From an uncultured Ruminococcus sp. (GTDB taxonomy: Bacteria > Bacillota > Clostridia > Oscillospirales > Ruminococcaceae), in contig CACZFN010000026.1 of assembly GCA_902780505.1 (NCBI GenBank), positions 56,354 to 120,353 on the forward strand: a stretch of 64,000 nt of DNA, written 5' to 3'. The notes under the pieces were generated by a model, which searched no databases, was not told the origin of the DNA, and saw only the letters and a program-made list of their open reading frames with translations. The translations under genes were made by a program, and so were the position numbers. Positions 1 to 64,000 of this stretch are shown here, piece after piece. Position 1 is the first letter of the stretch. Every line of letters begins with the position of its first letter.

Positions 1-1115
1 ACAGGAATATGAAGCACGAGCTTATGTTTGCTGTCGGCAAGGATATCGAGGGCAAGATAGTAGTGGGCGATATCTCAAAGATGCCGCATATGCTTATTGC
101 GGGTACTACGGGTTCCGGTAAATCGGTATTTACAAACTCGATAATCATAAACATTCTTTACCATGCATCACCTGATGATGTGAAGCTTGTGCTTATTGAT
201 CCGAAGAAGGTAGAGTTCCCGATATACAACGGCATACCGCACCTGCTGATACCTGTTGTCACCGAGGCTGACAAGGCTGTCGGTGCCCTGGGGTGGGCAG
301 TAAATGAAATGATGATGAGATACAACATCTTTGAAGCCAACGGGGTAAAGAACATTGAGGGCTACAATGAATACAGAGATGCCCACCCTGAACTGAAGCT
401 GCCCAAAAAGCCGAAGATAGTTATAGTAGTAGATGAATTTGCGGACCTTATGCTTGCGGCGAAGAATGAAGCGGAGAACTCGGTCCAGAGGCTTGCACAG
501 CTTGCGCGTGCGGCGGGTATGCATCTTATAATCGCTACGCAGTCGCCGAGGGCAGATATCATAACGGGCGTCATCAAGGCAAACATACCGTCAAGGACGG
601 CGCTTATGGTATCGAACAACATGGAATCAAGGATAATACTTGACGAAGTCGGTGCAGAAAAGCTTCTCGGATACGGCGATCTGCTTTACAAGCCGCAGGG
701 GGCGAGGAACACGCTCAGAGTTCAGTCGGGCTACTGCACAGATGCGGAGATCCACGAGCTTGTTGACTTTATCAAGTCAAACGGGGAATCGCAGTACAGT
801 GCCGAGGTAATGGAAAAGGTAGAGGAAAACACACCGCGGCCTAAGGAAGAACGCGGCGGTGGTTCTGACAGTGGCGAAGATATCGTGCTCAATGATGATG
901 ACAGCATTATCGAGCAGGCTATACAGATAATAGCCGAAACACAGACAGCGAGCACATCGTACCTGCAAAGGAAGCTGAAGCTCGGCTATGCAAGAGCAGG
1001 CAGGATAATGGACGAGCTGGAGGACATGGGCTTTGTAGGACCTGCCAACGGTGCAAAGGGCAGAGAGGTACGCATAACACGCGAGCAGTGGCTTGAAAGG
1101 GAAGCAAGGAAGTGA
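1..1115 (+). CDS. ftsK: DNA translocase FtsK/SpoIIIE, C-terminal part (5' end outside window)
   Basis: Hexameric DNA pump that moves chromosomal DNA through the division or sporulation septum. The reading frame is already open at the left edge (codons before the first ATG at 9 stay in frame), so only the motor and gamma domains are visible. Counting from that ATG, Walker A GTTGSGKS is at about residues 32-39 and Walker B IVIVVDEFADLM at about 137-148. An acidic linker follows, then a C-terminal winged-helix gamma domain from about 300 (the IEQAIQIIAE and GYARAGRIMDELE segments). The N-terminal membrane domain must lie upstream. I cannot tell a vegetative FtsK from a sporulation SpoIIIE without the N-terminus. 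Confidence 0.95.
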   Translation, partial: RNMKHELMFAVGKDIEGKIVVGDISKMPHMLIAGTTGSGKSVFTNSIIINILYHASPDDVKLVLIDPKKVEFPIYNGIPHLLIPVVTEADKAVGALGWAVNEMMMRYNIFEANGVKNIEGYNEYRDAHPELKLPKKPKIVIVVDEFADLMLAAKNEAENSVQRLAQLARAAGMHLIIATQSPRADIITGVIKANIPSRTALMVSNNMESRIILDEVGAEKLLGYGDLLYKPQGARNTLRVQSGYCTDAEIHELVDFIKSNGESQYSAEVMEKVEENTPRPKEERGGGSDSGEDIVLNDDDSIIEQAIQIIAETQTASTSYLQRKLKLGYARAGRIMDELEDMGFVGPANGAKGREVRITREQWLEREARK

Positions 1116-1117
1116 AT

Positions 1118-1190
1118 CACAATGCAGGGCGCAGGGTGCATTAAGCATTGTACATTGTTCATTGTGCATTGTACATTGATAGGGTGGTGA
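1118..1190. repeat. Short intergenic repeats of an ATTGTACATTG-type unit
   Basis: The gap between ftsK and the radical SAM gene holds at least three near-identical units built from ATTGTACATTG, ATTGTTCATTG and ATTGTGCATTG, each close to a palindrome. Related short units (AATGCATAATGCATAATGCA) occur near 6870-6890 at another gene boundary. They look like dispersed intergenic repeats, not regulatory sites of one gene. Confidence 0.5.
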
Positions 1191-1194
1191 CATT

Positions 1195-3099
1195 ATGCCG
1201 TTTATGCCTGTATCAAAAGAGGATATGAAAGAGCGCGGGATAGATACGCTTGATTTTGTATATATCACGGGGGACGCTTATGTTGACCACCCGAGTTTCG
1301 GTGTGGCGATAATATCGCGCATACTTGAAGCAAAGGGCTACACTGTCGGGATAATAGCACAGCCTGATTTCAGGGACAGCAGAAGTGTTTTGGCGCTTGG
1401 TGTGCCGAGGCTTGCCTTCCTTGTTACGGCGGGGAATATAGACTCAATGGTTTCGCACTACACGGTCGCGAAAAAGCCGAGGAAGGACGATCTGTACTCG
1501 GCGGGCGGCATAGGCGGCAAAAGGCCTGACAGGGCGCTTACCGTATATTGCAAAATGATAAAGGCGGTATGCCCCGGCAAGCCGATACTGTGCGGAGGGC
1601 TTGAAGCCTCACTGCGCCGGTTTGCACATTATGATTACTGGAAGGATACCGTAATGCCGTCGGTGCTTTGCGACTGCGGGGCGGATATACTGATGTTCGG
1701 CATGGGCGAGCACGCAATGCTTGAACTTGCAAACAGGCTTGACAAGGGCGAGGACGTCAGACAGATACGCGATGTAAGGGGCACCTGCTATCTGTGTGAG
1801 CCGAGTGAAACGCCATACGGGGCTGTGCAATGCCCTTCATTTGAGGAAGTGGCGAGGGACAAGCGGCTCTATGCAAAGGCAACAAGACAGCAGTACGACG
1901 AGCAGGACGAAGTTTACGGCAGAATGATAATACAAAGGCAGGGGGCAAAGATGCTTGTACAGAACCCGCCTGCAAAGAGCCTTACGACTGAAGAAATGGA
2001 CTGGGTATACTCACTGCCTTACGAGAGGACATACCACCCTATGTATGAAAGCGAGGGCGGTGTGCCTTCGATACTTGAAGTAAGGTTTTCGATAACACAT
2101 AACAGAGGGTGCTTCGGGTTTTGCAACTTCTGTTCTATAGCGCTGCATCAGGGCAGGAGGATAAGTGTAAGAAGCGAAGAAAGCGTTATAAAGGAAGCGA
2201 AGTATTTAACGACACTGCCCGACTTTAAAGGATACATACACGACGTTGGCGGGCCGACGGCGAATTTCAGGATACCAAGCTGCAAAAAGCAGATTGAACA
2301 CGGGCTTTGCAAGGGGAAAAAGTGCCTTGCACCGAAGCCGTGCGGGAATCTGGAGGTAGACCACAGCGAGTACCTTGATCTTTTAAGGAAGCTCAGAAAG
2401 ATCAGGGGCGTGAAGAAAGTATTTATACGCTCGGGGATAAGGTATGATTACCTTATTGAGGACAAGAGCGACGAGTTTATGGACGAGCTTATTGAGCACC
2501 ACATCAGCGGGCAGCTCAAAGTAGCGCCGGAGCACTGTTCGGCGGCCGTGCTTGACAAGATGGGCAAGCCGCACATTGAAGCATACAAGAGGTTTCAGAA
2601 GAAGTTTTATCAGATAACAAACAAAAAGGGAAAGCAGCAATTCCTGATACCGTACCTTATGTCATCACACCCGGGTTCAACGATAAATGATGCGATAGAG
2701 CTTGCGGTGTTCTTAAAGGAAAACGGCATACACCCCGAGCAGGTACAGGATTATTACCCGACACCCGGGACTATTTCAACGGCAATGTTTTACAGCGAGC
2801 TTGATCCTTACACGCTTGAACCTGTATATGTTGCAAGAAAGCGTGAGGAAAAAGCGGCGCAGCGTGCGCTTTTACAGTATTACCTGCCTGAAAACAGGAG
2901 ACGGATAATCGAAGCGCTTATAAAGGCGGGCAGAGAGGACCTTATCGGGCAGGGAAGGGACAAGCTTGTTTCACCCGACAGGGAATATGTTGAGTACAAA
3001 AGACGCAGGGACGAACAGAAAAAAGGCAGTTCAAAATGGCAAAAGGGAAAAGCCGCCCAAAAAAGCGGCGGGCAAAAAAGAAAACCAAAAAGAAGATAA
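1195..3099 (+). CDS. YgiQ family radical SAM protein
   Basis: Large radical S-adenosylmethionine protein of 634 aa, the usual length for the YgiQ/UPF0313 family, whose substrate is not established. An N-terminal cobalamin-binding-like region precedes the cluster motif RGCFGFCNFCS near residues 303-312, whose three cysteines (CxxxCxxC) would bind the 4Fe-4S cluster. A second cysteine group (CKKQ, CKGKKCLAPKPC) near 365-385 is also typical of the family. The C-terminus is very basic and low in complexity (KKGSSKWQKGKAAQK). The start is supported by GGGTGGTG just upstream. The 3' end overlaps the next gene by 64 bp. Confidence 0.9.
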   Translation: MPFMPVSKEDMKERGIDTLDFVYITGDAYVDHPSFGVAIISRILEAKGYTVGIIAQPDFRDSRSVLALGVPRLAFLVTAGNIDSMVSHYTVAKKPRKDDLYSAGGIGGKRPDRALTVYCKMIKAVCPGKPILCGGLEASLRRFAHYDYWKDTVMPSVLCDCGADILMFGMGEHAMLELANRLDKGEDVRQIRDVRGTCYLCEPSETPYGAVQCPSFEEVARDKRLYAKATRQQYDEQDEVYGRMIIQRQGAKMLVQNPPAKSLTTEEMDWVYSLPYERTYHPMYESEGGVPSILEVRFSITHNRGCFGFCNFCSIALHQGRRISVRSEESVIKEAKYLTTLPDFKGYIHDVGGPTANFRIPSCKKQIEHGLCKGKKCLAPKPCGNLEVDHSEYLDLLRKLRKIRGVKKVFIRSGIRYDYLIEDKSDEFMDELIEHHISGQLKVAPEHCSAAVLDKMGKPHIEAYKRFQKKFYQITNKKGKQQFLIPYLMSSHPGSTINDAIELAVFLKENGIHPEQVQDYYPTPGTISTAMFYSELDPYTLEPVYVARKREEKAAQRALLQYYLPENRRRIIEALIKAGREDLIGQGRDKLVSPDREYVEYKRRRDEQKKGSSKWQKGKAAQKSGGQKRKPKRR

Positions 3100-4004
3100 G
3101 TTTTTACAGGGTAAGGCGGTTTATAAATTATTTCTGCCTTGCAGCGGCCGTTATTGCCTGTGTGCTGACAGGGTTTTTAGAGTACACGGGCAGGACGGAT
3201 ATTCTTGTTAAACTCGGGCTGCGTGACAGGCCTGCCGAGGGTGAGGAGCTTTCTGTTCACTTTATTGATGTAGGGCAGGGGGACTGCACCTTTGTTATGT
3301 CCGGCGGGCATTATATGCTGATAGATTCGGGCGAGGCCGAGCAAAGCGGAAAGGTGATACGCTACCTGAAGAAAAAGGAAGTGAAAAAGCTTGACTGCAT
3401 AGTTGTCACACACCCGCACACAGACCACTGCGGGGGCATGGCGGACATATTAAACGCATTTGACTGCGGAAGGTTTATTATGCCGAGGGTGGACAGCGAA
3501 TACACACCGACGACGGTATATTACGAGAATATGCTGAAAGCTGTACGAAATAAAGGACTGAAAATAGAAGCCGCGTGTGATGCCTCCTTTACGCTCGGCA
3601 AGGGTGTTGTTGAGATAATAACGGCTGATTACCACGGGGATAACCTTAACAACTACTCGGCACTTGTGAAGATAAAAAACGGCAGCAACAGTTTTCTTGT
3701 AACGGGGGACTGTGAAAACGAGGAGGAGGAGCTTCTTATAAAGAAAGGCGCTGACCTCAGCGCAAAGGTGCTTAAAGTCGGGCACCACGGAAGCAGCACT
3801 TCAAGTTCGGCGCAGATGCTTGATGCGGTTCTGCCGAGGTATGCCGTGATATCCTGCGGGGAGGGAAACAGCTACGGGCACCCGCACAGCGTGACGGTTT
3901 CACGGCTGAGAAAATACGCAGACGAGATATACAGGACAGACACACAGGGGGATATAGTTTTTATATCCGACGGTGAGGGACTGAGTATACAGACAAAAAG
4001 GTGA
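3036..4004 (+). CDS. ComEC/Rec2-like metallo-beta-lactamase-fold hydrolase, membrane anchored
   Basis: Protein of 322 aa with a highly basic N-terminus (KRRAKKKTKKK), one membrane segment at about residues 32-52, then an extracellular metallo-beta-lactamase domain. The domain shows the family motifs FIDVGQGDC, THPHTDHCGG (zinc ligands HxHxDH), TGDCE and KVGHHGSS. This is the soluble nuclease-like domain also found at the C-terminus of ComEC, here as a stand-alone anchored protein. Known family members are putative hydrolases or nucleases; the substrate here is unknown. The start lies inside the upstream radical SAM gene, and no later Met precedes the membrane segment. The DUF3006 gene follows after 5 bp, a common pairing. 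Confidence 0.88.
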   Translation: MAKGKSRPKKRRAKKKTKKKISFYRVRRFINYFCLAAAVIACVLTGFLEYTGRTDILVKLGLRDRPAEGEELSVHFIDVGQGDCTFVMSGGHYMLIDSGEAEQSGKVIRYLKKKEVKKLDCIVVTHPHTDHCGGMADILNAFDCGRFIMPRVDSEYTPTTVYYENMLKAVRNKGLKIEAACDASFTLGKGVVEIITADYHGDNLNNYSALVKIKNGSNSFLVTGDCENEEEELLIKKGADLSAKVLKVGHHGSSTSSSAQMLDAVLPRYAVISCGEGNSYGHPHSVTVSRLRKYADEIYRTDTQGDIVFISDGEGLSIQTKR

Positions 4005-4009
4005 AATAG

Positions 4010-4231
4010 ATGTTTTATTCTGTTGACAGGGTTGATGATAAATACATACTTTTATGTGATGATGACGGTGATGTAAAGGAAATACGGCGCTTTCACATTG
4101 ATGGTGATGTGAAAACGGGGCAGGTCTACCGTTTTGAGCAGGGGAAGTTTTTATTTGACGCTGATGAAACAAGCAGAAGAAAAAAACGTATAAAAGAGCT
4201 TGAAGACGAGCTTTTCGGGGGTGGAATATAA
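4010..4231 (+). CDS. DUF3006 family small protein
   Basis: Acidic 73-aa protein that fits the DUF3006 pattern: an N-terminal VDRVDDKYILL beta segment, a DGDVKTGQVY middle and an Arg/Lys/Glu-rich helical tail (RRKKRIKELEDELF). The family is repeatedly found beside ComEC-like metallo-hydrolases, exactly as here. Its function is unknown; a subunit or regulator of the hydrolase is an inference from context. Confidence 0.8.
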   Translation: MFYSVDRVDDKYILLCDDDGDVKEIRRFHIDGDVKTGQVYRFEQGKFLFDADETSRRKKRIKELEDELFGGGI

Positions 4232-4232
4232 A

Positions 4233-5114
4233 ATGGATATTGATCTGTTTTCACATCTAAAAGAAAAAATGCCGAAGATGTCGAAGGGGCACAAGGCGAT
4301 AGCGGCGTTTATACTGGAGCATTACGACAAGGCGGCGTTTATGACGGCGCAGAAGCTCGGCGCGACTGTCGGGGTGAGTGAGAGCACGGTAGTAAGGTTC
4401 GCTTCCGACTTAGGACTTGACGGGTACCCTGATCTTCAGAGGAGTTTGCAGGAACTTATGCGAAACAGGCTTACCGCCATACAGCGCATTGAAGTGACAA
4501 ACGAGCGTCTGGGGCAGGGGGATATTCTTGACAGGGTAATAAACCTTGACATAGACAAGCTGAGAAGAACGCTTGAACAGACATCGCGTGAAGCGTTTGA
4601 GGGGGCTGTAAAAAGCATAACCGAGGCTCAGACCATATATATCCTCGGTACAAGGAGTGCGGCGTCGCTTGCTTCGTTCCTCAATTACTACTTAAACCTT
4701 ATATACCCACAGGTAAGACTTGTAAGAAGCACCACCACAAGCGAGATGTTTGAGCAGATACTAAGAATAGGCAAAGATGACGTTATGATAGGGATATCAT
4801 TCCCGAGATATTCAAAGCAGACGATAAAGGCGCTTAAATACGCAAACGAAAGCGGTGCACACGTTATAGCGATAACCGACAGTGACAAATCACCGATAGC
4901 GCAGTATGCTGATGACCTGCTCTGTGCAAGGAGTGACATGGCTTCCTTCGTGGATTCGCTGGTAGCACCTTTAAGCCTTATAAATGCGCTTATTGTAGGT
5001 GTCGGGGTAAGGAATCAGGAACAGGTATCAAAGAGCTTTGAGCGTTTAGAGAAGATCTGGGCGGATTATGACGTATATGAAAAAGGCGAGGACGAGCCTG
5101 ATGAAACAGTTTGA
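4233..5114 (+). CDS. MurR/RpiR family transcriptional regulator
   Basis: Regulator of 293 aa with an N-terminal RpiR-type helix-turn-helix (about 1-77; the segment VGVSESTVVRFASDLG is the recognition region) and a C-terminal SIS domain (about 120-255; IYILGTRSAASLASF and DVMIGISFPRYSKQ) that normally senses a sugar phosphate. I chose the ATG at 4233, not an earlier one, because GGGGGTGG sits 8 nt upstream and the earlier start would overlap the DUF3006 gene. No sugar or amino-sugar genes are adjacent, so the target is unknown. Confidence 0.9.
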   Translation: MDIDLFSHLKEKMPKMSKGHKAIAAFILEHYDKAAFMTAQKLGATVGVSESTVVRFASDLGLDGYPDLQRSLQELMRNRLTAIQRIEVTNERLGQGDILDRVINLDIDKLRRTLEQTSREAFEGAVKSITEAQTIYILGTRSAASLASFLNYYLNLIYPQVRLVRSTTTSEMFEQILRIGKDDVMIGISFPRYSKQTIKALKYANESGAHVIAITDSDKSPIAQYADDLLCARSDMASFVDSLVAPLSLINALIVGVGVRNQEQVSKSFERLEKIWADYDVYEKGEDEPDETV

Positions 5115-6342
5115 TGCTGTGATAATAGGCGGCGGTGCGGCAGGGCTTATGTGTGCCGTGAAGCTTGCATGGGGCGGCGCGGATACCTGTGTTATCGAAA
5201 GAGAAAAGGTGATCGGCAAGAAGCTGAGGATAACGGGAAAGGGCAGGTGCAATGTCACAAACAACTGTGATGTGCAGGGGGTTATGAACAATATAGTTTC
5301 AAACCCGAAGTTTATGTATTCAGCGCTTTCAGGGTTTTCGCCGGAGGACACGCAGGCGTTTTTTGGAACGCTCGGTGTGCCGCTTAAAACCGAGAGGGGC
5401 GGCAGGGTGTTCCCCGTTTCGGACAATGCAAATGACATCGCTGACTGCCTTATAAACACCGCAAAGCAGGCGGGAGTGAAGTTTATAAGCGGCAGGGTGA
5501 GCGGTATAATCTATGAAAACGGCGCGGCTGTGGGTGCAAAGACGGAAACGGACAGCATTTTCGGCAGGAATATCATAGTTGCGACAGGCGGGAAAAGCTA
5601 CCCGAAAACAGGTTCGACAGGGGACGGGTACGGCTTTGCGGAAGATGCGGGGCTTGATGTCACGGAGATAAGGCCGTCACTTGTACCGATAGTTACCGTA
5701 CAAAAAAGCGAATGTGCACAGATGATGGGGCTGTCTTTAAAAAATGTAACGCTTACACTTTTTGAAAAGGACAGCAAAAGGGCTGTATATTCTGAACTTG
5801 GCGAGATGCTGTTCACTCACTTCGGGGTATCGGGGCCGCTTGTGCTTTCGGCATCTGCACACATAAAAGGAAAAGCTGACAGATACTGTTTAGAAATAGA
5901 TTTAAAACCCGCACTTGATGAAGAAAAGCTTGATGCAAGGATACTGAGGGATTTTGAAAGTGCTAAAAACAGGAATTTTTCAAATTCACTCGGAAGACTC
6001 CTGCCTGCAAAGCTTATACCTGTGGTCATCAGACGGACGGGGATAGACGGGACGAAGAAAATAAACCAGATAACAAAGGCAGAACGCGAAAGGCTTATAA
6101 GTGTGGTAAAAAAGTTTACACTTGACATTGCGGCACTTAGGCCGATAGATGAAGCGATAGTTACCCGCGGCGGCGTTTCGGTAAGCGGGATAGAGCCTAA
6201 AAGCATGAGATCGAAAAAGCACAGCGGGCTTTACTTTATAGGCGAGGTGCTTGATGTGGATGCATACACGGGCGGGTTCAACCTACAGATAGCATTTGCA
6301 ACGGCAAATGCCTGTGCACAGGACATCTGTGCGGGATTATAG
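5101..6342 (+). CDS. YhiN/BaiN-type (HI0933 family) flavoprotein, NAD(P)/FAD-dependent oxidoreductase
   Basis: Flavoprotein of 413 aa. The N-terminus carries a Rossmann FAD-binding motif (DAVIIGGGAAGLMCAV), followed by KKLRITGKGRCNVTN, a hallmark of the HI0933/YhiN family. Near the C-terminus VTRGGVSVSGIEPKSM and LYFIGEVLDVDAYTGGFN complete the FAD fold. The start at 5101 overlaps the regulator by 14 bp and is preceded by GGCGAGG; an earlier in-frame ATG at 5068 lies deep in the upstream gene. BaiN-like enzymes have been linked to bile acid dehydroxylation, but the family is broad and the substrate cannot be read from sequence. Confidence 0.88.
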   Translation: MKQFDAVIIGGGAAGLMCAVKLAWGGADTCVIEREKVIGKKLRITGKGRCNVTNNCDVQGVMNNIVSNPKFMYSALSGFSPEDTQAFFGTLGVPLKTERGGRVFPVSDNANDIADCLINTAKQAGVKFISGRVSGIIYENGAAVGAKTETDSIFGRNIIVATGGKSYPKTGSTGDGYGFAEDAGLDVTEIRPSLVPIVTVQKSECAQMMGLSLKNVTLTLFEKDSKRAVYSELGEMLFTHFGVSGPLVLSASAHIKGKADRYCLEIDLKPALDEEKLDARILRDFESAKNRNFSNSLGRLLPAKLIPVVIRRTGIDGTKKINQITKAERERLISVVKKFTLDIAALRPIDEAIVTRGGVSVSGIEPKSMRSKKHSGLYFIGEVLDVDAYTGGFNLQIAFATANACAQDICAGL

Positions 6343-6392
6343 CGGTACGGTATTCTGTACTGCTTTGTGTGAGCGATAGGAGAGTGCTTTAT

Positions 6393-6860
6393 ATGACGAG
6401 GTTCAAAGCGGTAAGGACGTTTGTGGTTTTCTGGCTGCCCGGGGGGATGTTTATAAACTTTGTGCTGCTTTTCTTTGTTGACGGCAAGCGAAAGATAACT
6501 GTCGTTGACAAGCATTTAAAGCACAGGGCATCAAAGCACAACACACGCCCCGAAGCCACAAGCTGCAAGGAATACATTGTTGACGTCCATATAGGACATT
6601 CAAAGAGTGTGAGGAGTCTTTACTGTTCGCTTTCAATGTTCAAGAAATTCAGGGTGGGAAAGACATATGACGTTTATCTGAAACGAAACGAGATAAAGAG
6701 CATAGCAGAGCCTAACAAAAAGCAGCAGGAGCTGACAAGGAAAATGATAGACAAGGTAAAAACACGCTCTGCAGCGCTGTCTATCAGCGCTTCTATGCTT
6801 ATGCCGAACACGGATATCGACGAGGAAATGGTTCAGGCAAAGGAAAGAAAGGAAAGCTGA
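6393..6860 (+). CDS. Small membrane-anchored protein of unknown function
   Basis: Not recognised. The 155-aa product has one hydrophobic segment at about residues 8-29 (VVFWLPGGMFINFVLLFF), then a basic soluble part ending in a charged helix. AGGAGAG lies 8 nt before the ATG at 6393; a GTG further upstream at 6369 lacks a site. The protein probably sits in the membrane with its bulk in the cytoplasm. It follows the flavoprotein by 50 bp and may share its transcript. Confidence 0.6.
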   Translation: MTRFKAVRTFVVFWLPGGMFINFVLLFFVDGKRKITVVDKHLKHRASKHNTRPEATSCKEYIVDVHIGHSKSVRSLYCSLSMFKKFRVGKTYDVYLKRNEIKSIAEPNKKQQELTRKMIDKVKTRSAALSISASMLMPNTDIDEEMVQAKERKES

Positions 6861-6867
6861 TGCAGTG

Positions 6868-7092
6868 ACAATGCATAATGCATAATGCACGGTGCACAAT
6901 TAATGTGTGCGCTTTGCGCACTTATTTAAAAGCGGCTGCGCCGCTTGCAGTCTGTTGACAAAGTATAAAACTGTTTGGGAATGCATATCCGAAGGGGGTT
7001 GGGGACACTTGTCTACTGCGCAGACAGGGAAAGCCCCCAAAACAGGGCGTGGACAGCCTTTGAGTTTGCTATTAAAAAAATGCTGTAAACTG
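6868..7092. repeat. Repeat-rich intergenic stretch with a partial copy of a dispersed element
   Basis: From 6891 the sequence GTGCACAATTAATGTGTGCG runs into TTATTTAAAAGCGGCTGCG. This matches, in opposite orientation, the right half of the element at 34104-34202. AATGCATAATGCATAATGCA units precede it. A 71-codon frame at 6907-7122 runs through the repeat and into the inverted-repeat element; it has no ribosome binding site and no recognisable domain, so I do not call it a gene. Confidence 0.55.
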
Positions 7093-7094
7093 TA

Positions 7095-7270
7095 TAGGCA
7101 ACACCGCACAAAGACCGCCTAACGGCTTTGTGTGCAACCTACTTGCAGGATTTCCGTCATATCACCCAAATTCACCTTGAAATACGTTAGTATTCCTGCG
7201 GCAAATTTGGGCAATCTGACGAAAATCCTGACGGCGTATCTTACACACAATCTTTGTGCGGTGTTGCCTA
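7095..7270. repeat. MITE-like element: 176 bp with perfect 20-bp terminal inverted repeats
   Basis: TAGGCAACACCGCACAAAGA at 7095-7114 is repeated exactly in inverted orientation at 7251-7270. Inside, CAGGATTTCCGTCA (about 7145) pairs with TGACGAAAATCCTG (7217-7230), and further inward segments around the TTTGGG/CCCAAA motifs also pair, so the whole element folds as one long imperfect hairpin. It has no coding capacity. The shape fits a non-autonomous miniature inverted-repeat element. It ends 22 bp before the cmk-plsC start codon, so it forms most of that gene's upstream region. Confidence 0.7.
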
Positions 7271-7292
7271 AAAAATATGGGAGGATAAACTT

Positions 7293-8624
7293 ATGGGTAT
7301 AAATGTTGCACTTGACGGACCGTCGGGGGCGGGGAAGTCTACTATCGCCAAAATGGCGGCGGGAAAGCTTGGGTTTGTATATGTTGACACGGGGGCTATG
7401 TACAGGACTATCGCTTACTATGTGATAGATAAGGGCATAGAGCCTGATGATACAGAAGCTGTTATAAAAGCACTTGACGGGATAAGCATTGAACTTAAAA
7501 ACGAGGGCACACAGCAGGTGTTTTTAAACGGAGAGAATGTTTCCGGCTTGATAAGAACGCCCGAGATATCAATGGGGGCTTCAAAGGTATCGGCAATACC
7601 GAAGGTAAGAGAGTTTTTGCTTGATATGCAGAAGGATATAGCAAAAAAGAATGACGTTATAATGGACGGCAGGGACATAGGCACTGTTGTACTGCCCGAC
7701 GCACAGGTGAAGATATTCCTGACGGCATCAGCGGAGGAAAGGGCGAAAAGGCGCTTTAAGGAACTTCAGGAAAAGGGCGATACCTCGACTTTTGAAGAAG
7801 TGCTTGCTGACATAAATCAGCGTGATTACAATGACACCCACAGGGAGATAGCGCCGCTTAAACAGGCAGAAGATGCAGTTGTGGTCGATTCATCTTCGCT
7901 GACACTTGAACAAACCGCTGACGAGATAATAAAGATAATAACAGAAAAAACGGCTAAAAAAAAAGAGCGTAAGGTAAGGGAACTTATGCCCGTTCACCCG
8001 ATAAGCAAGGAAAGAAAATACAGCAGAGTAAAGCTTGTGTTCTACACGATACTAAGGTATATTGTAATGGGGCTTTACCATATATATTACAACATATCCT
8101 TTGAGGGGACGGAGAATGTGCCGAAGGACGGCGGGAATGTGTTTGCATCAAACCACCGCAGTTATCAGGATCCTGTATTTATAGCGATAAAGACAAGGGT
8201 GCCGCTTTCCTATATGGCCAAGGAGGAACTTTTTAAGCAGAATGTGTTCTTTACAGCACTTATAAAGTTCTTCGGGGCTTTCCCTGTATCAAGGGGCAAG
8301 GGCGACACGGCGGTCATCGATACTGCTATAGAAAAGCTTGAAATGGGCAGGAACCTTGTTATTTTCCCCGAGGGGACACGCTCAAAGGACGGAAAAGTAG
8401 GTGCGGGCAAGACGGGCGTGGCACTTGTGGCGGCTGTGGCACAGACCAGGATAGTCCCTGTCGGGATAGTTTTTGAGGGAAAGCTCGGGTTTCGGAAAAA
8501 GGTGGTTATAAAATACGGCAGACCTGTTACCCCCGCTGAGATCGGTGTGACAGGTACAGATCCGCGCTCACTAAAGAAACTGAAGCTGAAAATTATGGAA
8601 GAAATAACCAAATTGGTGTATTAA
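7293..8624 (+). CDS. cmk: Cytidylate kinase fused to 1-acyl-glycerol-3-phosphate acyltransferase
   Basis: Bifunctional 443-aa protein. Residues 1-220 are CMP kinase (P-loop DGPSGAGKST near 8-17, VDTGAMYR, MDGRDIGTVVLP), which phosphorylates CMP/dCMP. Residues about 235-443 are a PlsC-type acyltransferase with the catalytic NHRSYQDP (HxxxxD) near 287-294 and the FPEGTRSKDG phosphate-binding motif, which acylates lysophosphatidic acid in membrane lipid synthesis. The lysine-rich segment KKKERK marks the junction. Fusion of these two enzymes is known in Clostridia. The next gene starts directly after the stop codon, so the two are surely co-translated. Confidence 0.93.
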   Translation: MGINVALDGPSGAGKSTIAKMAAGKLGFVYVDTGAMYRTIAYYVIDKGIEPDDTEAVIKALDGISIELKNEGTQQVFLNGENVSGLIRTPEISMGASKVSAIPKVREFLLDMQKDIAKKNDVIMDGRDIGTVVLPDAQVKIFLTASAEERAKRRFKELQEKGDTSTFEEVLADINQRDYNDTHREIAPLKQAEDAVVVDSSSLTLEQTADEIIKIITEKTAKKKERKVRELMPVHPISKERKYSRVKLVFYTILRYIVMGLYHIYYNISFEGTENVPKDGGNVFASNHRSYQDPVFIAIKTRVPLSYMAKEELFKQNVFFTALIKFFGAFPVSRGKGDTAVIDTAIEKLEMGRNLVIFPEGTRSKDGKVGAGKTGVALVAAVAQTRIVPVGIVFEGKLGFRKKVVIKYGRPVTPAEIGVTGTDPRSLKKLKLKIMEEITKLVY

Positions 8625-10604
8625 ATGTTAAGAGAATGTAAAATTATCGTTGCAAAAACCGCGGGTTTTTGTTTTGGTGTAGACAACGCGCTCAAAATAG
8701 TGTATAATAAATTAAATAGCCGACACAATGTGGCTACATTAGGTCCTATTATCCATAACCCGAATGTCGTAAGCGATCTGGAGGAAAAAGGCGTTAAGGC
8801 GATAAGCCTTGACGAGGTATCCGCAGGACAGGGGCAGACTGTTGTTATACGTTCTCACGGTGTAGGCAGGGCTGTCTATGATGAGCTTGAAGCGAAGGGC
8901 GCTGAGGTGGTAGATGCTACCTGCCCGTTTGTGGCAAGGATACATAAGCTTGTTTTTGAACATACTAAAAACGGCGGCGCTGTGCTGATAGCGGGAAATG
9001 CTTCCCACCCTGAAGTTGAGGGGATAACGGGGCACGCGGCTAAGGGCGGCAGGGTTTTCGTTTTTGACGGCGAGAGTGAGCTCAGAAAGGTGATAAGCGA
9101 GAATAAGCTTGAAGGTAGTGAAGTGCTTTTGGTTTCGCAGACGACTTACAACAAGGCTGTTTTTGAGGAATGTGCAGGGACGGCAAGGGAACTTCTGCCC
9201 GGGGTAAGAACAGTCGGGACGATATGCGACGCGACTGCAAGGCGGCAGGAGGAAGCAGGAGAGCTTGCAAAAAACTCCGACATAATGGTGATAGTAGGCG
9301 GGCGGCACAGCTCGAATACAAAAAAACTGGCGGAGGTATGTTCACAGCATTGCAGGACGCTGCTCGTTGAAACGGCGGCGGAACTTGATAAAAAGGACTT
9401 TGAAGGCGCACACAGGATCGGGATTTCCGCAGGGGCTTCGACTCCTGCTTATATAATCAAGGAGGTACAACAAACCATGAGTGAAATGACAAAAACTACT
9501 GAAGAGGAAGTATTTAACTTTGAGGAGGAGTTAGAGAAAACTCTCAAAAAAATACATACGGGGCAAAAGGTGGAAGGCTATATCATAGGCATTGATGCTA
9601 ACGGTGAAGTAAAGGTCGATATAGGCACAAAGCACACAGGTTATATACCTGCCGGCGAGCTGACAGATGATCCGACACTAAAGCCCGAGGATGTAGTAAA
9701 GGTCGGCGATACAGTTGATCTTATCGTGCTCAAGACAAGCGATTCTGACGGTATCGTAACACTTTCCAAGAAGAAGGTAGACGCTCAGAAGGGCTTTGAG
9801 AAGATAGTTGAAGCAAAGGAAAACGACACAGCACTTACAGGCGTTGTTACAAACGTTGTCAAGGGCGGCGTGCTTGTTTCGGCGGGCGGCGTTAAGGTGT
9901 TCATCCCTGCTTCACAGGCAACAGCAAGGAGAGATGACGATCTTAATGCTCTGCTTAAAAAGACAGTGGACTTCAAGATACTTGAAGTAAACGAGGGCAA
10001 GCAGAGGGCAGTCGGTTCTATAAGGGCACTGCTCAGAGAAAAGAGAGCTTTGGCACAGAGCGAGTTCTTTGAAAAGGCAGAGGTAGGACAGGTTATTGAA
10101 GGCGAAGTCAAGAGCGTTACAGAGTACGGCGCATTTGTTGACCTCGGCGGTGTTGACGGCCTTGTAAGAAAGGCTGACCTTACATGGAAGCGCATAAAGC
10201 AGCCTTCAGACGTTGTTGCTGTAGGCGACAAGGTAGAGGTCACAATAAAGGATATAGACAAGGAAACAGGCAAGGTTTCCCTTACAATGAAGAAGGACAG
10301 CGAGAACCCCTGGACAATATTCAAGAGCCAGTACGAGGAAGGCCAGACTATCAGCGCAAAGATCGTGTCTATCACATCGTTTGGTGCGTTTGCACAGATC
10401 ATTGACGGCGTTGACGGCCTTATCCACATTTCGCAGATCGCTAACAAGAGGGTAGACAATGTTTCCGATATCCTTAAAGTAGGCGACGAGGTAGAGGCTA
10501 AGATCATAGAGATAAATGACGAGCAGAAGAGAATAAGCCTCTCGATCAGAGCACTCCTCCCCGAGGAAGAAGCTGAAGAAGCGGCTGAAACTGCCGAGGA
10601 ATAA
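8625..10604 (+). CDS. ispH: IspH (HMBPP reductase) fused to ribosomal protein S1
   Basis: Fusion of 659 aa. Residues about 1-285 are IspH/LytB, the last enzyme of the MEP isoprenoid pathway; the three cluster cysteines lie in AGFCFGVDNAL, VDATCPFVARIHK and GTICDATARRQ, and the substrate motif SHPEVEGITGH is present. From about 310 follow four S1 RNA-binding domains, recognisable by GYIIGIDANGEVKVDIG, GVVTNVVKGGVLVSAGG, GEVKSVTEYGAFVDLGG and AKIVSITSFGAFAQI. The IspH-S1 fusion is a known Clostridia arrangement; the S1 part presumably serves translation. An acidic tail (EEEAEEAAETAEE) ends the protein. Confidence 0.95.
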   Translation: MLRECKIIVAKTAGFCFGVDNALKIVYNKLNSRHNVATLGPIIHNPNVVSDLEEKGVKAISLDEVSAGQGQTVVIRSHGVGRAVYDELEAKGAEVVDATCPFVARIHKLVFEHTKNGGAVLIAGNASHPEVEGITGHAAKGGRVFVFDGESELRKVISENKLEGSEVLLVSQTTYNKAVFEECAGTARELLPGVRTVGTICDATARRQEEAGELAKNSDIMVIVGGRHSSNTKKLAEVCSQHCRTLLVETAAELDKKDFEGAHRIGISAGASTPAYIIKEVQQTMSEMTKTTEEEVFNFEEELEKTLKKIHTGQKVEGYIIGIDANGEVKVDIGTKHTGYIPAGELTDDPTLKPEDVVKVGDTVDLIVLKTSDSDGIVTLSKKKVDAQKGFEKIVEAKENDTALTGVVTNVVKGGVLVSAGGVKVFIPASQATARRDDDLNALLKKTVDFKILEVNEGKQRAVGSIRALLREKRALAQSEFFEKAEVGQVIEGEVKSVTEYGAFVDLGGVDGLVRKADLTWKRIKQPSDVVAVGDKVEVTIKDIDKETGKVSLTMKKDSENPWTIFKSQYEEGQTISAKIVSITSFGAFAQIIDGVDGLIHISQIANKRVDNVSDILKVGDEVEAKIIEINDEQKRISLSIRALLPEEEAEEAAETAEE

Positions 10605-10613
10605 TAGATATTT

Positions 10614-10646
10614 TTCGGGGGCGAGCGATCGTCCCCGTTATATTCG
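10614..10646 (+). terminator. Possible weak terminator after ispH-rpsA
   Basis: The stem CGGGGGCGA/TCGTCCCCG (one mismatch) follows the stop codon by about 10 bp. Only a short T-rich stretch (TTATATTCG) follows, so termination may be partial. Confidence 0.45.
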
Positions 10647-10687
10647 TATAAATACATTGCGGATATAATTTATAAAGGAAAAAGACT

Positions 10688-12916
10688 ATGAGTGTAAACA
10701 CAAACAGAACGAACACAAAGGGGAAAAAGCACTCCTCAAAAAAGAAAAAGAAAAATAGTACAGGGCTTAAAGTTCTTGGCGGTTTTTTCAAGGTGCTCGG
10801 AACGGTCTTGCTTTCTGCGATACTTGTAGTGGTCATCACGGGTTCGATATTTGCGACGGCACTTACCATTTACGTGCTCAATTATGCTGATACTACGACT
10901 ACGGTAAGCCTTGAAAACATCACTGCAAACTATACTTCGAGGTTTTTATACGAAAACCCCGATTATGACGAGAATGACAGAAACAGTGATGAGTATCTGC
11001 TTTACTATGCTTTGAAAAATTCCAATCAGCACGCTGTATGGACGGATTTCCAGAGTATACCGCAGAACCTTTCAAACGCTGTCGTTGCGACTGAGGACGA
11101 GAGATTTCTTTCACACGACGGTGTTGACTTCAAGAGAACACTTGCGGCGTTTGTAAACGTATTTATCCCGATTTATGACGATGAGCAGGGCGGTTCTACG
11201 ATAACACAGCAGACGATAAAGAACCTGACAGGTGATGACGCAAGAAGCGGCTCGGAAGGTGCGGAAAGAAAGATAAGAGAGATATTCCGTGCTATGAACG
11301 TTGAAAAGGCGTACAGCAAGGAGGATATCCTTGAATGTTACCTTAACATCATATCCTTTGCAACGTGGAATTATGATATTATCGGCGTGCAGGCGGCGGC
11401 AAACTACTATTTCGGGAAGGACGTTTCACAGCTCAATCTCGGTGAGTGTGCGTCGCTCGCGGCAATGATAAAATCGCCCGCGAAACTTAACCCCATTGAG
11501 GATAAACAGCTTAATAAGGACAGGGCACAGTATACGCTGAGAAAAATGCTTGATATAGGTGCGATATCATCTGATGACTTTGAAAAGGGCAAAAAACAGC
11601 TTGATGAACTTGAAGTGACGGGCGATATTGAGTATTCAAGCGTTACCAAGTATGAGGACGAAACAAAAGACCAGGGCGATACCTCGTGGTTTATGGATGA
11701 TGCGATATTCCAGGCGATAACTATCCTTATGGATTATTACGGCATAAACCAGACGGAGGCTGAAAGCAAGCTTTATTCGGGCGGATATACGATAAAGACT
11801 ACTGTTGATATGAACATACAAAAGGAAGTTGAGCAGAAAATGCTTGACGATTCAAATTTTGTAACGTATGATTTTGAGGACGACACGCTTGAAGGCGCAT
11901 TCTTCTGTGTGGACTACTTCGGTAATGTCAAGGCGGTAGTGGGAAGCCGTAACGAAAAGCAGGGTTCGCGTGTGTTCTCCTACGCAAGTGACGGACAGAG
12001 ATCACCGGGTTCGACTATCAAGCCGATATCTGCTTACGGGCCTGCGATCGACAGCAACCTTGTGACGTATTCGACGATACTCAAAGACGAACCTATCAAG
12101 ATAAAGATCGATGACAAGACAACGAAGGAATGGCCGGCAAACTATTCCGAAACCAAAGAGGGCGCATGGACTTACAATAACTACCCGCTGTGGACTATGC
12201 TGCAAAATTCGACAAACACTGCGGCGGCACAGCTTGTGAAGATGCTGACACCTTCTTATTCATACAACTTCCTGCAGCAGAGGCTTGACATTACAACACT
12301 TACGATAGATGACGCAGATTACGCGCCTATGGCTATCGGTGCGGTAGGTACAGGTATAAAGCTTTCTGAGCTTGTGCCTGCTTATATGATATTCGGCAAC
12401 GGCGGCAAGAAGTTTGAAACGACTTATATCTCAAGTATCGAGGATAAGGACGGAACAATGATCTACGAGCATTCGACTTCGTTCAATCAGGTAATAGATC
12501 CGTCAAGTGCATATGTTACAAACAGAATGATGCAGAAGGTAATACAGAGTGGTACAGGTACATCTGCAAAGCTGAACACGACAGACCTTGTCGGCAAGAC
12601 GGGTACTGCCGAGGACTGGACTGACCTCTTGTTTGTAGGGTGCACGCCTGACTATGTAAGCGGCATCTGGATAGGCTACAGTGAGCCTAAGACGATACCG
12701 ACTTCACAGTATCAGGATTCGTCAAGGATATGGAAGAACATTTTCGGTGACATTGCGGAAAATGAACCGCACAAGACCTTTGATGTGCCCGAGGGCGTTG
12801 TTGAAGCAAAATACTGCACACAATCGGGCCTGCTTGCAACGAACAGCTGCAAGAGCACGCAGACGGGTTATTACAAGCAGAGCAATATGCCTGATTACTG
12901 CAATTTAGGATACTAA
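10688..12916 (+). CDS. Class A penicillin-binding protein (PBP1a type)
   Basis: Bifunctional peptidoglycan synthase of 742 aa. A Lys-rich cytoplasmic tail is followed by a membrane anchor at about 33-62. The GT51 glycosyltransferase domain shows ATEDERFLSHDGVD and GGSTITQQTIKNL. The transpeptidase domain has the three serine-acyltransferase motifs: SPGSTIKP (SxxK), the STN of QNSTNTAAAQ, and GKTGTAEDW (KTG). It builds and cross-links the wall on the outer face of the membrane. The start follows AAAGGAAAAAG. The terminator after it and the gap before it suggest its own transcription unit. Confidence 0.94.
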   Translation: MSVNTNRTNTKGKKHSSKKKKKNSTGLKVLGGFFKVLGTVLLSAILVVVITGSIFATALTIYVLNYADTTTTVSLENITANYTSRFLYENPDYDENDRNSDEYLLYYALKNSNQHAVWTDFQSIPQNLSNAVVATEDERFLSHDGVDFKRTLAAFVNVFIPIYDDEQGGSTITQQTIKNLTGDDARSGSEGAERKIREIFRAMNVEKAYSKEDILECYLNIISFATWNYDIIGVQAAANYYFGKDVSQLNLGECASLAAMIKSPAKLNPIEDKQLNKDRAQYTLRKMLDIGAISSDDFEKGKKQLDELEVTGDIEYSSVTKYEDETKDQGDTSWFMDDAIFQAITILMDYYGINQTEAESKLYSGGYTIKTTVDMNIQKEVEQKMLDDSNFVTYDFEDDTLEGAFFCVDYFGNVKAVVGSRNEKQGSRVFSYASDGQRSPGSTIKPISAYGPAIDSNLVTYSTILKDEPIKIKIDDKTTKEWPANYSETKEGAWTYNNYPLWTMLQNSTNTAAAQLVKMLTPSYSYNFLQQRLDITTLTIDDADYAPMAIGAVGTGIKLSELVPAYMIFGNGGKKFETTYISSIEDKDGTMIYEHSTSFNQVIDPSSAYVTNRMMQKVIQSGTGTSAKLNTTDLVGKTGTAEDWTDLLFVGCTPDYVSGIWIGYSEPKTIPTSQYQDSSRIWKNIFGDIAENEPHKTFDVPEGVVEAKYCTQSGLLATNSCKSTQTGYYKQSNMPDYCNLGY

Positions 12917-12925
12917 ATACTAATG

Positions 12926-12957
12926 ACACCTCCGCGGGGGAAGCGGGGGTGTTTTTG
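12926..12957 (+). terminator. Rho-independent terminator after the PBP gene
   Basis: ACACCTCCGC and GCGGGGGTGT form a 10-bp stem with one G-T pair, followed by TTTTT. It lies between the PBP stop and the methyltransferase start. Confidence 0.85.
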
Positions 12958-12972
12958 TGAAAGAGAGAAGTT

Positions 12973-14091
12973 ATGACAGGAAAAATGAAATTTGCAGCGC
13001 CGTGTATTTTCGGGCTTGAAAGTGTACTGGCGTTTGAGGTGAGAAGAACAGGCGCTGAAAATGTGAATGTTTCTGACGGGCGTGTGACATTTGAGGGGAA
13101 TGAAGAAATACTTGCAAGGGCTAACCTTACCCTTTCGACTGCCGAGAGGGTGATGATAGAGCTTGGCAGCTTCAGGGCGGAAAGCTTTGAGGAGCTTTTT
13201 AACGGCGTAAGGACACTGCCGCTTGAAGAATTCATCGGGCGTAATGATGCTTTCCCTGTAAAGGGGCATTCGATAAATTCAAAGCTGCACAGTATCCCCG
13301 ACTGTCAGAAGATAATAAAGAAAGCCGCTGTGGAAAGGCTCAGAAGCAGCTATGGCGTTGAGTGGTTTGAGGAAACGGGTGCGATTCATCAGATAAGCTT
13401 CAACCTGATAAAAGATGTTGCGTACATTTATCTGGACACTTCCGGCGCGGGGCTGCACAAGAGAGGGTACAGGAGAAATTCAAACGACGCACCGATAAAG
13501 GAAACGCTTGCGGCGGGGATGATTGACCTTGCAAGAGCAGGAAAGGCAGAAGCAGTCGTGGATCCGATGTGCGGTTCGGGAACTTTTGTGATAGAGAGCG
13601 TTTACAAGGCAATGAATGTTGCTGTGGGGCTGAGAAGAAACTTTGCTGTAGAAAAGTGGGCGCAGAGTGACACCGAAGTATGGCGGCGTGAGAGAAGCGA
13701 GGCTATGGCAAGGATAGAAAAGAACAAGACCTTTAAGGCGACAGGATATGACATTGATCCTGCCTGCATTGACCTGACGATAGAAAATGCTAAAAAGGCA
13801 GGTGTGGCATCAAAAATACAGGCGAGTGAGCAGGATATAAGGGATTTTAAGCCGGTAAAGAATTCCGTGACGATATGCAACCCGCCATATGGCGAGCGTC
13901 TGCTTGACCTGAAAGCGGCGGAGGAACTTTACCGCATAATGGGGCAGCGGCTGCACCCTGACAGAGAAAACCCATGCTTTATCATAACGCCGCACGGGGA
14001 GTTTGAGAAGTTCTTCGGAAAAAAGGCGGACAAGAAGCGCAAGCTATACAACGGAATGATAAAGTGTGACTTATATATGTATTTCAGATAG
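12973..14091 (+). CDS. THUMP-domain class I SAM-dependent RNA methyltransferase (RlmL N-domain/YpsC type)
   Basis: Protein of 372 aa matching the RlmL/YpsC family that makes m2G in 23S rRNA. The N-terminal part has the ferredoxin-like and THUMP region (about 1-155). The methyltransferase domain shows motif I VDPMCGSGTF near 197 and the catalytic NPPYGERL near 300, typical of N2-guanine methyltransferases. It corresponds to the N-terminal half of E. coli RlmKL and lacks the RlmK half. The start has AGAGAGAAG upstream. The AAA ATPase gene follows after 21 bp. Confidence 0.9.
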   Translation: MTGKMKFAAPCIFGLESVLAFEVRRTGAENVNVSDGRVTFEGNEEILARANLTLSTAERVMIELGSFRAESFEELFNGVRTLPLEEFIGRNDAFPVKGHSINSKLHSIPDCQKIIKKAAVERLRSSYGVEWFEETGAIHQISFNLIKDVAYIYLDTSGAGLHKRGYRRNSNDAPIKETLAAGMIDLARAGKAEAVVDPMCGSGTFVIESVYKAMNVAVGLRRNFAVEKWAQSDTEVWRRERSEAMARIEKNKTFKATGYDIDPACIDLTIENAKKAGVASKIQASEQDIRDFKPVKNSVTICNPPYGERLLDLKAAEELYRIMGQRLHPDRENPCFIITPHGEFEKFFGKKADKKRKLYNGMIKCDLYMYFR

Positions 14092-14112
14092 CCATAACAG
14101 GAGAGTAAAAAA

Positions 14113-15495
14113 ATGGACTATAAGCTTATTGCGGAATATGAAAGAATACAAAAGGAATGTGAAGCACTGGAAGGCAAGGGCGTAAAGGGCGACGACGGGC
14201 AGGATCTGAAAAGTGAGTTTAAAAAGGCGCTTATGAAGATGCTTATATACATCTGCCTGCTTGATGAAAACGTGGGTGCGGGTGAAATACAGTTTATAAA
14301 TGAAGCACTCGGCACAACGCTCGGGGCGGAGGATATAAAGAAGTTTTCTTCGGGAAATACCGAGATATCGGCATCTGAGCCGATAGATGCATTGCAGAGG
14401 TTCTGCCTTAAAATAGCAAAGGGCAGACTTGAAAACAAGACAGCGCTTGAATACAGGGAGATAGTCAGCTTTGTGAATTCGCTCGGAGTAAGCTTTATAG
14501 CATCTGACGGGAGAGCTGATGAAAGGGAAACGGCGTACCTCGGTTCACTTGTTTTCAGGGTGAGGGCATTTTGTGAAAGCTACCGCAAAAGCGTTGACAG
14601 GATAAGCAAGGATGAGCCCAAAGTACAAAATAGCGTACAGAAAGGCGGCAAGGCTGAAAAGGAACCTGAAAAGGAAAAAACGCTTGACGAGCTGATGGAA
14701 AAGCTTGACAGCCTGATAGGGCTTGAACGGGTAAAGCAGGAGGTCTACAGCCTTTCAAACCTGATAAAGGTGAGAAAACTGCGTGAGGAACGCGGCTTCA
14801 GGCAGCCGGATATGTCACTTCACCTTGTATTCACGGGCAACCCGGGAACGGGCAAGACGACTGTTGCAAGGCTGCTTTCGCAGATATATTACAAGCTTGG
14901 TGCGGTCAAGAAAAACGTGTTTGTCGAAGTTGACCGTTCGGGGCTTGTCAGCAATTATATAGGGCACACTGCACTTAAAACAAAAGAGGTTTGTGAAAGT
15001 GCAATGGGCGGGGTGCTTTTTATTGATGAAGCATATGCACTGACCTGCGGGACGGGCAAGAACGACTTCGGGCAGGAGGCTGTGAACACACTGCTCAAAT
15101 TTATGGAAGACAACAGGGGAGAACTTGTTGTGATATGTGCGGGCTACACAGACCTTATGCAGCAGTTCCTTGAATCAAACCCGGGGCTGAGGTCAAGGTT
15201 CAACAGGTTTATTGAGTTTGATGATTATTCGGCGGGCGAGTTAAGGGCAATGTTTGCGCTTTATTGCAGCCAGTACAAGCTTGAAGCTACAGAGGAAGCA
15301 CTTGACATTGTACAAAGGTTTTTTGAGGAAAGGATCGCACATAAGACAGAAAACTTTGCAAACGGCAGAGATGCGAGAAACCTCTTTGAAAAGGCACTTT
15401 CAAAGCAGGCTGACAGACTGGCGCCGCTTTTAGAACTTTCGGACAGTGACCTTCTGACACTGACGGGAGAAGATGTAAAGGGGATAGAACTATGA
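14113..15495 (+). CDS. SpoVK/CbbX-like AAA+ ATPase
   Basis: AAA+ protein of 460 aa. The first 170 residues are helical and may form a TerB-like domain (KKALMKMLIYICLLDENVGA), followed by a Lys/Glu linker. The ATPase core carries LIGLERVKQEV, Walker A GNPGTGKTT near 242, Walker B GVLFIDEAYAL near 300 and an arginine-finger region (NPGLRSRFNRFI). This is the CbbX/SpoVK architecture. SpoVK is a stage V sporulation ATPase and CbbX a Rubisco activase; with no Rubisco here, a SpoVK-like remodelling role is the better guess. RBS AGGAGAG lies upstream. Its stop overlaps the HAD gene (ATGA). Confidence 0.85.
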   Translation: MDYKLIAEYERIQKECEALEGKGVKGDDGQDLKSEFKKALMKMLIYICLLDENVGAGEIQFINEALGTTLGAEDIKKFSSGNTEISASEPIDALQRFCLKIAKGRLENKTALEYREIVSFVNSLGVSFIASDGRADERETAYLGSLVFRVRAFCESYRKSVDRISKDEPKVQNSVQKGGKAEKEPEKEKTLDELMEKLDSLIGLERVKQEVYSLSNLIKVRKLREERGFRQPDMSLHLVFTGNPGTGKTTVARLLSQIYYKLGAVKKNVFVEVDRSGLVSNYIGHTALKTKEVCESAMGGVLFIDEAYALTCGTGKNDFGQEAVNTLLKFMEDNRGELVVICAGYTDLMQQFLESNPGLRSRFNRFIEFDDYSAGELRAMFALYCSQYKLEATEEALDIVQRFFEERIAHKTENFANGRDARNLFEKALSKQADRLAPLLELSDSDLLTLTGEDVKGIEL

Positions 15496-16151
15496 CGGGA
15501 TTTGACGGTGTTGTGTTTGATATGGACGGCGTTATTTTTGACACCGAAACTGTAGGACTGCGCAGCTGGGAGGCTGTGGGGAAGCGGCATGGGTTTGAGA
15601 ACGTTTTGCACTATGCAAGGGAATGTATAGGCAGAAGCACAAAGGACAGCATGAAGATAATGACACAGGCATACGGCGACATTGACATTGCTGCCCTGAA
15701 GGACGAATGTGAGAGGGAATTTGCTGACATTATCGCAAGAGAGGGGCTTATATTCAAAAAGGGTGCAAGAGAACTGCTTGACTGGCTGAAGGAAAACGGG
15801 ATAAAGACCGCGATCGCTTCATCGACAAGCAGGGCAGGAGTGCTCTCACACCTGAAAAGGACAGGGACAGAGGACAGGTTTTTGTTTATTGTGGGCGGGG
15901 ACATGGTGGAAAACTCAAAGCCCGAGCCTGAGATATACCTCAAAGCCTGCGAGGGACTTGGAACAGCCCCGGCAAATACCTTTGCGATAGAGGATTCTAA
16001 TAACGGGATGATATCAGCACACAGGGCAGGAATGCGTGCACTGCTTGTACCTGATATAGTAGAAAACACGGCAGAAGCAAAAAGCTATGCCGAGCGCATA
16101 TTTGCTGACCTTTTTGAAGTGAGGGAATATTTTCATACGCTATTGAAGTGA
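15492..16151 (+). CDS. HAD superfamily phosphatase / beta-phosphoglucomutase-like
   Basis: 219-aa HAD-family enzyme. The nucleophile motif FDMDGVIFDTE places the catalytic Asp10 and Asp12 at the N-terminus; motif II is ASSTSRAG, and motifs III/IV appear as NSKPEPEIYLKA and FAIEDSNNGM. The helical cap inserted after motif I is that of the beta-phosphoglucomutase/phosphatase subfamily. The substrate is unknown. It overlaps the AAA ATPase gene by 4 bp, so the two are translationally coupled. Confidence 0.88.
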   Translation: MTGFDGVVFDMDGVIFDTETVGLRSWEAVGKRHGFENVLHYARECIGRSTKDSMKIMTQAYGDIDIAALKDECEREFADIIAREGLIFKKGARELLDWLKENGIKTAIASSTSRAGVLSHLKRTGTEDRFLFIVGGDMVENSKPEPEIYLKACEGLGTAPANTFAIEDSNNGMISAHRAGMRALLVPDIVENTAEAKSYAERIFADLFEVREYFHTLLK

Positions 16152-16153
16152 CA

Positions 16154-16167
16154 TTACAAAAATGTAA
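16154..16167 (+). promoter_or_regulatory. BceR-type operator (TTACA-N4-TGTAA)
   Basis: TTACAAAAATGTAA is a perfect inverted repeat that fits the TNACA-N4-TGTAA box described for BceR-like response regulators. It lies 20 bp upstream of the -35 element of the ABC transporter promoter, the right place for an activator. It begins 2 bp after the HAD gene's stop codon. Confidence 0.65.
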
Positions 16168-16187
16168 GGTTTGGTAATATTAGAATA

Positions 16188-16216
16188 TCGACAGGCAGGC
16201 GGGAAGCTGATATAAT
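16188..16216 (+). promoter_or_regulatory. Sigma-A promoter of the Bce-type ABC transporter
   Basis: -35 TCGACA (16188-16193) and -10 TATAAT (16211-16216) are separated by exactly 17 bp. The promoter lies downstream of the BceR-like box and about 80 bp before the ATPase start codon. Confidence 0.75.
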
Positions 16217-16294
16217 ATATTCACAGGGCAGGGATGAATATATCGGCACCCGCTGATAATTTGCCCCAAAAAAACAGTGAACGGAGAAAAGAAT

Positions 16295-17047
16295 ATGGAA
16301 TTATTGAGTATCAGGAACATTGAAAAGTATTACGGCAGCAAATCAAGCCTTACAAAAGCGATCGACGACCTTTCGTTTGAAGTGCAAAGCGGCGAGTTCA
16401 CGGCGATAATGGGGGCATCGGGAAGCGGCAAGACAACGCTTCTCAACTGCATATCCACGATCGACCGTGTGACGGCTGGGCACATTCTTCTTGAAGGGGA
16501 GGACATTACTGCTCTGAAAGGCAGGGAACTTGGGGCATTCCGCAGGGATAAGCTTGGGTTTATTTTTCAGGACTTCAATCTGCTTGACACGCTGACAGCC
16601 TATGAAAACATAGCGCTTGCACTGACTATTCAGAGAGTGAGTGCCGGCGAGATAGAAAAGCGTGTAAAGGAGGTGGCAGAGCAGTTACAGATAACTGATG
16701 TGCTTGAAAAGTACCCCTACCAGATGTCGGGCGGGCAGAAGCAGAGGGTGGCTTCGGCAAGGGCGATAGTGACAAGACCTAAGCTTGTGCTTGCTGATGA
16801 ACCGACGGGCGCACTTGATTCAAAATCGGCGGGGCTTTTGCTTGAAAGGTTTGATTATTTAAACCGCGAGTGCGGGGCAACGATCATGATGGTAACACAC
16901 GACAGCTACACTGCAAGCTATTCGGGCAGGGTACTGTTTATAAAGGACGGCAGGCTGTTTGACGAGCTTCGCCGGGGTGATGACTCAAGGAAGCAATTCT
17001 TTGACAGGATAATAAGCGTTGTAGCGCTGTTAGGGGGCGAGCAGTAA
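16295..17047 (+). CDS. Bce-type antimicrobial peptide ABC transporter, ATP-binding protein
   Basis: ABC ATPase of 250 aa. Walker A GASGSGKT is at residues 40-47, the Q-loop in FIFQDFNLLD, the signature in MSGGQKQRVASARAI and Walker B in KLVLADEPTGALD. It is closest to the BceA/MacB/LolD group. I use the ATG at 16295, with GGAGA 7 nt upstream, not the GTG at 16277. The permease starts within its stop codon region. It should power resistance to, or sensing of, a cell-wall-targeting peptide. No kinase/regulator pair flanks it; a fitting pair is at 28.4-30.1 kb. Confidence 0.92.
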   Translation: MELLSIRNIEKYYGSKSSLTKAIDDLSFEVQSGEFTAIMGASGSGKTTLLNCISTIDRVTAGHILLEGEDITALKGRELGAFRRDKLGFIFQDFNLLDTLTAYENIALALTIQRVSAGEIEKRVKEVAEQLQITDVLEKYPYQMSGGQKQRVASARAIVTRPKLVLADEPTGALDSKSAGLLLERFDYLNRECGATIMMVTHDSYTASYSGRVLFIKDGRLFDELRRGDDSRKQFFDRIISVVALLGGEQ

Positions 17048-19128
17048 TGTTATGGAGGTTATCTGTCAGTAATATCCGCAAAAGTCTGCGTGATTATGCT
17101 GTTTACTTTTTTACGCTTATTATCGGTGTTTCGGTTTTTTACCTGTTCAATGCCATTGAATCGCAGACTACGTACCTGATAGTATCTGAAGATACAAGGG
17201 ATATGATAAAGTTAGTAAACCGGATGCTTTCGGGCGTATCTGTTTTTGTAGCGGTGGTACTGGGGCTTCTGATAGTATATGCGAGCCGTTTCCTTATGAA
17301 AAGGCGAAACAGGGAATTTGCACTTTACCTTACCCTCGGTATGGGCAAGGGGGAGATATCCGCGATACTGCTGATAGAAACGGTTATGATAGGTGCAGGA
17401 TCGCTTATTGTCGGTATGCTTATAGGGATAGGGCTTTCACAGGTGACAAGTGCAATGGTGGCAAGCCTGTTCGATGCGGATATGACGAGCTTCAAGTTTA
17501 CGGTATCAAAGGGCGCTATCATAAAAACTGTGATCTACTTTGGCATAATGTACCTTGTGGTAATGGTATTCAACACATTTATGATAAGCAAGTGCAGGCT
17601 TATTGACCTGATGTATTCGGGGAAAAGGTCTGAAAAGCTAAGGCTCAAAAACCCGGTTGTCTGCGTGATAGTTTTTGCTGTATCGTTATTTATCCTTATT
17701 TACGCTTACTGGTATGTTGGTTGGAATACCGACAATGTCGGGGAAAGAGGCATTATTCTGGCGATAATTGCAGGGTGTGTATGTACGTTTTTCATATTCT
17801 GGTCAGTATCGGGGCTTATGCTTAAAATACTTATGTCGGTAAAGGGCCTGTACTACAGGGGACTTAACACATTTACATTCAGGCAGTTGAGTTCAAAGGT
17901 GAATACAGTTGTATTTTCGATGACGGTGATATGCCTTATGCTGTTTGTGACTATATGCACACTTTGCGGGGCATTCACTATAAGAAATTCTCTCAACAGC
18001 AACCTTGAAAAATGCTGCCCTGCGGATTATCAGATATATACAAGCCTGATTCAATACAACGAGGAAAATGAAAGCGAAGAATATATAATAACTGATATCG
18101 GTAAGCTGCTTGAGGAGTGCGGCTATGATACTGACGATTACTTTGAAAAGACAGTAGAAGTATACACATATGAAGACAAAAGCTATGATATCGAAGCGTT
18201 TTTCGGGGAATACCTGAGTGAGCTTACGGACAGATATTTGTATGATTCCACAGAAAGCAAAGAGATCATAATGACGCTTGGCGACTACAACAGATTAAGG
18301 GAATTATACGGCTTTGACAAGCTTACAATGGCTGATGATGAATATATAGAGCTTTGCAATGTAAAGGATATAAGGAATGAAAGGAACATTCCCCTTGAAA
18401 ACGGGCACGAGATAACCGTATTCGGGCATAAGCTAAGGCCACACAGCGGTGAGTGCATTGATACGTGTGTGATGCTTTCAAACATGCCGCAGGAAATTGG
18501 AGTAACCATCATACCCGACAGCGCGGCTGATGAAAGCTGTATTTCGGCAAGCCGTTTTACGGCGAATTTCAATACACAGGATAAGCAGAAAATAAGCGGA
18601 TACCTTGAAGAAATAGACTGGGACAGGATCTATAACAAGCTTCGTGAAAAAAACAATACTGCATTTTCTGATGACGGCAACTACGGTGTATCACTGTCAT
18701 TAAGGTCAAAATACTCACTTGCACAGGAAAACATAGGCGTAAAGGCAATGGTGACATTCTTAGGGCTGTATTTAGGGATAGTATTCCTTATTACAAGCGG
18801 TGCGATACTGGCACTCAGGTCACTTTCCGACAGCGCTGACAGCATAGGAAGGTACGAAATGCTGAGAAAACTCGGCACAGAGGAAAGGGAGATAAACGCA
18901 TCGCTTTTCAGACAGACGGGGTTATTCTTCCTGCTGCCGCTTGTACTTGCGGTAATACATTCCGTATTCGGAATGAAGTTTGCATATTATTTCCTAAACA
19001 TCTTAGGCACAACTGATATAGTGCTTTCAATGACAATGACAGGTGCGATAATACTGCTTATCTTCGGCGGGTATTTTGTAATAACCTATCTGTGTTCAAG
19101 AAGTATGATAAAGGAAAACAAGGAATAA
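17047..19128 (+). CDS. Bce-type ABC transporter permease (FtsX-like)
   Basis: Permease of 693 aa with the BceB layout: four membrane segments in the first 240 residues, further segments at about 275-330, a large outside loop at about 330-565 rich in acidic residues, and the last three segments at about 570-690. Two FtsX-like domains frame the loop. Family members bind lipid-cycle intermediates or the peptide complex and also signal to a BceS-type kinase. The ATG overlaps the ATPase stop by 1 bp. A strong terminator follows. Confidence 0.9.
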   Translation: MLWRLSVSNIRKSLRDYAVYFFTLIIGVSVFYLFNAIESQTTYLIVSEDTRDMIKLVNRMLSGVSVFVAVVLGLLIVYASRFLMKRRNREFALYLTLGMGKGEISAILLIETVMIGAGSLIVGMLIGIGLSQVTSAMVASLFDADMTSFKFTVSKGAIIKTVIYFGIMYLVVMVFNTFMISKCRLIDLMYSGKRSEKLRLKNPVVCVIVFAVSLFILIYAYWYVGWNTDNVGERGIILAIIAGCVCTFFIFWSVSGLMLKILMSVKGLYYRGLNTFTFRQLSSKVNTVVFSMTVICLMLFVTICTLCGAFTIRNSLNSNLEKCCPADYQIYTSLIQYNEENESEEYIITDIGKLLEECGYDTDDYFEKTVEVYTYEDKSYDIEAFFGEYLSELTDRYLYDSTESKEIIMTLGDYNRLRELYGFDKLTMADDEYIELCNVKDIRNERNIPLENGHEITVFGHKLRPHSGECIDTCVMLSNMPQEIGVTIIPDSAADESCISASRFTANFNTQDKQKISGYLEEIDWDRIYNKLREKNNTAFSDDGNYGVSLSLRSKYSLAQENIGVKAMVTFLGLYLGIVFLITSGAILALRSLSDSADSIGRYEMLRKLGTEEREINASLFRQTGLFFLLPLVLAVIHSVFGMKFAYYFLNILGTTDIVLSMTMTGAIILLIFGGYFVITYLCSRSMIKENKE

Positions 19129-19132
19129 GACA

Positions 19133-19156
19133 AGGCCGCCTTCGGGCGGCTTTTTG
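19133..19156 (+). terminator. Terminator after the Bce-type transporter
   Basis: GCCGCC-TTCG-GGCGGC, a 6-bp GC stem with a stable tetraloop, followed by TTTTT. Confidence 0.9.
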
Positions 19157-19277
19157 TGTGCGCGGTGCGGCTTTTCGAGGATAAGATATCAGGGACGGTT
19201 TCATATTGTCCTAAAGTTTGTATTTATTTTGTATAATGTAAACGATTTGCAATAGGTTAATTTGGCTAAAAATTCTA

Positions 19278-19306
19278 TTGAAAATTTGTGTGAAATGTAG
19301 TATTAT
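19278..19306 (+). promoter_or_regulatory. Promoter of the Ser-rich lipoprotein gene
   Basis: -35 TTGAAA (19278-19283), 17-bp spacer, -10 TATTAT (19301-19306). The roughly 65-nt leader contains the hairpin TATGGGG-AATA-CCCCATA at about 19320-19337 and the site GGAGG before the ATG. Confidence 0.65.
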
Positions 19307-19377
19307 ATATCTGTAGGAGTATGGGGAATACCCCATAATAATATTTTTGCATTATTTAATATTGGAGGAAATCTATT

Positions 19378-20253
19378 ATGAAGATCAAAAAGCTTTTGGC
19401 ACTTACACTTGCTCTTTCAATGACAGGCGCTGTTTTAGCTTCCTGCGGTGATGATTCAAGTTCTTCAAGTGCTGCTGAAACAACAACAACTACAACAACA
19501 ACCGCTGCTGCTGATGCAAGCTCTGTGGAGGAGTCTTCCGCTGACGCATCAAGCGAGGACGCTTCTTCTGCTGATGCTTCTTCCGCTGATGCTTCTTCCG
19601 AGGATGGTTCATCTGAGGCTGCACCTGCAAGCAACTACACACCTGTTACGGAATTCAAGGGCTATGATGCTTTCCTTATGTTCGGTGACTATGACTGGCT
19701 CTGGGGCAACTGGAACCCTCAGTGCGGCGATGTAAACGCTGACAAGGGTGCTTACGGTATAGATGCTGATATCACAGGCGACGGTGAGTACACAGTTGCT
19801 ATCTCTGCTGACTCACTCAACTTTGAGGATGCCAAGTTCGGTAAGAGCGAAACAAACGCTGAAGCAGGCCCTGCTACAGGTACAGTAGTATTCTGTGTTG
19901 ATATTGAAGGTCTTTGCGACGGTTCTGACAACTATAAGGGCGAAGCACAGGAGAAGAACGCTCTTGCAGACGGTGACGACTACAAGACAAACAAGAAGAC
20001 TAAGGGCCTTTACGCAAGCAAGGACATTACCTGCGAAGTAACAAGCATCAAGTGCGACGGACAGGAGATAAAATTTGATCCGAGCAAGATTGTATACGGC
20101 AACATTGAAACAGACAACAACTGCTACAGAATTGAGATCTACAATATGTACGGTGTAAACGCAGCTGATCCTGCTATTGATCCTGATGACATCTATGCTG
20201 AGGACAAGATCGAGGTAACATTCAAGATCTCCGGCCTTAATAAGGAAGGCTGA
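19378..20253 (+). CDS. Lipoprotein with Ser/Ala/Asp low-complexity linker, unknown function
   Basis: 291-aa secreted lipoprotein. A signal peptide ends in the lipobox LASC (Cys22), so the protein is anchored on the outer membrane face. Residues about 25-85 form a Thr run and repeats of SSADASSEDASSAD, encoded by imperfect 15-bp tandem repeats around 19560-19610. The rest (about 90-291) is a compact acidic domain with many Trp and Gly early on (FGDYDWLWGNWNPQ), which I do not recognise; a carbohydrate- or ligand-binding beta domain is only a guess. Codon use is strongly biased, suggesting high expression. Confidence 0.8.
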   Translation: MKIKKLLALTLALSMTGAVLASCGDDSSSSSAAETTTTTTTTAAADASSVEESSADASSEDASSADASSADASSEDGSSEAAPASNYTPVTEFKGYDAFLMFGDYDWLWGNWNPQCGDVNADKGAYGIDADITGDGEYTVAISADSLNFEDAKFGKSETNAEAGPATGTVVFCVDIEGLCDGSDNYKGEAQEKNALADGDDYKTNKKTKGLYASKDITCEVTSIKCDGQEIKFDPSKIVYGNIETDNNCYRIEIYNMYGVNAADPAIDPDDIYAEDKIEVTFKISGLNKEG

Positions 20254-20292
20254 TAAGCAAACACAGCATAAATAAGTATACGAGTTTTTGTG

Positions 20293-20331
20293 GGGAGGAT
20301 CCTTTTTCAGAAGGGTTCTCCCTGTTTTTTT
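20293..20331 (+). terminator. Terminator after the lipoprotein gene
   Basis: GGGAGGATCC and GGGTTCTCCC form a 10-bp stem with G-T pairs around a T-rich loop, followed by a TTTTTTT run. Confidence 0.75.
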
Positions 20332-20385
20332 GAAAAAACGCCATTAAGTGAATAGCGAACGGTAAAGGTGCACCGCTGTTAAAGG

Positions 20386-20418
20386 AAAAAGAACACCTCT
20401 GCGCGGGGCAGAGGTGTT
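20386..20418 (-). terminator. Terminator of the GH13 gene (minus strand)
   Basis: AACACCTCTG (20392-20401) pairs perfectly with CAGAGGTGTT (20409-20418). On the minus strand it is followed by a T-rich run (CTTTTTCC). It lies just downstream of the GH13 stop codon. Confidence 0.75.
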
Positions 20419-20425
20419 ATGTTGG

Positions 20426-21736
20426 TTACTTTTCCATTTTCCAGACCTGTGCACTGTAGGGGGGGAGCTCACTTCCGCCGCCGAAGTCGTGCTTGGTACC
20501 TGTGATAAGCTCGTCGGCCATGCCGCAGCCTGCATCAAAATGTGCGGTAAAGGGCTGATCGTCAGCGTTTATGGCGATAAGTATACGCTCATCATCACAT
20601 CTTCTCTGTATAATGCACTGCTTGTTGGTGAGTACGGGTACGCTTATATCGCCGTAGCACAGCGCTTTGCTTTCCCTGTGGATCTTTGCAAGCTTTGAGA
20701 TGTATTCGCTCAGTTCGTTATCTATCGGTTTGTCAAAGGATATCCTCAGTGCGGGATCACCGTATTTTTTGTCACCCTCAGCGCCCCATTCACTGCCGTA
20801 ATATATACACGGTATACCTGGCATTCCGAAAAGAATGGCGTATATAAGCGGAATGTGCTTTTTGTTGTTTAAAATAGTTGCAACCCTTGAAACGTCGTGG
20901 TTGTCAACAAACGAGAGCAGGTGCATACCCCTGTACTGGCACCACTGCTCGGGGCCGAACTGGTTTTTGAGCGAGTGGCATATCTCAAACATATTCATGG
21001 AGTTAAAGCTTGAATAAAGCCCCTTATAGCACTGATAGTTTGTAGCGGAATGGAGCATTTCATTATTGACAAACTGTGAGTAGTCGCCGTGAAGAAGCTC
21101 ACCTATAAGCACGAAATCCTGCTTTAAGCTGTCGGTATACCCGCGCAGGCGCTTTAAGAAACCTTTATCAAGGCAGTATGCCACATCAAGTCTTAATCCG
21201 TCGATATCAAATTCGTCAACCCAGCCCTTTATGCAGGAGAAGATATGCTCGACCACCTCGTTATTCCACAGGTTCAGCTTGACCAGGTCAAAGTGGCCTT
21301 CCCAGCCTTCATACCAGAGGCCGTCGTTATAATTTGAATTGCCGCCGAAGTTTATATGGAACCAATCCTTATAGCGGGAATTTTCCCTGTTTTTCAAAAC
21401 GTCCTGAAAAGCCCAGAAGCCGCGGCCTACGTGGTTGAACACGCCGTCGAGCACGACTTTTATGCCCCTTTTGTGAAGCTCCTTGCAGACTTTTGCAAAA
21501 TCCTCGTTCGTGCCTAAACGGCAGTCTATCTTTGTAAAATCCCTTGTATTATAGCCGTGTGTGTCGGATTCAAATACGGGGGAGAAGTAAATTGCATTGC
21601 AGCCAAGCTTTTCGATATGATCTGCCCAGTCTATTACTTTAAGTATCCTGTGTTCCTGCACGCCGTCGTTTTCAAACGGTGCACCGCAGAAGCCCAAAGG
21701 ATATATCTGATAAAATACGCTTTCATAAGCCCACAT
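20426..21736 (-). CDS. Alpha-amylase family glycoside hydrolase (GH13, neopullulanase/maltodextrinase-like)
   Basis: GH13 enzyme of 436 aa without a signal peptide, so cytoplasmic. The four conserved regions are visible: VVLDGVFNHVG, DIDGLRLDVAY (nucleophile Asp184), LIGELLHGDY (acid/base Glu213) and FVDNHDVSR (Asp281). The QIYPLGFCGAP start and the short length fit small maltodextrin-degrading enzymes acting on alpha-1,4 and possibly alpha-1,6 bonds of imported oligosaccharides. The C-terminal beta domain is short. No sugar transporter is adjacent; the gene is monocistronic between its own promoter and terminator. Confidence 0.9.
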   Translation of the reverse strand: MWAYESVFYQIYPLGFCGAPFENDGVQEHRILKVIDWADHIEKLGCNAIYFSPVFESDTHGYNTRDFTKIDCRLGTNEDFAKVCKELHKRGIKVVLDGVFNHVGRGFWAFQDVLKNRENSRYKDWFHINFGGNSNYNDGLWYEGWEGHFDLVKLNLWNNEVVEHIFSCIKGWVDEFDIDGLRLDVAYCLDKGFLKRLRGYTDSLKQDFVLIGELLHGDYSQFVNNEMLHSATNYQCYKGLYSSFNSMNMFEICHSLKNQFGPEQWCQYRGMHLLSFVDNHDVSRVATILNNKKHIPLIYAILFGMPGIPCIYYGSEWGAEGDKKYGDPALRISFDKPIDNELSEYISKLAKIHRESKALCYGDISVPVLTNKQCIIQRRCDDERILIAINADDQPFTAHFDAGCGMADELITGTKHDFGGGSELPPYSAQVWKMEK

Positions 21737-21780
21737 TGTAAAAAACCTCCAGTAAAAAAATGATTTTTGCCGACTATAAT

Positions 21781-21809
21781 ATTATAGCAGGAAAAAAGGA
21801 CTATTTCAA
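21781..21809 (-). promoter_or_regulatory. Promoter of the GH13 gene
   Basis: On the minus strand: -35 TTGAAA (21809-21804), 17-bp spacer, perfect -10 TATAAT (21786-21781), about 45 bp before the start codon. Confidence 0.8.
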
Positions 21810-21860
21810 GACTAATAATTAATTAAAGTTTTCAAAGTTTATGTGCACCTTGCACAAAAC

Positions 21861-21889
21861 TTGACTTTTAGCAGATATTGTGATATGAT
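21861..21889 (+). promoter_or_regulatory. Promoter of the asparaginase gene
   Basis: -35 TTGACT (21861-21866), 17-bp spacer, -10 TATGAT (21884-21889). The start codon follows 31 bp downstream with AAGGAG at 21908-21912. Confidence 0.75.
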
Positions 21890-21919
21890 AATTATACCAA
21901 ATAATTAAGGAGTATTATT

Positions 21920-22891
21920 ATGAAGCCTGTACTTGTTATTTTTACAGGGGGAACTATCGCAAGCCGTGCAAGGGACGGCGTGATATCACCTGATGAAAGC
22001 ACTAAAAGTATGCTTATAGACCTATACAGGAAAACAAGCGGTGACAATGACACCTGCTTTGAGGAGAAAAGCCCGATAAACATATTAAGCGAAAACATGA
22101 CATTCAGCGGGTGGAACAGTATTATAAAGACACTCTGCTCAGTTGACAGCAAGGTGTATTCGGGGATAATCATCACCCACGGCAGTGATACGCTCAGCTA
22201 CACATCGGCGCTTGTGGGTATGCTTTTTCGGCATACGGAGATCCCTATTATACTTATTGCATCAAACAAGCCGCTTGACGAGCGTGGCTCAAACGGGCTT
22301 TTCAACTTTACATCAGCTGTAAGGCTGATAAAGGAGAACCGGTTTACAGGCGTGTTTACGGTATATGAAGAAGTCTGCCTGCCGACAAGGCTATTGCCTG
22401 CTGACACAGCGCTTGACAGGTTTTCATATTACGGCGGTGAACCGATAGGGGTAAGTGAATACCGCCTGAAAAAGCCGAGGAAACAATTTATATCCCCCGA
22501 TATCACCCTGAAAAACGAGGTGCTTGTGATAAACCCGTACCCGCATTTTAATTACACATCATTAAGCCTTGCAAACAGGCCTGCGGCGGTCCTGCATACC
22601 CTTTACCACAGCGGTACAGCCTGTGCAGAGCCTCCGGACGGGGATAGTTTTTCCGTGTTAGCCTTTGCAAAGCGCTGTGCGGCACTTGATATCCCGCTTT
22701 ACTTCTGCGGCACAAAGGGCGGAAAAGCTGAAATATACAGCTCTGCCGAGAAGATGTCAAAACAGCAGGTGAAAACTATAGACAGGATTTCTGATGTTGC
22801 CGCTTATATAAAACTGCTTATAGCATATAATCAGACACAGGTGAGCCCTTCGCGCTATATCTATTCAAATATTTATTTTGAAATGCTGTAA
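21920..22891 (+). CDS. Asparaginase (type I L-asparaginase-like)
   Basis: 323-aa amidohydrolase converting asparagine to aspartate and ammonia. The first catalytic motif FTGGTIAS holds Thr12, and the second, ITHGSDTLSYT near residue 85-95, holds the Thr/Asp/Lys-type triad region. KPLDERGSNGLFNF is also conserved. No signal peptide, so cytoplasmic. The C-terminal domain is less conserved. The gene stands alone behind its own promoter and is divergent from the GH13 gene. Confidence 0.87.
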   Translation: MKPVLVIFTGGTIASRARDGVISPDESTKSMLIDLYRKTSGDNDTCFEEKSPINILSENMTFSGWNSIIKTLCSVDSKVYSGIIITHGSDTLSYTSALVGMLFRHTEIPIILIASNKPLDERGSNGLFNFTSAVRLIKENRFTGVFTVYEEVCLPTRLLPADTALDRFSYYGGEPIGVSEYRLKKPRKQFISPDITLKNEVLVINPYPHFNYTSLSLANRPAAVLHTLYHSGTACAEPPDGDSFSVLAFAKRCAALDIPLYFCGTKGGKAEIYSSAEKMSKQQVKTIDRISDVAAYIKLLIAYNQTQVSPSRYIYSNIYFEML

Positions 22892-22907
22892 AAATATTAA
22901 CAAACAC

Positions 22908-22936
22908 TTGAAAAATATACGGGGATATGGTATAAT
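22908..22936 (+). promoter_or_regulatory. Promoter of the 657-aa membrane protein gene
   Basis: -35 TTGAAA (22908-22913), 17-bp spacer, perfect -10 TATAAT (22931-22936). Confidence 0.8.
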
Positions 22937-22970
22937 AAATGCAAACGCATTCATTATAATTTATTTTAAT

Positions 22971-23017
22971 GCCCTTGCAGATCCGCAGATCAGAGATCTG
23001 CTCCCTGCATATCGGGC
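22971..23017 (+). promoter_or_regulatory. Structured 5' leader (nested stem-loop)
   Basis: Three nested pairings lie in the leader: GCCC/GGGC (22971-22974 with 23014-23017), TGCAG/CTGCA (22976-22980 with 23005-23009) and a perfect 7-bp stem GCAGATC-AGA-GATCTGC (22985-23001). No T-run follows, so it is not a terminator. I recognise no riboswitch class. Confidence 0.4.
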
Positions 23018-23065
23018 AATTATACCATAAACGCTTCGCTTATATATTTTTAGGGGAGATAATTG

Positions 23066-25039
23066 ATGAACGGAAAGTATTACAAGGCTTCCGACAAGTT
23101 TTCGGCGGCAGGTCTTATTATGATGATCGTTGCCACAACAATTGTCGGAATGGCGGTTTCATGGGTGTATTTAAAGCTTAACAGCGTATGCCCGGTGGTG
23201 TATCTCTGTATTCTGATGGCGGCACTTTACGGTGCGGGCATGGGCGGCGTGGCTTACTTCTTTATCAAGAAGTTCAAGCTGAGAAGCCCGAAAATGGTTA
23301 TTATTTCGCTTGCAGTGGCGCTTTTATTCACCACATACTTCAAGTGGGCGCTGTATGACCATTTTGACAGGATAGATCAGTCAAAGTATGTTGAAGAACA
23401 GCTTGATGATGTGATAAGCGAAGCCAATACGGAATTTGCCAAAATGGGTGTTGAGGTAAACCTTGAAAAGCCTGTGCTTACAGTCCTTGATGACTTTATG
23501 GGTGAGCTTATGAAGGCGTTTTCGGGGCTTGGCGGTGATACTTCTGCGGCGCAGGATGTAAAGATATCAGACACCATAAAAAGTGATGCGACAATAAAGA
23601 ACCTTGTTGCTATTTACGATGAATACTCCGACAAACCAGGTTCGGATTACAAGAAAATGCTTGAAGGTGAAGATGCTTCGGGCGCTGCGGGTTCGCTTCT
23701 CGGCGGTTCTTCAGCGGGTGCAATGGCAGGTCAGCTTCTTGGCAGCGAGAGTGATACATACGCAAGCTACTGTGAATACTACCTTGAACATCACCCCGAT
23801 GCTTCGCTGTGGGAAACACTCGGTATGGCGGCACTTCTCGGCAATGGTGAGGACGAGATAAGGGATTCGATAGATAAGCTCGGGGAACTGAATATCAAGG
23901 AATACATACTCGACTATCACGGTGAGGAGGCACTTGAATTCCTCGGCTACAAGGGCAGAAAGAGCGTAGTTAAGATAATGTCACAGCCCGGAAAGCTTAT
24001 AAGTGATATCAAGGACATAAACTCCGAAGGGCGCTGGTCGTACAGTTCAAGCCATTCGACATCTGCAAAGGACAAAGAACCTGTTCACGGGTTTATGCTT
24101 TGGCTTGTATGGCTTGGTGAGCTTATAGTTATAAATGCACCTGCATTTGCTGTGGCTATTCCTATGTGTCAGCGGCCGTTTATCGAGTCTGACAACGACT
24201 GGGCAGAAAAGCACCCGACACAGTTCAAGTTCTCAGCTATCAATGCACAGGCGCTCAAATCTTCAATGGAAAATGATCCGCTTTCGCTGTTCAACAATCA
24301 GGCGCTTGTAACTGCGGGCGGCAGAACGAATTATTTCACTGTAACGCTTTACCATTCACGTTCTTATATGGAAAACTATGTGTCTGTTGACAACACCACA
24401 TATGACCAGAGAAGAAAGACATATAACCACAAGACGTTTATCAACTACCTGACTGTTGATACCGAATTCGTAGGTACGCTGTTTACCATATTCGGGCTTA
24501 ACCCGCCTGTCGGCTGCCATCCGAACCCCTTGTATACACCTGCGGGGTACGGCGGTCAGTATGTTCCTAAGGAAGGCGTATCGGTGGGCGAGCAGAACAA
24601 GGCTGCCGCACAGCAGAATGTTTCTAAGCAGGCAGTACAGTATGGCGGCGCCCAGCCTGCCCAGCCTGTACAGGCGGCACAGGCGGCACCGCAGCAGATG
24701 TATCAGCAGTATCAGCAGCCCCAGCCGCAGGCGCCAGCACCTCAGCAGCAGGGCGGAAGCTTACTTGGCGGCGGAAGTCTGCTCGGCGGAAGCCTTCTCG
24801 GAGGTTCTCAGCCTGCGCCTACATATGCACCGCAGCCTGCAACAGCAGTTGATGCGGATTCCATATTCGGCGAGCAGAAGATAATAAGACCTAAGGAGGA
24901 AAATGCCGCAGGCAGTATAAACCTTCTTACAGGCAGGCCTAAGGGTGAGGAGGAAGAACGCCCCGTTGACACTTCGGGCACAAGCGGCCTTATGGACGGG
25001 CTTGATACTTCAAACCTTAACCTTGATGATCTGAAATAG
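23066..25039 (+). CDS. Large multi-pass membrane protein with Gln/Pro-rich tail and GGSLLGG repeats, unknown
   Basis: Not recognised. 657 aa: three hydrophobic segments at about 13-95, a soluble acidic part (about 100-330), a further membrane segment near 345-365 (FMLWLVWLGELIVINAPAF), a conserved-looking soluble domain to about 495, then a disordered tail. The tail is rich in Ala/Gln/Pro (QAAPQQMYQQYQQPQ) and contains GGSLLGGGSLLGGSLLGG, close to the GSLLGGS motif near residue 210. AGGGGAG lies 7 nt before the ATG. It has its own promoter, a structured leader and a terminator. It probably acts at the membrane; no function can be given. Confidence 0.7.
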   Translation: MNGKYYKASDKFSAAGLIMMIVATTIVGMAVSWVYLKLNSVCPVVYLCILMAALYGAGMGGVAYFFIKKFKLRSPKMVIISLAVALLFTTYFKWALYDHFDRIDQSKYVEEQLDDVISEANTEFAKMGVEVNLEKPVLTVLDDFMGELMKAFSGLGGDTSAAQDVKISDTIKSDATIKNLVAIYDEYSDKPGSDYKKMLEGEDASGAAGSLLGGSSAGAMAGQLLGSESDTYASYCEYYLEHHPDASLWETLGMAALLGNGEDEIRDSIDKLGELNIKEYILDYHGEEALEFLGYKGRKSVVKIMSQPGKLISDIKDINSEGRWSYSSSHSTSAKDKEPVHGFMLWLVWLGELIVINAPAFAVAIPMCQRPFIESDNDWAEKHPTQFKFSAINAQALKSSMENDPLSLFNNQALVTAGGRTNYFTVTLYHSRSYMENYVSVDNTTYDQRRKTYNHKTFINYLTVDTEFVGTLFTIFGLNPPVGCHPNPLYTPAGYGGQYVPKEGVSVGEQNKAAAQQNVSKQAVQYGGAQPAQPVQAAQAAPQQMYQQYQQPQPQAPAPQQQGGSLLGGGSLLGGSLLGGSQPAPTYAPQPATAVDADSIFGEQKIIRPKEENAAGSINLLTGRPKGEEEERPVDTSGTSGLMDGLDTSNLNLDDLK

Positions 25040-25045
25040 TAATTA

Positions 25046-25080
25046 AGCCCCTGACGAGTAAAACTCGCCGGGGGCTTTAT
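25046..25080 (+). terminator. Terminator after the 657-aa membrane protein gene
   Basis: AGCCCCTGACGAG pairs with CTCGCCGGGGGCT (13 bp with two G-T-type pairs), followed by TTTAT. It may also serve nadA from the other strand. Confidence 0.75.
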
Positions 25081-25107
25081 CTGTTATATCTGTATTCTTT
25101 TGTACGC

Positions 25108-26040
25108 TCAGCCGCCGAGTTCTATCATTTTATCAATACAAACGCGGGCTTTGCGGATAAGCTCGTCGGACATGATGATCTCCCTGTCGGAAGCAGCAGG
25201 GGTGTCTATATCCTTACAGATACTGTAAACGTCCATAAGTGTCGTCATACGCATATTGGGGCAGATTATATTTTTGGAAAGCAGGAAGAATTTCTTATCG
25301 GGACATTCAAATTCAAGGTGCTCGGCAATAGACATTTCTGTGCCGATAATAAATTCCTTTTTATCGCTTTTATGTGCAAACTGCATTATACCGCTTGTAG
25401 AGCCGACATAATCTGCAAGGGCAGTTACTTCGGGGCGGCATTCGGGGTGAACGAGCAGGAGAGCTTCGGGGTGAGCCGCTTTAGCCGCAATAGCATCAGC
25501 CTTTGTTGCACGCTGATGTGCGGGGCAGCCGCCGTTAAAGAGCATGATATCCTTATCGGGGCAGGCTTTTTTAACAAAGTCGCCTAAGTTACAGTCGGGG
25601 ATAAAGAGTATTTTTTTCTCTTTAAGTGCGCTTACTATCTTAACGGCGCTTGAAGATGTAACACAGACATCACAAAGTGTTTTAAGCTCGGCGGTAGTGT
25701 TTACATATGCGACAACAAGCCTGTCGGGTTCTTTTTTCTTCATAGCGGCGAGGGTATCGACGTCCATCTGTTCGGCCATTTCACAGCCCGCAGCGGTATT
25801 TGGCATATAGACGTTCTTGTCGGGGGAGAGCATTTTCGCAGTCTGCGCCATAAAATGCACGCCCGCAAAGACGATGTTTTTATTCTTTACCTTTGATGCA
25901 TCAACGCTTAATTTATAGCTGTCGCCCGTGAAATCGGCAATTTCGATTATATCTCTTGATTCATAGCTATGTGCAAGAATACAGATATCCTTTTGCTTTT
26001 TATATTCTTCTATCTTTGCTTTTGCCTGACTGATCGTCAT
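25108..26040 (-). CDS. nadA: Quinolinate synthase NadA
   Basis: Condenses iminoaspartate and dihydroxyacetone phosphate to quinolinate for NAD synthesis, using a 4Fe-4S cluster. The product is 310 aa. The three cluster cysteines are in NTAAGCEMAEQ, FNGGCPAHQRA and IICPNMRMT; IADFTGDSYKLS and HPECRPEV are family motifs. The first repeat reads ILAHSYE where most relatives have AHYYQ. The ATG at 26040 lies after a good promoter and the site AAAGGAAG; an ATG at 26118 would start upstream of the -35. nadB and nadC are not beside it, which is unusual. Confidence 0.92.
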   Translation of the reverse strand: MTISQAKAKIEEYKKQKDICILAHSYESRDIIEIADFTGDSYKLSVDASKVKNKNIVFAGVHFMAQTAKMLSPDKNVYMPNTAAGCEMAEQMDVDTLAAMKKKEPDRLVVAYVNTTAELKTLCDVCVTSSSAVKIVSALKEKKILFIPDCNLGDFVKKACPDKDIMLFNGGCPAHQRATKADAIAAKAAHPEALLLVHPECRPEVTALADYVGSTSGIMQFAHKSDKKEFIIGTEMSIAEHLEFECPDKKFFLLSKNIICPNMRMTTLMDVYSICKDIDTPAASDREIIMSDELIRKARVCIDKMIELGG

Positions 26041-26071
26041 ATCACATCTTCCTTTCGGATAGTATACTTTT

Positions 26072-26100
26072 ATTATAGTATTTATTAAGCGATATGTCAA
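26072..26100 (-). promoter_or_regulatory. Promoter of nadA
   Basis: On the minus strand: perfect -35 TTGACA (26100-26095), 17-bp spacer and perfect -10 TATAAT (26077-26072). It decides the nadA start at 26040. Confidence 0.85.
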
Positions 26101-26123
26101 GAGGGATTTAGTGAACAAAAAAG

Positions 26124-26375
26124 CCCGCGCTTATGGACGGCGTGTATAAAGAAGCTTATGTATTTTATCGGGGGAAACCTTTCTGAAGAAAGGTTCTCCC
26201 CCGAACCCCCTTCCAAAGACTTCTAATTTATTTACCCCTAAAGGGCATATGCCCTTTAGGGGTAAATAGGTCAAAAGTTTTAGGAAAGGGGCCTGGGGGA
26301 GAACCCTTTTTCAAAAGGGTTTCCCCCAGTAGAACACGTAAGCTTTTTTATATACACGCCGTCCATAAGTGCGGG
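26124..26375. repeat. 252-bp palindromic MITE-like element
   Basis: The outer 25 bp (26124-26148 and 26351-26375) are inverted repeats with one mismatch, core TTATGGACGGCGTGTATA. Inward, AAGCTTATG/CGTAAGCTT and CGGGGGAAACC/GGGTTTCCCCC continue the pairing. Each arm carries a hairpin (AACCTTTCTGAAGAAAGGTT; AACCCTTTTTCAAAAGGGTT). The centre is a perfect 40-bp palindrome at 26229-26268 built on CCCCTAAAGGGCATATG. There is no coding capacity. It separates the nadA promoter from the L,D-transpeptidase gene's 3' end and may act as a bidirectional terminator. Confidence 0.75.
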
Positions 26376-26387
26376 AATTGTTTTATT

Positions 26388-28256
26388 TTAGTCAGACCAG
26401 TAAGCTACTACAGGGGTATTAAGCGGAACGTTTTCGTAAACGTACTTAGCAGATTCTAAAGAAACATTAATACAGCCATGTGAGCCGTTCCACTTGTAAA
26501 GTTCCCCGCCGAAATAAGGCTGCCACGTAGCATCGTGTATGCCGATACCCGATGTAGAGATATTATTCCAGTATGACACAAAAGCATTAGACCATTTTGA
26601 GCCATCAGGGTTTTCGCCTTCCAAGTTTTTATTTCTTTCCTTATACCAAAGCTTATATACTCCCTCAGGCGTATTTCTATACTTATTTGGCAAACCCGTT
26701 ACAACGTCACATTGCCAGATCATCTTGCCTTTTTCGTAATACCACATATGCTGTGCAGAAAGGTCAAGCTCTAAGTATGTGTCACCTATATCATCATCAG
26801 CCGTCCAGCAGTCGCGGTTGCCTTCATAGACAAGTGCACCGCTTGGATCGGTATAGAAGATAGCATCTTCGGTATCACTCTTACCTGCAAGTATCATATC
26901 CTCGACAAGTTCAGCCATTTTATCGTCGTCGATCCACCAGCCGTAGAGGCTTTCGTCAGGATCAACTGTAATAGTACCGCGGTTTGTGGACTTGAACTTT
27001 CTTGGTGTTGCATAGGTGTTGTATTTTTCGGCAAGTTCTGCCACATAGTTTACTACTTTATCGTGGTCGACCGTATAGCTTCCGTCTTCTTTGAAATCAA
27101 GCCAGTCATAGAAGCGAGAGCCTTTAAGGGTAGCCTGTTCGTATACAAAATCAAATTTAAGTTCAGTATTGACTATAGCGTTAAGAGAGTCACATTTTTC
27201 CTGCAGGTCTTTGGCAAGGATAGAAGGCTTTTCGTAAACGTCAAGGTCGGCAATACTTATCTGATAGTTGCCGTTTGATACCTCACTGCCGATATAGCTA
27301 TACACCTGGTCAAGCTTATTCTCGTCTATCGAATCGCCCACGACTTCCTTTACTACGGTGAAGGTCTTATCGTCGTTTTCTTCGATATATGCGTTTTTGC
27401 TTTCTACTACATTCTGCCCCTGTATAACCTTACGCTTTATAACTGCGTTAAGCTTTGTATCGTTGAAGGTCGAATCGGGATCAAATTCATAGCTTGTGGG
27501 GTTTAAAAGTGCCTTGAACCACAGTGTATGGTCCTGCTTATCATATATCTTTTCGACAGCGGCACTTAAATTATTGGTAAGGTCAAGCTCATGCAGGTCG
27601 ATAGTCACGACAGAACCGTCACGCTTGGTTATTTCTATCTTATCCTTGAAGGAAGTCTGTGCTTCAAGCTTTTTGACGGCTTCCTCTTTAGTTGAACCGC
27701 CCACATCAACGCCGTTTATCTTTGTGCCGGAAAGGAAAACATCTTTATATGCGTTCTTGCCGTATGCATAGATACCGCCGACACCTGCCACTATCACAAC
27801 AGCCATTACACCGCAGATGATATCGATAGCGTGGGACTTTTTCTTTTTCTTCTTCTTTTTATTCTTAGCGGAGGCAGACGTAGCTTTCACCTGTCTTTCC
27901 TTTTTTTTAGGTTGTTCATATTCGTCATCTTCATCATAAGCCGATGCTTTAACAGGTTTTTTAACACTTTCAGCGCTCTTTTGAGGGGCACTTTTAGCAG
28001 TTGCTTGTGCATTGGCTTTATTATTTTCTATACTGTTATTTATATCAGCATCTGTTTCGTCGTCATCTTCAAAGCTGAGTGCCATGTTTTTAGCTATTTC
28101 CCTTGCAAGTTCCTCTTTTGATTTCGCTTTAGCCTGCGAGGGCTGTTCCGAAACGGGGCTTGCAGGCTTTTCACTGCCTTCAGGCTTTCCAAAGAATATA
28201 TCGTTTTCTTCAGGTAACTGTGCCATTTTTACATATGCCCGCAGGTAAACGGACAT
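26388..28256 (-). CDS. L,D-transpeptidase (YkuD) with peptidoglycan-binding-like domain, membrane anchored
   Basis: 622-aa cell-wall cross-linking enzyme. Residues 1-145 are a disordered, Lys/Glu/Ala-rich cytoplasmic part ending in a poly-Lys run, then one membrane segment (about 147-168). Outside lie a region with VGGSTKEEAVKKLEAQ like the PG_4 domain and the C-terminal YkuD domain (from about 490) with the catalytic motif SHGCINVS, whose Cys attacks the tetrapeptide, plus GIHDATW. AGGAGG is only 2 nt before the ATG at 28256, so translation may instead begin at the ATG at 28226 (MAQLPEEN). The long charged cytoplasmic tail is unusual. Confidence 0.88.
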   Translation of the reverse strand: MSVYLRAYVKMAQLPEENDIFFGKPEGSEKPASPVSEQPSQAKAKSKEELAREIAKNMALSFEDDDETDADINNSIENNKANAQATAKSAPQKSAESVKKPVKASAYDEDDEYEQPKKKERQVKATSASAKNKKKKKKKKSHAIDIICGVMAVVIVAGVGGIYAYGKNAYKDVFLSGTKINGVDVGGSTKEEAVKKLEAQTSFKDKIEITKRDGSVVTIDLHELDLTNNLSAAVEKIYDKQDHTLWFKALLNPTSYEFDPDSTFNDTKLNAVIKRKVIQGQNVVESKNAYIEENDDKTFTVVKEVVGDSIDENKLDQVYSYIGSEVSNGNYQISIADLDVYEKPSILAKDLQEKCDSLNAIVNTELKFDFVYEQATLKGSRFYDWLDFKEDGSYTVDHDKVVNYVAELAEKYNTYATPRKFKSTNRGTITVDPDESLYGWWIDDDKMAELVEDMILAGKSDTEDAIFYTDPSGALVYEGNRDCWTADDDIGDTYLELDLSAQHMWYYEKGKMIWQCDVVTGLPNKYRNTPEGVYKLWYKERNKNLEGENPDGSKWSNAFVSYWNNISTSGIGIHDATWQPYFGGELYKWNGSHGCINVSLESAKYVYENVPLNTPVVAYWSD

Positions 28257-28321
28257 ATCCTCCTTTCCTCGTCAAAAACGCCTATGTACAAAAATCTACA
28301 CACAAATCTATCATAACTTAT

Positions 28322-28350
28322 ATTATATCACAAAGGCTTACAAATTGCAA
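28322..28350 (-). promoter_or_regulatory. Promoter of the L,D-transpeptidase gene
   Basis: On the minus strand: -35 TTGCAA (28350-28345), 17-bp spacer, perfect -10 TATAAT (28327-28322). Confidence 0.7.
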
Positions 28351-28401
28351 TAAAAATATTATACAATTATCTCTCTCCAAAAGCAGACTAACATAGTCAA
28401 T

Positions 28402-29418
28402 TTAATGCATAAGTTCGAGTATACCGCTGTTTTTGAAAGTAATAGACACTTCGGTATATTCCCCCTGCTGTGAAGTAAGTGTGACAGTGTGCCCGAGTTT
28501 ATCGCAGAGCCTTTTTACAATGTATAGCCCCATACCGGTACTGTTTGCGCCGTTCCTGCCGTTTGAGCCTGTGAAGGACTTTTCAAACACCCGTTCACAT
28601 TCGGCGGAGTTTACCCCTATACCGTTATCCCGAAAGCAAAGGGTGACACCGTTTTGTGTCTGCAAGGCGTTTATGTTTATTTCGGGGTTACGGTCTTTAT
28701 CCCTGTACTTTATACTGTTATCAATAAGCTGTGTAATGATAAATTCAAGCCACTTGATATCGGTGAGCACGTTTTTTTCAAGCCCCGATGTATTTACCGA
28801 TATACCGCTCAGCTGAATTTCCTCACGTGATCTTACTACAGCTTCACGCACAGCCTGTTTTAATGATATCTCCTTTATCATATAGTCCTTTTCGGCGTTT
28901 TCACTCCTTGCATAGTAGAGCACGTTTTCGATATACGAATCCACCCTTTTTATCTGCCCCGAGTAGCGTGAGCCGTTTTCGGTATCGTTATGTGCAATAA
29001 GCGAGAGCGCCGCCACGGGAAGTTTTACCTCGTGCACCCAGAGCTCTATATATTCCCTGAAATCCTCTGCCTGCCGCCTGTAGTGAGAAACATTTTCGCA
29101 CATTGATTTATTTGTGCGGTAAAGGATATCATAGAAAAGTCTGCCTTCTGAAAAAGCGGGCTGTTCGAGCATTTCGCAAAGCAGGTATTTTTTGTCGAGC
29201 CTGTCGCAGTCGGCAGCCATTTTATCATAGAAGCTTTTTTTGCGCATATATTCATACACAAGCCTTATAGTATTGCAAAGCGAGATGACAGTCACGATAA
29301 ACACAGTCTGCTCGGTCGATGACCTGTATGCTGTCATAAAAAGCACTGTCAGGAGTATTTCGGCGCAAAACAGAAGAAAAAAGCCTGACTTGTCCTTTAA
29401 AAATGCGGAAACTTTCAT
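28402..29418 (-). CDS. BceS-like intramembrane-sensing histidine kinase
   Basis: 338-aa kinase with two N-terminal membrane segments (about 13-30 and 37-55) joined by only a few outside residues, the hallmark of intramembrane-sensing BceS-type kinases that read their state from a Bce transporter. The phospho-acceptor His129 is in WVHEVKLPVAAL. The ATP-binding domain shows QLIDNSIKYRD (N box), FRDNGIGV (G1) and STGMGLYIVKRL (G2). The ATG overlaps the regulator stop by 4 bp. No transporter is next to it; the only Bce-type transporter seen is at 16.3-19.1 kb. Confidence 0.9.
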   Translation of the reverse strand: MKVSAFLKDKSGFFLLFCAEILLTVLFMTAYRSSTEQTVFIVTVISLCNTIRLVYEYMRKKSFYDKMAADCDRLDKKYLLCEMLEQPAFSEGRLFYDILYRTNKSMCENVSHYRRQAEDFREYIELWVHEVKLPVAALSLIAHNDTENGSRYSGQIKRVDSYIENVLYYARSENAEKDYMIKEISLKQAVREAVVRSREEIQLSGISVNTSGLEKNVLTDIKWLEFIITQLIDNSIKYRDKDRNPEININALQTQNGVTLCFRDNGIGVNSAECERVFEKSFTGSNGRNGANSTGMGLYIVKRLCDKLGHTVTLTSQQGEYTEVSITFKNSGILELMH

Positions 29419-30092
29419 GTGCCTGCCCCCGATACAAGAATATAGCCCTGTTTTTTACGTGTTTCGATACAATCCCCAAGCCCGAGTGACGAAAGCTTTG
29501 CGCGCAGTCTGCTGATATTGACGGTAAGTGCATTATCGTTGATAAATTCATCATTATCCCACAGGACAGTCATTATCTCGTCACGGGTGACTATCCTGCC
29601 TTCGTTATCAAGCAGCAGGCGGAAGATCATCATTTCGTTTTTGGTCAGAATAACTTCCTTGCCGTTTCCTGATATCGAGCCGCTTGCAGGGTTTACCGAA
29701 AGCCCCATAAAGGTTTTTTCCTGCGGTGTGCCCTCAGAGCGTTTAAGCACTGCCGAGATGCGCAGAAGGAGTATAGTCGGGTTATAGGGCTTTGTTATAT
29801 AATCATCAGCACCATAGGACATTGATATCACTTCATCAAGTTCATTCTGGCGGCTTGTCACCATTATCACGGGCTTACCTGAAAATGAACGCAGGTCTTT
29901 CAACAGCTGTTCGCCGTTTATATATGGCAGGTTTATATCAAGCAGAAAAAGGTCAGCGGCAGAGTTTTTCAAAACCTGTGATGCGTGTTCAAAGTCTGTC
30001 AGACACTCGGTCAGGTAGCCTGCATTTCTGAGCAGGGCTTCAAGTTCGTGTCTTATTGTTGTATCGTCTTCGGCAATAAATATTTTCTTCAT
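29415..30092 (-). CDS. OmpR/BceR-type response regulator
   Basis: 225-aa regulator. The receiver domain (1-118) has the acidic pair EDD near 8-10, the phospho-acceptor Asp52 in LFLLDINLP and the conserved Lys in ITKPYNP. The C-terminal winged helix (about 128-222) shows LTKNEMMIFRLLLDNEGRIV and VNISRLRAKL. AAGGAG precedes the start. It should bind inverted repeats of the TNACA-N4-TGTAA type; such a box lies upstream of the Bce transporter at 16154. The gap above it is the hairpin island at 30.1-30.9 kb. Confidence 0.92.
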   Translation of the reverse strand: MKKIFIAEDDTTIRHELEALLRNAGYLTECLTDFEHASQVLKNSAADLFLLDINLPYINGEQLLKDLRSFSGKPVIMVTSRQNELDEVISMSYGADDYITKPYNPTILLLRISAVLKRSEGTPQEKTFMGLSVNPASGSISGNGKEVILTKNEMMIFRLLLDNEGRIVTRDEIMTVLWDNDEFINDNALTVNISRLRAKLSSLGLGDCIETRKKQGYILVSGAGT

Positions 30093-30109
30093 GATGTCAC
30101 TCCTTATCT

Positions 30110-30900
30110 TAAATGGGGGGCACGCCCCCCAAGCCCCCCCTGCGCGCAGAGTTTTACGGTTTTGCGAAGCTCTCTCCCCCTCCCCTCGGGGAGGGGGCAG
30201 GGGCGCGTCAAGTCGGCGCAGCCGACAAAACTATTCACTATTCATTATTCACTATTCACTAAATCATATCAGCAACAGCCGACAGCAAATGCGGACGGTC
30301 ATACCCCCCACTGGTGCAAAAACTCGCCTCCCCTGAAAGGGGCGGTTTTCCCTCAAATGCGGACTCTTGCCTCCCCTGAAAGGGGAGGTGCCCCGAAGGG
30401 GCGGAGGGGTTTCCTCCCCTGAACTTAGAATCTTCGATTCATGGGAGGTGCCACGCAAAGGTGGAACCTTGCCTCCCCTGAAAGGGGAGGGGGACCGCCG
30501 CCGAAGGCGGTGGTGGAGGGGTTCATCGCACCTAACGGTGCGAACCGTTCCAAAAAACATTCGCTGCGCTCACTGTTTTGGAACGGGGGCGGCGAAATCA
30601 ATCCGTTCCCTGACTTTTATGGCAATCGTAGGCTTGCGCTTCGGGATAACTCTATTTCGCCGCCTTGTCGGGCTTCGCCCGATTGGGGCGCTGCCCCAAA
30701 CCCTGCAAGGGCGCTGCCCTTGACCTGCTGGGGCTCTGCCCCCGTCCCCGTTGGGGCGCTGCCCCAAACCCCGCAAGCCCTTTTTTGAGGAAAAAGGGCT
30801 TGATCCCAAAAACCTTTTTGATTTTTGGGTTGTATCGCAGAGTTTTACGGTTTCTCGAAGTAAAGCCCCTCGCCTGCGCCGTAATGCTTTTGCAGGCATT
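30110..30900. repeat. Gene-free, hairpin-dense GC-rich island
   Basis: About 800 bp without a credible gene. The 25-bp sequence starting CGCAGAGTTTTACGGTTT occurs at 30145-30169 and, in direct orientation with two mismatches, at 30836-30860, framing the island. Between lie CCTCCCCTGAAAGGGG hairpins (30327, 30370, 30472), a GGGGGGCACGCCCCCC stem (30115-30130), a TTCACTATTC tandem stretch (about 30233-30260), a duplicated TTGGGGCGCTGCCCCAAACC (30683 and 30751) and AAGCCC/GGGCTT stems near 30775-30801. Open frames exist on both strands but only because the sequence is repetitive and stop-poor. Confidence 0.7.
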
Positions 30901-30973
30901 AATATTATATCATTTGGCAATATTGTTGTCAAGAAAAAAGCAGAGTGCTTTGTGTGCACTCTGCCTTTGGTTT

Positions 30974-31234
30974 CTATTTTATATCTATAGTGTCTTTCGG
31001 CTGCTGTGGCTGCTGCTCGGTGGGGGAACTGTTTTTATAAAGCTCACGCTTTTCGGGAAGTATTATCGCCGCTGCTATATACACAAGCACGCCGCTGCCG
31101 CACGCACACGCAAAAAGTACCATAAGTATCCTTACTATACTTACATCCATATTAAGGTATTCCGCAAGCCCTGCGCATACGCCGCATATCATTTTGTTTT
31201 CTTCTGTTTTGTAAAGCTTTTTCTGTTCGTTCAT
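30974..31234 (-). CDS. PspC domain protein
   Basis: 86-aa membrane protein. The PspC pattern is clear: KLYKTEENKMICGVCAGLAE, YLNMDVSIVRI, then a hydrophobic segment (about 32-60) rich in Cys/Gly/Ala and ending in ILPE. The tail is Gln/Pro-rich. PspC proteins take part in phage-shock/envelope stress responses. AGGAGAG is 6 nt before the ATG at 31234, so the longer frame is not used. It is the last gene of a PadR-DUF1700-DUF4097-PspC operon. Confidence 0.88.
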   Translation of the reverse strand: MNEQKKLYKTEENKMICGVCAGLAEYLNMDVSIVRILMVLFACACGSGVLVYIAAAIILPEKRELYKNSSPTEQQPQQPKDTIDIK

Positions 31235-31250
31235 TGCTATCTCTCCTTTA

Positions 31251-32123
31251 TTATTCAAAGTATATATCACAGTCGCCAAGACCGCTGCTTATTTTAAGGT
31301 CATAATTCCTGTCGCCTGATCCCGAACCGCTGCCGTGTATCTCTGCGTCGTCTTCGTCTATATCGTAATCACTCCTTGCGCCTTGTATGTGCATTGTGAC
31401 GTTTCCTACGCCGCAGCTTATCTTTGTATCATTTGTCTTGCCGGACAGGTCAACATTGCCTACCCCTGCCGAAAGGTTGAAATCGCCGAGGTCAAGGTCT
31501 GTGCCCCTTATATTGCCTGCACCCGCAGATATCTTTGTGGTCTTGCCCGAAATATCTGTCAGGGTGACATTGCCTACCCCTGCCGAAAGCTTTATCTCGT
31601 CGCCGTCAGCGCCTGAAATGTCAACATTGCCGACACCTGCATTGATTTTTATATTGTTATATTCCTTATCGGGGAGTGTGATCGTGACCTTGCTTTCATC
31701 AGCTTTGTCATTTATAATATCTGCAAAATCGGACAGTGAATGGATATCCGCAAGTCTTTCAAAGTTTAAGTCAAACATATGGATATTGATCTTGCCGATG
31801 TTTATTACTGAGCTGTCGTTAAGGCGATAGCTGAAATCATTGCCGTCGACTTCGGCTCTGGTAAGGTCTTTAAAAACGCCCTTGCTGTCAACTGTTATTT
31901 TTTCGGCGGAGCCGGAAAATACTATCGAATAGTTGCTCACCCCGAGGTCAAGCGTGATATTCTCAACCCCGCCTGCATCATATTCTTCAAATGAATCAAT
32001 ACGCTCACGCTTTGTGTTATACTGTGACATATCGGTATTTCGCATTGCTATAAAGCCGATAATAAATACCAATATCCCGAGTATGATAAGGGTAAGCCCT
32101 GTGAAAAGTCTTCTCTTTGTCAT
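31251..32123 (-). CDS. DUF4097 family membrane-anchored beta-repeat protein
   Basis: 290 aa: a short cytoplasmic start, one membrane segment (about 5-28), then an extracytoplasmic domain of the DUF4097 type. The C-terminal half has six repeats of about 18-22 residues: INAGVGNVDISG, LSAGVGNVTLTD, ISAGAGNIRGTD, LSAGVGNVDLSG, ISCGVGNVTMHI and ISSGLGDCDIYF. These should stack as a right-handed beta helix. The start at 32123 has AAGGGGG 8 nt upstream; the ATG at 32129 is too close to it. Relatives occur in LiaF/PadR envelope-stress operons, as here. Confidence 0.85.
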   Translation of the reverse strand: MTKRRLFTGLTLIILGILVFIIGFIAMRNTDMSQYNTKRERIDSFEEYDAGGVENITLDLGVSNYSIVFSGSAEKITVDSKGVFKDLTRAEVDGNDFSYRLNDSSVINIGKINIHMFDLNFERLADIHSLSDFADIINDKADESKVTITLPDKEYNNIKINAGVGNVDISGADGDEIKLSAGVGNVTLTDISGKTTKISAGAGNIRGTDLDLGDFNLSAGVGNVDLSGKTNDTKISCGVGNVTMHIQGARSDYDIDEDDAEIHGSGSGSGDRNYDLKISSGLGDCDIYFE

Positions 32124-32136
32124 TATCATTGCCCCC

Positions 32137-32772
32137 TTATGCGTTTTCTTTATTCAAAAACTTTTTAACTGTATATACGATCCAGTTTATAAAGCGTTTT
32201 AACAGACCGAATATCCATTTGCAAAGCGGAACGATAGTCAGCACTGCAATGCCGCACAGCACAAGCCCCGCACCCATTTCGCAAAGGCCTAACGGCGGGA
32301 CCGAGAACAGTCTTACTATACCCACAACGAGAAGTGCCATACCGCCGCATACAAGCACTGCAAACAGTGTTGCGATTATACCGATAAAGCCGCCGAGCAG
32401 TCCCAGTACCCCGCCTAACAGCCCGCCCCATACGGGCGAGGTGACGATTGCTATTATCACTATCAGCAGGATCTTTGTATTTTTATTCTCTATTGGTCCT
32501 GCATTTACAGGCGGCGGGGGAGTTGTGCCGTCTTTTCTTATTACGTCATCCATCATAAATTCGGGATCGCCGTCGGGGGATACACCGTTATCGACGAGGA
32601 TCTGCCTTGCGATATCTGCGGGGCTTCCGAGGTCGTCAAGTATCTTCTGTTCCTCTATCGGGCCTGCTTCATCAAAAAGTTCGTCATAGTATCTGAGCGC
32701 ATCTGCCCTGTCCTCCTCACTCAATGCCCCGAGGCGGGCTTCAAGATCGCGCATAAAGTCAATTCTGTTCAT
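32137..32772 (-). CDS. DUF1700 (HAAS) domain membrane protein
   Basis: 211 aa. The N-terminal HAAS region (MNRIDFMRDLEARLGALSEE through EEQKILDDLGSPADIARQIL) is the typical DUF1700 signature of proteins partnered with PadR regulators. Four hydrophobic segments follow between about 95 and 195, rich in Gly and Leu. GGAGGAAG lies before the ATG at 32772; the upstream extension overlaps the PadR gene and is not used. It is likely a membrane sensor or an inhibitor of the PadR protein, by family context. Confidence 0.87.
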   Translation of the reverse strand: MNRIDFMRDLEARLGALSEEDRADALRYYDELFDEAGPIEEQKILDDLGSPADIARQILVDNGVSPDGDPEFMMDDVIRKDGTTPPPPVNAGPIENKNTKILLIVIIAIVTSPVWGGLLGGVLGLLGGFIGIIATLFAVLVCGGMALLVVGIVRLFSVPPLGLCEMGAGLVLCGIAVLTIVPLCKWIFGLLKRFINWIVYTVKKFLNKENA

Positions 32773-32791
32773 ATCTTCTTCCTCCGATAAA

Positions 32792-33097
32792 TTACTGTTC
32801 AAGTATCTTATCAACCATTTCTTTGTGGTGCTTCCAGTCTGCGCGATATTCGTCAAGCGCCGTTATGCCCTTTGCAGTCACGCGGTAATATCTTCTGTTT
32901 CTTCCCATATATTCACGGTCATACGTTTCGAGCAGGCTGTTTTTCTGTAACCTCCTCAGAACGGGGTAGAGAGTCGATTCGCTGACATCTGCAACCTCCC
33001 GCAGGTTTCGGGTTATTTCGTAGCCGTAGGTATCCTCTTTCTCTACTATCGCAAGCACCATTGAATCAAGCAGTGCTGCACTTATCGGGAATCCCAT
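32792..33097 (-). CDS. PadR family transcriptional regulator
   Basis: 101-aa winged-helix regulator: LDSMVLAIVEKEDTYGYEI, the recognition part VSESTLYPVLRRLQKN, the wing YYRVTAKG and a short C-terminal dimer helix. AAAGGAGG lies upstream of the ATG. It heads the four-gene operon and is expected to repress it: a 14-bp perfect palindrome overlaps its own -10 element. Confidence 0.92.
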   Translation of the reverse strand: MGFPISAALLDSMVLAIVEKEDTYGYEITRNLREVADVSESTLYPVLRRLQKNSLLETYDREYMGRNRRYYRVTAKGITALDEYRADWKHHKEMVDKILEQ

Positions 33098-33143
33098 AGT
33101 CTATGACCTCCTTTACGATCAATATCCGTTTTGTCATTCCTCT

Positions 33144-33179
33144 GTATAATATTATACGACATATAATATTATTTGTCAA
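33144..33179 (-). promoter_or_regulatory. Promoter and operator-like palindrome of the padR operon
   Basis: On the minus strand: perfect -35 TTGACA (33179-33174), 17-bp spacer, perfect -10 TATAAT (33156-33151). GTATAATATTATAC (33144-33157) is a perfect palindrome covering the -10, and a second ATAATATTAT palindrome lies in the spacer. This arrangement suits autoregulation by PadR. Confidence 0.8.
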
Positions 33180-33340
33180 TACAATATTTGCACTTTTATA
33201 ATATTCGTTGATATACAACAACTGTGCATACATTTTCGGCACGCCTTTTATACATTTTACACAATATGAATAAAATGAAGAAAACTGTCAAGAATAATGC
33301 CAAAGACCTGTTTTACAGGAAATGAAAGGATAGATGAAAC

Positions 33341-34063
33341 ATGAAAAGACTTGACAGGATAACAAAGGTAATTGGTGCGAAGTGGCTTTACATCACTGCG
33401 GCGGCGAGCATGGCGGTAATGGCGGGTGCGGGGATAATAGCCTACAACAAGGCTTCCCACACGATAGGGGAAAGCTTTGAGCTGAACATTCCCGACACCT
33501 CTGTTACCGAGCAGGCGGATGCTAAGCAGGAAGGCATAAAAAAGCCTTCCGCCGACAATGACGAAAGTTCAGAAACAGATATTGTCCCCAAAGAGGAGGA
33601 CAGCGGTAAGCAAGAAGGCAAAGCAGACGAAAAGCTGAACGTTCAGCCGAACATCATGCCCGTAAACGGCAAGATAATAAACGCCTTCAGCGGCGGCGAG
33701 CTTGTAAAGAGCGACACACTCGGCGTATGGAAAACGCACGACGGCGTTGACATCAAGGCAGACAAGGGCACAGCAGTAAAGAGCATGAACCACGGCACTG
33801 TCACAAAGGTATGGGAGGACACACTCTGGGGCTACAGTGTTACGATAGACCACGGAAACGGCATAGTAGGGCATTACCACAGCCTTACAAGTGCCGTAGC
33901 GGTAGCCGAAGGCGACGAAGTGAATTCGGGTGATATTATAGGTTATGTCGGGGAAACGGCGGCTGTCGAGAGCACGCTTGGCGCACACCTGCACTTCGCC
34001 ATTAAGAAAAACGGCGAATGGATAGATCCTATAGGCTATATAAACCCGCTCGGCATAAAATAA
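33341..34063 (+). CDS. M23 family metallopeptidase, membrane anchored (SpoIIQ-like)
   Basis: 240 aa with an N-terminal membrane anchor (about 17-35), an acidic disordered linker (about 45-100) and a C-terminal LytM/M23 domain. Zinc-site residues are present: His/Asp in THDGVDIKA and HxH in GAHLHFAI, with GHYHSL between. The layout matches SpoIIQ, the forespore engulfment protein, but also other anchored endopeptidases. Since the metal ligands are intact, it may cut wall peptides. GAAAGGA precedes the start. I saw no convincing sigma-F promoter. Confidence 0.82.
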   Translation: MKRLDRITKVIGAKWLYITAAASMAVMAGAGIIAYNKASHTIGESFELNIPDTSVTEQADAKQEGIKKPSADNDESSETDIVPKEEDSGKQEGKADEKLNVQPNIMPVNGKIINAFSGGELVKSDTLGVWKTHDGVDIKADKGTAVKSMNHGTVTKVWEDTLWGYSVTIDHGNGIVGHYHSLTSAVAVAEGDEVNSGDIIGYVGETAAVESTLGAHLHFAIKKNGEWIDPIGYINPLGIK

Positions 34064-34072
34064 TAAGCAGAA

Positions 34073-34100
34073 AGCAGGTATCGGAGGATACCTGCTTTTT
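34073..34100 (+). terminator. Terminator after the M23 peptidase gene
   Basis: A perfect 10-bp stem, AGCAGGTATC-GGAG-GATACCTGCT, followed by TTTT. Confidence 0.9.
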
Positions 34101-34103
34101 CAA

Positions 34104-34202
34104 TGCACAATTATTGTGTCGGCTGCGCCGGATTTTGCCTGTTCGGGCAGGCGCGCAGCCGTTTTTTAAACAAGTGTGAAAAGCGCACACATCAATTATG
34201 CA
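34104..34202. repeat. MITE-like 99-bp element with 16-bp imperfect terminal inverted repeats
   Basis: TGCACAATTATTGTGT at the left and ACACATCAATTATGCA at the right are inverted repeats (14 of 16). Inside, GGCTGCGC pairs with GCGCAGCC around a GCCTG/CAGGC stem. The right half matches, inverted, the sequence at 6891-6940 with about 80 percent identity by eye, so this is a dispersed family. Confidence 0.65.
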
Positions 34203-34206
34203 CGGA

Positions 34207-35418
34207 TCAGATCTCAATGCCGTTTTGCTTTAAAAGCTCTCTTGCGCTTTCAACGGAATCTATGCCTGTTTTATTCTTGACGGGGGCAAATTCCCTTTCT
34301 CTTTCGACTTCATAGGCAAGGCAGTCTTTTTGCAGTTTTACCATATCAAGAACGAGTGTTTCGTACTTATAGGCGTTGGGTTTTTCGGGGCGTATCTTTT
34401 CGCCCTGTTTGTTTATATAGCTTACCTGTTTGAACGCCCTGTGTACTGGCAGTTTTACCTTCCATGCCTTTTCAAGCTCGTCCACACGGAAAAGGTAGTT
34501 GAGTATAACGCCGAAGCGGTAGCTGAGCGTGCCGTCATTATTATAAAGGGTACGCATTTCATCTGTCATTTCGTAGTATTCAACTATTGAGGGGCGGCCG
34601 TCCTCAAGACACAGCACGCCGACCTTTTCATCGGGCGAGGCTTTTGACACGACCTTTGCGCCGCAGCTGCACCCCGACTGCACCACTGCACCTATAAAGC
34701 AGGGATCGGCGATACGCTGCAGCACATTATCCACTGCGAAAACGTTGAGCCATTCAAGCGCACCTGCATTTTTTATCGAATGGAATATACCCGCACGCCG
34801 CATAGAAGCATACCACCCGCCGTTTCCGTTGGGGGCGCAGGCGATATCGTCCTTTTCACTTAAAAGCAGTCTGCCTTCGGTGTCAACAACGGGGAGCTGT
34901 TCCTGTACAAAAAATGTCACAAATCTCTTATCATATCCGAAGTAGTTCTTCTCCTCAAAAAACTCACGGGTGTCCTTATCGTTGAGTTCACTTGTCATTA
35001 TAAAAAGAGGTATAAAGCAGCCTGCTTTCTTTACGACATCAAGCAGGTTATTTATAAGGCATTCAAATATATAAAGCGTTTTACCGACACCTATATTGAA
35101 CATTCCCTTTGGCTTTTCAAAGCCGAGCCTTGAACCCTGACCGCCCGCAAGCAGCACAGCGCCGACTTTACCCGCCCTTATAGCTTCAAGACCGCTTTGC
35201 TCAAAGCTTTCACGCTGCAAAGCTATCTTATCAAGAGTCATAGCGCCAAGCGGTTCAAAGTGCCCGCGCGGGAATTCATCGTCAGTGATATCGAGCACCG
35301 AATAGTCAAGTGCTTCTATTCTTTGAGCGAGGTGAGCCTTACTTTTTTCATCAAGTTCATCATAAAACCTGAGCAGGTGAGACTGCCCGAGCATTTCAAG
35401 CTTTTTAAAGATATCCAT
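34207..35418 (-). CDS. UDP-sugar pyrophosphorylase of the eukaryote-like UDPGP family
   Basis: 403-aa nucleotidyltransferase that would make UDP-GlcNAc or UDP-glucose from UTP and the sugar 1-phosphate. The key motif LLAGGQGSRLGFEKPKGMFN near 97-116 binds the nucleotide, and EKPNAYKYETLVLDMV near the end matches the sugar site. This PF01704 type resembles eukaryotic UAP1/AGX enzymes and differs from bacterial GalU or GlmU. I place the start at 35418, with GGGGGAA upstream, not at 35436. It has its own promoter. Confidence 0.88.
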   Translation of the reverse strand: MDIFKKLEMLGQSHLLRFYDELDEKSKAHLAQRIEALDYSVLDITDDEFPRGHFEPLGAMTLDKIALQRESFEQSGLEAIRAGKVGAVLLAGGQGSRLGFEKPKGMFNIGVGKTLYIFECLINNLLDVVKKAGCFIPLFIMTSELNDKDTREFFEEKNYFGYDKRFVTFFVQEQLPVVDTEGRLLLSEKDDIACAPNGNGGWYASMRRAGIFHSIKNAGALEWLNVFAVDNVLQRIADPCFIGAVVQSGCSCGAKVVSKASPDEKVGVLCLEDGRPSIVEYYEMTDEMRTLYNNDGTLSYRFGVILNYLFRVDELEKAWKVKLPVHRAFKQVSYINKQGEKIRPEKPNAYKYETLVLDMVKLQKDCLAYEVEREREFAPVKNKTGIDSVESARELLKQNGIEI

Positions 35419-35457
35419 ATATTTCCCCCGAAACATATTTATTTTTGTTTTATGACA

Positions 35458-35486
35458 ATTATATCATAAATACGAGAATATTTCAA
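35458..35486 (-). promoter_or_regulatory. Promoter of the UDP-sugar pyrophosphorylase gene
   Basis: On the minus strand: -35 TTGAAA (35486-35481), 17-bp spacer, perfect -10 TATAAT (35463-35458). Confidence 0.8.
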
Positions 35487-35536
35487 TAGTTTCAGCAAAA
35501 TTGGTTACGTTTACATCAAGAATAATACTAAACGCA

Positions 35537-35574
35537 AAAGCGCCCGCACCCTTTCGGGTACGAGCGCCTTTGTT
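35537..35574 (-). terminator. Terminator of gdhA
   Basis: On the minus strand GGCGCTCGTACCC-GAAA-GGGTGCGGGCGC forms a stem with few mismatches, followed by TTTTGCGTTT. It lies just past the gdhA stop. Confidence 0.75.
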
Positions 35575-35605
35575 ATTTATCCCTTTGAGGAGGGGGGAAG
35601 TATTA

Positions 35606-36955
35606 TCAAACCACACCCTGTGCCTTCATTGCTTCAGCTACTTTAAGGAAGCCTGCGATGTTTGCGCCTGCGATAAGATCGTCGCCAAGACCATACTCGT
35701 GAGCTGCCTCAATAGATGACTTGAAGATGTTCTTCATGATCTGGTGAAGCTTCTGGTCAACTTCTTCAGCTGTCCAGTTGTAGCGCATGGAGTTCTGTGA
35801 CATTTCAAGGCCTGATACTGCAACACCGCCTGCGTTTACAGCCTTTGAAGGTGCAACGATAGCGCCGTTTTCCTTGAGGTATGTAACAGCCTCAGCAGTT
35901 GTAGGCATATTGGAAACCTCAACATAATACTTGACGCCGTTTGCGATGATATTCTTAGCATCATCAAGTGTTACCTCGTTCTGTGTAGCGCAAGGCATAA
36001 CGATGTCTACCTTCTGTTCCCACGGCTTCTTGCCTGCAAAGAACGGTACGCCGAACTTATCAGCATAGTCCTGAGCCCTGTTTCTGCATGATGCACGCAT
36101 TTCAAGGAGGTAATCAACCTTTTCGCCTGTGATGCCGTCTGCATCATAGATGTAGCCGTCAGGACCGGAGATGGTCACTACCTTACCGCCAAGTTCGTTT
36201 ACCTTCTTTATTGTACCCCATGCAACGTTGCCGAAGCCGGATACTGCAAATGTCTTGCCCTTGATGCTGTCGCCGAAGTGCTCGAGCATCTCAACTGTAT
36301 AGTAAACAGCACCAAAACCTGTAGCTTCAGGTCTTATAAGTGAACCGCCGTACTGCATACCCTTACCTGTGAGCACGCCTACGAACTCGTTTCTGAGCCT
36401 CTTATACTGGCCAAAGAGGTAGCCGATCTCTCTGCCGCCTACGCCGATATCGCCTGCGGGAACGTCAGTGTCAGCGCCTACGTGCTTGCAAAGCTCTGTC
36501 ATAAAGCTCTGGCAGAAACGCATAACTTCTGCGTCGCTCTTGCCCTGGGGATCAAAGTCGGAACCGCCCTTGCCGCCGCCCATGGGAAGGCTTGTCAGGC
36601 TGTTCTTGAAGATCTGCTCGAAGCCCAGGAACTTAACAACAGATGCACATACTGTCGGGTGGAATCTCAGACCGCCCTTGTAAGGACCGATAGCTGAGTT
36701 GAACTGGATCCTGAAACCGCGGTTTACCTGTACTTTGCCGTTGTCATCTACCCACGGAACGCGGAACATGATCTGCCTTTCAGGCTCTACTACCCTGTCA
36801 AACACGCCTGCTTCGATAAGGTCAGGCCTTTTGTCAGCTACAGGAACAAGGCTCTCCAGAACCTCGTATACTGCCTGGTGGAATTCTTTCTCACCGGGGT
36901 TTCTCTTTTCAACCTGCTCGTATACCTTCTGGAGGTATTCATTTTTAAGTGCCAT
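35606..36955 (-). CDS. gdhA: NADP-type glutamate dehydrogenase
   Basis: 449-aa enzyme making glutamate from 2-oxoglutarate and ammonia, the length of the hexameric 450-residue class. The substrate region shows GPYKGGLRFHPTV and LPMGGGKGGSDFDP with the catalytic lysine, PAGDIGVGGREIGYL, and the dinucleotide fold has FAVSGFGNVAWG. The start at 36955 (MALKNEY) has GGGAG 8 nt upstream; the longer frame adds six residues without support. Codon use is strongly biased, suggesting high expression. An inverted repeat flanks its -10 element. Confidence 0.95.
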   Translation of the reverse strand: MALKNEYLQKVYEQVEKRNPGEKEFHQAVYEVLESLVPVADKRPDLIEAGVFDRVVEPERQIMFRVPWVDDNGKVQVNRGFRIQFNSAIGPYKGGLRFHPTVCASVVKFLGFEQIFKNSLTSLPMGGGKGGSDFDPQGKSDAEVMRFCQSFMTELCKHVGADTDVPAGDIGVGGREIGYLFGQYKRLRNEFVGVLTGKGMQYGGSLIRPEATGFGAVYYTVEMLEHFGDSIKGKTFAVSGFGNVAWGTIKKVNELGGKVVTISGPDGYIYDADGITGEKVDYLLEMRASCRNRAQDYADKFGVPFFAGKKPWEQKVDIVMPCATQNEVTLDDAKNIIANGVKYYVEVSNMPTTAEAVTYLKENGAIVAPSKAVNAGGVAVSGLEMSQNSMRYNWTAEEVDQKLHQIMKNIFKSSIEAAHEYGLGDDLIAGANIAGFLKVAEAMKAQGVV

Positions 36956-37020
36956 TTTAAAAACTCCCATCATATATTTTTTGTTTGCTTCTGCCTTAAA
37001 CGTTTCAGGCGTTTCGCAAT

Positions 37021-37059
37021 CAATGTAACTATTATATCACATTGATTTTGATTTTGCAA
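37021..37059 (-). promoter_or_regulatory. gdhA promoter with flanking inverted repeat
   Basis: On the minus strand: -35 TTGCAA (37059-37054), 17-bp spacer, -10 TATAAT (37036-37031). CAATGT (37021-37026) and ACATTG (37039-37044) are inverted repeats around the -10 with a 12-bp gap, a possible operator. The rest of the 36974-37364 gap holds only A+T-rich sequence and the next promoter. Confidence 0.6.
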
Positions 37060-37265
37060 GCCCATTTTAGAAAAAATTCAGAATTTTATTTTTGTTTACA
37101 ATTTCAAAGGATTAAATCTCTGAATTTTGATGTATTCTGAAAAATAAAATGCAGTTTGTGAAAAAAATCCTGCAAAACGAACTTTATTTGCAGGGGACGC
37201 CTGCAAATATGCGGCCGGGAATGTGATGAATTGACGAAAATAATGGTGAAAATGGGGGCAAACCC

Positions 37266-37294
37266 TTGACAATCGGGGCAGAATGTAATATAAT
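37266..37294 (+). promoter_or_regulatory. Consensus promoter of the PspA/GIDE membrane cluster
   Basis: Perfect -35 TTGACA (37266-37271), 17-bp spacer and perfect -10 TATAAT (37289-37294), about 70 bp before the first gene of the cluster. Confidence 0.9.
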
Positions 37295-37364
37295 GTATTT
37301 GCAAACTTTTAAATTTTTATCATATAAAGATTTATTTTTTGTGACATAAGGAGGAGAGAGCATT

Positions 37365-37895
37365 ATGAAAGATATAAAGAAAATGCTTGATGAACAGTTT
37401 GGCACTGAAAAACCCGTAAAAGTGGTAAACAAGATACATGACGGTCTTGATATAAAGGTGCCGAAGCTTAGGAAGCCTAAGGCAAAGGGCAGGTCACTCA
37501 GCGACGGCAAGGCAAGCAACGAGCTTTTACAGTTTTTTATGGGCTTTCTGCTGTTTGGCGGCGGGCTTTACTGGGTGTTCAATTCCTTTGAGGTCACATC
37601 TACATGGGGCAGCGGCTACTGGGGCATAGGTTCGCTCAGGATGCCTATGGGTACTATGATAATACCGCTTCTTATCGGTGTCGGGCTTTGCTTTTTCCTT
37701 GAAAAGAAAGCTATAGGCGGCTTTGTATGCGCGCTTGGCGTGCTTGTGATACTTATCTCACTTATAACGAGCATATCCTTCCACGCAATAAGGGGTACGC
37801 TGTTTACTTATATACTTATGTTTGCTATGGTCGCAGCGGGTGCAGGTCTGCTTATCAAGGTGCTGTTCAAGCCTGATTCAAAAAGCGGGCAGTGA
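37365..37895 (+). CDS. Membrane protein of unknown function (PspA cluster)
   Basis: Not recognised. 176 aa with a basic N-terminal soluble part (about 1-50) and four hydrophobic segments (about 52-68, 96-112, 115-135, 143-165). AGGAGAG lies before the ATG. First gene of a four-gene run with a second membrane protein, PspA and a GIDE-domain protein, which suggests a role in membrane upkeep. Confidence 0.75.
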   Translation: MKDIKKMLDEQFGTEKPVKVVNKIHDGLDIKVPKLRKPKAKGRSLSDGKASNELLQFFMGFLLFGGGLYWVFNSFEVTSTWGSGYWGIGSLRMPMGTMIIPLLIGVGLCFFLEKKAIGGFVCALGVLVILISLITSISFHAIRGTLFTYILMFAMVAAGAGLLIKVLFKPDSKSGQ

Positions 37896-37913
37896 TTTGC
37901 GGGAAGGCAGCAT

Positions 37914-38525
37914 ATGAACTTTTTATTTGTTGGCTTTGCGCTTATAATAGTAAATGTAAACATAAGCCTGTGGGTGACATACGCTGTAAAGGCACTCGGG
38001 TTTGTTATGCTGACAGTCGGGGCATTTGAATATTCGGTGCACGATAAGGGCATAAAAGACCACTTCGGCAATGCTGCTGCAATGGCGGTGATGAACGGCG
38101 TGTTCACTGCGGGGCTGATATATGCTTCGCTGAAGCTGAAGGGGAGTTATGTCAATTACGTCGGCATAGGCTGCGGTGTGGTATCGACGCTCCTGTCGCT
38201 GCATATACAGAAAAAGTTTATGGACAGGATACTTCGTTCGGGCGAGGGCAAGGTAGTCACTGACGACGACGGACATAAACGGATAATTGCCTTTGTGGCG
38301 GATGTCAGAAAGCTCGGCCGGGCATGGAACAAGCTTTCTGCGGCTGTGCTTGCAAACCTTGCGGCAGATATAGCAAACAGGCTTCTGACTGCCGATACTG
38401 CGGTGACGGTGTCCGGGCTTATCGCTGTGATAACAAAGGTGATATGTATAGTATTTGCACTGGCTTTCCTGTTTAATTTCAACAGCCTTCGCGTCGGGTA
38501 TGAAAAGACTATGGAACGCTTGTAA
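37914..38525 (+). CDS. Membrane protein of unknown function (PspA cluster)
   Basis: Not recognised. 203 aa with several hydrophobic stretches at the N-terminus (about 1-35), middle (about 50-85) and C-terminus (about 165-190), and a charged soluble segment between (about 95-140). It starts 19 bp after the previous gene, with GGGAAGG upstream. A small hairpin (AGCCTTTA/TAAAGGCT, 38537-38557) separates it from pspA and may reduce read-through. Confidence 0.7.
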   Translation: MNFLFVGFALIIVNVNISLWVTYAVKALGFVMLTVGAFEYSVHDKGIKDHFGNAAAMAVMNGVFTAGLIYASLKLKGSYVNYVGIGCGVVSTLLSLHIQKKFMDRILRSGEGKVVTDDDGHKRIIAFVADVRKLGRAWNKLSAAVLANLAADIANRLLTADTAVTVSGLIAVITKVICIVFALAFLFNFNSLRVGYEKTMERL

Positions 38526-38590
38526 AAACGGTTTTAAGCCTTTACGGTAAAGGCTTTAATAGAAATTTATTTTATAGGAGGAATATGACA

Positions 38591-39265
38591 ATGGCTATTT
38601 TTGAAAGAATCGGTGACATTCTCAAAGCAAACATCAACGACCTGCTTGACAAGGCTGAAAACCCTGAAAAGATGGTAAAGCAGATCATTATTGATATGGA
38701 GAAGGAGGTCCAGACCTGTACAAACGCACTCGGTACGGCAATGGGCTCACAGAGGCAGTTAAAGAAGAACCTTGACAAGGCTAAGGCGGAGAGCGAGAGC
38801 TGGGAGAACAAGGCTAAAGCTGCACTCCAGCAGGGCAATCAGGAACTTGCAAAGAAGGCACTTGCAAATAAGGTAAACGCTGACAAGCAGGCAGAGCAGT
38901 ATCAGCAGATGTACGATCAGGCGAGCGCTCAGGTGGATACACTCAAGGGACAGGTGGACGCTCTCAAGCAGAAGCTCGACGAGGCAAGAAGCAGACAGTC
39001 AATGCTTATCGCACGTTCAAAGATGGCAGATGCACAGCAGTCAATGGCAAAGAGCCTTGGCAATATGGATTCATCAAGTGCTTTTGCTAAGCTTGACAAG
39101 ATGGAAGAAAAGATCGAGAGCAAGGAAGCAAGGGCAGATGCATTTGCAGACCTTGCAGGTACATCAAATGCGCCTGATGAGTTCGCTCAGCTTGAAAAGG
39201 ACAGCGCTGTTGATGCAGAGCTTGCAAGACTTATGGCTGAAATGGGGCAGACAGCGACTGAGTGA
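38591..39265 (+). CDS. pspA: PspA/IM30 family protein
   Basis: 224-aa membrane-repair protein of the PspA/Vipp1/ESCRT-III-like family. The N-terminus IFERIGDILKANINDLLDK is the membrane-binding helix 0 and start of helix 1; long coiled coils follow (about 25-140), then KSLGNMDSSSAFAKLDKMEE. It assembles on the inner face of stressed membranes. I use the ATG at 38591 (MAIF, AGGAGG 9 nt upstream) because relatives begin so; the ATG at 38585 is only 3 nt from that site. Strong codon bias. Confidence 0.92.
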   Translation: MAIFERIGDILKANINDLLDKAENPEKMVKQIIIDMEKEVQTCTNALGTAMGSQRQLKKNLDKAKAESESWENKAKAALQQGNQELAKKALANKVNADKQAEQYQQMYDQASAQVDTLKGQVDALKQKLDEARSRQSMLIARSKMADAQQSMAKSLGNMDSSSAFAKLDKMEEKIESKEARADAFADLAGTSNAPDEFAQLEKDSAVDAELARLMAEMGQTATE

Positions 39266-39339
39266 TCTGTCAGATGAATAAAAGCATATCCTGCCCTGTT
39301 AAAGGGGCGGGATAATGCTGTTTAAAAGGGAGAAAAAAT

Positions 39340-40155
39340 ATGGGCATAGTTATAATCGGGCTTGTGCTTATAGCTGTCGGCGTGTATCTTGTTGTGGTGA
39401 AAAGAAAGAAGATAGGCGACGATCTGCTTGAGATACAGTATATGAAAACATCAACAGTTTCAGAGGTCATGGAAGCTATCAGCGATATGGCGGCTGTGAG
39501 TGACAGCTACAGGGAATATGTTGAACTGAAAGGTACGGTAAGTTCAAAAAACCCGCAGAAAACACCTTTTACACAAAAGGACGCGGCGTATTATGTTGCG
39601 ACGACTTACCGTGTGTTTGAAGAAGAAAAGGTTGAGACCGACAGCGAAGGCAACACCACAAGGCGGCTTGTAAAGAGAGAAGAAAAGATAAGCGAGGAAG
39701 AATCGGGAGAGGAACTTGTACTTAACGACGGAAGCGGCGAGATCGTTCTTGAAACCAACGGCACTTCCGATAAATTCGAGCTTGTACAGATATCTGACAG
39801 GTTTGAGCCTGCAAATACTTACGGCAATTTCAGCCCCTATCAGAACAGGAACAGAAGGTTCCGTGACTTTGACAAGGGCTTCTTCGGGGGCGGCGCAAAG
39901 CTTTTAGGCTACAGAATGGCAGAGCGCGGGTACCTTGCAGGGCAGAGGATCTACGCACTCGGCGAGGCTTATATGAATGCGGGTACATTGACACTCGGCA
40001 GACCGCAGGATAAGTCAAGAAGATACATAGTATCCCCCAAGAGCGAGGAGGAACTTGTAAGCTCAAAACAGTCAAGCCAGAAGATGACACTTATCGGCGG
40101 TATAGCTCTGATAGCTGTCGGTGCGATAATTGCGGTAAAGGGTATTATAGGCTGA
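39340..40155 (+). CDS. GIDE domain-containing membrane protein
   Basis: 271 aa with one membrane segment at each end (about 2-20 and 250-268) and a soluble part between. The layout (TM, GIDE-type beta domain around YVELKGTVSSKN, YYVATTYRVFEEEKV and LNDGSGEIVLET, TM) matches the bacterial GIDE family, related to the outer part of the eukaryotic ubiquitin ligase MUL1 but without a RING. Function in bacteria is unknown. It follows pspA by 74 bp, with the hairpin at 39288-39318 between. Confidence 0.75.
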   Translation: MGIVIIGLVLIAVGVYLVVVKRKKIGDDLLEIQYMKTSTVSEVMEAISDMAAVSDSYREYVELKGTVSSKNPQKTPFTQKDAAYYVATTYRVFEEEKVETDSEGNTTRRLVKREEKISEEESGEELVLNDGSGEIVLETNGTSDKFELVQISDRFEPANTYGNFSPYQNRNRRFRDFDKGFFGGGAKLLGYRMAERGYLAGQRIYALGEAYMNAGTLTLGRPQDKSRRYIVSPKSEEELVSSKQSSQKMTLIGGIALIAVGAIIAVKGIIG

Positions 40156-40165
40156 TAATATACTA

Positions 40166-40202
40166 CGGGGGCGCTGCCTTTTGTGCGGCGTTCCCGGTTT
40201 TT
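40166..40202 (+). terminator. Terminator after the PspA/GIDE cluster
   Basis: CGGGGGCGCTGC pairs with GCGGCGTTCCCG over 12 bp including three G-T pairs, followed by GGTTTTT. Confidence 0.8.
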
Positions 40203-40304
40203 CGTGATTAGAAATAAGAGGTATGGTGCTGTGGAAAACCGCTTTACAGCGCCGCACCTGTGATTTTTAAGGCACCTTAACAGTGTAAGAAAAGGAGAAT
40301 CAAT

Positions 40305-41264
40305 GTGAGCAAAAGGCTGCTTTCGGTCGTGATACCGAGCTACAACGAGGAGGGCAATATAGAAAACACCGCCCGTGTTGTGGGGGAGATACTTGATAAA
40401 AATATGATACCATATGAGCTGGTGTTTGTAAATGACGGCTCAAAGGATAAAACCTGGGAGATACTCAAAGCCCTTTCTGAGCGTGACGCGCACGTGACGG
40501 CTGTGAATTTTTCGAGGAACTTCGGCAAGGAATCGGCAATTTTTGCAGGGCTGAAGACCGCAAGGGGCGATGCAGTCGTGCTTATGGACTGTGACCTTCA
40601 GCACCCGCCCGAAACTATAGTTGAGATGTATAACATCTGGAAAAACTCAGATGTTGACGTGGTCGAGGGCAGAAAGAAGGACAGGGGCAGGGAAAATGCC
40701 GTGTACAAGGCGTTTTCGCTGTGGTTTTACAAGCTTATAGGTTCAAGTTCGGGGCTTGATATGCGGGCGGCTTCCGACTTCAAGCTGCTTGACAGGTGCG
40801 TGGTAGACAGCCTCAACGAAATGCCTGAGCGCCTTACGTTTTTCAGGGCAATGTCAAGCTGGGTGGGCTATAATACAGAAAAGGTATACTTTGAAGTGGC
40901 TGACCGCGCCGAGGGCGAGAGCAAGTGGAGTGTAAGCTCGCTTATAAAATACGCTATAAACTCTATAACGTCATTTACAAGTGCGCCGCTGCATATAGTT
41001 ACCGTCTGCGGTGTTATAACCTTCCTTATATCGCTTATACTCGGGGTACACACTATCGTTAATAAGATACTCGGCAACAGCGAGGCAGGGTTCTCGACGG
41101 TTATAATTTTGCAGCTGCTGACATCAAGCATAATAATGTTCAGTCTTGGCATAATAGGCTTTTACCTTGCCAAGATCTACGAGGAGATAAAAAAGCGCCC
41201 GCGCTTTATAATCAGAAACGTCTACCGAAACGGACGTGACCAAAACGGAGAGAAAGACGACTAA
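40305..41264 (+). CDS. CsbB/GtrB-type glycosyltransferase family 2, polyprenyl-phosphate sugar synthase
   Basis: 319-aa GT2 enzyme: SVVIPSYNEEGN, LVFVNDGSKD, ARGDAVVLMDCDLQHPPE (DxD), FKLLDRCVV, RAMSSWVGY, then two C-terminal membrane segments (about 230-255 and 265-295). It should load a sugar onto undecaprenyl phosphate on the inner face. The GTG at 40305 is the start (AAGGAG 7 nt upstream; the ATG at 40303 runs straight into TGA). The YfhO gene follows with a 1-bp overlap, matching the csbB-yfhO pair of Bacillus. Confidence 0.9.
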   Translation: MSKRLLSVVIPSYNEEGNIENTARVVGEILDKNMIPYELVFVNDGSKDKTWEILKALSERDAHVTAVNFSRNFGKESAIFAGLKTARGDAVVLMDCDLQHPPETIVEMYNIWKNSDVDVVEGRKKDRGRENAVYKAFSLWFYKLIGSSSGLDMRAASDFKLLDRCVVDSLNEMPERLTFFRAMSSWVGYNTEKVYFEVADRAEGESKWSVSSLIKYAINSITSFTSAPLHIVTVCGVITFLISLILGVHTIVNKILGNSEAGFSTVIILQLLTSSIIMFSLGIIGFYLAKIYEEIKKRPRFIIRNVYRNGRDQNGEKDD

Positions 41265-44236
41265 TGACCGACACAGTAAATACAACAAAAACGATCAGGA
41301 AAAAGAATAAGAACGGCGGCTTCAGGGGGCTTTATGACCGCTTTATGGACAGGACTGAGGGCAGGCGGGTATATGCGCTTGTTTTTCTGCTGCCTGTTAT
41401 AACAATGTACCTTGTGTATGCGTTTTTTGAAGTGCACCCGTTTGGCGGCAATTCTGTTCTGGTGCTCGACTTAAACGGGCAGTATGTTTATTATTACGAA
41501 GCTATGCGTGATGCCTTCTGGGGCGACGGCAGCCTTATGTACGACTGGTCACGAAACCTTTCGGGCGAGATGTTCGGCATATTCGGCTATTACCTTGCAA
41601 GCCCGTTTATGATCATCGTCTGCCTTATGCCGAGGACTGCCATGTGCGGAGCTATTGAGCTTATGCAGCTTATGAAGGTCGGTACGGCAGCTGTCACATT
41701 TGCATACCTGCTGAGATTTACAGGCAAGCCCAAAAACGGCGCACTTATAGCGTTTTCAACATTTTACAGCCTTATGGCCTATATGATAGTGCAGTTTATG
41801 GATCCTATGTGGCTCGACGGGCTTATTTACCTGCCGCTTATCATTGTCGGCGTGCATAAGCTTGTGGATAACGGCAAAATGGCACCCTATATAATACCGC
41901 TTTCACTTATGTTCATAGCGCATTTCTATATAGGGTATATGATAGGCTTCTTTACGTTTATATATTTTGTGGCATACTGCTTTTCCAAAGAGGGCAGGAT
42001 ATTCGCAAAGGGTATTGAGTTTGTGTTACTTCGCTTTATTGCGGGCACTGTCGTGGCGATCCTATGCTCGTGTATCGTACTGATACCTGTGGTAAGCTCT
42101 CTGCGCCTCGGCAAACTTGAATTTACAACGCCCGACTGGTCAATGGCAACACAGTTTGATTTCCTGACCTTTATCACAAAGCTTTTCCCTATGTCATACG
42201 ACACGGTATACCCCGAAGGTCTGCCCATGATATACTGCGGGACTGCCATACTCCTGCTCGTGCCGCTTTTCTTTATGAACGATAAGATAGGCATGAAGCA
42301 AAAGGTCTCAAAGGGGCTTGTGTGTGCAGTGCTGTTTATCAGTATGTATATAAGGCCTGTTGATATAGTTTGGCACGGCTTCCAGGTGCCTAACTGGCTC
42401 CCTTTCAGGTATTCGTTTGCGTTTTCGCTTATGTTTGTGTGGATGGGGTATGAAGCCTTTGAACATTCGGACGGGATCACATCAAAGCAGATAGGCGGCG
42501 TGTTTACGGCACTTCTTGCGTTTCTGTTCTGGTGTGAGCGGGAAAACTACGAGCATTTCCAGATATTTGATTCCTACACCGATGACGCGGGTGAAGTGCA
42601 CTGGAAGATGCAGGGGATATGGTTTTCTGTCATAGCGCTTTCTATATACTTTGTGCTTATACACCTGCACAGAAAGTATAAGGCTTCAAAACCGCTTGCG
42701 GTGATAACGGTAATGCTTGTGTGCGCGGAGATGTTCTGCAATGCTTCCGACACGCTTGTCAAGATAGATAAGGACGTAGCCTACAGCACATATTATTCCT
42801 ATGAACCGTATATGTCAAATACAAGGGAATTTGTTCAGGAGATAAAGGATAAGGACGACAGCCTTTTCTACAGGAGTGAAGCGACTTTCCACAGAACTGT
42901 AAATGATCCGATAGGCACAGATTATCACGGGCTTTCACATTCAAGCTCGACTATGAATTCGCCTGCTCTGACACTTTTGAAACAGCTTGGTTTTGCATAC
43001 GGCGGGCATTATACAAAATATGACGGTGCCACACTGCTTACCGATTCGTTCTTTGACATAAAGTATCTTATGGATAAGGAGGGCAACAATAACAGGTACG
43101 TCGATTCAAGGATAAAGGTGCCCGAAGAATACAAGCTTGCGGGAAGCTCTGTCAAGACAAACCTTGTTTACGAAAAGCCTTCTCCTGATGAAGACAAGCA
43201 GGAACGGGAAGTCGAGGAAACCTACCTTTACTATGAAAACCCGTATGCGCTCGGGCTTGGCATGGTATCGTCAGACAGGATACTTGATGCAAAGCTTTCT
43301 GATCAGAACCCGTTTGAGAACCAGAACCAGATATTCAACTGCATACTCGGCGGTGACACGTTCACGCAGTTCTTTACAAGGCTCACACCTGTAAATTCCG
43401 ACAGGGAAAATGTAAATGAGACCTCACTTGTTGACGGGCACAAGAAGTTCTACAAGGCAAATACAGCACAGGCAGAGAGCCATGTGGACTATGTTGTCAG
43501 AATGGACAAGGACAGCAAGCTGTATATGTACCTGCCGAGCAAGTACGAGCGCAAGTGCAATATCTGGGTTCAGGACGAGGACGAATTCCAGGTAACTGAA
43601 AATGAAATGGACTTTGCAGGGGCGTTTTTTGAGGGCGATGACCTTTCAACACTCTGCCTTGGTGAGTTCAAAAAGGGGCAGGAGATAAGGATAAGGATAA
43701 CCCTTATCGACGAGGATAACGAAGCGTTCTGGCTCGATGAGCTGTTTTATACCTTTGATTTTGATGCCTTTGAAAAGGCGGTTGACAGGATAAGGGAACA
43801 CGGCGTGCTTGATCTGACCGATATGGGCGACAGATTTGTTAAGGGCACCGTAAACGCACAGGGAAGTGACAAATACCTGCTGACAACTATCCCCGACGAG
43901 GACGGTTGGGTAGTAAAGGTAAACGGCAAAAAGGTCGATTATGAAGTAACACTCGGCACGCTTATAACCATTCCGCTTGAAAGCGGGAATAACGAGATAG
44001 AAATGACATTCAGCCCGAACTATTTCAAGCTTGCGGTGGTGCTTACGGTAATAGGACTTCTTATGCTTGCAGGGATATTTATGTTTGAGTACAGGGACGG
44101 CATTATAATAGAGAAGATAATGTCAAGAGATGACAACTACCACCCGCAGGCAAAGATAGAAAAGGAAATAGAAAAACAAAACAAGCGTGAGAGCAAATCA
44201 CAGACAAAGGGGACGGATACGAAAATCAATTTTTAA
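41264..44236 (+). CDS. YfhO family membrane protein (GT-C glycosyltransferase)
   Basis: 990-aa integral membrane protein with about 12 hydrophobic segments between residues 30 and 495, then a long outside domain and one last segment near 925-945. DLNGQYVYYYEAMRDAFWG and the FGIFGYYLASP region are YfhO hallmarks. In Bacillus and Listeria, YfhO-type proteins are GT-C enzymes that decorate lipoteichoic acid with the sugar loaded by CsbB or GtlA. Here the same pairing suggests glycosylation of an outside polymer; the polymer is an inference. The C-terminus is a basic Lys/Gln tail. Confidence 0.88.
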   Translation: MTDTVNTTKTIRKKNKNGGFRGLYDRFMDRTEGRRVYALVFLLPVITMYLVYAFFEVHPFGGNSVLVLDLNGQYVYYYEAMRDAFWGDGSLMYDWSRNLSGEMFGIFGYYLASPFMIIVCLMPRTAMCGAIELMQLMKVGTAAVTFAYLLRFTGKPKNGALIAFSTFYSLMAYMIVQFMDPMWLDGLIYLPLIIVGVHKLVDNGKMAPYIIPLSLMFIAHFYIGYMIGFFTFIYFVAYCFSKEGRIFAKGIEFVLLRFIAGTVVAILCSCIVLIPVVSSLRLGKLEFTTPDWSMATQFDFLTFITKLFPMSYDTVYPEGLPMIYCGTAILLLVPLFFMNDKIGMKQKVSKGLVCAVLFISMYIRPVDIVWHGFQVPNWLPFRYSFAFSLMFVWMGYEAFEHSDGITSKQIGGVFTALLAFLFWCERENYEHFQIFDSYTDDAGEVHWKMQGIWFSVIALSIYFVLIHLHRKYKASKPLAVITVMLVCAEMFCNASDTLVKIDKDVAYSTYYSYEPYMSNTREFVQEIKDKDDSLFYRSEATFHRTVNDPIGTDYHGLSHSSSTMNSPALTLLKQLGFAYGGHYTKYDGATLLTDSFFDIKYLMDKEGNNNRYVDSRIKVPEEYKLAGSSVKTNLVYEKPSPDEDKQEREVEETYLYYENPYALGLGMVSSDRILDAKLSDQNPFENQNQIFNCILGGDTFTQFFTRLTPVNSDRENVNETSLVDGHKKFYKANTAQAESHVDYVVRMDKDSKLYMYLPSKYERKCNIWVQDEDEFQVTENEMDFAGAFFEGDDLSTLCLGEFKKGQEIRIRITLIDEDNEAFWLDELFYTFDFDAFEKAVDRIREHGVLDLTDMGDRFVKGTVNAQGSDKYLLTTIPDEDGWVVKVNGKKVDYEVTLGTLITIPLESGNNEIEMTFSPNYFKLAVVLTVIGLLMLAGIFMFEYRDGIIIEKIMSRDDNYHPQAKIEKEIEKQNKRESKSQTKGTDTKINF

Positions 44237-44337
44237 AAACCCACTTTCGTAAAGTAAGAGTATTAATGCAAGAAACAAAAAAATCTGCCGTAGGCACACC
44301 TTGTCTTGCTTCTTGCCTCTGATAATCTTGCATCTAA

Positions 44338-44366
44338 GGAAATCATTTTTTTAGAAATTGATTTCC
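44338..44366. other. Intergenic hairpin upstream of yebC
   Basis: GGAAATCA and TGATTTCC form a perfect 8-bp stem around a T-rich loop. Upstream, GCAAGAA and TTCTTGC pair loosely around 44270-44320. Without a T-run I cannot call either a terminator. Confidence 0.35.
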
Positions 44367-44387
44367 GTGGGGGACGGACGGAAGTCC

Positions 44388-44416
44388 TTGACGAAGCTGA
44401 AAAAATATGATATAAT
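44388..44416 (+). promoter_or_regulatory. Promoter of yebC
   Basis: -35 TTGACG (44388-44393), 17-bp spacer, perfect -10 TATAAT (44411-44416), 36 bp before the ATG; AAGGAG is the ribosome binding site. Confidence 0.85.
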
Positions 44417-44451
44417 ATAAAGGTTCAAAGATAATATAAGGAGTGAAATAA

Positions 44452-45198
44452 ATGTCAGGACATTCAAAATGGGCAAATATCAAGCGTAAAAAGGAAGCGA
44501 CAGACGGCGCAAGGGCTAAGATATTTACCAAAATAGGCAGGGAAATGGCTGTTGTTGTAAAAGAGGGCGGCCCGGATCCGAATAATAACGCAAAGCTCAG
44601 GGACCTTATATCTAAGGCTAAGGCTAATAATGTGCCTAATGAAAATATTGAGCGTATAATCAAAAAGGCTGCCGGCGACGCTGATAAGAACAACTATGAA
44701 TCTATGGTTTACGAGGGCTACGGCCCAAGCGGTGTTGCCGTTATCGTCGAGTGCCTGACGGATAATAAAAACCGTACAGCAGGCGATATCCGCCATTACT
44801 TTGACAAGTTCGGCGGCAACCTCGGAACAACGGGGTGTGTGTCGTTTATGTTCACATTACAGGGGAATATAGTTGCTGAGTATGACGGCAGCAAGGACGA
44901 GGACGCTGTTATGGAGGACGTAATGGACGCAGGCGCAGACGACTTCAATATCGACGAGGACGTTATCGAGATAACCTGTGCACCGAATGAAGTTTCCGCA
45001 GTAAGTGAAGCGCTGACAGCAAAGGGGTACAAGCTTATCTCTGCCGAAGCTGCACAGGTGCCTTCCAACTATACCACACTTGAGGACGAGGAAGCGATCA
45101 AGAAAATGAACCTCCTCCTTGAGCACCTTGAGGATAATGACGACGTTCAGAACGTATATCACAACTGGGATATGCCCGACGAACCCGAAGAAGACTGA
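44452..45198 (+). CDS. yebC: YebC/PmpR/TACO1 family protein
   Basis: 248 aa, full length for the family. The N-terminus SGHSKWANIKRKKEATDGAR and the segment NNVPNENIERIIKKAAG are diagnostic. YebC proteins were described as DNA-binding regulators; more recent work on relatives points to relief of ribosome stalling on proline-rich stretches. The role here is therefore open. Single gene between its own promoter and terminator. Confidence 0.93.
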   Translation: MSGHSKWANIKRKKEATDGARAKIFTKIGREMAVVVKEGGPDPNNNAKLRDLISKAKANNVPNENIERIIKKAAGDADKNNYESMVYEGYGPSGVAVIVECLTDNKNRTAGDIRHYFDKFGGNLGTTGCVSFMFTLQGNIVAEYDGSKDEDAVMEDVMDAGADDFNIDEDVIEITCAPNEVSAVSEALTAKGYKLISAEAAQVPSNYTTLEDEEAIKKMNLLLEHLEDNDDVQNVYHNWDMPDEPEED

Positions 45199-45207
45199 CA
45201 GTTTAAG

Positions 45208-45231
45208 ACCGCCTTTACAGGCGGTTTTTTC
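45208..45231 (+). terminator. Terminator after yebC
   Basis: ACCGCC-TTTACA-GGCGGT followed by TTTTT. Confidence 0.92.
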
Positions 45232-45266
45232 TAAGGCAGTTATCATAGCAGAAAAGAGGAACAATT

Positions 45267-45791
45267 ATGAAAAATATAACTGAATGCGGCTTTAAAGAAA
45301 CGGATACCGAAAAGCTCGGGTTTGATCCGTTTGAGAAGATAGGCAAAGAATGGATGCTTGTTACGGCAGGAAATGAAAGCGCGCTCAATACAATGACGGC
45401 TTCGTGGGGGTTTACAGGCGTTATGTGGGGGCAGCCGTGTGCGGTGACTGTTATAAGGCCGCAGCGCTACACAAAGGAATTTATTGATAAAAGCGGGTAT
45501 TTCACATTAAGCTTTTTTGACGAAAGCTACAGGCAGGCGCTTGCGCTTTGCGGCAGAGTCAGCGGGCGTGACACCGACAAGATATCACAGGCAAAGCTTA
45601 CACCTGTATCGGTGGGGGAGTCTTCGGCGTTTGAGCAGGCAAGCCTTGTGCTTTATTGCAGAAAGCTTTATGCAGGGCAGCTTCAGCCGTCAGCATTTAT
45701 TGACAAGAGCCTGATAGATGCAAATTATTCGGCGGGTGATTTCCACACCGCATATATCGGGCAGATAGTAAAAGCCTACACACGCGGGTAA
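45267..45791 (+). CDS. Flavin reductase-like domain protein
   Basis: 174-aa protein of the FMN-binding flavin reductase-like family (PF01613 type): WMLVTAGNESALNTMTASWG, VIRPQRYTKEFIDKSGYFTLS and the CGRVSGRDTDKI region are typical. It probably binds FMN and acts as a small cytoplasmic oxidoreductase. AAAAGAGGAAC lies before the ATG. Monocistronic, flanked by terminators. Confidence 0.85.
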   Translation: MKNITECGFKETDTEKLGFDPFEKIGKEWMLVTAGNESALNTMTASWGFTGVMWGQPCAVTVIRPQRYTKEFIDKSGYFTLSFFDESYRQALALCGRVSGRDTDKISQAKLTPVSVGESSAFEQASLVLYCRKLYAGQLQPSAFIDKSLIDANYSAGDFHTAYIGQIVKAYTRG

Positions 45792-45805
45792 GCGGATAAG
45801 ATGAA

Positions 45806-45846
45806 AAGAGGTAAGAAAGCGTTTTGCTTCTTACCTCTTGTTTTTT
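45806..45846. terminator. Bidirectional terminator between convergent genes
   Basis: AAGAGGTAAGAA-AGC and GCT-TCTTACCTCTT form a stem of about 14 bp with one bulge around a GTTTT loop, followed by TTTTTT on the plus strand and A-rich sequence giving T's on the minus strand. It serves the flavin reductase gene and mrnC. Confidence 0.88.
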
Positions 45847-46240
45847 ATGTGTTTTCGGGGGTGATATCTATAGCCTTGTATATCTCCTCGGCGCGGGTAT
45901 GCTGACCTGTCAGGTGCAGGAAGCCTAAAAGACATTCAAGCGCCGTAGCTGCGCGGTAGTCGGCAACTGAGGAATGCTTAGGGGCATTTACCCCGCCTGC
46001 GTTCCTGCCGCGGCGAAGAATATCGGCTTCTTCGTCCGTAAAGAAACCCTTGTCACTCAAATCCCTCAGAGCTGCCGCCTGATATTCGGCGCATACTTTT
46101 TTTACTGCAAGAGAATGCAGCTTTCTCACAGGCATATTTGCGCTGATAACAAGCTCGTCCCTCACAAACTGCTCGTAGACTGCGTCCCCCACAAATGCAA
46201 GTGACAGGGGGGAATACTGTCTTGCTTCATCTTTTGTCAT
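45845..46240 (-). CDS. mrnC: Mini-ribonuclease 3
   Basis: 131-aa RNase III catalytic domain without a double-stranded RNA-binding domain. It matures 23S rRNA in Firmicutes. SPLSLAFVGDAVYEQFVRD holds the acidic metal ligands, and DILRRGRNAGG, SSVADYRAATALECLLGFL complete the fold. AAGGAGAG lies before the ATG at 46240; the longer frame would run into obgE. It is the last gene of the rplU-obgE run, 10 bp after obgE. Confidence 0.92.
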   Translation of the reverse strand: MTKDEARQYSPLSLAFVGDAVYEQFVRDELVISANMPVRKLHSLAVKKVCAEYQAAALRDLSDKGFFTDEEADILRRGRNAGGVNAPKHSSVADYRAATALECLLGFLHLTGQHTRAEEIYKAIDITPENT

Positions 46241-46250
46241 AGGGCTCTCC

Positions 46251-48168
<1,918 letters not shown>

Positions 48169-48182
48169 AGCTGTTCTCCGTA

Positions 48183-48218
48183 ATAAAAAGCCCCGAACCG
48201 ACTTTTCGGCACGGGGCT
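48183..48218 (-). terminator. Terminator after rpmA
   Basis: On the minus strand AGCCCCGTGCCGA-AAAG-TCGGTTCGGGGCT (two mismatches) followed by TTTTTATT. Confidence 0.85.
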
Positions 48219-48232
48219 GTCTGATTTTGCAA

Positions 48233-48514
48233 TTAAGCCTGTGTGTAAACAGAAACCTTTTTCCTGTCCTTGCCGAGGCGCTCAAATCTTACAACACCGT
48301 CTGCTGTAGCAAAAAGTGTGTCGTCAGAGCCCTTGCCTACGTTGGTGCCGGGATGGATATGTGTGCCTCTCTGTCTTACAAGAATGTTTCCTGCTGTAAC
48401 GAACTGTCCGTCTGCCCTCTTGACACCAAGTCTTTTAGCTTCGGAATCACGGCCGTTCTTTGTGGAACCCATACCTTTCTTATGTGCAAAAAACTGCATT
48501 GAAATTACTAACAT
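48233..48514 (-). CDS. rpmA: 50S ribosomal protein L27 with Prp-cleaved N-terminal extension
   Basis: 93-aa ribosomal protein near the peptidyl-transferase centre. [19 protein letters not shown] is the L27 signature. The first residues [13 protein letters not shown] form the Firmicutes-type extension, cut after the QFF-A region by the protease Prp, whose gene lies directly upstream. The usual motif is LNLQFFA; here it reads [15 protein letters not shown] precedes the ATG at 48514. Confidence 0.95.
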
Positions 48515-48556
48515 TTTAAATTACACCTCCGTCATGTAATTTATAGGGGGGAGTCC

Positions 48557-48877
48557 CTATCTTTCGTAAACGCTGATCTTTATACTATTCGGGTATTCGT
48601 GGGATATCATATCAAGCTGCATCATAAGCCCTAAAAGGATCTTATCGCCGTCGCCGTTTTTATCCTCACGAAGTTTGAGCAGAATATCATTTTCATAGCT
48701 TTCCACCGCGGCGTTTATCTTATATACCTCGGTTATAGTATTACAAGCCATCATAACAGCTGATGAGACCGCAGCACACGCTACATCATAGCCCTGCTCT
48801 GCAAGCCCCGCATGGCCGTTTATCTGAAAGCCCAGCAGCTTCTGCTCACGGCTTTTATAGAAATCTGCCCTTATCAT
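48557..48877 (-). CDS. prp: Ribosomal-processing cysteine protease Prp
   Basis: 106-aa protease that removes the N-terminal extension of L27. The catalytic His is in NGHAGLAEQG and Cys in YDVACAAVSSAVM, the canonical Prp arrangement. It lies between rplU and rpmA as in other Firmicutes. The start codon is 3 bp after the rplU stop, so translation is probably coupled. Confidence 0.92.
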   Translation of the reverse strand: MIRADFYKSREQKLLGFQINGHAGLAEQGYDVACAAVSSAVMMACNTITEVYKINAAVESYENDILLKLREDKNGDGDKILLGLMMQLDMISHEYPNSIKISVYER

Positions 48878-48880
48878 AGC

Positions 48881-49192
48881 TTATGCGTTTATTGCTTCGA
48901 TCTTTACCTGTGTGTAAGGCTGTCTGTGGCCCATTTTTCTCTTTTCGCCCTTCTTAGGCTTGTAAGTGAAAACTGTTACCTTCTTTGCCTTGCCGTTTTT
49001 CATAACCTTTGCTGCAACGCTTGCGCCTTCAACATAGGGGGCACCTACCTTGAAACCGTCATCCTTGCCGACTGCGATAACTTTATCAAAAGTTACGCTG
49101 TCCTCCTCCTTGACATCAAGCTTCTCGATAAATACAACGTCACCGACGTTTACCTGATACTGCTTTCCGCCTGTTTCGATAACTGCGTACAT
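48881..49192 (-). CDS. rplU: 50S ribosomal protein L21
   Basis: 103-aa ribosomal protein: [14 protein letters not shown] at the start and [15 protein letters not shown] near the end are typical. I use the ATG at 49192; the upstream part of the frame falls in the L21 leader. First gene of the rplU-prp-rpmA unit. Confidence 0.95.
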
Positions 49193-49194
49193 CT

Positions 49195-49265
49195 TAGAAT
49201 GCACCTGCCTTTTCATTAAAACTCGCTGTACTGCGGCGGCAGGGTTCACCTGCACTTAAACGGCC
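49195..49265 (-). ncRNA. Ribosomal protein L21 leader (candidate)
   Basis: Between promoter and rplU the minus strand carries GTGCAGGTGAACCCTGCC and then AAAAGGCAGGTGCATTC. The paired GCAGGTG motifs are typical of the Firmicutes L21 leader (RF00559-like), an autoregulatory RNA. I judged this by eye; a covariance search would decide. Confidence 0.6.
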
Positions 49266-49284
49266 GTATACAAGCGGCTTATAT

Positions 49285-49313
49285 ATTATACATCATTATT
49301 TATTTCAAGTCAA
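49285..49313 (-). promoter_or_regulatory. Promoter of rplU-prp-rpmA
   Basis: On the minus strand: -35 TTGACT (49313-49308), 17-bp spacer, perfect -10 TATAAT (49290-49285). Confidence 0.85.
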
Positions 49314-49370
49314 GAGAATTTACACTTTTTTTACATTTACCTATTATACGGATTTACGCAGTAAAGCAAA

Positions 49371-49401
49371 GACACTTCTGCTTTTATTTAGCAGAAGTGT
49401 C
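49371..49401 (-). terminator. Terminator of the cotJC remnant
   Basis: GACACTTCTGC and GCAGAAGTGTC form a perfect 11-bp stem with a 9-nt loop. On the minus strand TTTGCTTT follows. It lies 42 bp after the cotJC stop. Confidence 0.7.
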
Positions 49402-49442
49402 AGCGTCAAAGCTTTTTATATCAGCATTAGCAAATAATGCTT

Positions 49443-49871
49443 TTATTTGCAGTTATTTTTCTTGTCAAATGACGGGTTGAATGCGTAGAAGTTTTTGGAG
49501 TCGAGCATATCCGTCACGATACGCAGGCTTTCACCAAAACGCTGGAAGTGTACTATCTCACGCTCACGCAGGAACTTGATAGGATCCCTTACATCGGGAT
49601 CGTCTGTCAGGCGAAGGATATTGTCGTAGGTGACACGGGCTTTCTGTTCAGCAGCGAGGTCTTCGTTCAAGTCAGCTATCGGATCACCGAGCGACTGGAA
49701 ATACGCCGCCGTAAACGGCACCCCTGAAGCCGCCACAGGGTAAATGCCCGTTGTATGGTCAACAAAATACGCATCAAACCCGCCGTCCTTTATCTCCTTG
49801 GGTGTGAGATCGCGTGTCAGCTGGTAGATTATGGCCGATACCATTTCCATGTGGGAGAGTTCGTTTGCACC
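49443..49871 (-). pseudogene. cotJC: Spore coat protein CotJC / manganese catalase, 3' part only (disrupted by element)
   Basis: The minus-strand frame encodes the C-terminal part of a CotJC-type manganese catalase: ELSHMEMVSAIIYQLTR, FVDHTTGIYPVAASGVPF, EQKARVTYDNILRL, EREIVHFQRFGESLR and FYAFNPSF. Metal ligands in ELSH, EQKAR and EIVH are kept. Homology begins at about 49871 (codons for GANELSH); further upstream an in-frame TAA appears within a few codons and the serine recombinase gene begins its 3' end 29 bp away. Roughly the first third of the protein, including the first metal-binding Glu, is missing. The missing 5' part should lie at the other end of the element, beyond this window. 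Confidence 0.85.
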
Positions 49872-49900
49872 ACAATGTTATAATATAACATTTTTCAGCC
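49855..49900. other. Probable left attachment site (attL) of the prophage
   Basis: The cotJC homology ends at about 49871 and element sequence begins. AATGTTATA-A-TATAACATT (49874-49892) is a perfect 9-bp inverted repeat directly at the boundary, as expected for a recombinase arm site. The crossover dinucleotide cannot be fixed without the right end. Confidence 0.6.
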
Positions 49901-51387
49901 TATAGATCAAGCGTTACGCTTACAGTTATAGGCATCTGTCTGTATCTGTTTGACCTGTCTCTGAAATAGTCGATCCTTAGTACACTATCGGTAAGCAGCT
50001 TGTTGCGCTCGGCAGGGGTGATCGTGTCATAGCTTTCAAGCAGCTCGGTAAGGTTTTTTATCACTCTGTCGTAATTTGTCGTTTTGTTTGCCTTTGAGCT
50101 TATAAGAGCTGCCTCACTTTCAAGTGCCTCGCGTTTTTCCTTTAGCGCTATCTGGCGGTCGATGAATATTTCCTGAGTGTATACCTCCTGCTCTAACAGA
50201 TCATACAGCTTGTTCTGCTGCGCTCTTACCTTTTCGAGCTCGGCATTGATTTTTCTTAGCTTGTTTATTTCGGTGGTGTTGTCTTGTTTCCTGCTGCGCA
50301 CTAAGATAAGTCCGTTAAGCCCGTTTCTAAGTTCCTCTAAAATGTATTCCTCCACAACTCTGTACGGCGCTGAGGATACCTTGCATAAGGTGTTTGCGCA
50401 TATCATATAATCTTCGCCCCTGCGATTTCTGCGCAGTATCATAGCCCTTCCGCATTCGCGGCATTTGAGAATGTGAGCGAATGGGTTTGCAAGCTCAAAT
50501 TTTATCGGATTTTTAGGGTTCTTGCCGGTGCGTTCCTGCGCGGCAGCCCACATTTCCTCGGGGATCAGCGCATCATGCTTTCCCTTAAAAAGCTGACCGT
50601 CGGTACGGGGGCGCTCTGTCACCACTTTTCCGTCAACCACCTTTTTGCGCTGCGCTCTTACGCCCCAGCGTATCTTACCGCAGTAGACAGGGTTTGATAA
50701 TATTTCCCTCACGCTTGCTGTCGGGAAAAGCTCACCGCCGTTTCGGGGCTTATATCCTAATTCCGTAAGCTTTTTTGCAATGACACCTGCGGTCAGACCT
50801 TCATTTACATACATATCATATATGAGTTTTACGGCATCGGCCTCGTCATTCGCTTTGAGCGTGTAGCCCTTGCCGTTTTCTATTTTTACCTTGTCATAGC
50901 CATACGGTGCAAATCGCCCGAGGAAATTCCCTTCCTTAGCCGATGCGAGCCTGCCAGCCTGCAAGCGCCTGTTTATCGTCTTGTATTCACGCCTGCTCAT
51001 AAATAAGCCAAACTCAAAGTACTCCTCATCAAATTCGTTGAGCGGGTCGTAGACCTTTGCGGGGGTTATGATAAGCGTTCCCGTCAGCTTGAAGGCACGA
51101 GCCACAACGCCCTGGTCGATGCTGTCGCCACGGGCAAGGCGCTCAAGCTCCATTACAAGCACGCCCTCCCACCTGCCTGCCTCGACATCGGCAAGAAGCT
51201 TTTGCATCTGCGGGCGTGCAGCTATCGTTTCACCGCTGACTATTTCTTCGTAAATGCCGCCTATCTCGTAGCCGCCCTTTTGCGACAGCTCGGTGAGTAT
51301 TCTCTTGTGGCGACTCAGCGTTTCGCCCTCGCCCAGAGCTTCAAGCTCCTTGTCGGCTCGTGATTTTCTGAGGTACATAGCGTACAT
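49900..51387 (-). CDS. Large serine recombinase (phage integrase)
   Basis: 495-aa site-specific recombinase. The catalytic Ser9 is in MYLRKSRAD; the resolvase domain (about 1-140) also shows VLVMELERLARGD. The recombinase domain (about 150-290) has GRFAPYGYDK and NPVYCGKIRWG, a zinc ribbon (CRECG and CANTLC) lies at about 312-345, and a coiled coil at about 370-440 should control directionality. AAGGAG lies before the ATG. The gene reads toward the attachment site, 29 bp from the cotJC homology. Its start lies inside the 3' end of the DUF2085 gene. Confidence 0.94.
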   Translation of the reverse strand: MYAMYLRKSRADKELEALGEGETLSRHKRILTELSQKGGYEIGGIYEEIVSGETIAARPQMQKLLADVEAGRWEGVLVMELERLARGDSIDQGVVARAFKLTGTLIITPAKVYDPLNEFDEEYFEFGLFMSRREYKTINRRLQAGRLASAKEGNFLGRFAPYGYDKVKIENGKGYTLKANDEADAVKLIYDMYVNEGLTAGVIAKKLTELGYKPRNGGELFPTASVREILSNPVYCGKIRWGVRAQRKKVVDGKVVTERPRTDGQLFKGKHDALIPEEMWAAAQERTGKNPKNPIKFELANPFAHILKCRECGRAMILRRNRRGEDYMICANTLCKVSSAPYRVVEEYILEELRNGLNGLILVRSRKQDNTTEINKLRKINAELEKVRAQQNKLYDLLEQEVYTQEIFIDRQIALKEKREALESEAALISSKANKTTNYDRVIKNLTELLESYDTITPAERNKLLTDSVLRIDYFRDRSNRYRQMPITVSVTLDL

Positions 51388-51806
51388 GGTGAGTCAGCTC
51401 CTTTCTGTAGTTTTCCCCCCTCGGTGATCGTTGGCGGGGGAAAATCGTCCTTTTTGAGTCTTCCGATAATCGCAGATAATAGCGCAATGATAGTGCTCAA
51501 AAAACCATATCCAAACATAACTCCTGTGATAAAGCGCTTTGTGTTTGTAGATTCATAGCTGCTCACAAATTGAACTGAGCCGTCAATTACCAACGGCAGC
51601 ATAATAATTATTCCAAAGCAGGGATGCGTTTTGGTTTTTCCAAAAAACAGCCTAGCCCCTTCACCGCAGAGCATACCAAAGCAACGGGCACATATAGGCA
51701 TTTGCCATCCTTTTATGAAAAATGAACGCTCGGGTATCTGATGACAGCCCCAGTATTTGCTGCCAAGCTCCATTGATTTGATCCAAATCCTAGTTTTTGT
51801 ATCCAT
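51315..51806 (-). CDS. DUF2085 family membrane protein in prophage
   Basis: 163 aa. CHQIPERSFFIKGWQMPICARCFGML is spread over residues 21-46 and is the DUF2085 signature (Cys/His pairs that may bind metal). Two to three hydrophobic segments follow between about 60 and 115. The last 25 residues are read from sequence that also encodes the recombinase start (73-bp overlap) and look unstructured. The ATG overlaps the zinc-ribbon gene stop. Such proteins are not standard phage functions; it may be a lysogenic conversion gene. Function unknown. Confidence 0.8.
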   Translation of the reverse strand: MDTKTRIWIKSMELGSKYWGCHQIPERSFFIKGWQMPICARCFGMLCGEGARLFFGKTKTHPCFGIIIMLPLVIDGSVQFVSSYESTNTKRFITGVMFGYGFLSTIIALLSAIIGRLKKDDFPPPTITEGGKLQKGADSPCTLCTSENHEPTRSLKLWARAKR

Positions 51807-52132
51807 TACATTTTAAACTTGTTGCCACAGTTGCTGCAAGCCCAGTAATGATCAGTCTTAGTCTTGCCTGCTCCACATAAACCGAACAGACCGCAAAGAC
51901 AGAGCTTCCATAACTTTACGCCCTTGCCTTGCACATCACTAATTGCCTGTAGATTATCGCTTCCGCACCTGGGACATCTTACTCCTTTTGGTGATGTTGT
52001 GTTTACAACAACTGTCTGCTGTGGCTGCTGTGCCTGTTGTGGTTGTGCCTGAGGAAGCGGAATTGAGGGGTCATTACCACATCTGGGACAAATTCCTCCA
52101 TCATACTGTAAACCGCATTTCTGACAATACAT
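51806..52132 (-). CDS. Zinc-ribbon protein in prophage
   Basis: 108 aa with three zinc-ribbon knuckle sets: CQKCGLQYDGGICPRCG at the N-terminus, CPRCGSDNLQ in the middle and CSNCGNKF at the C-terminus, plus a Gln/Pro-rich linker (about 27-40) and a short Cys/Leu/Gly-rich hydrophobic part (LCLCGLFGLCGAG). AAGGAGG precedes the ATG. It is translationally coupled to the DUF2085 gene, so the two may work together. Function unknown. Confidence 0.8.
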   Translation of the reverse strand: MYCQKCGLQYDGGICPRCGNDPSIPLPQAQPQQAQQPQQTVVVNTTSPKGVRCPRCGSDNLQAISDVQGKGVKLWKLCLCGLFGLCGAGKTKTDHYWACSNCGNKFKM

Positions 52133-52153
52133 ACCTATTCCTCCTTGTATTTT

Positions 52154-52873
52154 TTAAAATTTCCTTTTACATTCAATTACTTTCCCGACTATCCTTATCC
52201 GCCTTGTTTCACCATTTTTAAACTCTCTCGGGGGATAATATGGGTTGAAGCTTATCAGGGTTATACTGTTATTGCTAAGCTCTATTTGTTTAATAAGCCC
52301 GTCCTCCTCATCAACGATGACTACACCGTAATCGCCGCTTTCAACAGAAGGCTGCAAGCGCACAAGAACAAGGTCACCTTCGAGGATCATCGGCTCCATG
52401 CTGTCACCTCTGACCTTAAGCCACATATACTCATACCCGTCAAGGATAGTTTCCTTATCGACCAGCTCATAGCCGACTATCTCAGTTTCCGCAAGGCAGG
52501 TATAGCCTGCGGCAACGTTACCGACTATTGGAACGGGAACCATGTTTTGTGGGGCGTATTGTTCAGAGGCTTCTATCATCTCGTCGATAAAGGCATCTTT
52601 TTCTAGTACTTGTGAAGATGTTTTATCAGGGTTTATAAGAGTTTTAACAAACTTGTGCGTTTTAATTGCTTCGTCGCTCCAGCCCATAAGGTAAGCGGGG
52701 GTGGTGTCAAGAGCTTTGGCGAGTTCTATTATCATTGGACGTGGAACATCTCTATCTCCATTCTCTATTTTAGCAATAGAAGAGCGTGATTTATAGCCAA
52801 GCCTTTGTGCTAATTCTTCTTGTGTAATGCCTCTTTCTTTTCTTTTTTTATTAACTCTTTCTCCGAAAGTCAT
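52154..52873 (-). CDS. CI/LexA-like prophage repressor (HTH plus S24 peptidase)
   Basis: 239-aa lysogeny repressor. The helix-turn-helix is at about 5-60 (GITQEELAQRLGYKSRSSIA). The C-terminal S24 self-cleavage domain has the Ala-Gly cut site in NVAAGY near 120, the catalytic Ser in VRGDSMEPMI near 158 and Lys in DGLIKQIEL near 195. It should hold the prophage silent and be inactivated by RecA filaments after DNA damage. GGAGGTGATAG precedes the ATG. Its promoter overlaps operator-like sites facing the Cro-like gene. Confidence 0.94.
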   Translation of the reverse strand: MTFGERVNKKRKERGITQEELAQRLGYKSRSSIAKIENGDRDVPRPMIIELAKALDTTPAYLMGWSDEAIKTHKFVKTLINPDKTSSQVLEKDAFIDEMIEASEQYAPQNMVPVPIVGNVAAGYTCLAETEIVGYELVDKETILDGYEYMWLKVRGDSMEPMILEGDLVLVRLQPSVESGDYGVVIVDEEDGLIKQIELSNNSITLISFNPYYPPREFKNGETRRIRIVGKVIECKRKF

Positions 52874-52901
52874 GCTATCACCTCCAAGTATCTATACTTA
52901 T

Positions 52902-52930
52902 ATTATAACATTTAGTTTCCGCACTGTCAA
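52902..52930 (-). promoter_or_regulatory. Repressor promoter (PRM-like)
   Basis: On the minus strand: perfect -35 TTGACA (52930-52925), 17-bp spacer, perfect -10 TATAAT (52907-52902). The -35 lies within an operator-like site. Confidence 0.85.
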
Positions 52931-53085
52931 CAAATATTGACACAAATTAAGTGACGAATAGTCTACAAAAATTGACACCGTATTTTGTGCAATGTGGAGA
53001 AGATAAAAAAATATGCCAAAATATGTTGACATTTAGTCACCTTTGTGCTATACTGTGATTGATGACAGATAGTCAACAAAACGCA
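52926..53085. promoter_or_regulatory. CI/Cro operator array
   Basis: Operator-like sites share a GTCAA half-site. GTCAA-CAAATA-TTGAC (52926-52941) is perfect; GTCTA-CAAAAA-TTGAC (52961-52976) differs by one base; GTTGACATTTAGTCAC (53025-53040) holds the halves in reversed order over the early -35; GTCAACAAAA (53072-53081) is a half-site just downstream of the early start point. Another AGTCAAC half-site sits at about 53322. They cover both divergent promoters. Confidence 0.7.
53026..53054 (+). promoter_or_regulatory. Early rightward promoter (PR-like)
   Basis: Perfect -35 TTGACA (53026-53031), 17-bp spacer, -10 TATACT (53049-53054). Confidence 0.85.
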
Positions 53086-53104
53086 AAGGGGGTGTAAAGT
53101 GTAG

Positions 53105-53311
53105 ATGACGGATACGCATATGCTTATGAGTTTAGTAAATGAAAAAGGTGTGACAAAAGTTGCTCTTGCTGCACATTTAGGTCTTTCCAGGCAGGGACTT
53201 GATAATAAACTCAATAATAAATATGAGTTTAAACAGTCCGAAATAGAGAAGATAACCAAGTTTCTCGGGCTGACCAAGGAGCAGGAAAGATGTATTTTTT
53301 TTGCTGCGTAG
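53105..53311 (+). CDS. Cro/Arp-like small HTH protein
   Basis: 68-aa DNA-binding protein. VTKVALAAHLGLSRQGLDNK is a helix-turn-helix; the rest is a short helical bundle. It is the first gene of the rightward early operon, in the place of Cro. GGGGGTG lies about 11 nt before the ATG. It should compete with the repressor at the operators. Confidence 0.8.
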   Translation: MTDTHMLMSLVNEKGVTKVALAAHLGLSRQGLDNKLNNKYEFKQSEIEKITKFLGLTKEQERCIFFAA

Positions 53312-53351
53312 CGTGACTTATAGTCAACTTACTCACAAGGAGGTGACAACC

Positions 53352-53507
53352 ATGACAAAAGAAGACGAGGCTTCCTTAAACTACTGGTACCTAAAAAGTA
53401 AAGCCAACGAAGACCGATGTATGATCTGGCAGACAATAGCAACGGTTTCGCTGGCGTTCAATGGTATGATAGTAGGTGCAATAGTGGCAGCACTCATTTT
53501 TCGATAA
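53352..53507 (+). CDS. Small single-pass membrane protein (prophage)
   Basis: 51 aa: a charged start and one C-terminal membrane segment (about 26-50, IATVSLAFNGMIVGAIVAAL). AAGGAGGTGA precedes the ATG at 53352; the longer frame from 53301 would overlap the Cro-like gene. Its last 14 bp overlap the 3' end of a convergent small membrane protein gene. Function unknown. Confidence 0.65.
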   Translation: MTKEDEASLNYWYLKSKANEDRCMIWQTIATVSLAFNGMIVGAIVAALIFR

Positions 53508-53712
53508 GCCAAAAGATTAATGAAGTAAGAAAGCCAAACACGGCACCGCTTAAAGCGCTGAATGATGCAATAAGCCAATCATGACGAAACTGGCGTTTGC
53601 GTTCATATTCCTGTTTTAATTCCTTGTACTCATATTCAGCAAGTGCGCTTGAGGGAATCGTAGTTCCCTTTGCAATAGACGGAATATCAGGAAATTCAGG
53701 CTTTGTACTCAT
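53494..53712 (-). CDS. Small membrane protein, antisense-oriented in the early region
   Basis: 72 aa: a soluble charged part with a short coiled coil (YEYKELKQEYERKRQ) and one C-terminal membrane segment (about 46-70, WLIASFSALSGAVFGFL). AAAGGGGGTG precedes the ATG, and a promoter (minus-strand TATAAT at 53744-53739) serves it. It is the only minus-strand gene right of the repressor, so it is likely expressed in the lysogen. A role such as superinfection exclusion is speculation. Confidence 0.65.
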   Translation of the reverse strand: MSTKPEFPDIPSIAKGTTIPSSALAEYEYKELKQEYERKRQFRHDWLIASFSALSGAVFGFLTSLIFWLIEK

Positions 53713-53738
53713 AAAGAAACACCCCCTTTCGTGATTAC

Positions 53739-53767
53739 ATTATATCATAATCGTGGGGTAACATCAA
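53739..53767 (-). promoter_or_regulatory. Promoter of the antisense small membrane protein gene
   Basis: On the minus strand: -35 TTGATG (53767-53762), 17-bp spacer, perfect -10 TATAAT (53744-53739). Confidence 0.65.
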
Positions 53768-53780
53768 GGAGGTGACACCC

Positions 53781-53996
53781 ATGGAAGAAAACAAAAGGCT
53801 CTTCGTCGAAAAGCTCGGCAGCCTTATCAAACGGCAGACAAGGGCAGGGCGGAACATAAAGGAATTTCGTTATGAAGTGTCTTTGGCAGCCGAGCGTGTC
53901 GTGATAGTCTTTTATGGCGGCTGCACCAAGACCGTAGACATCACCGCCGACAGCTGCCTGGCTATTATGCACGACATCTGCAAGGCGCTGTCATAG
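53781..53996 (+). CDS. Small prophage early protein, unknown
   Basis: 71 aa, not recognised; mixed alpha/beta with a basic N-terminal half (VEKLGSLIKRQTRAGRNIKE) and FRYEVSLAAERVVIVFYGG. AAGGAGGTGA lies 5 nt before the ATG at 53781. Cytoplasmic by its composition. Confidence 0.6.
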   Translation: MEENKRLFVEKLGSLIKRQTRAGRNIKEFRYEVSLAAERVVIVFYGGCTKTVDITADSCLAIMHDICKALS

Positions 53997-54039
53997 GACA
54001 ATCGTACACATGAATAAAATAACGCAGGAGGTGTTATTT

Positions 54040-54303
54040 ATGCCAAGACTGAAAAGTGAGACATTAAGCGTGAAGGAGTATATCGAGGGCGAGTACAAGG
54101 TCAGGGAGGTCGTTAAGATCATCTACACCGAAAGCGGGCGGCCTTACGAGATACACGGCAAAACGACAAGGCCGCTGCACCCCGATCCTGCAAAGGTCAA
54201 AAGGGTGATAGAAACGGCTACAAGGATAGCCGAGAATGTAGAGCGGCGGCTTGCGGAGGCTGAGGAGAAAGCAAGGCAGCAGGCTTCGGCAGCAACTGAT
54301 TAG
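54040..54303 (+). CDS. Small prophage early protein, unknown
   Basis: 87 aa, not recognised. Basic N-terminal half with a YKVREVVKIIYTESGRPYE strand region, and a long C-terminal helix (ATRIAENVERRLAEAEEKA). GGAGGTG lies 6 nt before the ATG at 54040, which excludes the ATG at 54010. Confidence 0.6.
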   Translation: MPRLKSETLSVKEYIEGEYKVREVVKIIYTESGRPYEIHGKTTRPLHPDPAKVKRVIETATRIAENVERRLAEAEEKARQQASAATD

Positions 54304-54314
54304 GAGGTGACAAA

Positions 54315-54413
54315 GTGATAGCAATAACAATGATAGTTATGTTTTTCTGCGGCTTTTTGTTTGCGCAGGTGGTAGAGTCGCAAAAAGAGAGGGAGTGGCG
54401 CGAGAATGCATGA
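54315..54413 (+). CDS. Very small membrane protein (32 aa)
   Basis: GTG start at 54315 with AGGAGGTGA 4 nt upstream. The 32-aa product begins IAITMIVMFFCGFLFAQVV, a single membrane segment, and ends in a charged tail ESQKEREWRENA. It fits tightly between its neighbours. The strong site and membrane pattern make it credible despite its size. Confidence 0.5.
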   Translation: MIAITMIVMFFCGFLFAQVVESQKEREWRENA

Positions 54414-54440
54414 ACTTGAAATGAAAGGACTGAAACAGTG

Positions 54441-54662
54441 ATGAACGCAAACGCAAAAGAGCCCGCACCGGCTGCCACCGATACGAGCTCAAACATGAAA
54501 AACGAGATAAACTCTCAACATAAGGATAGCATACTTTCAGGAAAATGTCAAGAGGAGCTGTCGCTTATTGAGAAGGAGTTTCTCACTATGTATGAGGGTA
54601 TGACTGAGGCAGAGCAGCGGGCGTGGGATTTAGGCGAGATGTACGCAAGGATCATCGGTTAA
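54441..54662 (+). CDS. Small prophage early protein, unknown
   Basis: 73 aa, acidic: a disordered N-terminus (AKEPAPAATDTSSNM) and a helical C-terminus (LIEKEFLTMYEGMTEAEQRA). AAAGGA lies upstream; a GTG at 54438 is an alternative start. Not recognised. Its stop overlaps the ribosome binding site of the ParB-like gene. Confidence 0.55.
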   Translation: MNANAKEPAPAATDTSSNMKNEINSQHKDSILSGKCQEELSLIEKEFLTMYEGMTEAEQRAWDLGEMYARIIG

Positions 54663-54675
54663 GGAGTGAGTTTAT

Positions 54676-55983
54676 ATGAAGATGATAAGACGTGACAGTG
54701 AGCTGCCGATCGAGCTGTTAAAGCCGCACCCGAAGAACCCGAGAAAGGACGTAGGGGACGTGACGGAACTTGCAGAAAGCATAAAGGCAAACGGGATATT
54801 CCAGCCGCTGACTGTATTGTCCGGCGACTGCATAGACGGCTACACAGTTGTCATCGGGCACAGGAGGCTTGCGGCGGCAAAGCTTGCAGGGCTTAAAAAA
54901 GTGCCTTGCAATGTGGCTGAGATGACAGAGCAGGAACAGATAAGCACGATGCTGCTTGAAAATATGCAGCGAAATGACTTAACTGTCTACGAACAGGCAC
55001 AGGGCTTTCAGATGATGCTTGACCTGGGCGAGACCGAGCAGAGCATAGCGGAAAAGACGGGGCTTTCAAAAGCGACTGTAAGGCACCGTGTAAAGCTTCT
55101 GGAGCTGGATCGTGAGGAGTTTGAAAAGAGCCAGGAGAGACAGCCCACAATGGCCGACTACATAGAGCTGGAGAAGATAAGCGATCCGAAAGAGCGCAAC
55201 AAGGCTTTGAAGTCGATCGGAACAGACAACTTCAAATGGTCGGTACAGAATGCCAAAAGGACTATCAAGGAGCGTGAAGCTCATAAGGAATGGGACAGGC
55301 TTTTCAAGGAACTCGGCATTAAAAAGGTAGAGCCTAAACTCGTTGATAAGAAAGAGGAGCTGTTTGAGGACCGATATGTTTCCTATGATGATGCTCCGGC
55401 GAAAAAGGACATCAGCAGCATCAAAAAGGCGGTGAAGGAAGGCAGTGTCAGCGGGTTCACCGTGAGATACAGCAGCGTTCACGTTCTCTGCGGCGACAAG
55501 GTCAAAAGAAGGAAAGTCAAGTCGGCCGAAGAGAAGGCAGCAGACGAAAGACTCAGGCAGATCAAAAAGCTTGAAGCACAGGCAAAGGAGCTGCGAGAAG
55601 GCTTTGTGAGAAACTACACAGGCGGGCACGAGGATATCGTGATACGCGCCGCGATCGAGGCTCGGGCGAGCCTTTACACCTGGAGCGACAGGGATAAGAA
55701 GCTGAAGGACTATCTCGGCATCAAGGAGAACGAGGTGAAGGGCTCTGGGCGGTATGCATATCTGATGAAGCGGCACCCCGAGATCGTGCTGCTCGGGTAT
55801 CTTGCGCTGCATTATGAGAGCGAAAGCTACAGGATAAAGCTCGCCGACGGGAACGGCAGCTACACAAAGAACCCAACGCTCGAAGCGTGGTATGAGGTGC
55901 TTACGAAGCTCGGCTACCGCATCAGCGAGGAAGAAACGCGGCTACTCGACGGAACACACGAATGCTTTAAGGAGGAAACCTAA
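54676..55983 (+). CDS. ParB/Srx-domain phage protein
   Basis: 435 aa. The N-terminal ParB domain is clear: PIELLKPHPKNPRKD, GIFQPLTVL, YTVVIGHRRLAAAKLAGL (GxRR box), then LLENMQRNDLTVYEQA and a helix-turn-helix around TEQSIAEKTGLSKATVRHRV. The C-terminal 200 residues are helical, basic and not recognised. In phages such proteins regulate or help DNA replication; a partition role would need a ParA partner, which is not seen. AGGAGTGAG precedes the ATG. Confidence 0.88.
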   Translation: MKMIRRDSELPIELLKPHPKNPRKDVGDVTELAESIKANGIFQPLTVLSGDCIDGYTVVIGHRRLAAAKLAGLKKVPCNVAEMTEQEQISTMLLENMQRNDLTVYEQAQGFQMMLDLGETEQSIAEKTGLSKATVRHRVKLLELDREEFEKSQERQPTMADYIELEKISDPKERNKALKSIGTDNFKWSVQNAKRTIKEREAHKEWDRLFKELGIKKVEPKLVDKKEELFEDRYVSYDDAPAKKDISSIKKAVKEGSVSGFTVRYSSVHVLCGDKVKRRKVKSAEEKAADERLRQIKKLEAQAKELREGFVRNYTGGHEDIVIRAAIEARASLYTWSDRDKKLKDYLGIKENEVKGSGRYAYLMKRHPEIVLLGYLALHYESESYRIKLADGNGSYTKNPTLEAWYEVLTKLGYRISEEETRLLDGTHECFKEET

Positions 55984-57255
55984 ATGTCAGTAAAAATAAA
56001 CACACTTGAATTTGAAAACGTAAAACGCATAAAAGCGGTGGCGCTCACGCCGTCTAAGACGGGGCTGACGATCATTGGCGGAGATAATGCGCAGGGCAAG
56101 ACGAGCGTGCTTGACTCTATCGCCTGGGCGCTCGGGGGAGATAAGTTCAAGCCCTCAGCCCCTAAGCGTGAGGGCTCGTTCATTGAGCCGCACCTGAAGG
56201 TCACGCTCGATAACGGCATTATAGTCGAGCGCTCAGGCAAGAACAGTGCCTTAAAGGTCATTGACAGCTCAGGCAACAAGGGCGGCCAGCAGCTGCTTAA
56301 TACATTTATCGAGAGCTTTGCGCTTGATCTGCCGAAGTTTATGAATCAAAGCTCAAAGGACAAGGCACAGACGCTGCTTAAAATCATCGGCGTGGGGGAC
56401 AAGCTGTACGAACTGGAGAACGAGGAAAAGAACCTCTACGATCAGCGCACGGCTATCGGGCAGATAGGCGATAAGAAAAAGAAATACGCTGAGGAGATGC
56501 CGGTATATACCGACCTGCCGAATGAGGAAATATCCGTGTCCGAGCTTATCAGGCAGCAGCAGGATATACTTGCTAAAAACGGCGAGAACGAGCGTTTAAG
56601 GCAGAACAAGTACAGATTGCAAGCGGAGAGAAACGCCCTGAATGAAAAGGTGGAAATGCTCGAATGTGAGCTTGCAAGGTACCGTGATGAGCTGCGCACC
56701 AAAACAGAGCAGCTTGATGCTGCAAGCAAGACGGCAGCCGAGCTGCACGATGAAAGCACCGCCGAAATAGAAAAGAATATCCGCACTATCGAGGAAACTA
56801 ACGCTAAGATAAGAGCTAACATAGACCGTGAGCGTGCCGAGCGTGAGGCTGCCGATTACCGTGAGCAGTATGAGTATCTGACCGAACAGATCGAGAGTGT
56901 AAGATCGCAAAAGCGTGATCTGTTAAACGGCGCAGATTTACCGCTGCCCGGGCTTTCGGTAGAGCAGGGCGAGCTTATATATAAGGGGCAGCGCTGGGAC
57001 TGCATGAGCGGCTCTGAGCAGCTTATCGTGGCAACGTCGATAGTAAGGCGGCTCAATCCTTCCTGCGGCTTTGTGCTGCTTGACAAGCTTGAACAGCTTG
57101 ACATGAAAACACTTGATGATTTCGGGCGGTGGCTTGATAAAGAAGGCTTGCAGGCAATAGCTACAAGAGTATCAAAAGGCGATGAATGCTCTGTCATTAT
57201 AGAGGACGGAGTTTCTCAGACAAAACAAAAAGAATGGAAGGCAGGTCAGTTTTAA
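55984..57255 (+). CDS. SMC/SbcC-like AAA ATPase (phage recombination)
   Basis: 423 aa with split ATPase halves joined by a coiled coil. Walker A GDNAQGKTSV is near 33-42; the coiled coil covers about 175-310; the C-terminal half has the ABC-like signature CMSGSEQLIVATSIV and a Walker B strand CGFVLLDKLEQLD. The residue after the Walker B Asp is Lys where SMC/Rad50 proteins have the catalytic Glu; the next Glu is two residues further on. It begins directly at the ParB-like stop. It probably works with the Sak4-like ATPase on phage DNA ends. Confidence 0.82.
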   Translation: MSVKINTLEFENVKRIKAVALTPSKTGLTIIGGDNAQGKTSVLDSIAWALGGDKFKPSAPKREGSFIEPHLKVTLDNGIIVERSGKNSALKVIDSSGNKGGQQLLNTFIESFALDLPKFMNQSSKDKAQTLLKIIGVGDKLYELENEEKNLYDQRTAIGQIGDKKKKYAEEMPVYTDLPNEEISVSELIRQQQDILAKNGENERLRQNKYRLQAERNALNEKVEMLECELARYRDELRTKTEQLDAASKTAAELHDESTAEIEKNIRTIEETNAKIRANIDRERAEREAADYREQYEYLTEQIESVRSQKRDLLNGADLPLPGLSVEQGELIYKGQRWDCMSGSEQLIVATSIVRRLNPSCGFVLLDKLEQLDMKTLDDFGRWLDKEGLQAIATRVSKGDECSVIIEDGVSQTKQKEWKAGQF

Positions 57256-58340
57256 TGAATATTACAAGAGGAAAGGTTCAAAAAGCAAAAAAGGTAGTTA
57301 TCTACGGCCCCGAGGGGATAGGCAAATCGACATTCGCTTCACAGTTTCCGAAGCCGGTATTCATAGACACAGAGGGCAGCACAAACGGTATGGACATAGT
57401 TCGTACTGACAAGCCTACCAGCTGGGAACTTTTAAAATCCTACGTCAGAGAGCTGGGTAACAGCGGCGAGTTTCAGACGATCATCATTGACACCATAGAC
57501 TGGGCAGAACAGCTTTGCATTGAGTCGATATGTGCGGCGCATCAGAAGAAAGGTATAGAAGATTTCGGCTACGGCAACGGCTATGTGTATGAGAAAGAGG
57601 AGATGGGCAAGTTTCTTGGCGTCTTGCAGGATATAGTTGATAAAGGCATAAACGTGGTTCTTACCGCTCACGCTCAGCTTAGAAAATTCGAGCAGCCCGA
57701 CGAGCTTGGCGCTTACGACAGGTGGGAGCTGAAGCTCGGCAAGAAGACAAGCTCGCAGATCTCGCCGCTTGTCAAGGAATGGGCAGATATGGTGCTGTTT
57801 GCAAACTACAAGACCTTTTCGGTGGCGAGTGAGACCGACAATAACGGCAAGGGCAAGAAGTTCAAGGCTCAGGGCGGTGAGAGAGTTATGTACACCTCAC
57901 ATCACCCCTGCTGGGACGCTAAGAACCGTGACGGGCTTCCGCCCGAGATGCCTTTTGACTATAAGGGCATAGCGCATCTCTTTGGAAGCATCACACAGCA
58001 GGCATCACCGACCGCTGCGCCTGAGCCAAAAATGCAGGCTTCACCCGAGCCTGATCCTACATCTCAGCCTGAGCCTGTTGAGGACAAGCCGGAGCTGAAG
58101 CAGAGTGCAGCTGAACTGCTCAACATTCCCGAAGCACTGCCGCAGGCTCTTAAAGATCTTATGCGTGAGTTCAAGGTCGATGAATCAGACGTAAGGCTTG
58201 CGGTGTCGCAGAGAGGATATTTCCCGTATGAAACACCCGTTACAAACTATCCGGCCGATTTTGTTCAGGGCTGCCTTATCGGGGCATGGGATCAGCTATA
58301 CAATAAATACATCAAGCCCAATCAGGACGTACCCTTTTAG
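57255..58340 (+). CDS. Sak4-like phage ATP-binding protein (AAA_24)
   Basis: 361 aa. RecA-fold ATPase: Walker A GPEGIGKST at residues 18-26, Walker B TIIIDTIDW near 78, and LTAHAQLRKFE. This is the AAA_24/Sak4 type used as a single-strand annealing or RecA-like recombinase in phages. The C-terminal third has a Pro/Glu/Gln linker (about 265-305) and a small helical end. The ATG at 57255 overlaps the previous stop; the longer frame is not used. Confidence 0.85.
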   Translation: MNITRGKVQKAKKVVIYGPEGIGKSTFASQFPKPVFIDTEGSTNGMDIVRTDKPTSWELLKSYVRELGNSGEFQTIIIDTIDWAEQLCIESICAAHQKKGIEDFGYGNGYVYEKEEMGKFLGVLQDIVDKGINVVLTAHAQLRKFEQPDELGAYDRWELKLGKKTSSQISPLVKEWADMVLFANYKTFSVASETDNNGKGKKFKAQGGERVMYTSHHPCWDAKNRDGLPPEMPFDYKGIAHLFGSITQQASPTAAPEPKMQASPEPDPTSQPEPVEDKPELKQSAAELLNIPEALPQALKDLMREFKVDESDVRLAVSQRGYFPYETPVTNYPADFVQGCLIGAWDQLYNKYIKPNQDVPF

Positions 58341-58420
58341 AGGCAAGAGGTAAGAAGTAAGAGGTAAGAATAAACAATTATTATTGTTTAAAATTGTGCA
58401 AGGGGAGAAATTCCGGGTTT

Positions 58421-58467
58421 ATCAGAATATTTTTTCTGATTTGTTGCATAGTTTTATGCAACAAATC
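58421..58467 (+). promoter_or_regulatory. Overlapping hairpins upstream of the DUF669 gene
   Basis: ATCAGAA/TTCTGAT (58421-58440) and a perfect 13-bp stem GATTTGTTGCATA-GTTT-TATGCAACAAATC (58438-58467) share GAT and so exclude each other in part. The 58341-58531 gap also carries AAGAGGTAAGAAGTAAGAGG-type direct repeats at about 58343-58370. This may be an attenuator or a protein-binding leader. Confidence 0.45.
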
Positions 58468-58531
58468 GGGGTTTTGCACTATATATAGAGGGACACTCCC
58501 TCAGAATAAAACTCAGGAGGTATATTATATA

Positions 58532-59047
58532 ATGAACGAAGATTTTAAAGAGTACGGCTGGGAAGACGAGATATCAGACGAGGGCAGTGAGTTTGTGCTG
58601 CTGCCTGAGGGTGATTATGATTTTACCGTGAGCAAGATCGAGAGGGGCAGGCACCCGGGTTCGGAAAAGCTGCCGCCCTGCAACAAGGCTATAGTTACCC
58701 TCACGGTCTTTGGCGAAAGTGACAGCATAGACATCACCGAGAACCTGATGCTTTGCAACAAAATGGAATGGAAGCTCTCGCAGTTTTTCCTGTCCCTCGG
58801 CATGAAAAAGCACGGCGAGCCGCTTAGAATGAACTGGACAGGCGCTGTCGGCAAAAAGGGCAAGTGCCATGTGTATGTGGATAATTATAAGAATAAAAAC
58901 GGCGAGGACAGGCAGTCCAACAAGATAAAGAAATACTACGCCTACGATGAGCAGGTGCAGACGGTGCAGCCGAACGCCCAGCAGACCTATAACACACAGT
59001 ATGCACAGCCCGCAGCAGCGCCTACATGGAAGGCGGGGACGTTCTGA
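58532..59047 (+). CDS. DUF669 family phage protein
   Basis: 171 aa. LLPEGDYDFTVSKIERG, the NKMEWKLSQFFLSLGMK helix and WTGAVGKKGKCHVYVDNYKN are DUF669-like. The family is a standard part of phage recombination modules, next to Sak4 and helicase as here, and may bind single-stranded DNA. The C-terminus is a Gln-rich flexible tail. AGGAGGTA lies 9 nt before the ATG at 58532, so the long upstream frame extension is not coding. Confidence 0.82.
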   Translation: MNEDFKEYGWEDEISDEGSEFVLLPEGDYDFTVSKIERGRHPGSEKLPPCNKAIVTLTVFGESDSIDITENLMLCNKMEWKLSQFFLSLGMKKHGEPLRMNWTGAVGKKGKCHVYVDNYKNKNGEDRQSNKIKKYYAYDEQVQTVQPNAQQTYNTQYAQPAAAPTWKAGTF

Positions 59048-60657
59048 TGAATTTAAGACCTTATCAGGAGGACGCAAAGGCCGCAGTGCTGAATGAATGG
59101 GACGAGGGCAGACAAAAAACGCTGCTCGTCCTGCCTACGGGCACCGGCAAGACGATAGTGTTCTCGGCTATTACCGAGGAATGTGTAAGAAACGGCGAGA
59201 GAGTGCTTATCCTCGCCCATCGGGGGGAACTGCTCGATCAGGCGGCGGACAAGCTCTATAAGACAACAGGTCTTAAAGCATCGGTCGAAAAGGCAGAGCA
59301 AAGCTGCCTCGGTGAGTGGTACCGTGTGGTAGTAGGCTCGGTGCAGACGCTTATGCGTGAAAAACGCCTTGCAGGCTTTTCAAGGGACTACTTCGACACT
59401 ATCATCATTGATGAAGCCCACCACGCTATATCCGACAGCTACACAAGGGTGCTTGAACACTTTTGTAATGCTAAGGTGCTCGGCGTTACAGCTACGCCCG
59501 ACAGAGGAGATATGAAGAACTTAGGGGCTGTGTTTGAGAGCCTTGCTTATGAATACACCCTCCCCAAAGCGATAAAGGAGGGCTATCTTTCGCCCATAAA
59601 GGCGGTAACTATCCCGCTTAGACTCGATCTGTCAAACGTAACGATGCAGTCGGGCGACTTCAAGGCGAGCGATATCGACACCGCCCTTGATCCCTACCTT
59701 TATCAGATAGCTGATGAGATGAAAAAATACTGCAAGGACAGGAAAACGGTAGTGTTCCTGCCGCTTATCAAGACCTCGCAGAAGTTCAGGGATATCCTTA
59801 ACAGTAAGGGCTTTCGTGCTGCCGAGGTAAACGGCGAGAGCGATGACAGAGCCGAGGTACTTGCAGACTTTGACCGGGGCAGATACAACGTGCTTTGCAA
59901 CTCTATGCTGCTCACCGAGGGGTGGGACTGCCCGTCAGTTGATTGCATTATAGTGCTGCGTCCTACCAAGGTCAGGTCGCTTTACTGTCAAATGGTGGGC
60001 AGAGGCACAAGGCTCTGCGAGGGCAAGGATCATCTGCTGCTGCTTGACTTTTTGTGGCACACCGAGCGGCACGAGCTGTGCCGCCCTGCGCATCTTATCT
60101 GCGAAAGCCCCGAGGTGGCGCAGAAGATGACCGAGAATATGGCCGAAAGTGCAGGGCTTGCTATGGACATTGAGCAGGCAGAAAAGCAGGCAAGTGAAGA
60201 TGTTGTGGCGCAGCGTGAGGAAGCACTTGCCAAGACTTTAAGTGAGATGAAGAAACGCAAGAGAAAGCTTGTGGATCCTCTCCAGTACGAGATGAGCATA
60301 CAGGCAGAGGACTTGTCCTCTTATGTGCCCGCTTTCGGGTGGGAGTGTTCACCGCCCTCTGACAAGCAGAAGGCGGCACTTGAAAAAGCAGGCATTTTCC
60401 CGGACGAGATAGAGAACGCAGGCAAGGCAAAGCTGCTGCTTGAACGCCTTGCAAAAAGACGTGCCGAGGGGCTTACAACACCAAAGCAGATAAGGCTTTT
60501 AGAGAGTAAGGGCTTTATGCACGTAGGTGAGTGGAACTTTGACGCTGCAAGCAGTATGATATCAAGAATAAGTGCCAACAACTGGCGTGTCCCTTACGGT
60601 GTGGATCCTAAGAGCTACAAGCCCGAACCGGCAGGAGAGATAAATTATGAATGGTGA
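59047..60657 (+). CDS. Phage DEAD/DEAH-box (SF2) helicase
   Basis: 536-aa SF2 helicase. Motifs: LRPYQEDA (Q-like), LPTGTGKT (I), LILAHRGELLDQA (Ia), IIDEAHHAI (II), LGVTATPDRGD (III), VVFLPLIKTSQK (IV region) and QMVGRGTRLCEG (VI). The C-terminal 150 residues are helical, ending in a SAP-like or basic region. It unwinds or remodels DNA in phage replication. The ATG overlaps the DUF669 stop. Confidence 0.9.
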   Translation: MNLRPYQEDAKAAVLNEWDEGRQKTLLVLPTGTGKTIVFSAITEECVRNGERVLILAHRGELLDQAADKLYKTTGLKASVEKAEQSCLGEWYRVVVGSVQTLMREKRLAGFSRDYFDTIIIDEAHHAISDSYTRVLEHFCNAKVLGVTATPDRGDMKNLGAVFESLAYEYTLPKAIKEGYLSPIKAVTIPLRLDLSNVTMQSGDFKASDIDTALDPYLYQIADEMKKYCKDRKTVVFLPLIKTSQKFRDILNSKGFRAAEVNGESDDRAEVLADFDRGRYNVLCNSMLLTEGWDCPSVDCIIVLRPTKVRSLYCQMVGRGTRLCEGKDHLLLLDFLWHTERHELCRPAHLICESPEVAQKMTENMAESAGLAMDIEQAEKQASEDVVAQREEALAKTLSEMKKRKRKLVDPLQYEMSIQAEDLSSYVPAFGWECSPPSDKQKAALEKAGIFPDEIENAGKAKLLLERLAKRRAEGLTTPKQIRLLESKGFMHVGEWNFDAASSMISRISANNWRVPYGVDPKSYKPEPAGEINYEW

Positions 60658-62848
60658 TTTACTAAAAATACTTGAATACATAGATCCGTCCTCGTGCAAT
60701 TATCACGAATGGCTCACAGTCGGAATGGCTCTCAAGGAGGAGGGCTACTCAGCAAGCGACTGGGAGAACTGGTCGCTGCGTGATGCCGCACGCTATCACA
60801 AAGGAGAATGTGCAGCCAAATGGAACAGTTTTAACGGCACAGGCAGCCCGGTCACAGGCGGCAGCATAGTACAGCTTGCTAAGGACAGAGGGCTGACCTT
60901 AGGCTCGGGAGAGTTCAAGGAACTTGACTGGGACAGCGAGATCAATTTTGAGGGCGAGGATATGCCGATAGCCACAGGTGAGGGCATACCGGTAACTGAG
61001 CCCCGTAACTTTGATCCTGTGAGTGAGATAGTGACCTATCTCGAAACGTTGTTTGAAGCGGGCGAGAATGTAGGCTACGTCACCGAAACATGGGAGAGTG
61101 ATGACAAGGGCAAGCGCAAGTTTCTGCCCACAAAGGGAGCATGGGACAGAACGGCAGGCGAACTCATTGCAGCACTGCACAGCTGTGATGGTGACATCGG
61201 TGCAGTGTTCGGTGACTACAATCCCGAGGCGGGGGCGTGGATCCGCTTTAACCCTTTAGACGGCAAGGGTGTCAAGAACGAGAACGTTACCGACTACCGT
61301 TACGCTCTGGTAGAGAGCGACAGTATGCCAATAGAGCAGCAAAACGCAGTTATAAGGGAGCTGGAACTGCCCGTAGCGATACTTGTTTACAGCGGCGGCA
61401 AGAGCCTGCACGCTATAGTCAGGATAGATGCACCCACATACGAGGAGTACCGCAAAAGAGTAGATTTCCTCTACAAGGTATGCAAGGATAACGGGCTTGA
61501 CATCGACAGACAGAACCGCAACCCTTCACGCCTGAGCCGTATGCCCGGCGTGACCAGAAACGGCAGAAAGCAGTTTATCATAGATAAGAACATCGGGCGT
61601 GAGAGCTTTACTGAGTGGAAGAACTATATCGAGAGTATAAACGACGATCTGCCTGATGAGGAGAGTCTTGAAAGCGTATGGAATTTCCTTCCCGAGCTTA
61701 GCCCCCCTTTGATCGACGGTGTGCTGCGGCAGGGACACAAGATGCTTATAGCAGGACCCTCAAAGGCAGGCAAGAGCTTTGCACTCATTGAGCTTTGCAT
61801 AGCACTCGCAGAGGGTGTCAAGTGGCTGGGCTTTGAATGTGCAAAGGGGCGTGTGCTGTATGTCAACTTAGAGCTTGACAGAGCATCGTGTCTGCACCGC
61901 TTTAAGGACGTGTATACAGCTATGTGCTTACCACCTAAGCACCTTGACAGGATAGATATATGGAACCTCAGAGGGCGCACGGTGCCGCTTGATCAGCTCG
62001 CACCAAAGCTTATAAGGCGTGCAGACAAAAAGGACTACAAGGCTATAATCATAGATCCTATCTACAAGGTCATAACGGGTGATGAAAACTCGGCTGACCA
62101 AATGGCACGCTTTTGCAATCAGTTTGATAAGATATGCACAGAGCTTGGAACGGCGGTCATCTACTGTCATCATCATAGCAAGGGCAGCCAGAGCGGCAAG
62201 CGGTCAATGGACAGAGCGTCAGGCTCGGGAGTGTTCGCAAGAGATCCTGATGCACTGCTTGATCTTACCGAGCTGGAGATAAACGAGGGACTGCTGACAC
62301 AGCAGGCAAACAAACTCATCTGCGATATAGCCTACAAGTGGCTTGAACGCTTCAACAAGGACGTTCTGGTGTCACAGGACGAGCGTGTAACACCCTCAGC
62401 GATACTCGACATAGCAAGAGACAGTTTACAGCACAAGACCTTTAGCCTTTTGCAAGATGAGATAGCAGCAGCCAAGCGCAGCCTGACCTCACGCACAGCG
62501 TGGCGAATAGAGGGCACACTGCGAGAGTTCCCCAAATTCAAGCCGCTTAATATGTGGTTTGAATATCCGATACATAAAGCAGACAGCGAGGGCGTGCTTG
62601 CAGACTGCGCTGCCGACGGAGAGTTTGATCCGAGGAAAAATCTCGGGAGGAAGAAGAACGCCAAGGAGAGAAAGACCGAGAGAAAGGAAAGCATTGATAC
62701 AGCTTTCAGCGGAGTAGAGCAGGGTGGAAAATGCAAGATAAGTGAGCTTGCAGATTATCTCGGTGTCACAGAAAAAACAGTACGCAGCAGGCTAAAAGAG
62801 CACGGCGGTTTCTGGATAGACGAGGGAGAATGCGGCTTGAAGGCATAA
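60647..62848 (+). CDS. Phage primase-helicase (PriCT-2, AEP-like, RepA-like AAA)
   Basis: 733 aa with three parts. The N-terminal PriCT-like region is YHEWLTVGMALKEEGYS (about 18-80). A middle region has features of archaeo-eukaryotic primases, including the S-x-H motif in YSGGKSLHAIVRID (about 240-255). From about 350 comes a RepA/KaiC-type ATPase: Walker A GPSKAGKSF, Walker B YKAIIIDPIYK and CHHHSKGSQSG. The C-terminus ends in a winged-helix-like part (ISELADYLGVTEKTVRSRL). It probably starts replication at the repeat cluster directly behind it. Confidence 0.82.
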   Translation: MNGDLLKILEYIDPSSCNYHEWLTVGMALKEEGYSASDWENWSLRDAARYHKGECAAKWNSFNGTGSPVTGGSIVQLAKDRGLTLGSGEFKELDWDSEINFEGEDMPIATGEGIPVTEPRNFDPVSEIVTYLETLFEAGENVGYVTETWESDDKGKRKFLPTKGAWDRTAGELIAALHSCDGDIGAVFGDYNPEAGAWIRFNPLDGKGVKNENVTDYRYALVESDSMPIEQQNAVIRELELPVAILVYSGGKSLHAIVRIDAPTYEEYRKRVDFLYKVCKDNGLDIDRQNRNPSRLSRMPGVTRNGRKQFIIDKNIGRESFTEWKNYIESINDDLPDEESLESVWNFLPELSPPLIDGVLRQGHKMLIAGPSKAGKSFALIELCIALAEGVKWLGFECAKGRVLYVNLELDRASCLHRFKDVYTAMCLPPKHLDRIDIWNLRGRTVPLDQLAPKLIRRADKKDYKAIIIDPIYKVITGDENSADQMARFCNQFDKICTELGTAVIYCHHHSKGSQSGKRSMDRASGSGVFARDPDALLDLTELEINEGLLTQQANKLICDIAYKWLERFNKDVLVSQDERVTPSAILDIARDSLQHKTFSLLQDEIAAAKRSLTSRTAWRIEGTLREFPKFKPLNMWFEYPIHKADSEGVLADCAADGEFDPRKNLGRKKNAKERKTERKESIDTAFSGVEQGGKCKISELADYLGVTEKTVRSRLKEHGGFWIDEGECGLKA

Positions 62849-62849
62849 C

Positions 62850-62980
62850 GTGAGGGAAGAAAAAACCGACAGTATTTTCTTTCCCTTGACAGAGAAAATA
62901 TCGGTAATTTTCCCTTTCCCTCTTTGAGGGAAAAAACCGATAAAACACCGTTATTTTCCCGAGGGAAGAAAAAGTATATT
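62850..62980. repeat. Iteron-like repeat cluster behind the primase gene
   Basis: GAGGGAAGAAAAAACCGAC (62852-62870), GAGGGAAAAAACCGA (62926-62940) and GAGGGAAGAAAAAG (62961-62974) are direct repeats. TTTTCTTTCCCTT (about 62875-62887), ATTTTCCCTTTCCCTC (about 62907-62922) and TTATTTTCCCG (about 62951-62961) are inverted copies of the GGGAA core, so each direct unit can pair with an inverted one. A hairpin CCTTTCGGGG/CCCCGAAAGG follows at 62995-63021. This could be a replication origin. Confidence 0.5.
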
Positions 62981-63065
62981 ATTACATAATATATCCTTTC
63001 GGGGCTGTGCCCCCCGAAAGGCTATTCTGAAATAATAATCCGCACGCACGAGAGGAGAGAAACAA

Positions 63066-63467
63066 GTGACTGAATTTTTCATGCCCATGATGCCGCCGAC
63101 GGTGACGCATCAGGAAAAGAAAATAAACACCCGGTGGAAAAAGCCTGTGGTCTATGAGCCGCCCGAGCTTCAGGACGCAAGGGCAAAGCTCACAGCACAC
63201 CTTGCCGCCCACAGACCAAAGCTGCCGTATGAGGGCGGTGTAAGGCTTACGGTCAAGTGGCTGTTCTGTGATAAGTCGGGCAGACATCAGGACGGCGAGT
63301 ACAAGACCGACAAGCCCGATACCGATAATCTTATCAAGCTGCTAAAGGACTGTATGACAGCACTCGTTTTCTGGAAAGATGATGCGATTGTCGCAAGCGA
63401 GCATAACGAAAAGTTCTGGGTAAGAGAGAGCCCGCCCGGGATATATGTGAGGATAGATAAGCTATGA
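63066..63467 (+). CDS. rusA: RusA-like Holliday junction resolvase
   Basis: 133-aa endonuclease that cuts four-way junctions. KPDTDNLIKLLKDCMTALV followed by FWKDDAIVAS gives the acidic active site (Asp pairs) of RusA. The GTG at 63066 has AGGAGAG 6 nt upstream. The N-terminal FFMPMMPPTVTHQ is the expected first strand. It fits the replication/recombination module. Confidence 0.9.
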   Translation: MTEFFMPMMPPTVTHQEKKINTRWKKPVVYEPPELQDARAKLTAHLAAHRPKLPYEGGVRLTVKWLFCDKSGRHQDGEYKTDKPDTDNLIKLLKDCMTALVFWKDDAIVASEHNEKFWVRESPPGIYVRIDKL

Positions 63468-63661
63468 GAGATATCGACATTAAGAAAAGCCTTAACCGCC
63501 CCGTAAGGTTTAAAGGCGAGGACAGATATATCCTTTCGGGTGGGATCATCAGAAAGGATAAAAAGACGAATGAGTTTTTCTATCAGGCAGAGTTGCTTGA
63601 TCTGAGGACTGAAAACAGCATAGTATATGCAAGACTTAGTGATGTGGAGGTGATCAAATGA
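63464..63661 (+). CDS. Small prophage protein, unknown
   Basis: 65 aa, basic, probably beta-rich (VRFKGEDRYILSGGIIRKD, YQAELLDLRTENSIVYARL). Not recognised. It overlaps both rusA and the next gene by 4 bp (ATGA). Confidence 0.65.
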   Translation: MRDIDIKKSLNRPVRFKGEDRYILSGGIIRKDKKTNEFFYQAELLDLRTENSIVYARLSDVEVIK

Positions 63662-63858
63662 GCGGCACTAAATGCTGGTGCTGCAAGCACAGCATTCCTG
63701 CAACGGATAGGCGCGGAAGGCAGACGGCAGGCTGCGAATGGTCGCTTTACCGCTGCAAGGTGCCCGGCTGGGTGGCTAGGGAAACGATACAGATCGTAAG
63801 CGGCAAGCGGCTCACATCATTCGAGGTGCTTAGCTGCCCGAGGTTTGAGAGGGGGTAG
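63658..63858 (+). CDS. Small Cys-rich prophage protein, unknown
   Basis: 66 aa with six cysteines, CWCCKH near the start, then single Cys residues at about 26, 32 and 60; it may bind zinc. Not recognised. ATGA overlap with the preceding gene. Confidence 0.65.
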   Translation: MSGTKCWCCKHSIPATDRRGRQTAGCEWSLYRCKVPGWVARETIQIVSGKRLTSFEVLSCPRFERG

Positions 63859-63862
63859 ACAA

Positions 63863-64000
63863 ATGACAAACAAAGACGCATATATAAGGCTGAAAAGGGT
63901 CGAGGTCGAAGGGTTGATAGATGTAGTTGATAATAGACTTATACTGCCGATAGCTATTGAAGCAATCGGCAAACAAGTGCCGATGAAACCCGAATATGAG
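63863..64000 (+). CDS. Prophage protein, N-terminal part only (cut by window end)
   Basis: A frame opens at the ATG at 63863 with AGGGGG upstream and stays open for 46 codons to the window edge (MTNKDAYIRLKRVEVEGLID at the start). The part seen is charged and mixed alpha/beta. Not recognised. Confidence 0.55.
   Translation, partial: MTNKDAYIRLKRVEVEGLIDVVDNRLILPIAIEAIGKQVPMKPEYE

Follow-up and report, generated by a model that had tools for sequence, protein, structure and literature searches.

The spore-coat catalase gene cotJC is split at codon 65 by a temperate prophage in the window, the stretch of 64,000 nucleotides analyzed here (G000:C26:56354-120353; contig C26 terminates at window base 64000), and the two parts can be repaired exactly on paper. 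A mobile element interrupts the gene, a recombinase gene lies at the end of the element, and joining the halves restores the reading frame. Judged from this anatomy and from the skin and SPbeta elements, the arrangement is best read as one in which excision during sporulation would probably rebuild cotJC in the mother cell.

The 3' part of cotJC (codons 65-203; 49443..49862, minus strand) is host DNA that matches PF05067 at positions 58-197. Its frame is retained, as the initial annotation had stated, with no earlier in-frame stop before the one at 49443. The end of this part had been placed at about 49871; the crossover is in fact at a GAA core, codon Glu65, at 49860..49862 on the minus strand, and phage DNA begins at 49863. 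A whole-genome search of G000 for the Mn-catalase family returned two matches, profile positions 58-197 in the window and 1-67 on contig C32, and neither a further cotJC copy nor the complete second copy that would have made this part a mere leftover. The missing 5' part occupies C32:22320-22517, 195 bp short of the end of the 22.7-kb contig, where the gene order is cotJA, cotJB (CotJB assigned by Pfam), the cotJC start and then foreign DNA; the core recurs there at C32:22512-22514. The 5' part ends with ...GATGTGGGGACGGAGGAA, after which the sequence is foreign, and the coding strand of the 3' part in the window reads from phage sequence into GAACTCTCCCACATGG....

Joined at GAA, the halves encode an open CotJC of 203 amino acids with no frameshift, in which PF05067 spans residues 1-182 and the motif TDVGTEELSHMEMV is carried at the join. 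Glu65 is a predicted metal-binding glutamate, whose role as a ligand we presume. The reciprocal join at GAA, TTATAACATTGTGGTGCAAACGAATATGTGCCATAATGTTATAA, combines the phage arm of the attachment site at 49863..49883 (minus strand) with the C32 arm into a 44-bp attP dyad that is centered on the core and matches at 16 of 22 positions. This dyad is the best among 830 joins that share two bases (the runner-up has 15), and an equally good one arose in 1 of 20000 letter shuffles. Because the joining script finds more than 20 possible in-frame joins of the two halves, an open frame alone is little proof; the GAA join is set apart by the attP dyad together with the restored CotJC motif. The dyad is also the main evidence that the ends of C26 and C32, which the assembly leaves unjoined, flank one element. 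With both halves found, open and rejoinable, and with the phage arms forming an attP dyad, the original proposal of a prophage inside cotJC holds, the 5' fragment lying behind cotJA-cotJB on a separate contig.

The stretch beginning at 49863 and reaching the end of the contig carries the genes of a temperate phage. The leftward block (minus strand) starts with the large serine recombinase that had been noticed beside the cotJC part, an integrase of 495 amino acids (49900..51387) with Resolvase, Recombinase and zinc-ribbon domains (PF00239, PF07508 and PF13408; phrog_95 integrase, 3e-96). It continues with a DUF2085 membrane protein (51315..51806; PF09858, 2.3e-27), a zinc-ribbon protein (51806..52132; weak zinc-ribbon matches, all below curated cut-offs) and a CI-like repressor with an S24 peptidase domain (52154..52873; Pfam and phrog matches). 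The rightward block (plus strand) opens with a Cro-like protein (DUF739; 53105..53311), followed by a promoter-like box, ATAGGACA-N13-ATAAAAT (53993..54020), in which TAGGACA begins 46 bp ahead of the next start codon, and by a candidate recombination directionality factor of 87 amino acids (54040..54303), so named for the box, its position and its counterpart in locus L007. Downstream, domain and phrog matches identify a ParB-like protein (54676..55983), a phrog_1499 ATPase (55984..57255) and, near the end, a RusA-like resolvase (63066..63467); phrog matches alone identify a Sak4-like single-stranded DNA annealing protein (57186..58340), a DNA helicase (59026..60657) and a phrog_2597 primase (60647..62848). 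The contig ends at 64000 within the prophage, whose middle section was not found. A terminase homologue elsewhere in G000 was rejected as the missing phage part, as it sits in a separate short phage remnant amid host genes (G000:C26:26628-33551, outside the window). At the C32 end, 198 bp of phage DNA past the 5' part (L004:2515-2712) contain a reading-frame end, ...LYVTGWVNKGDIK and stop, that looks like a lysin. The attP core of the window element gave no match in viral_contigs.

Two other genomes with Ruminococcus names carry related elements. In Ruminococcus sp. Marseille-P6503 (G007), the integrase is 54% identical to that of the window and the cotJC halves flank 39.6 kb; the ten proteins scanned include a phrog_1499 protein, a helicase and a primase like the early genes of the window, as well as terminase, portal, scaffold, head and tail proteins. 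The integrase adjoins the 5' half in G007 and the 3' half in the window. In Ruminococcus sp. RGIG2923 (G002, which matches L127), the neighbor of the cotJC 3' part is an integrase 86% identical to that of the window, and the 5' part was not found in this assembly, which is 72% complete. The complete phage modules between the cotJC halves of G007, and the gene block that the window integrase shares with the CI repressor, favor the principal alternative, in which the element is an ordinary temperate phage and cotJC a neutral attachment site. Excision would then follow induction, spores would lack the catalase and the box would be a phage early promoter. We consider this explanation possible but rather unlikely, and the evidence that bears on it further is given below.

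The split at codon 65 recurs widely. Among the best 80 of 544 loci with related integrases in named genomes, cotJC fragments occur at 58 and a piece broken at the codon-65 site at 55. In 49 of these 55, the piece lies no more than 600 bp from the integrase stop, as a 3' half in 26 and a 5' half in 23. Whole-genome searches of 30 genomes picked from the 58 located cotJC pieces on both sides in every case. Another full-length Mn-catalase gene is present in 8 of these 30 hosts, which counts against mother-cell excision. Six of the 30 have a cotJC divided into three pieces, and some of these pieces match weakly; three-piece genes were seen in L202, L173 and L179 and in G009, G012, G014, G027, G028 and G032, and the pieces of three-part genes remain open. 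The joining script was applied to 30 pairs (25 genomes and 5 loci); after matching phase, it takes whichever dinucleotide shared by the two parts scores best in the range from codon 56 to codon 73. It gave an open join across codon 65 in 27 pairs, a count that tests only the existence of such a dinucleotide and the openness of the product. The product has 186-226 residues in 24 of the 27; among the open joins, divergence sets in near residue 176 for G018 and G019 and near residue 107 for L189. The three failures are G025 (no 5' match), G017 (5' match too short) and L183 (apparent frameshift).

The elements range from 3.5 kb in C. carboxidivorans, 4.7 kb in Tissierella praeacuta and 7.2 kb in Alkaliphilus transvaalensis to about 39-58 kb. 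The cotJC pieces stay open around elements as small as 3.5-10 kb and in three-part genes, which argues against an ordinary phage. IMG/VR loci with related integrases contain a cotJC piece in 12 of 80 cases, some of them near-copies. Of the 60 IMG/VR loci in which enough sequence follows the integrase, 10 have there an attP-like dyad that is still in one piece (14 or more of 22 positions, with GA or TC at the center), compared with 0 of 60 shuffled sequences, which suggests excised or free forms. The cotJC 3' parts of L138, L139, L142, L154, L155, L163, L186 and L066 cease to align near codon 175-178, perhaps at one more insertion site. In 12 related loci from one clade, dN/dS is about 0.02-0.3 for the cotJC pieces and about 0.08-0.35 for the integrase, with many high dS values. 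Since the integrase dS is mostly lower than the cotJC dS, the elements are younger than the split of their hosts or have moved between hosts, and the low dN/dS of the pieces is partly older than the insertion, which counts against restoration by excision. As proof of selection after insertion, the ratio was set aside.

How common is a divided cotJC in the host family? The survey covered 118 evenly drawn genomes at least 90% complete, of which 87 have an Mn-catalase match; the match in G086 is too weak for cotJC, leaving 86 cotJC-bearing genomes. By a hand count among the matches listed, cotJC is split in at least 33 of the 86, with two or more listed pieces in 32 and one in G044, and at least 6 of these 33 genomes carry, among the same matches, an intact cotJC besides. 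Among the 33 are G134, whose parts lie far apart on a single contig with their order wrong, G145, with reversed order and no recombinase seen between the parts, and G110, with the parts on opposite strands. These three genes would not be restorable by simple excision, and this counts against mother-cell excision, as do L183 and the second cotJC copy of G055, both of which appear frameshifted.

The break points in the host family concentrate at profile positions of about 30, 65 and 150. Further breaks lie near codons 100 and 135 in L202, L179 and L173, loci in which a second, different serine recombinase is present; a single cotJC gene may sometimes be the target of two recombinase groups. Pairwise BLAST of 14 adjacent recombinases yields four groups that share 21-31% identity with one another. 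Identity within groups is 45% between the two members of the window type at codon 65, 39-44% at codon 30, 39-92% at codons 100/135/150 and 46-57% in a second group at codon 62. An NCBIfam scan of ten recombinases did not tell the sites apart, every match being below the cut-off. We read the break clusters as DNA coding for metal-ligand motifs, on CotJC ligand positions that we assume. Taking sites and groups together, we lean, with less assurance than for excision of the window element, toward cotJC being a shared landing site for at least four recombinase groups at codons of about 30, 62-65, 100 and 135-150, whose elements would form a class with excision tied to the mother cell through the box of the directionality factor.

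The remaining 22 of the 80 best integrase loci are without cotJC. The target is a LysM/GH18 gene in six (L132, L135, L143, L168, L178 and L190) and an asparagine synthase gene in six (L141, L151, L157, L160, L162 and L197); L169 is placed in the latter gene by its att sequence only, and nine loci have no assigned target. These calls follow the reading frame or its visible end, with Pfam applied to one synthase and two LysM/GH18 fragments. Both targets (yaaH/sleL and asnO) are presumably sporulation genes, and the presence of integrase relatives in genes that may serve sporulation speaks against an ordinary phage. In a quick integrase tree, the window falls among the cotJC rows, and the cotJC label changes 7 times, compared with 19.4 in shuffles.

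The same comparisons bear on two lesser explanations. That the cotJC parts are pseudogene remnants of an old insertion is very improbable: a few relatives do show apparent frameshifts or displaced parts, but both parts here are without stops and rejoin exactly, and the 27 open joins among relatives point the same way. An assembly artefact with unlinked or chimeric pieces, as the two contigs and the missing middle might suggest, is more improbable still, given that the two contig ends together form the attP dyad, that the same layout occurs on single contigs (examples are the 39.6-kb element of G007 and the 3.5-kb one in the chromosome of C. carboxidivorans) and that in a second species, too, a cotJC 3' part adjoins such an integrase, 86% identical.

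A family of small genes (about 43-80 residues, EFxIGNTxIKIxDDY...), compiled from the small ORFs of 15 elements and extended by profile search, is present in 54 and, after another round, 58 of the 80 best loci among 544 (E < 0.01). In 45 of 60 hits, this gene and the integrase are encoded on opposite strands, and the 3.5-kb element also carries it. The small gene perhaps encodes the recombination directionality factor. Pfam gave no match for the window ORF at 54040-54303 or for two members of the family. Against the family profile, the window ORF scores 3.5 bits, which is not significant but is the top score of 192 small ORFs in the window; against the L007 gene at the same box, it is 42% identical over 48 amino acids (E 3e-11, a single comparison).

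Sigma-E- or sigma-K-like patterns precede 17 of 60 small genes, compared with 36 of 791 control genes from the same loci; p-values for these patterns are optimistic because the rows are related, and one gene enters the count twice, as L128 and L267. Across all 61 small genes, the loose sigma-E pattern occurs 10 times (0 of 200 shuffles as high), the strict sigma-E pattern 4 times (5 of 200) and the sigma-K pattern 7 times (0 of 200), and this presence of mother-cell-type patterns over the whole set argues against an ordinary phage. The 17 genes of small elements, taken alone, are hardly enriched (loose sigma-E 3, 15 of 200; strict sigma-E 3, 5 of 200; sigma-K 1, 35 of 200), which counts against mother-cell control. 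Upstream of 77 integrases, the three patterns match 4, 4 and 1 times (65, 18 and 149 of 200 shuffles), with no enrichment, and none of the three lies ahead of the window candidate at 54040-54303. Ahead of spoIVA, the sigma-E pattern is absent from all seven genomes of the genus and is thus poorly calibrated there. The small-element and spoIVA results weaken the promoter argument.

The TAGGACA motif, picked after the upstream sequences had been inspected, lies 25-65 bp upstream of the small gene in 13 of 59 cases, compared with 0 of 1009 controls. An ATA follows exactly 13 bases past TAGGACA in 27 of the 36 places, counting near-copies, where the motif stands ahead of a ribosome-binding site and start codon; the window box at 53993 reads AATA, not CATA. 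TAGGACAA fits what we take to be a SpoIIID site. In genome G000, the exact box pattern has 2 occurrences, and box matches are fewer than those of the reversed control (16 and 7 compared with 28 and 40). No recognised sporulation gene follows the 12 of 23 box matches in G000 that were inspected by eye, which favors an ordinary phage; the box could be a promoter of the phage's own, and this too counts against mother-cell control. Sigma-H was rejected as its reader: some copies have GAAT at the -10 side, but the spacing is about 4-5 bases short by eye, in comparison with a C. difficile sigma-H motif table (PMC7438776). The text of PMC517825 holds no motif letters for SpoIIID.

The gene content of the host would fit sporulation. 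Spo0A and SpoIVA are matched in all seven genomes of the genus, G000 included, and SpoIIID in 5 of 7, also including G000, with all SpoIIID matches below the curated cut-off; the two misses are assemblies 76% and 58% complete. An intact cotJC is present in 5 of the 7. The sigK-like gene of G000 is in two parts, C24:14292-14636 (L117) and C15:42876-43238 (L118), with the alignment of the 5' part reaching residue 114 and that of the 3' part beginning at residue 107-108; this genome therefore seems to carry a skin-like element too. G001 (parts 59 kb apart, same strand) and G004 likewise have the gene divided in two, G002 and G003 carry it unbroken, and one part is listed for G006; none of the sigK-like matches in the seven genomes exceeds the curated cut-off, and a B. 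subtilis control is likewise below it. A -10 element of the form [CA]ATAG.ATA precedes cotJA in 6 of 6 genomes viewed, and we read it as sigma-K-like. A role of cotJC in sporulation of this host is presumed from homology, the C. difficile regulon and the cotJA promoters. The C. difficile CotJC homologues cotCB and cotD belong to the sigma-K regulon, whereas the third homologue, cotG, is assigned to the forespore factor sigma-G, which counts against mother-cell timing (PMC3789822). Mutants of cotCB and cotD are described as having reduced catalase activity and no significant coat defect, which also weighs against a need for restoration (PMC11222575), and B. subtilis mutants without CotJC in the coat reportedly show no apparent defect (PMC12122855), as an ordinary phage in a neutral site would allow.

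We nevertheless favor restoration of cotJC in the mother cell and propose the following sequence of events. A large serine integrase would have put a temperate phage into codon 65 of cotJC, a gene that is presumably dispensable during growth, so that the split would cost little. In the sporulating mother cell, the directionality factor (candidate 54040-54303) would be made from its own promoter and turn the integrase toward excision, and the cotJC halves would rejoin exactly to provide intact CotJC for the spore coat. The germ line would keep the prophage because the mother cell dies. We infer the sporulation-timed excision from the anatomy of the element and from skin, SPbeta, vfbin, gin and yin; likewise, the small gene would act as the directionality factor, and its box would be read by sigma-E/SpoIIID or sigma-K.

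If cotJC is indeed a shared landing site whose elements are excised in the mother cell, the coat catalase depends on DNA rearrangement in much of the gut Clostridia, and about a third of the cotJC-bearing species in the host family carry the gene in pieces. The cotJC fragments of many genomes are probably not pseudogenes. The intervening elements described earlier, as far as the sources consulted present them, are single cases in sigK, spsM, spoVFB, gerE and yabG. cotJC is split over and over in gut Clostridia and beyond, by elements with a common att dyad and small gene, so that the question of why phages occupy sporulation genes becomes testable by comparison. The recurring elements also provide a ready set of integrase, attP, attB and factor candidates. 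We rank highest the observation that one coat gene is cut repeatedly by several recombinase groups.

The splits described in this literature affect sigK, spsM, spoVFB, gerE and yabG (PMC10747680, PMC5595907, PMC4191935). The initial annotation had known of no such case in a Ruminococcus-like host, and among open-licence papers, preprints excluded and judged mostly by titles and abstract openings, none was found that reports a split cotJC; the main text of the recombinase survey by Durrant, in the portions consulted, mentions neither cotJC nor catalase (PMC10083194). The phi027 prophage of C. difficile, whose attR lies beside the CotJC-like gene cotG (PMC12122855, PMC11222575), was set aside as a precedent, since it adjoins cotG without splitting it, whereas the window prophage splits cotJC. 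The closest parallel is skin in sigK of B. subtilis and C. difficile, which likewise combines a large serine recombinase with an exactly split mother-cell gene and also has a small directionality factor. In C. difficile, skin excision is reported to be controlled by a directionality factor under sigma-E and SpoIIID, and CD1234 has a sigma-E promoter together with a motif resembling that of SpoIIID (PMC5025042). The target of skin is a sigma factor, whereas here it is a coat catalase interrupted by a phage end with replication genes, and excision is a prediction. SPbeta in spsM of B. subtilis is, as here, a phage within a spore-envelope gene, and rejoins that gene by precise excision (PMC4191935); the gene and the host class differ. 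The gin element in gerE, vfbin in spoVFB and yin in yabG likewise intervene in sporulation genes, and yin is described as unique to one strain (PMC5595907, PMC10747680), whereas the split of cotJC recurs across many species and at several sites.
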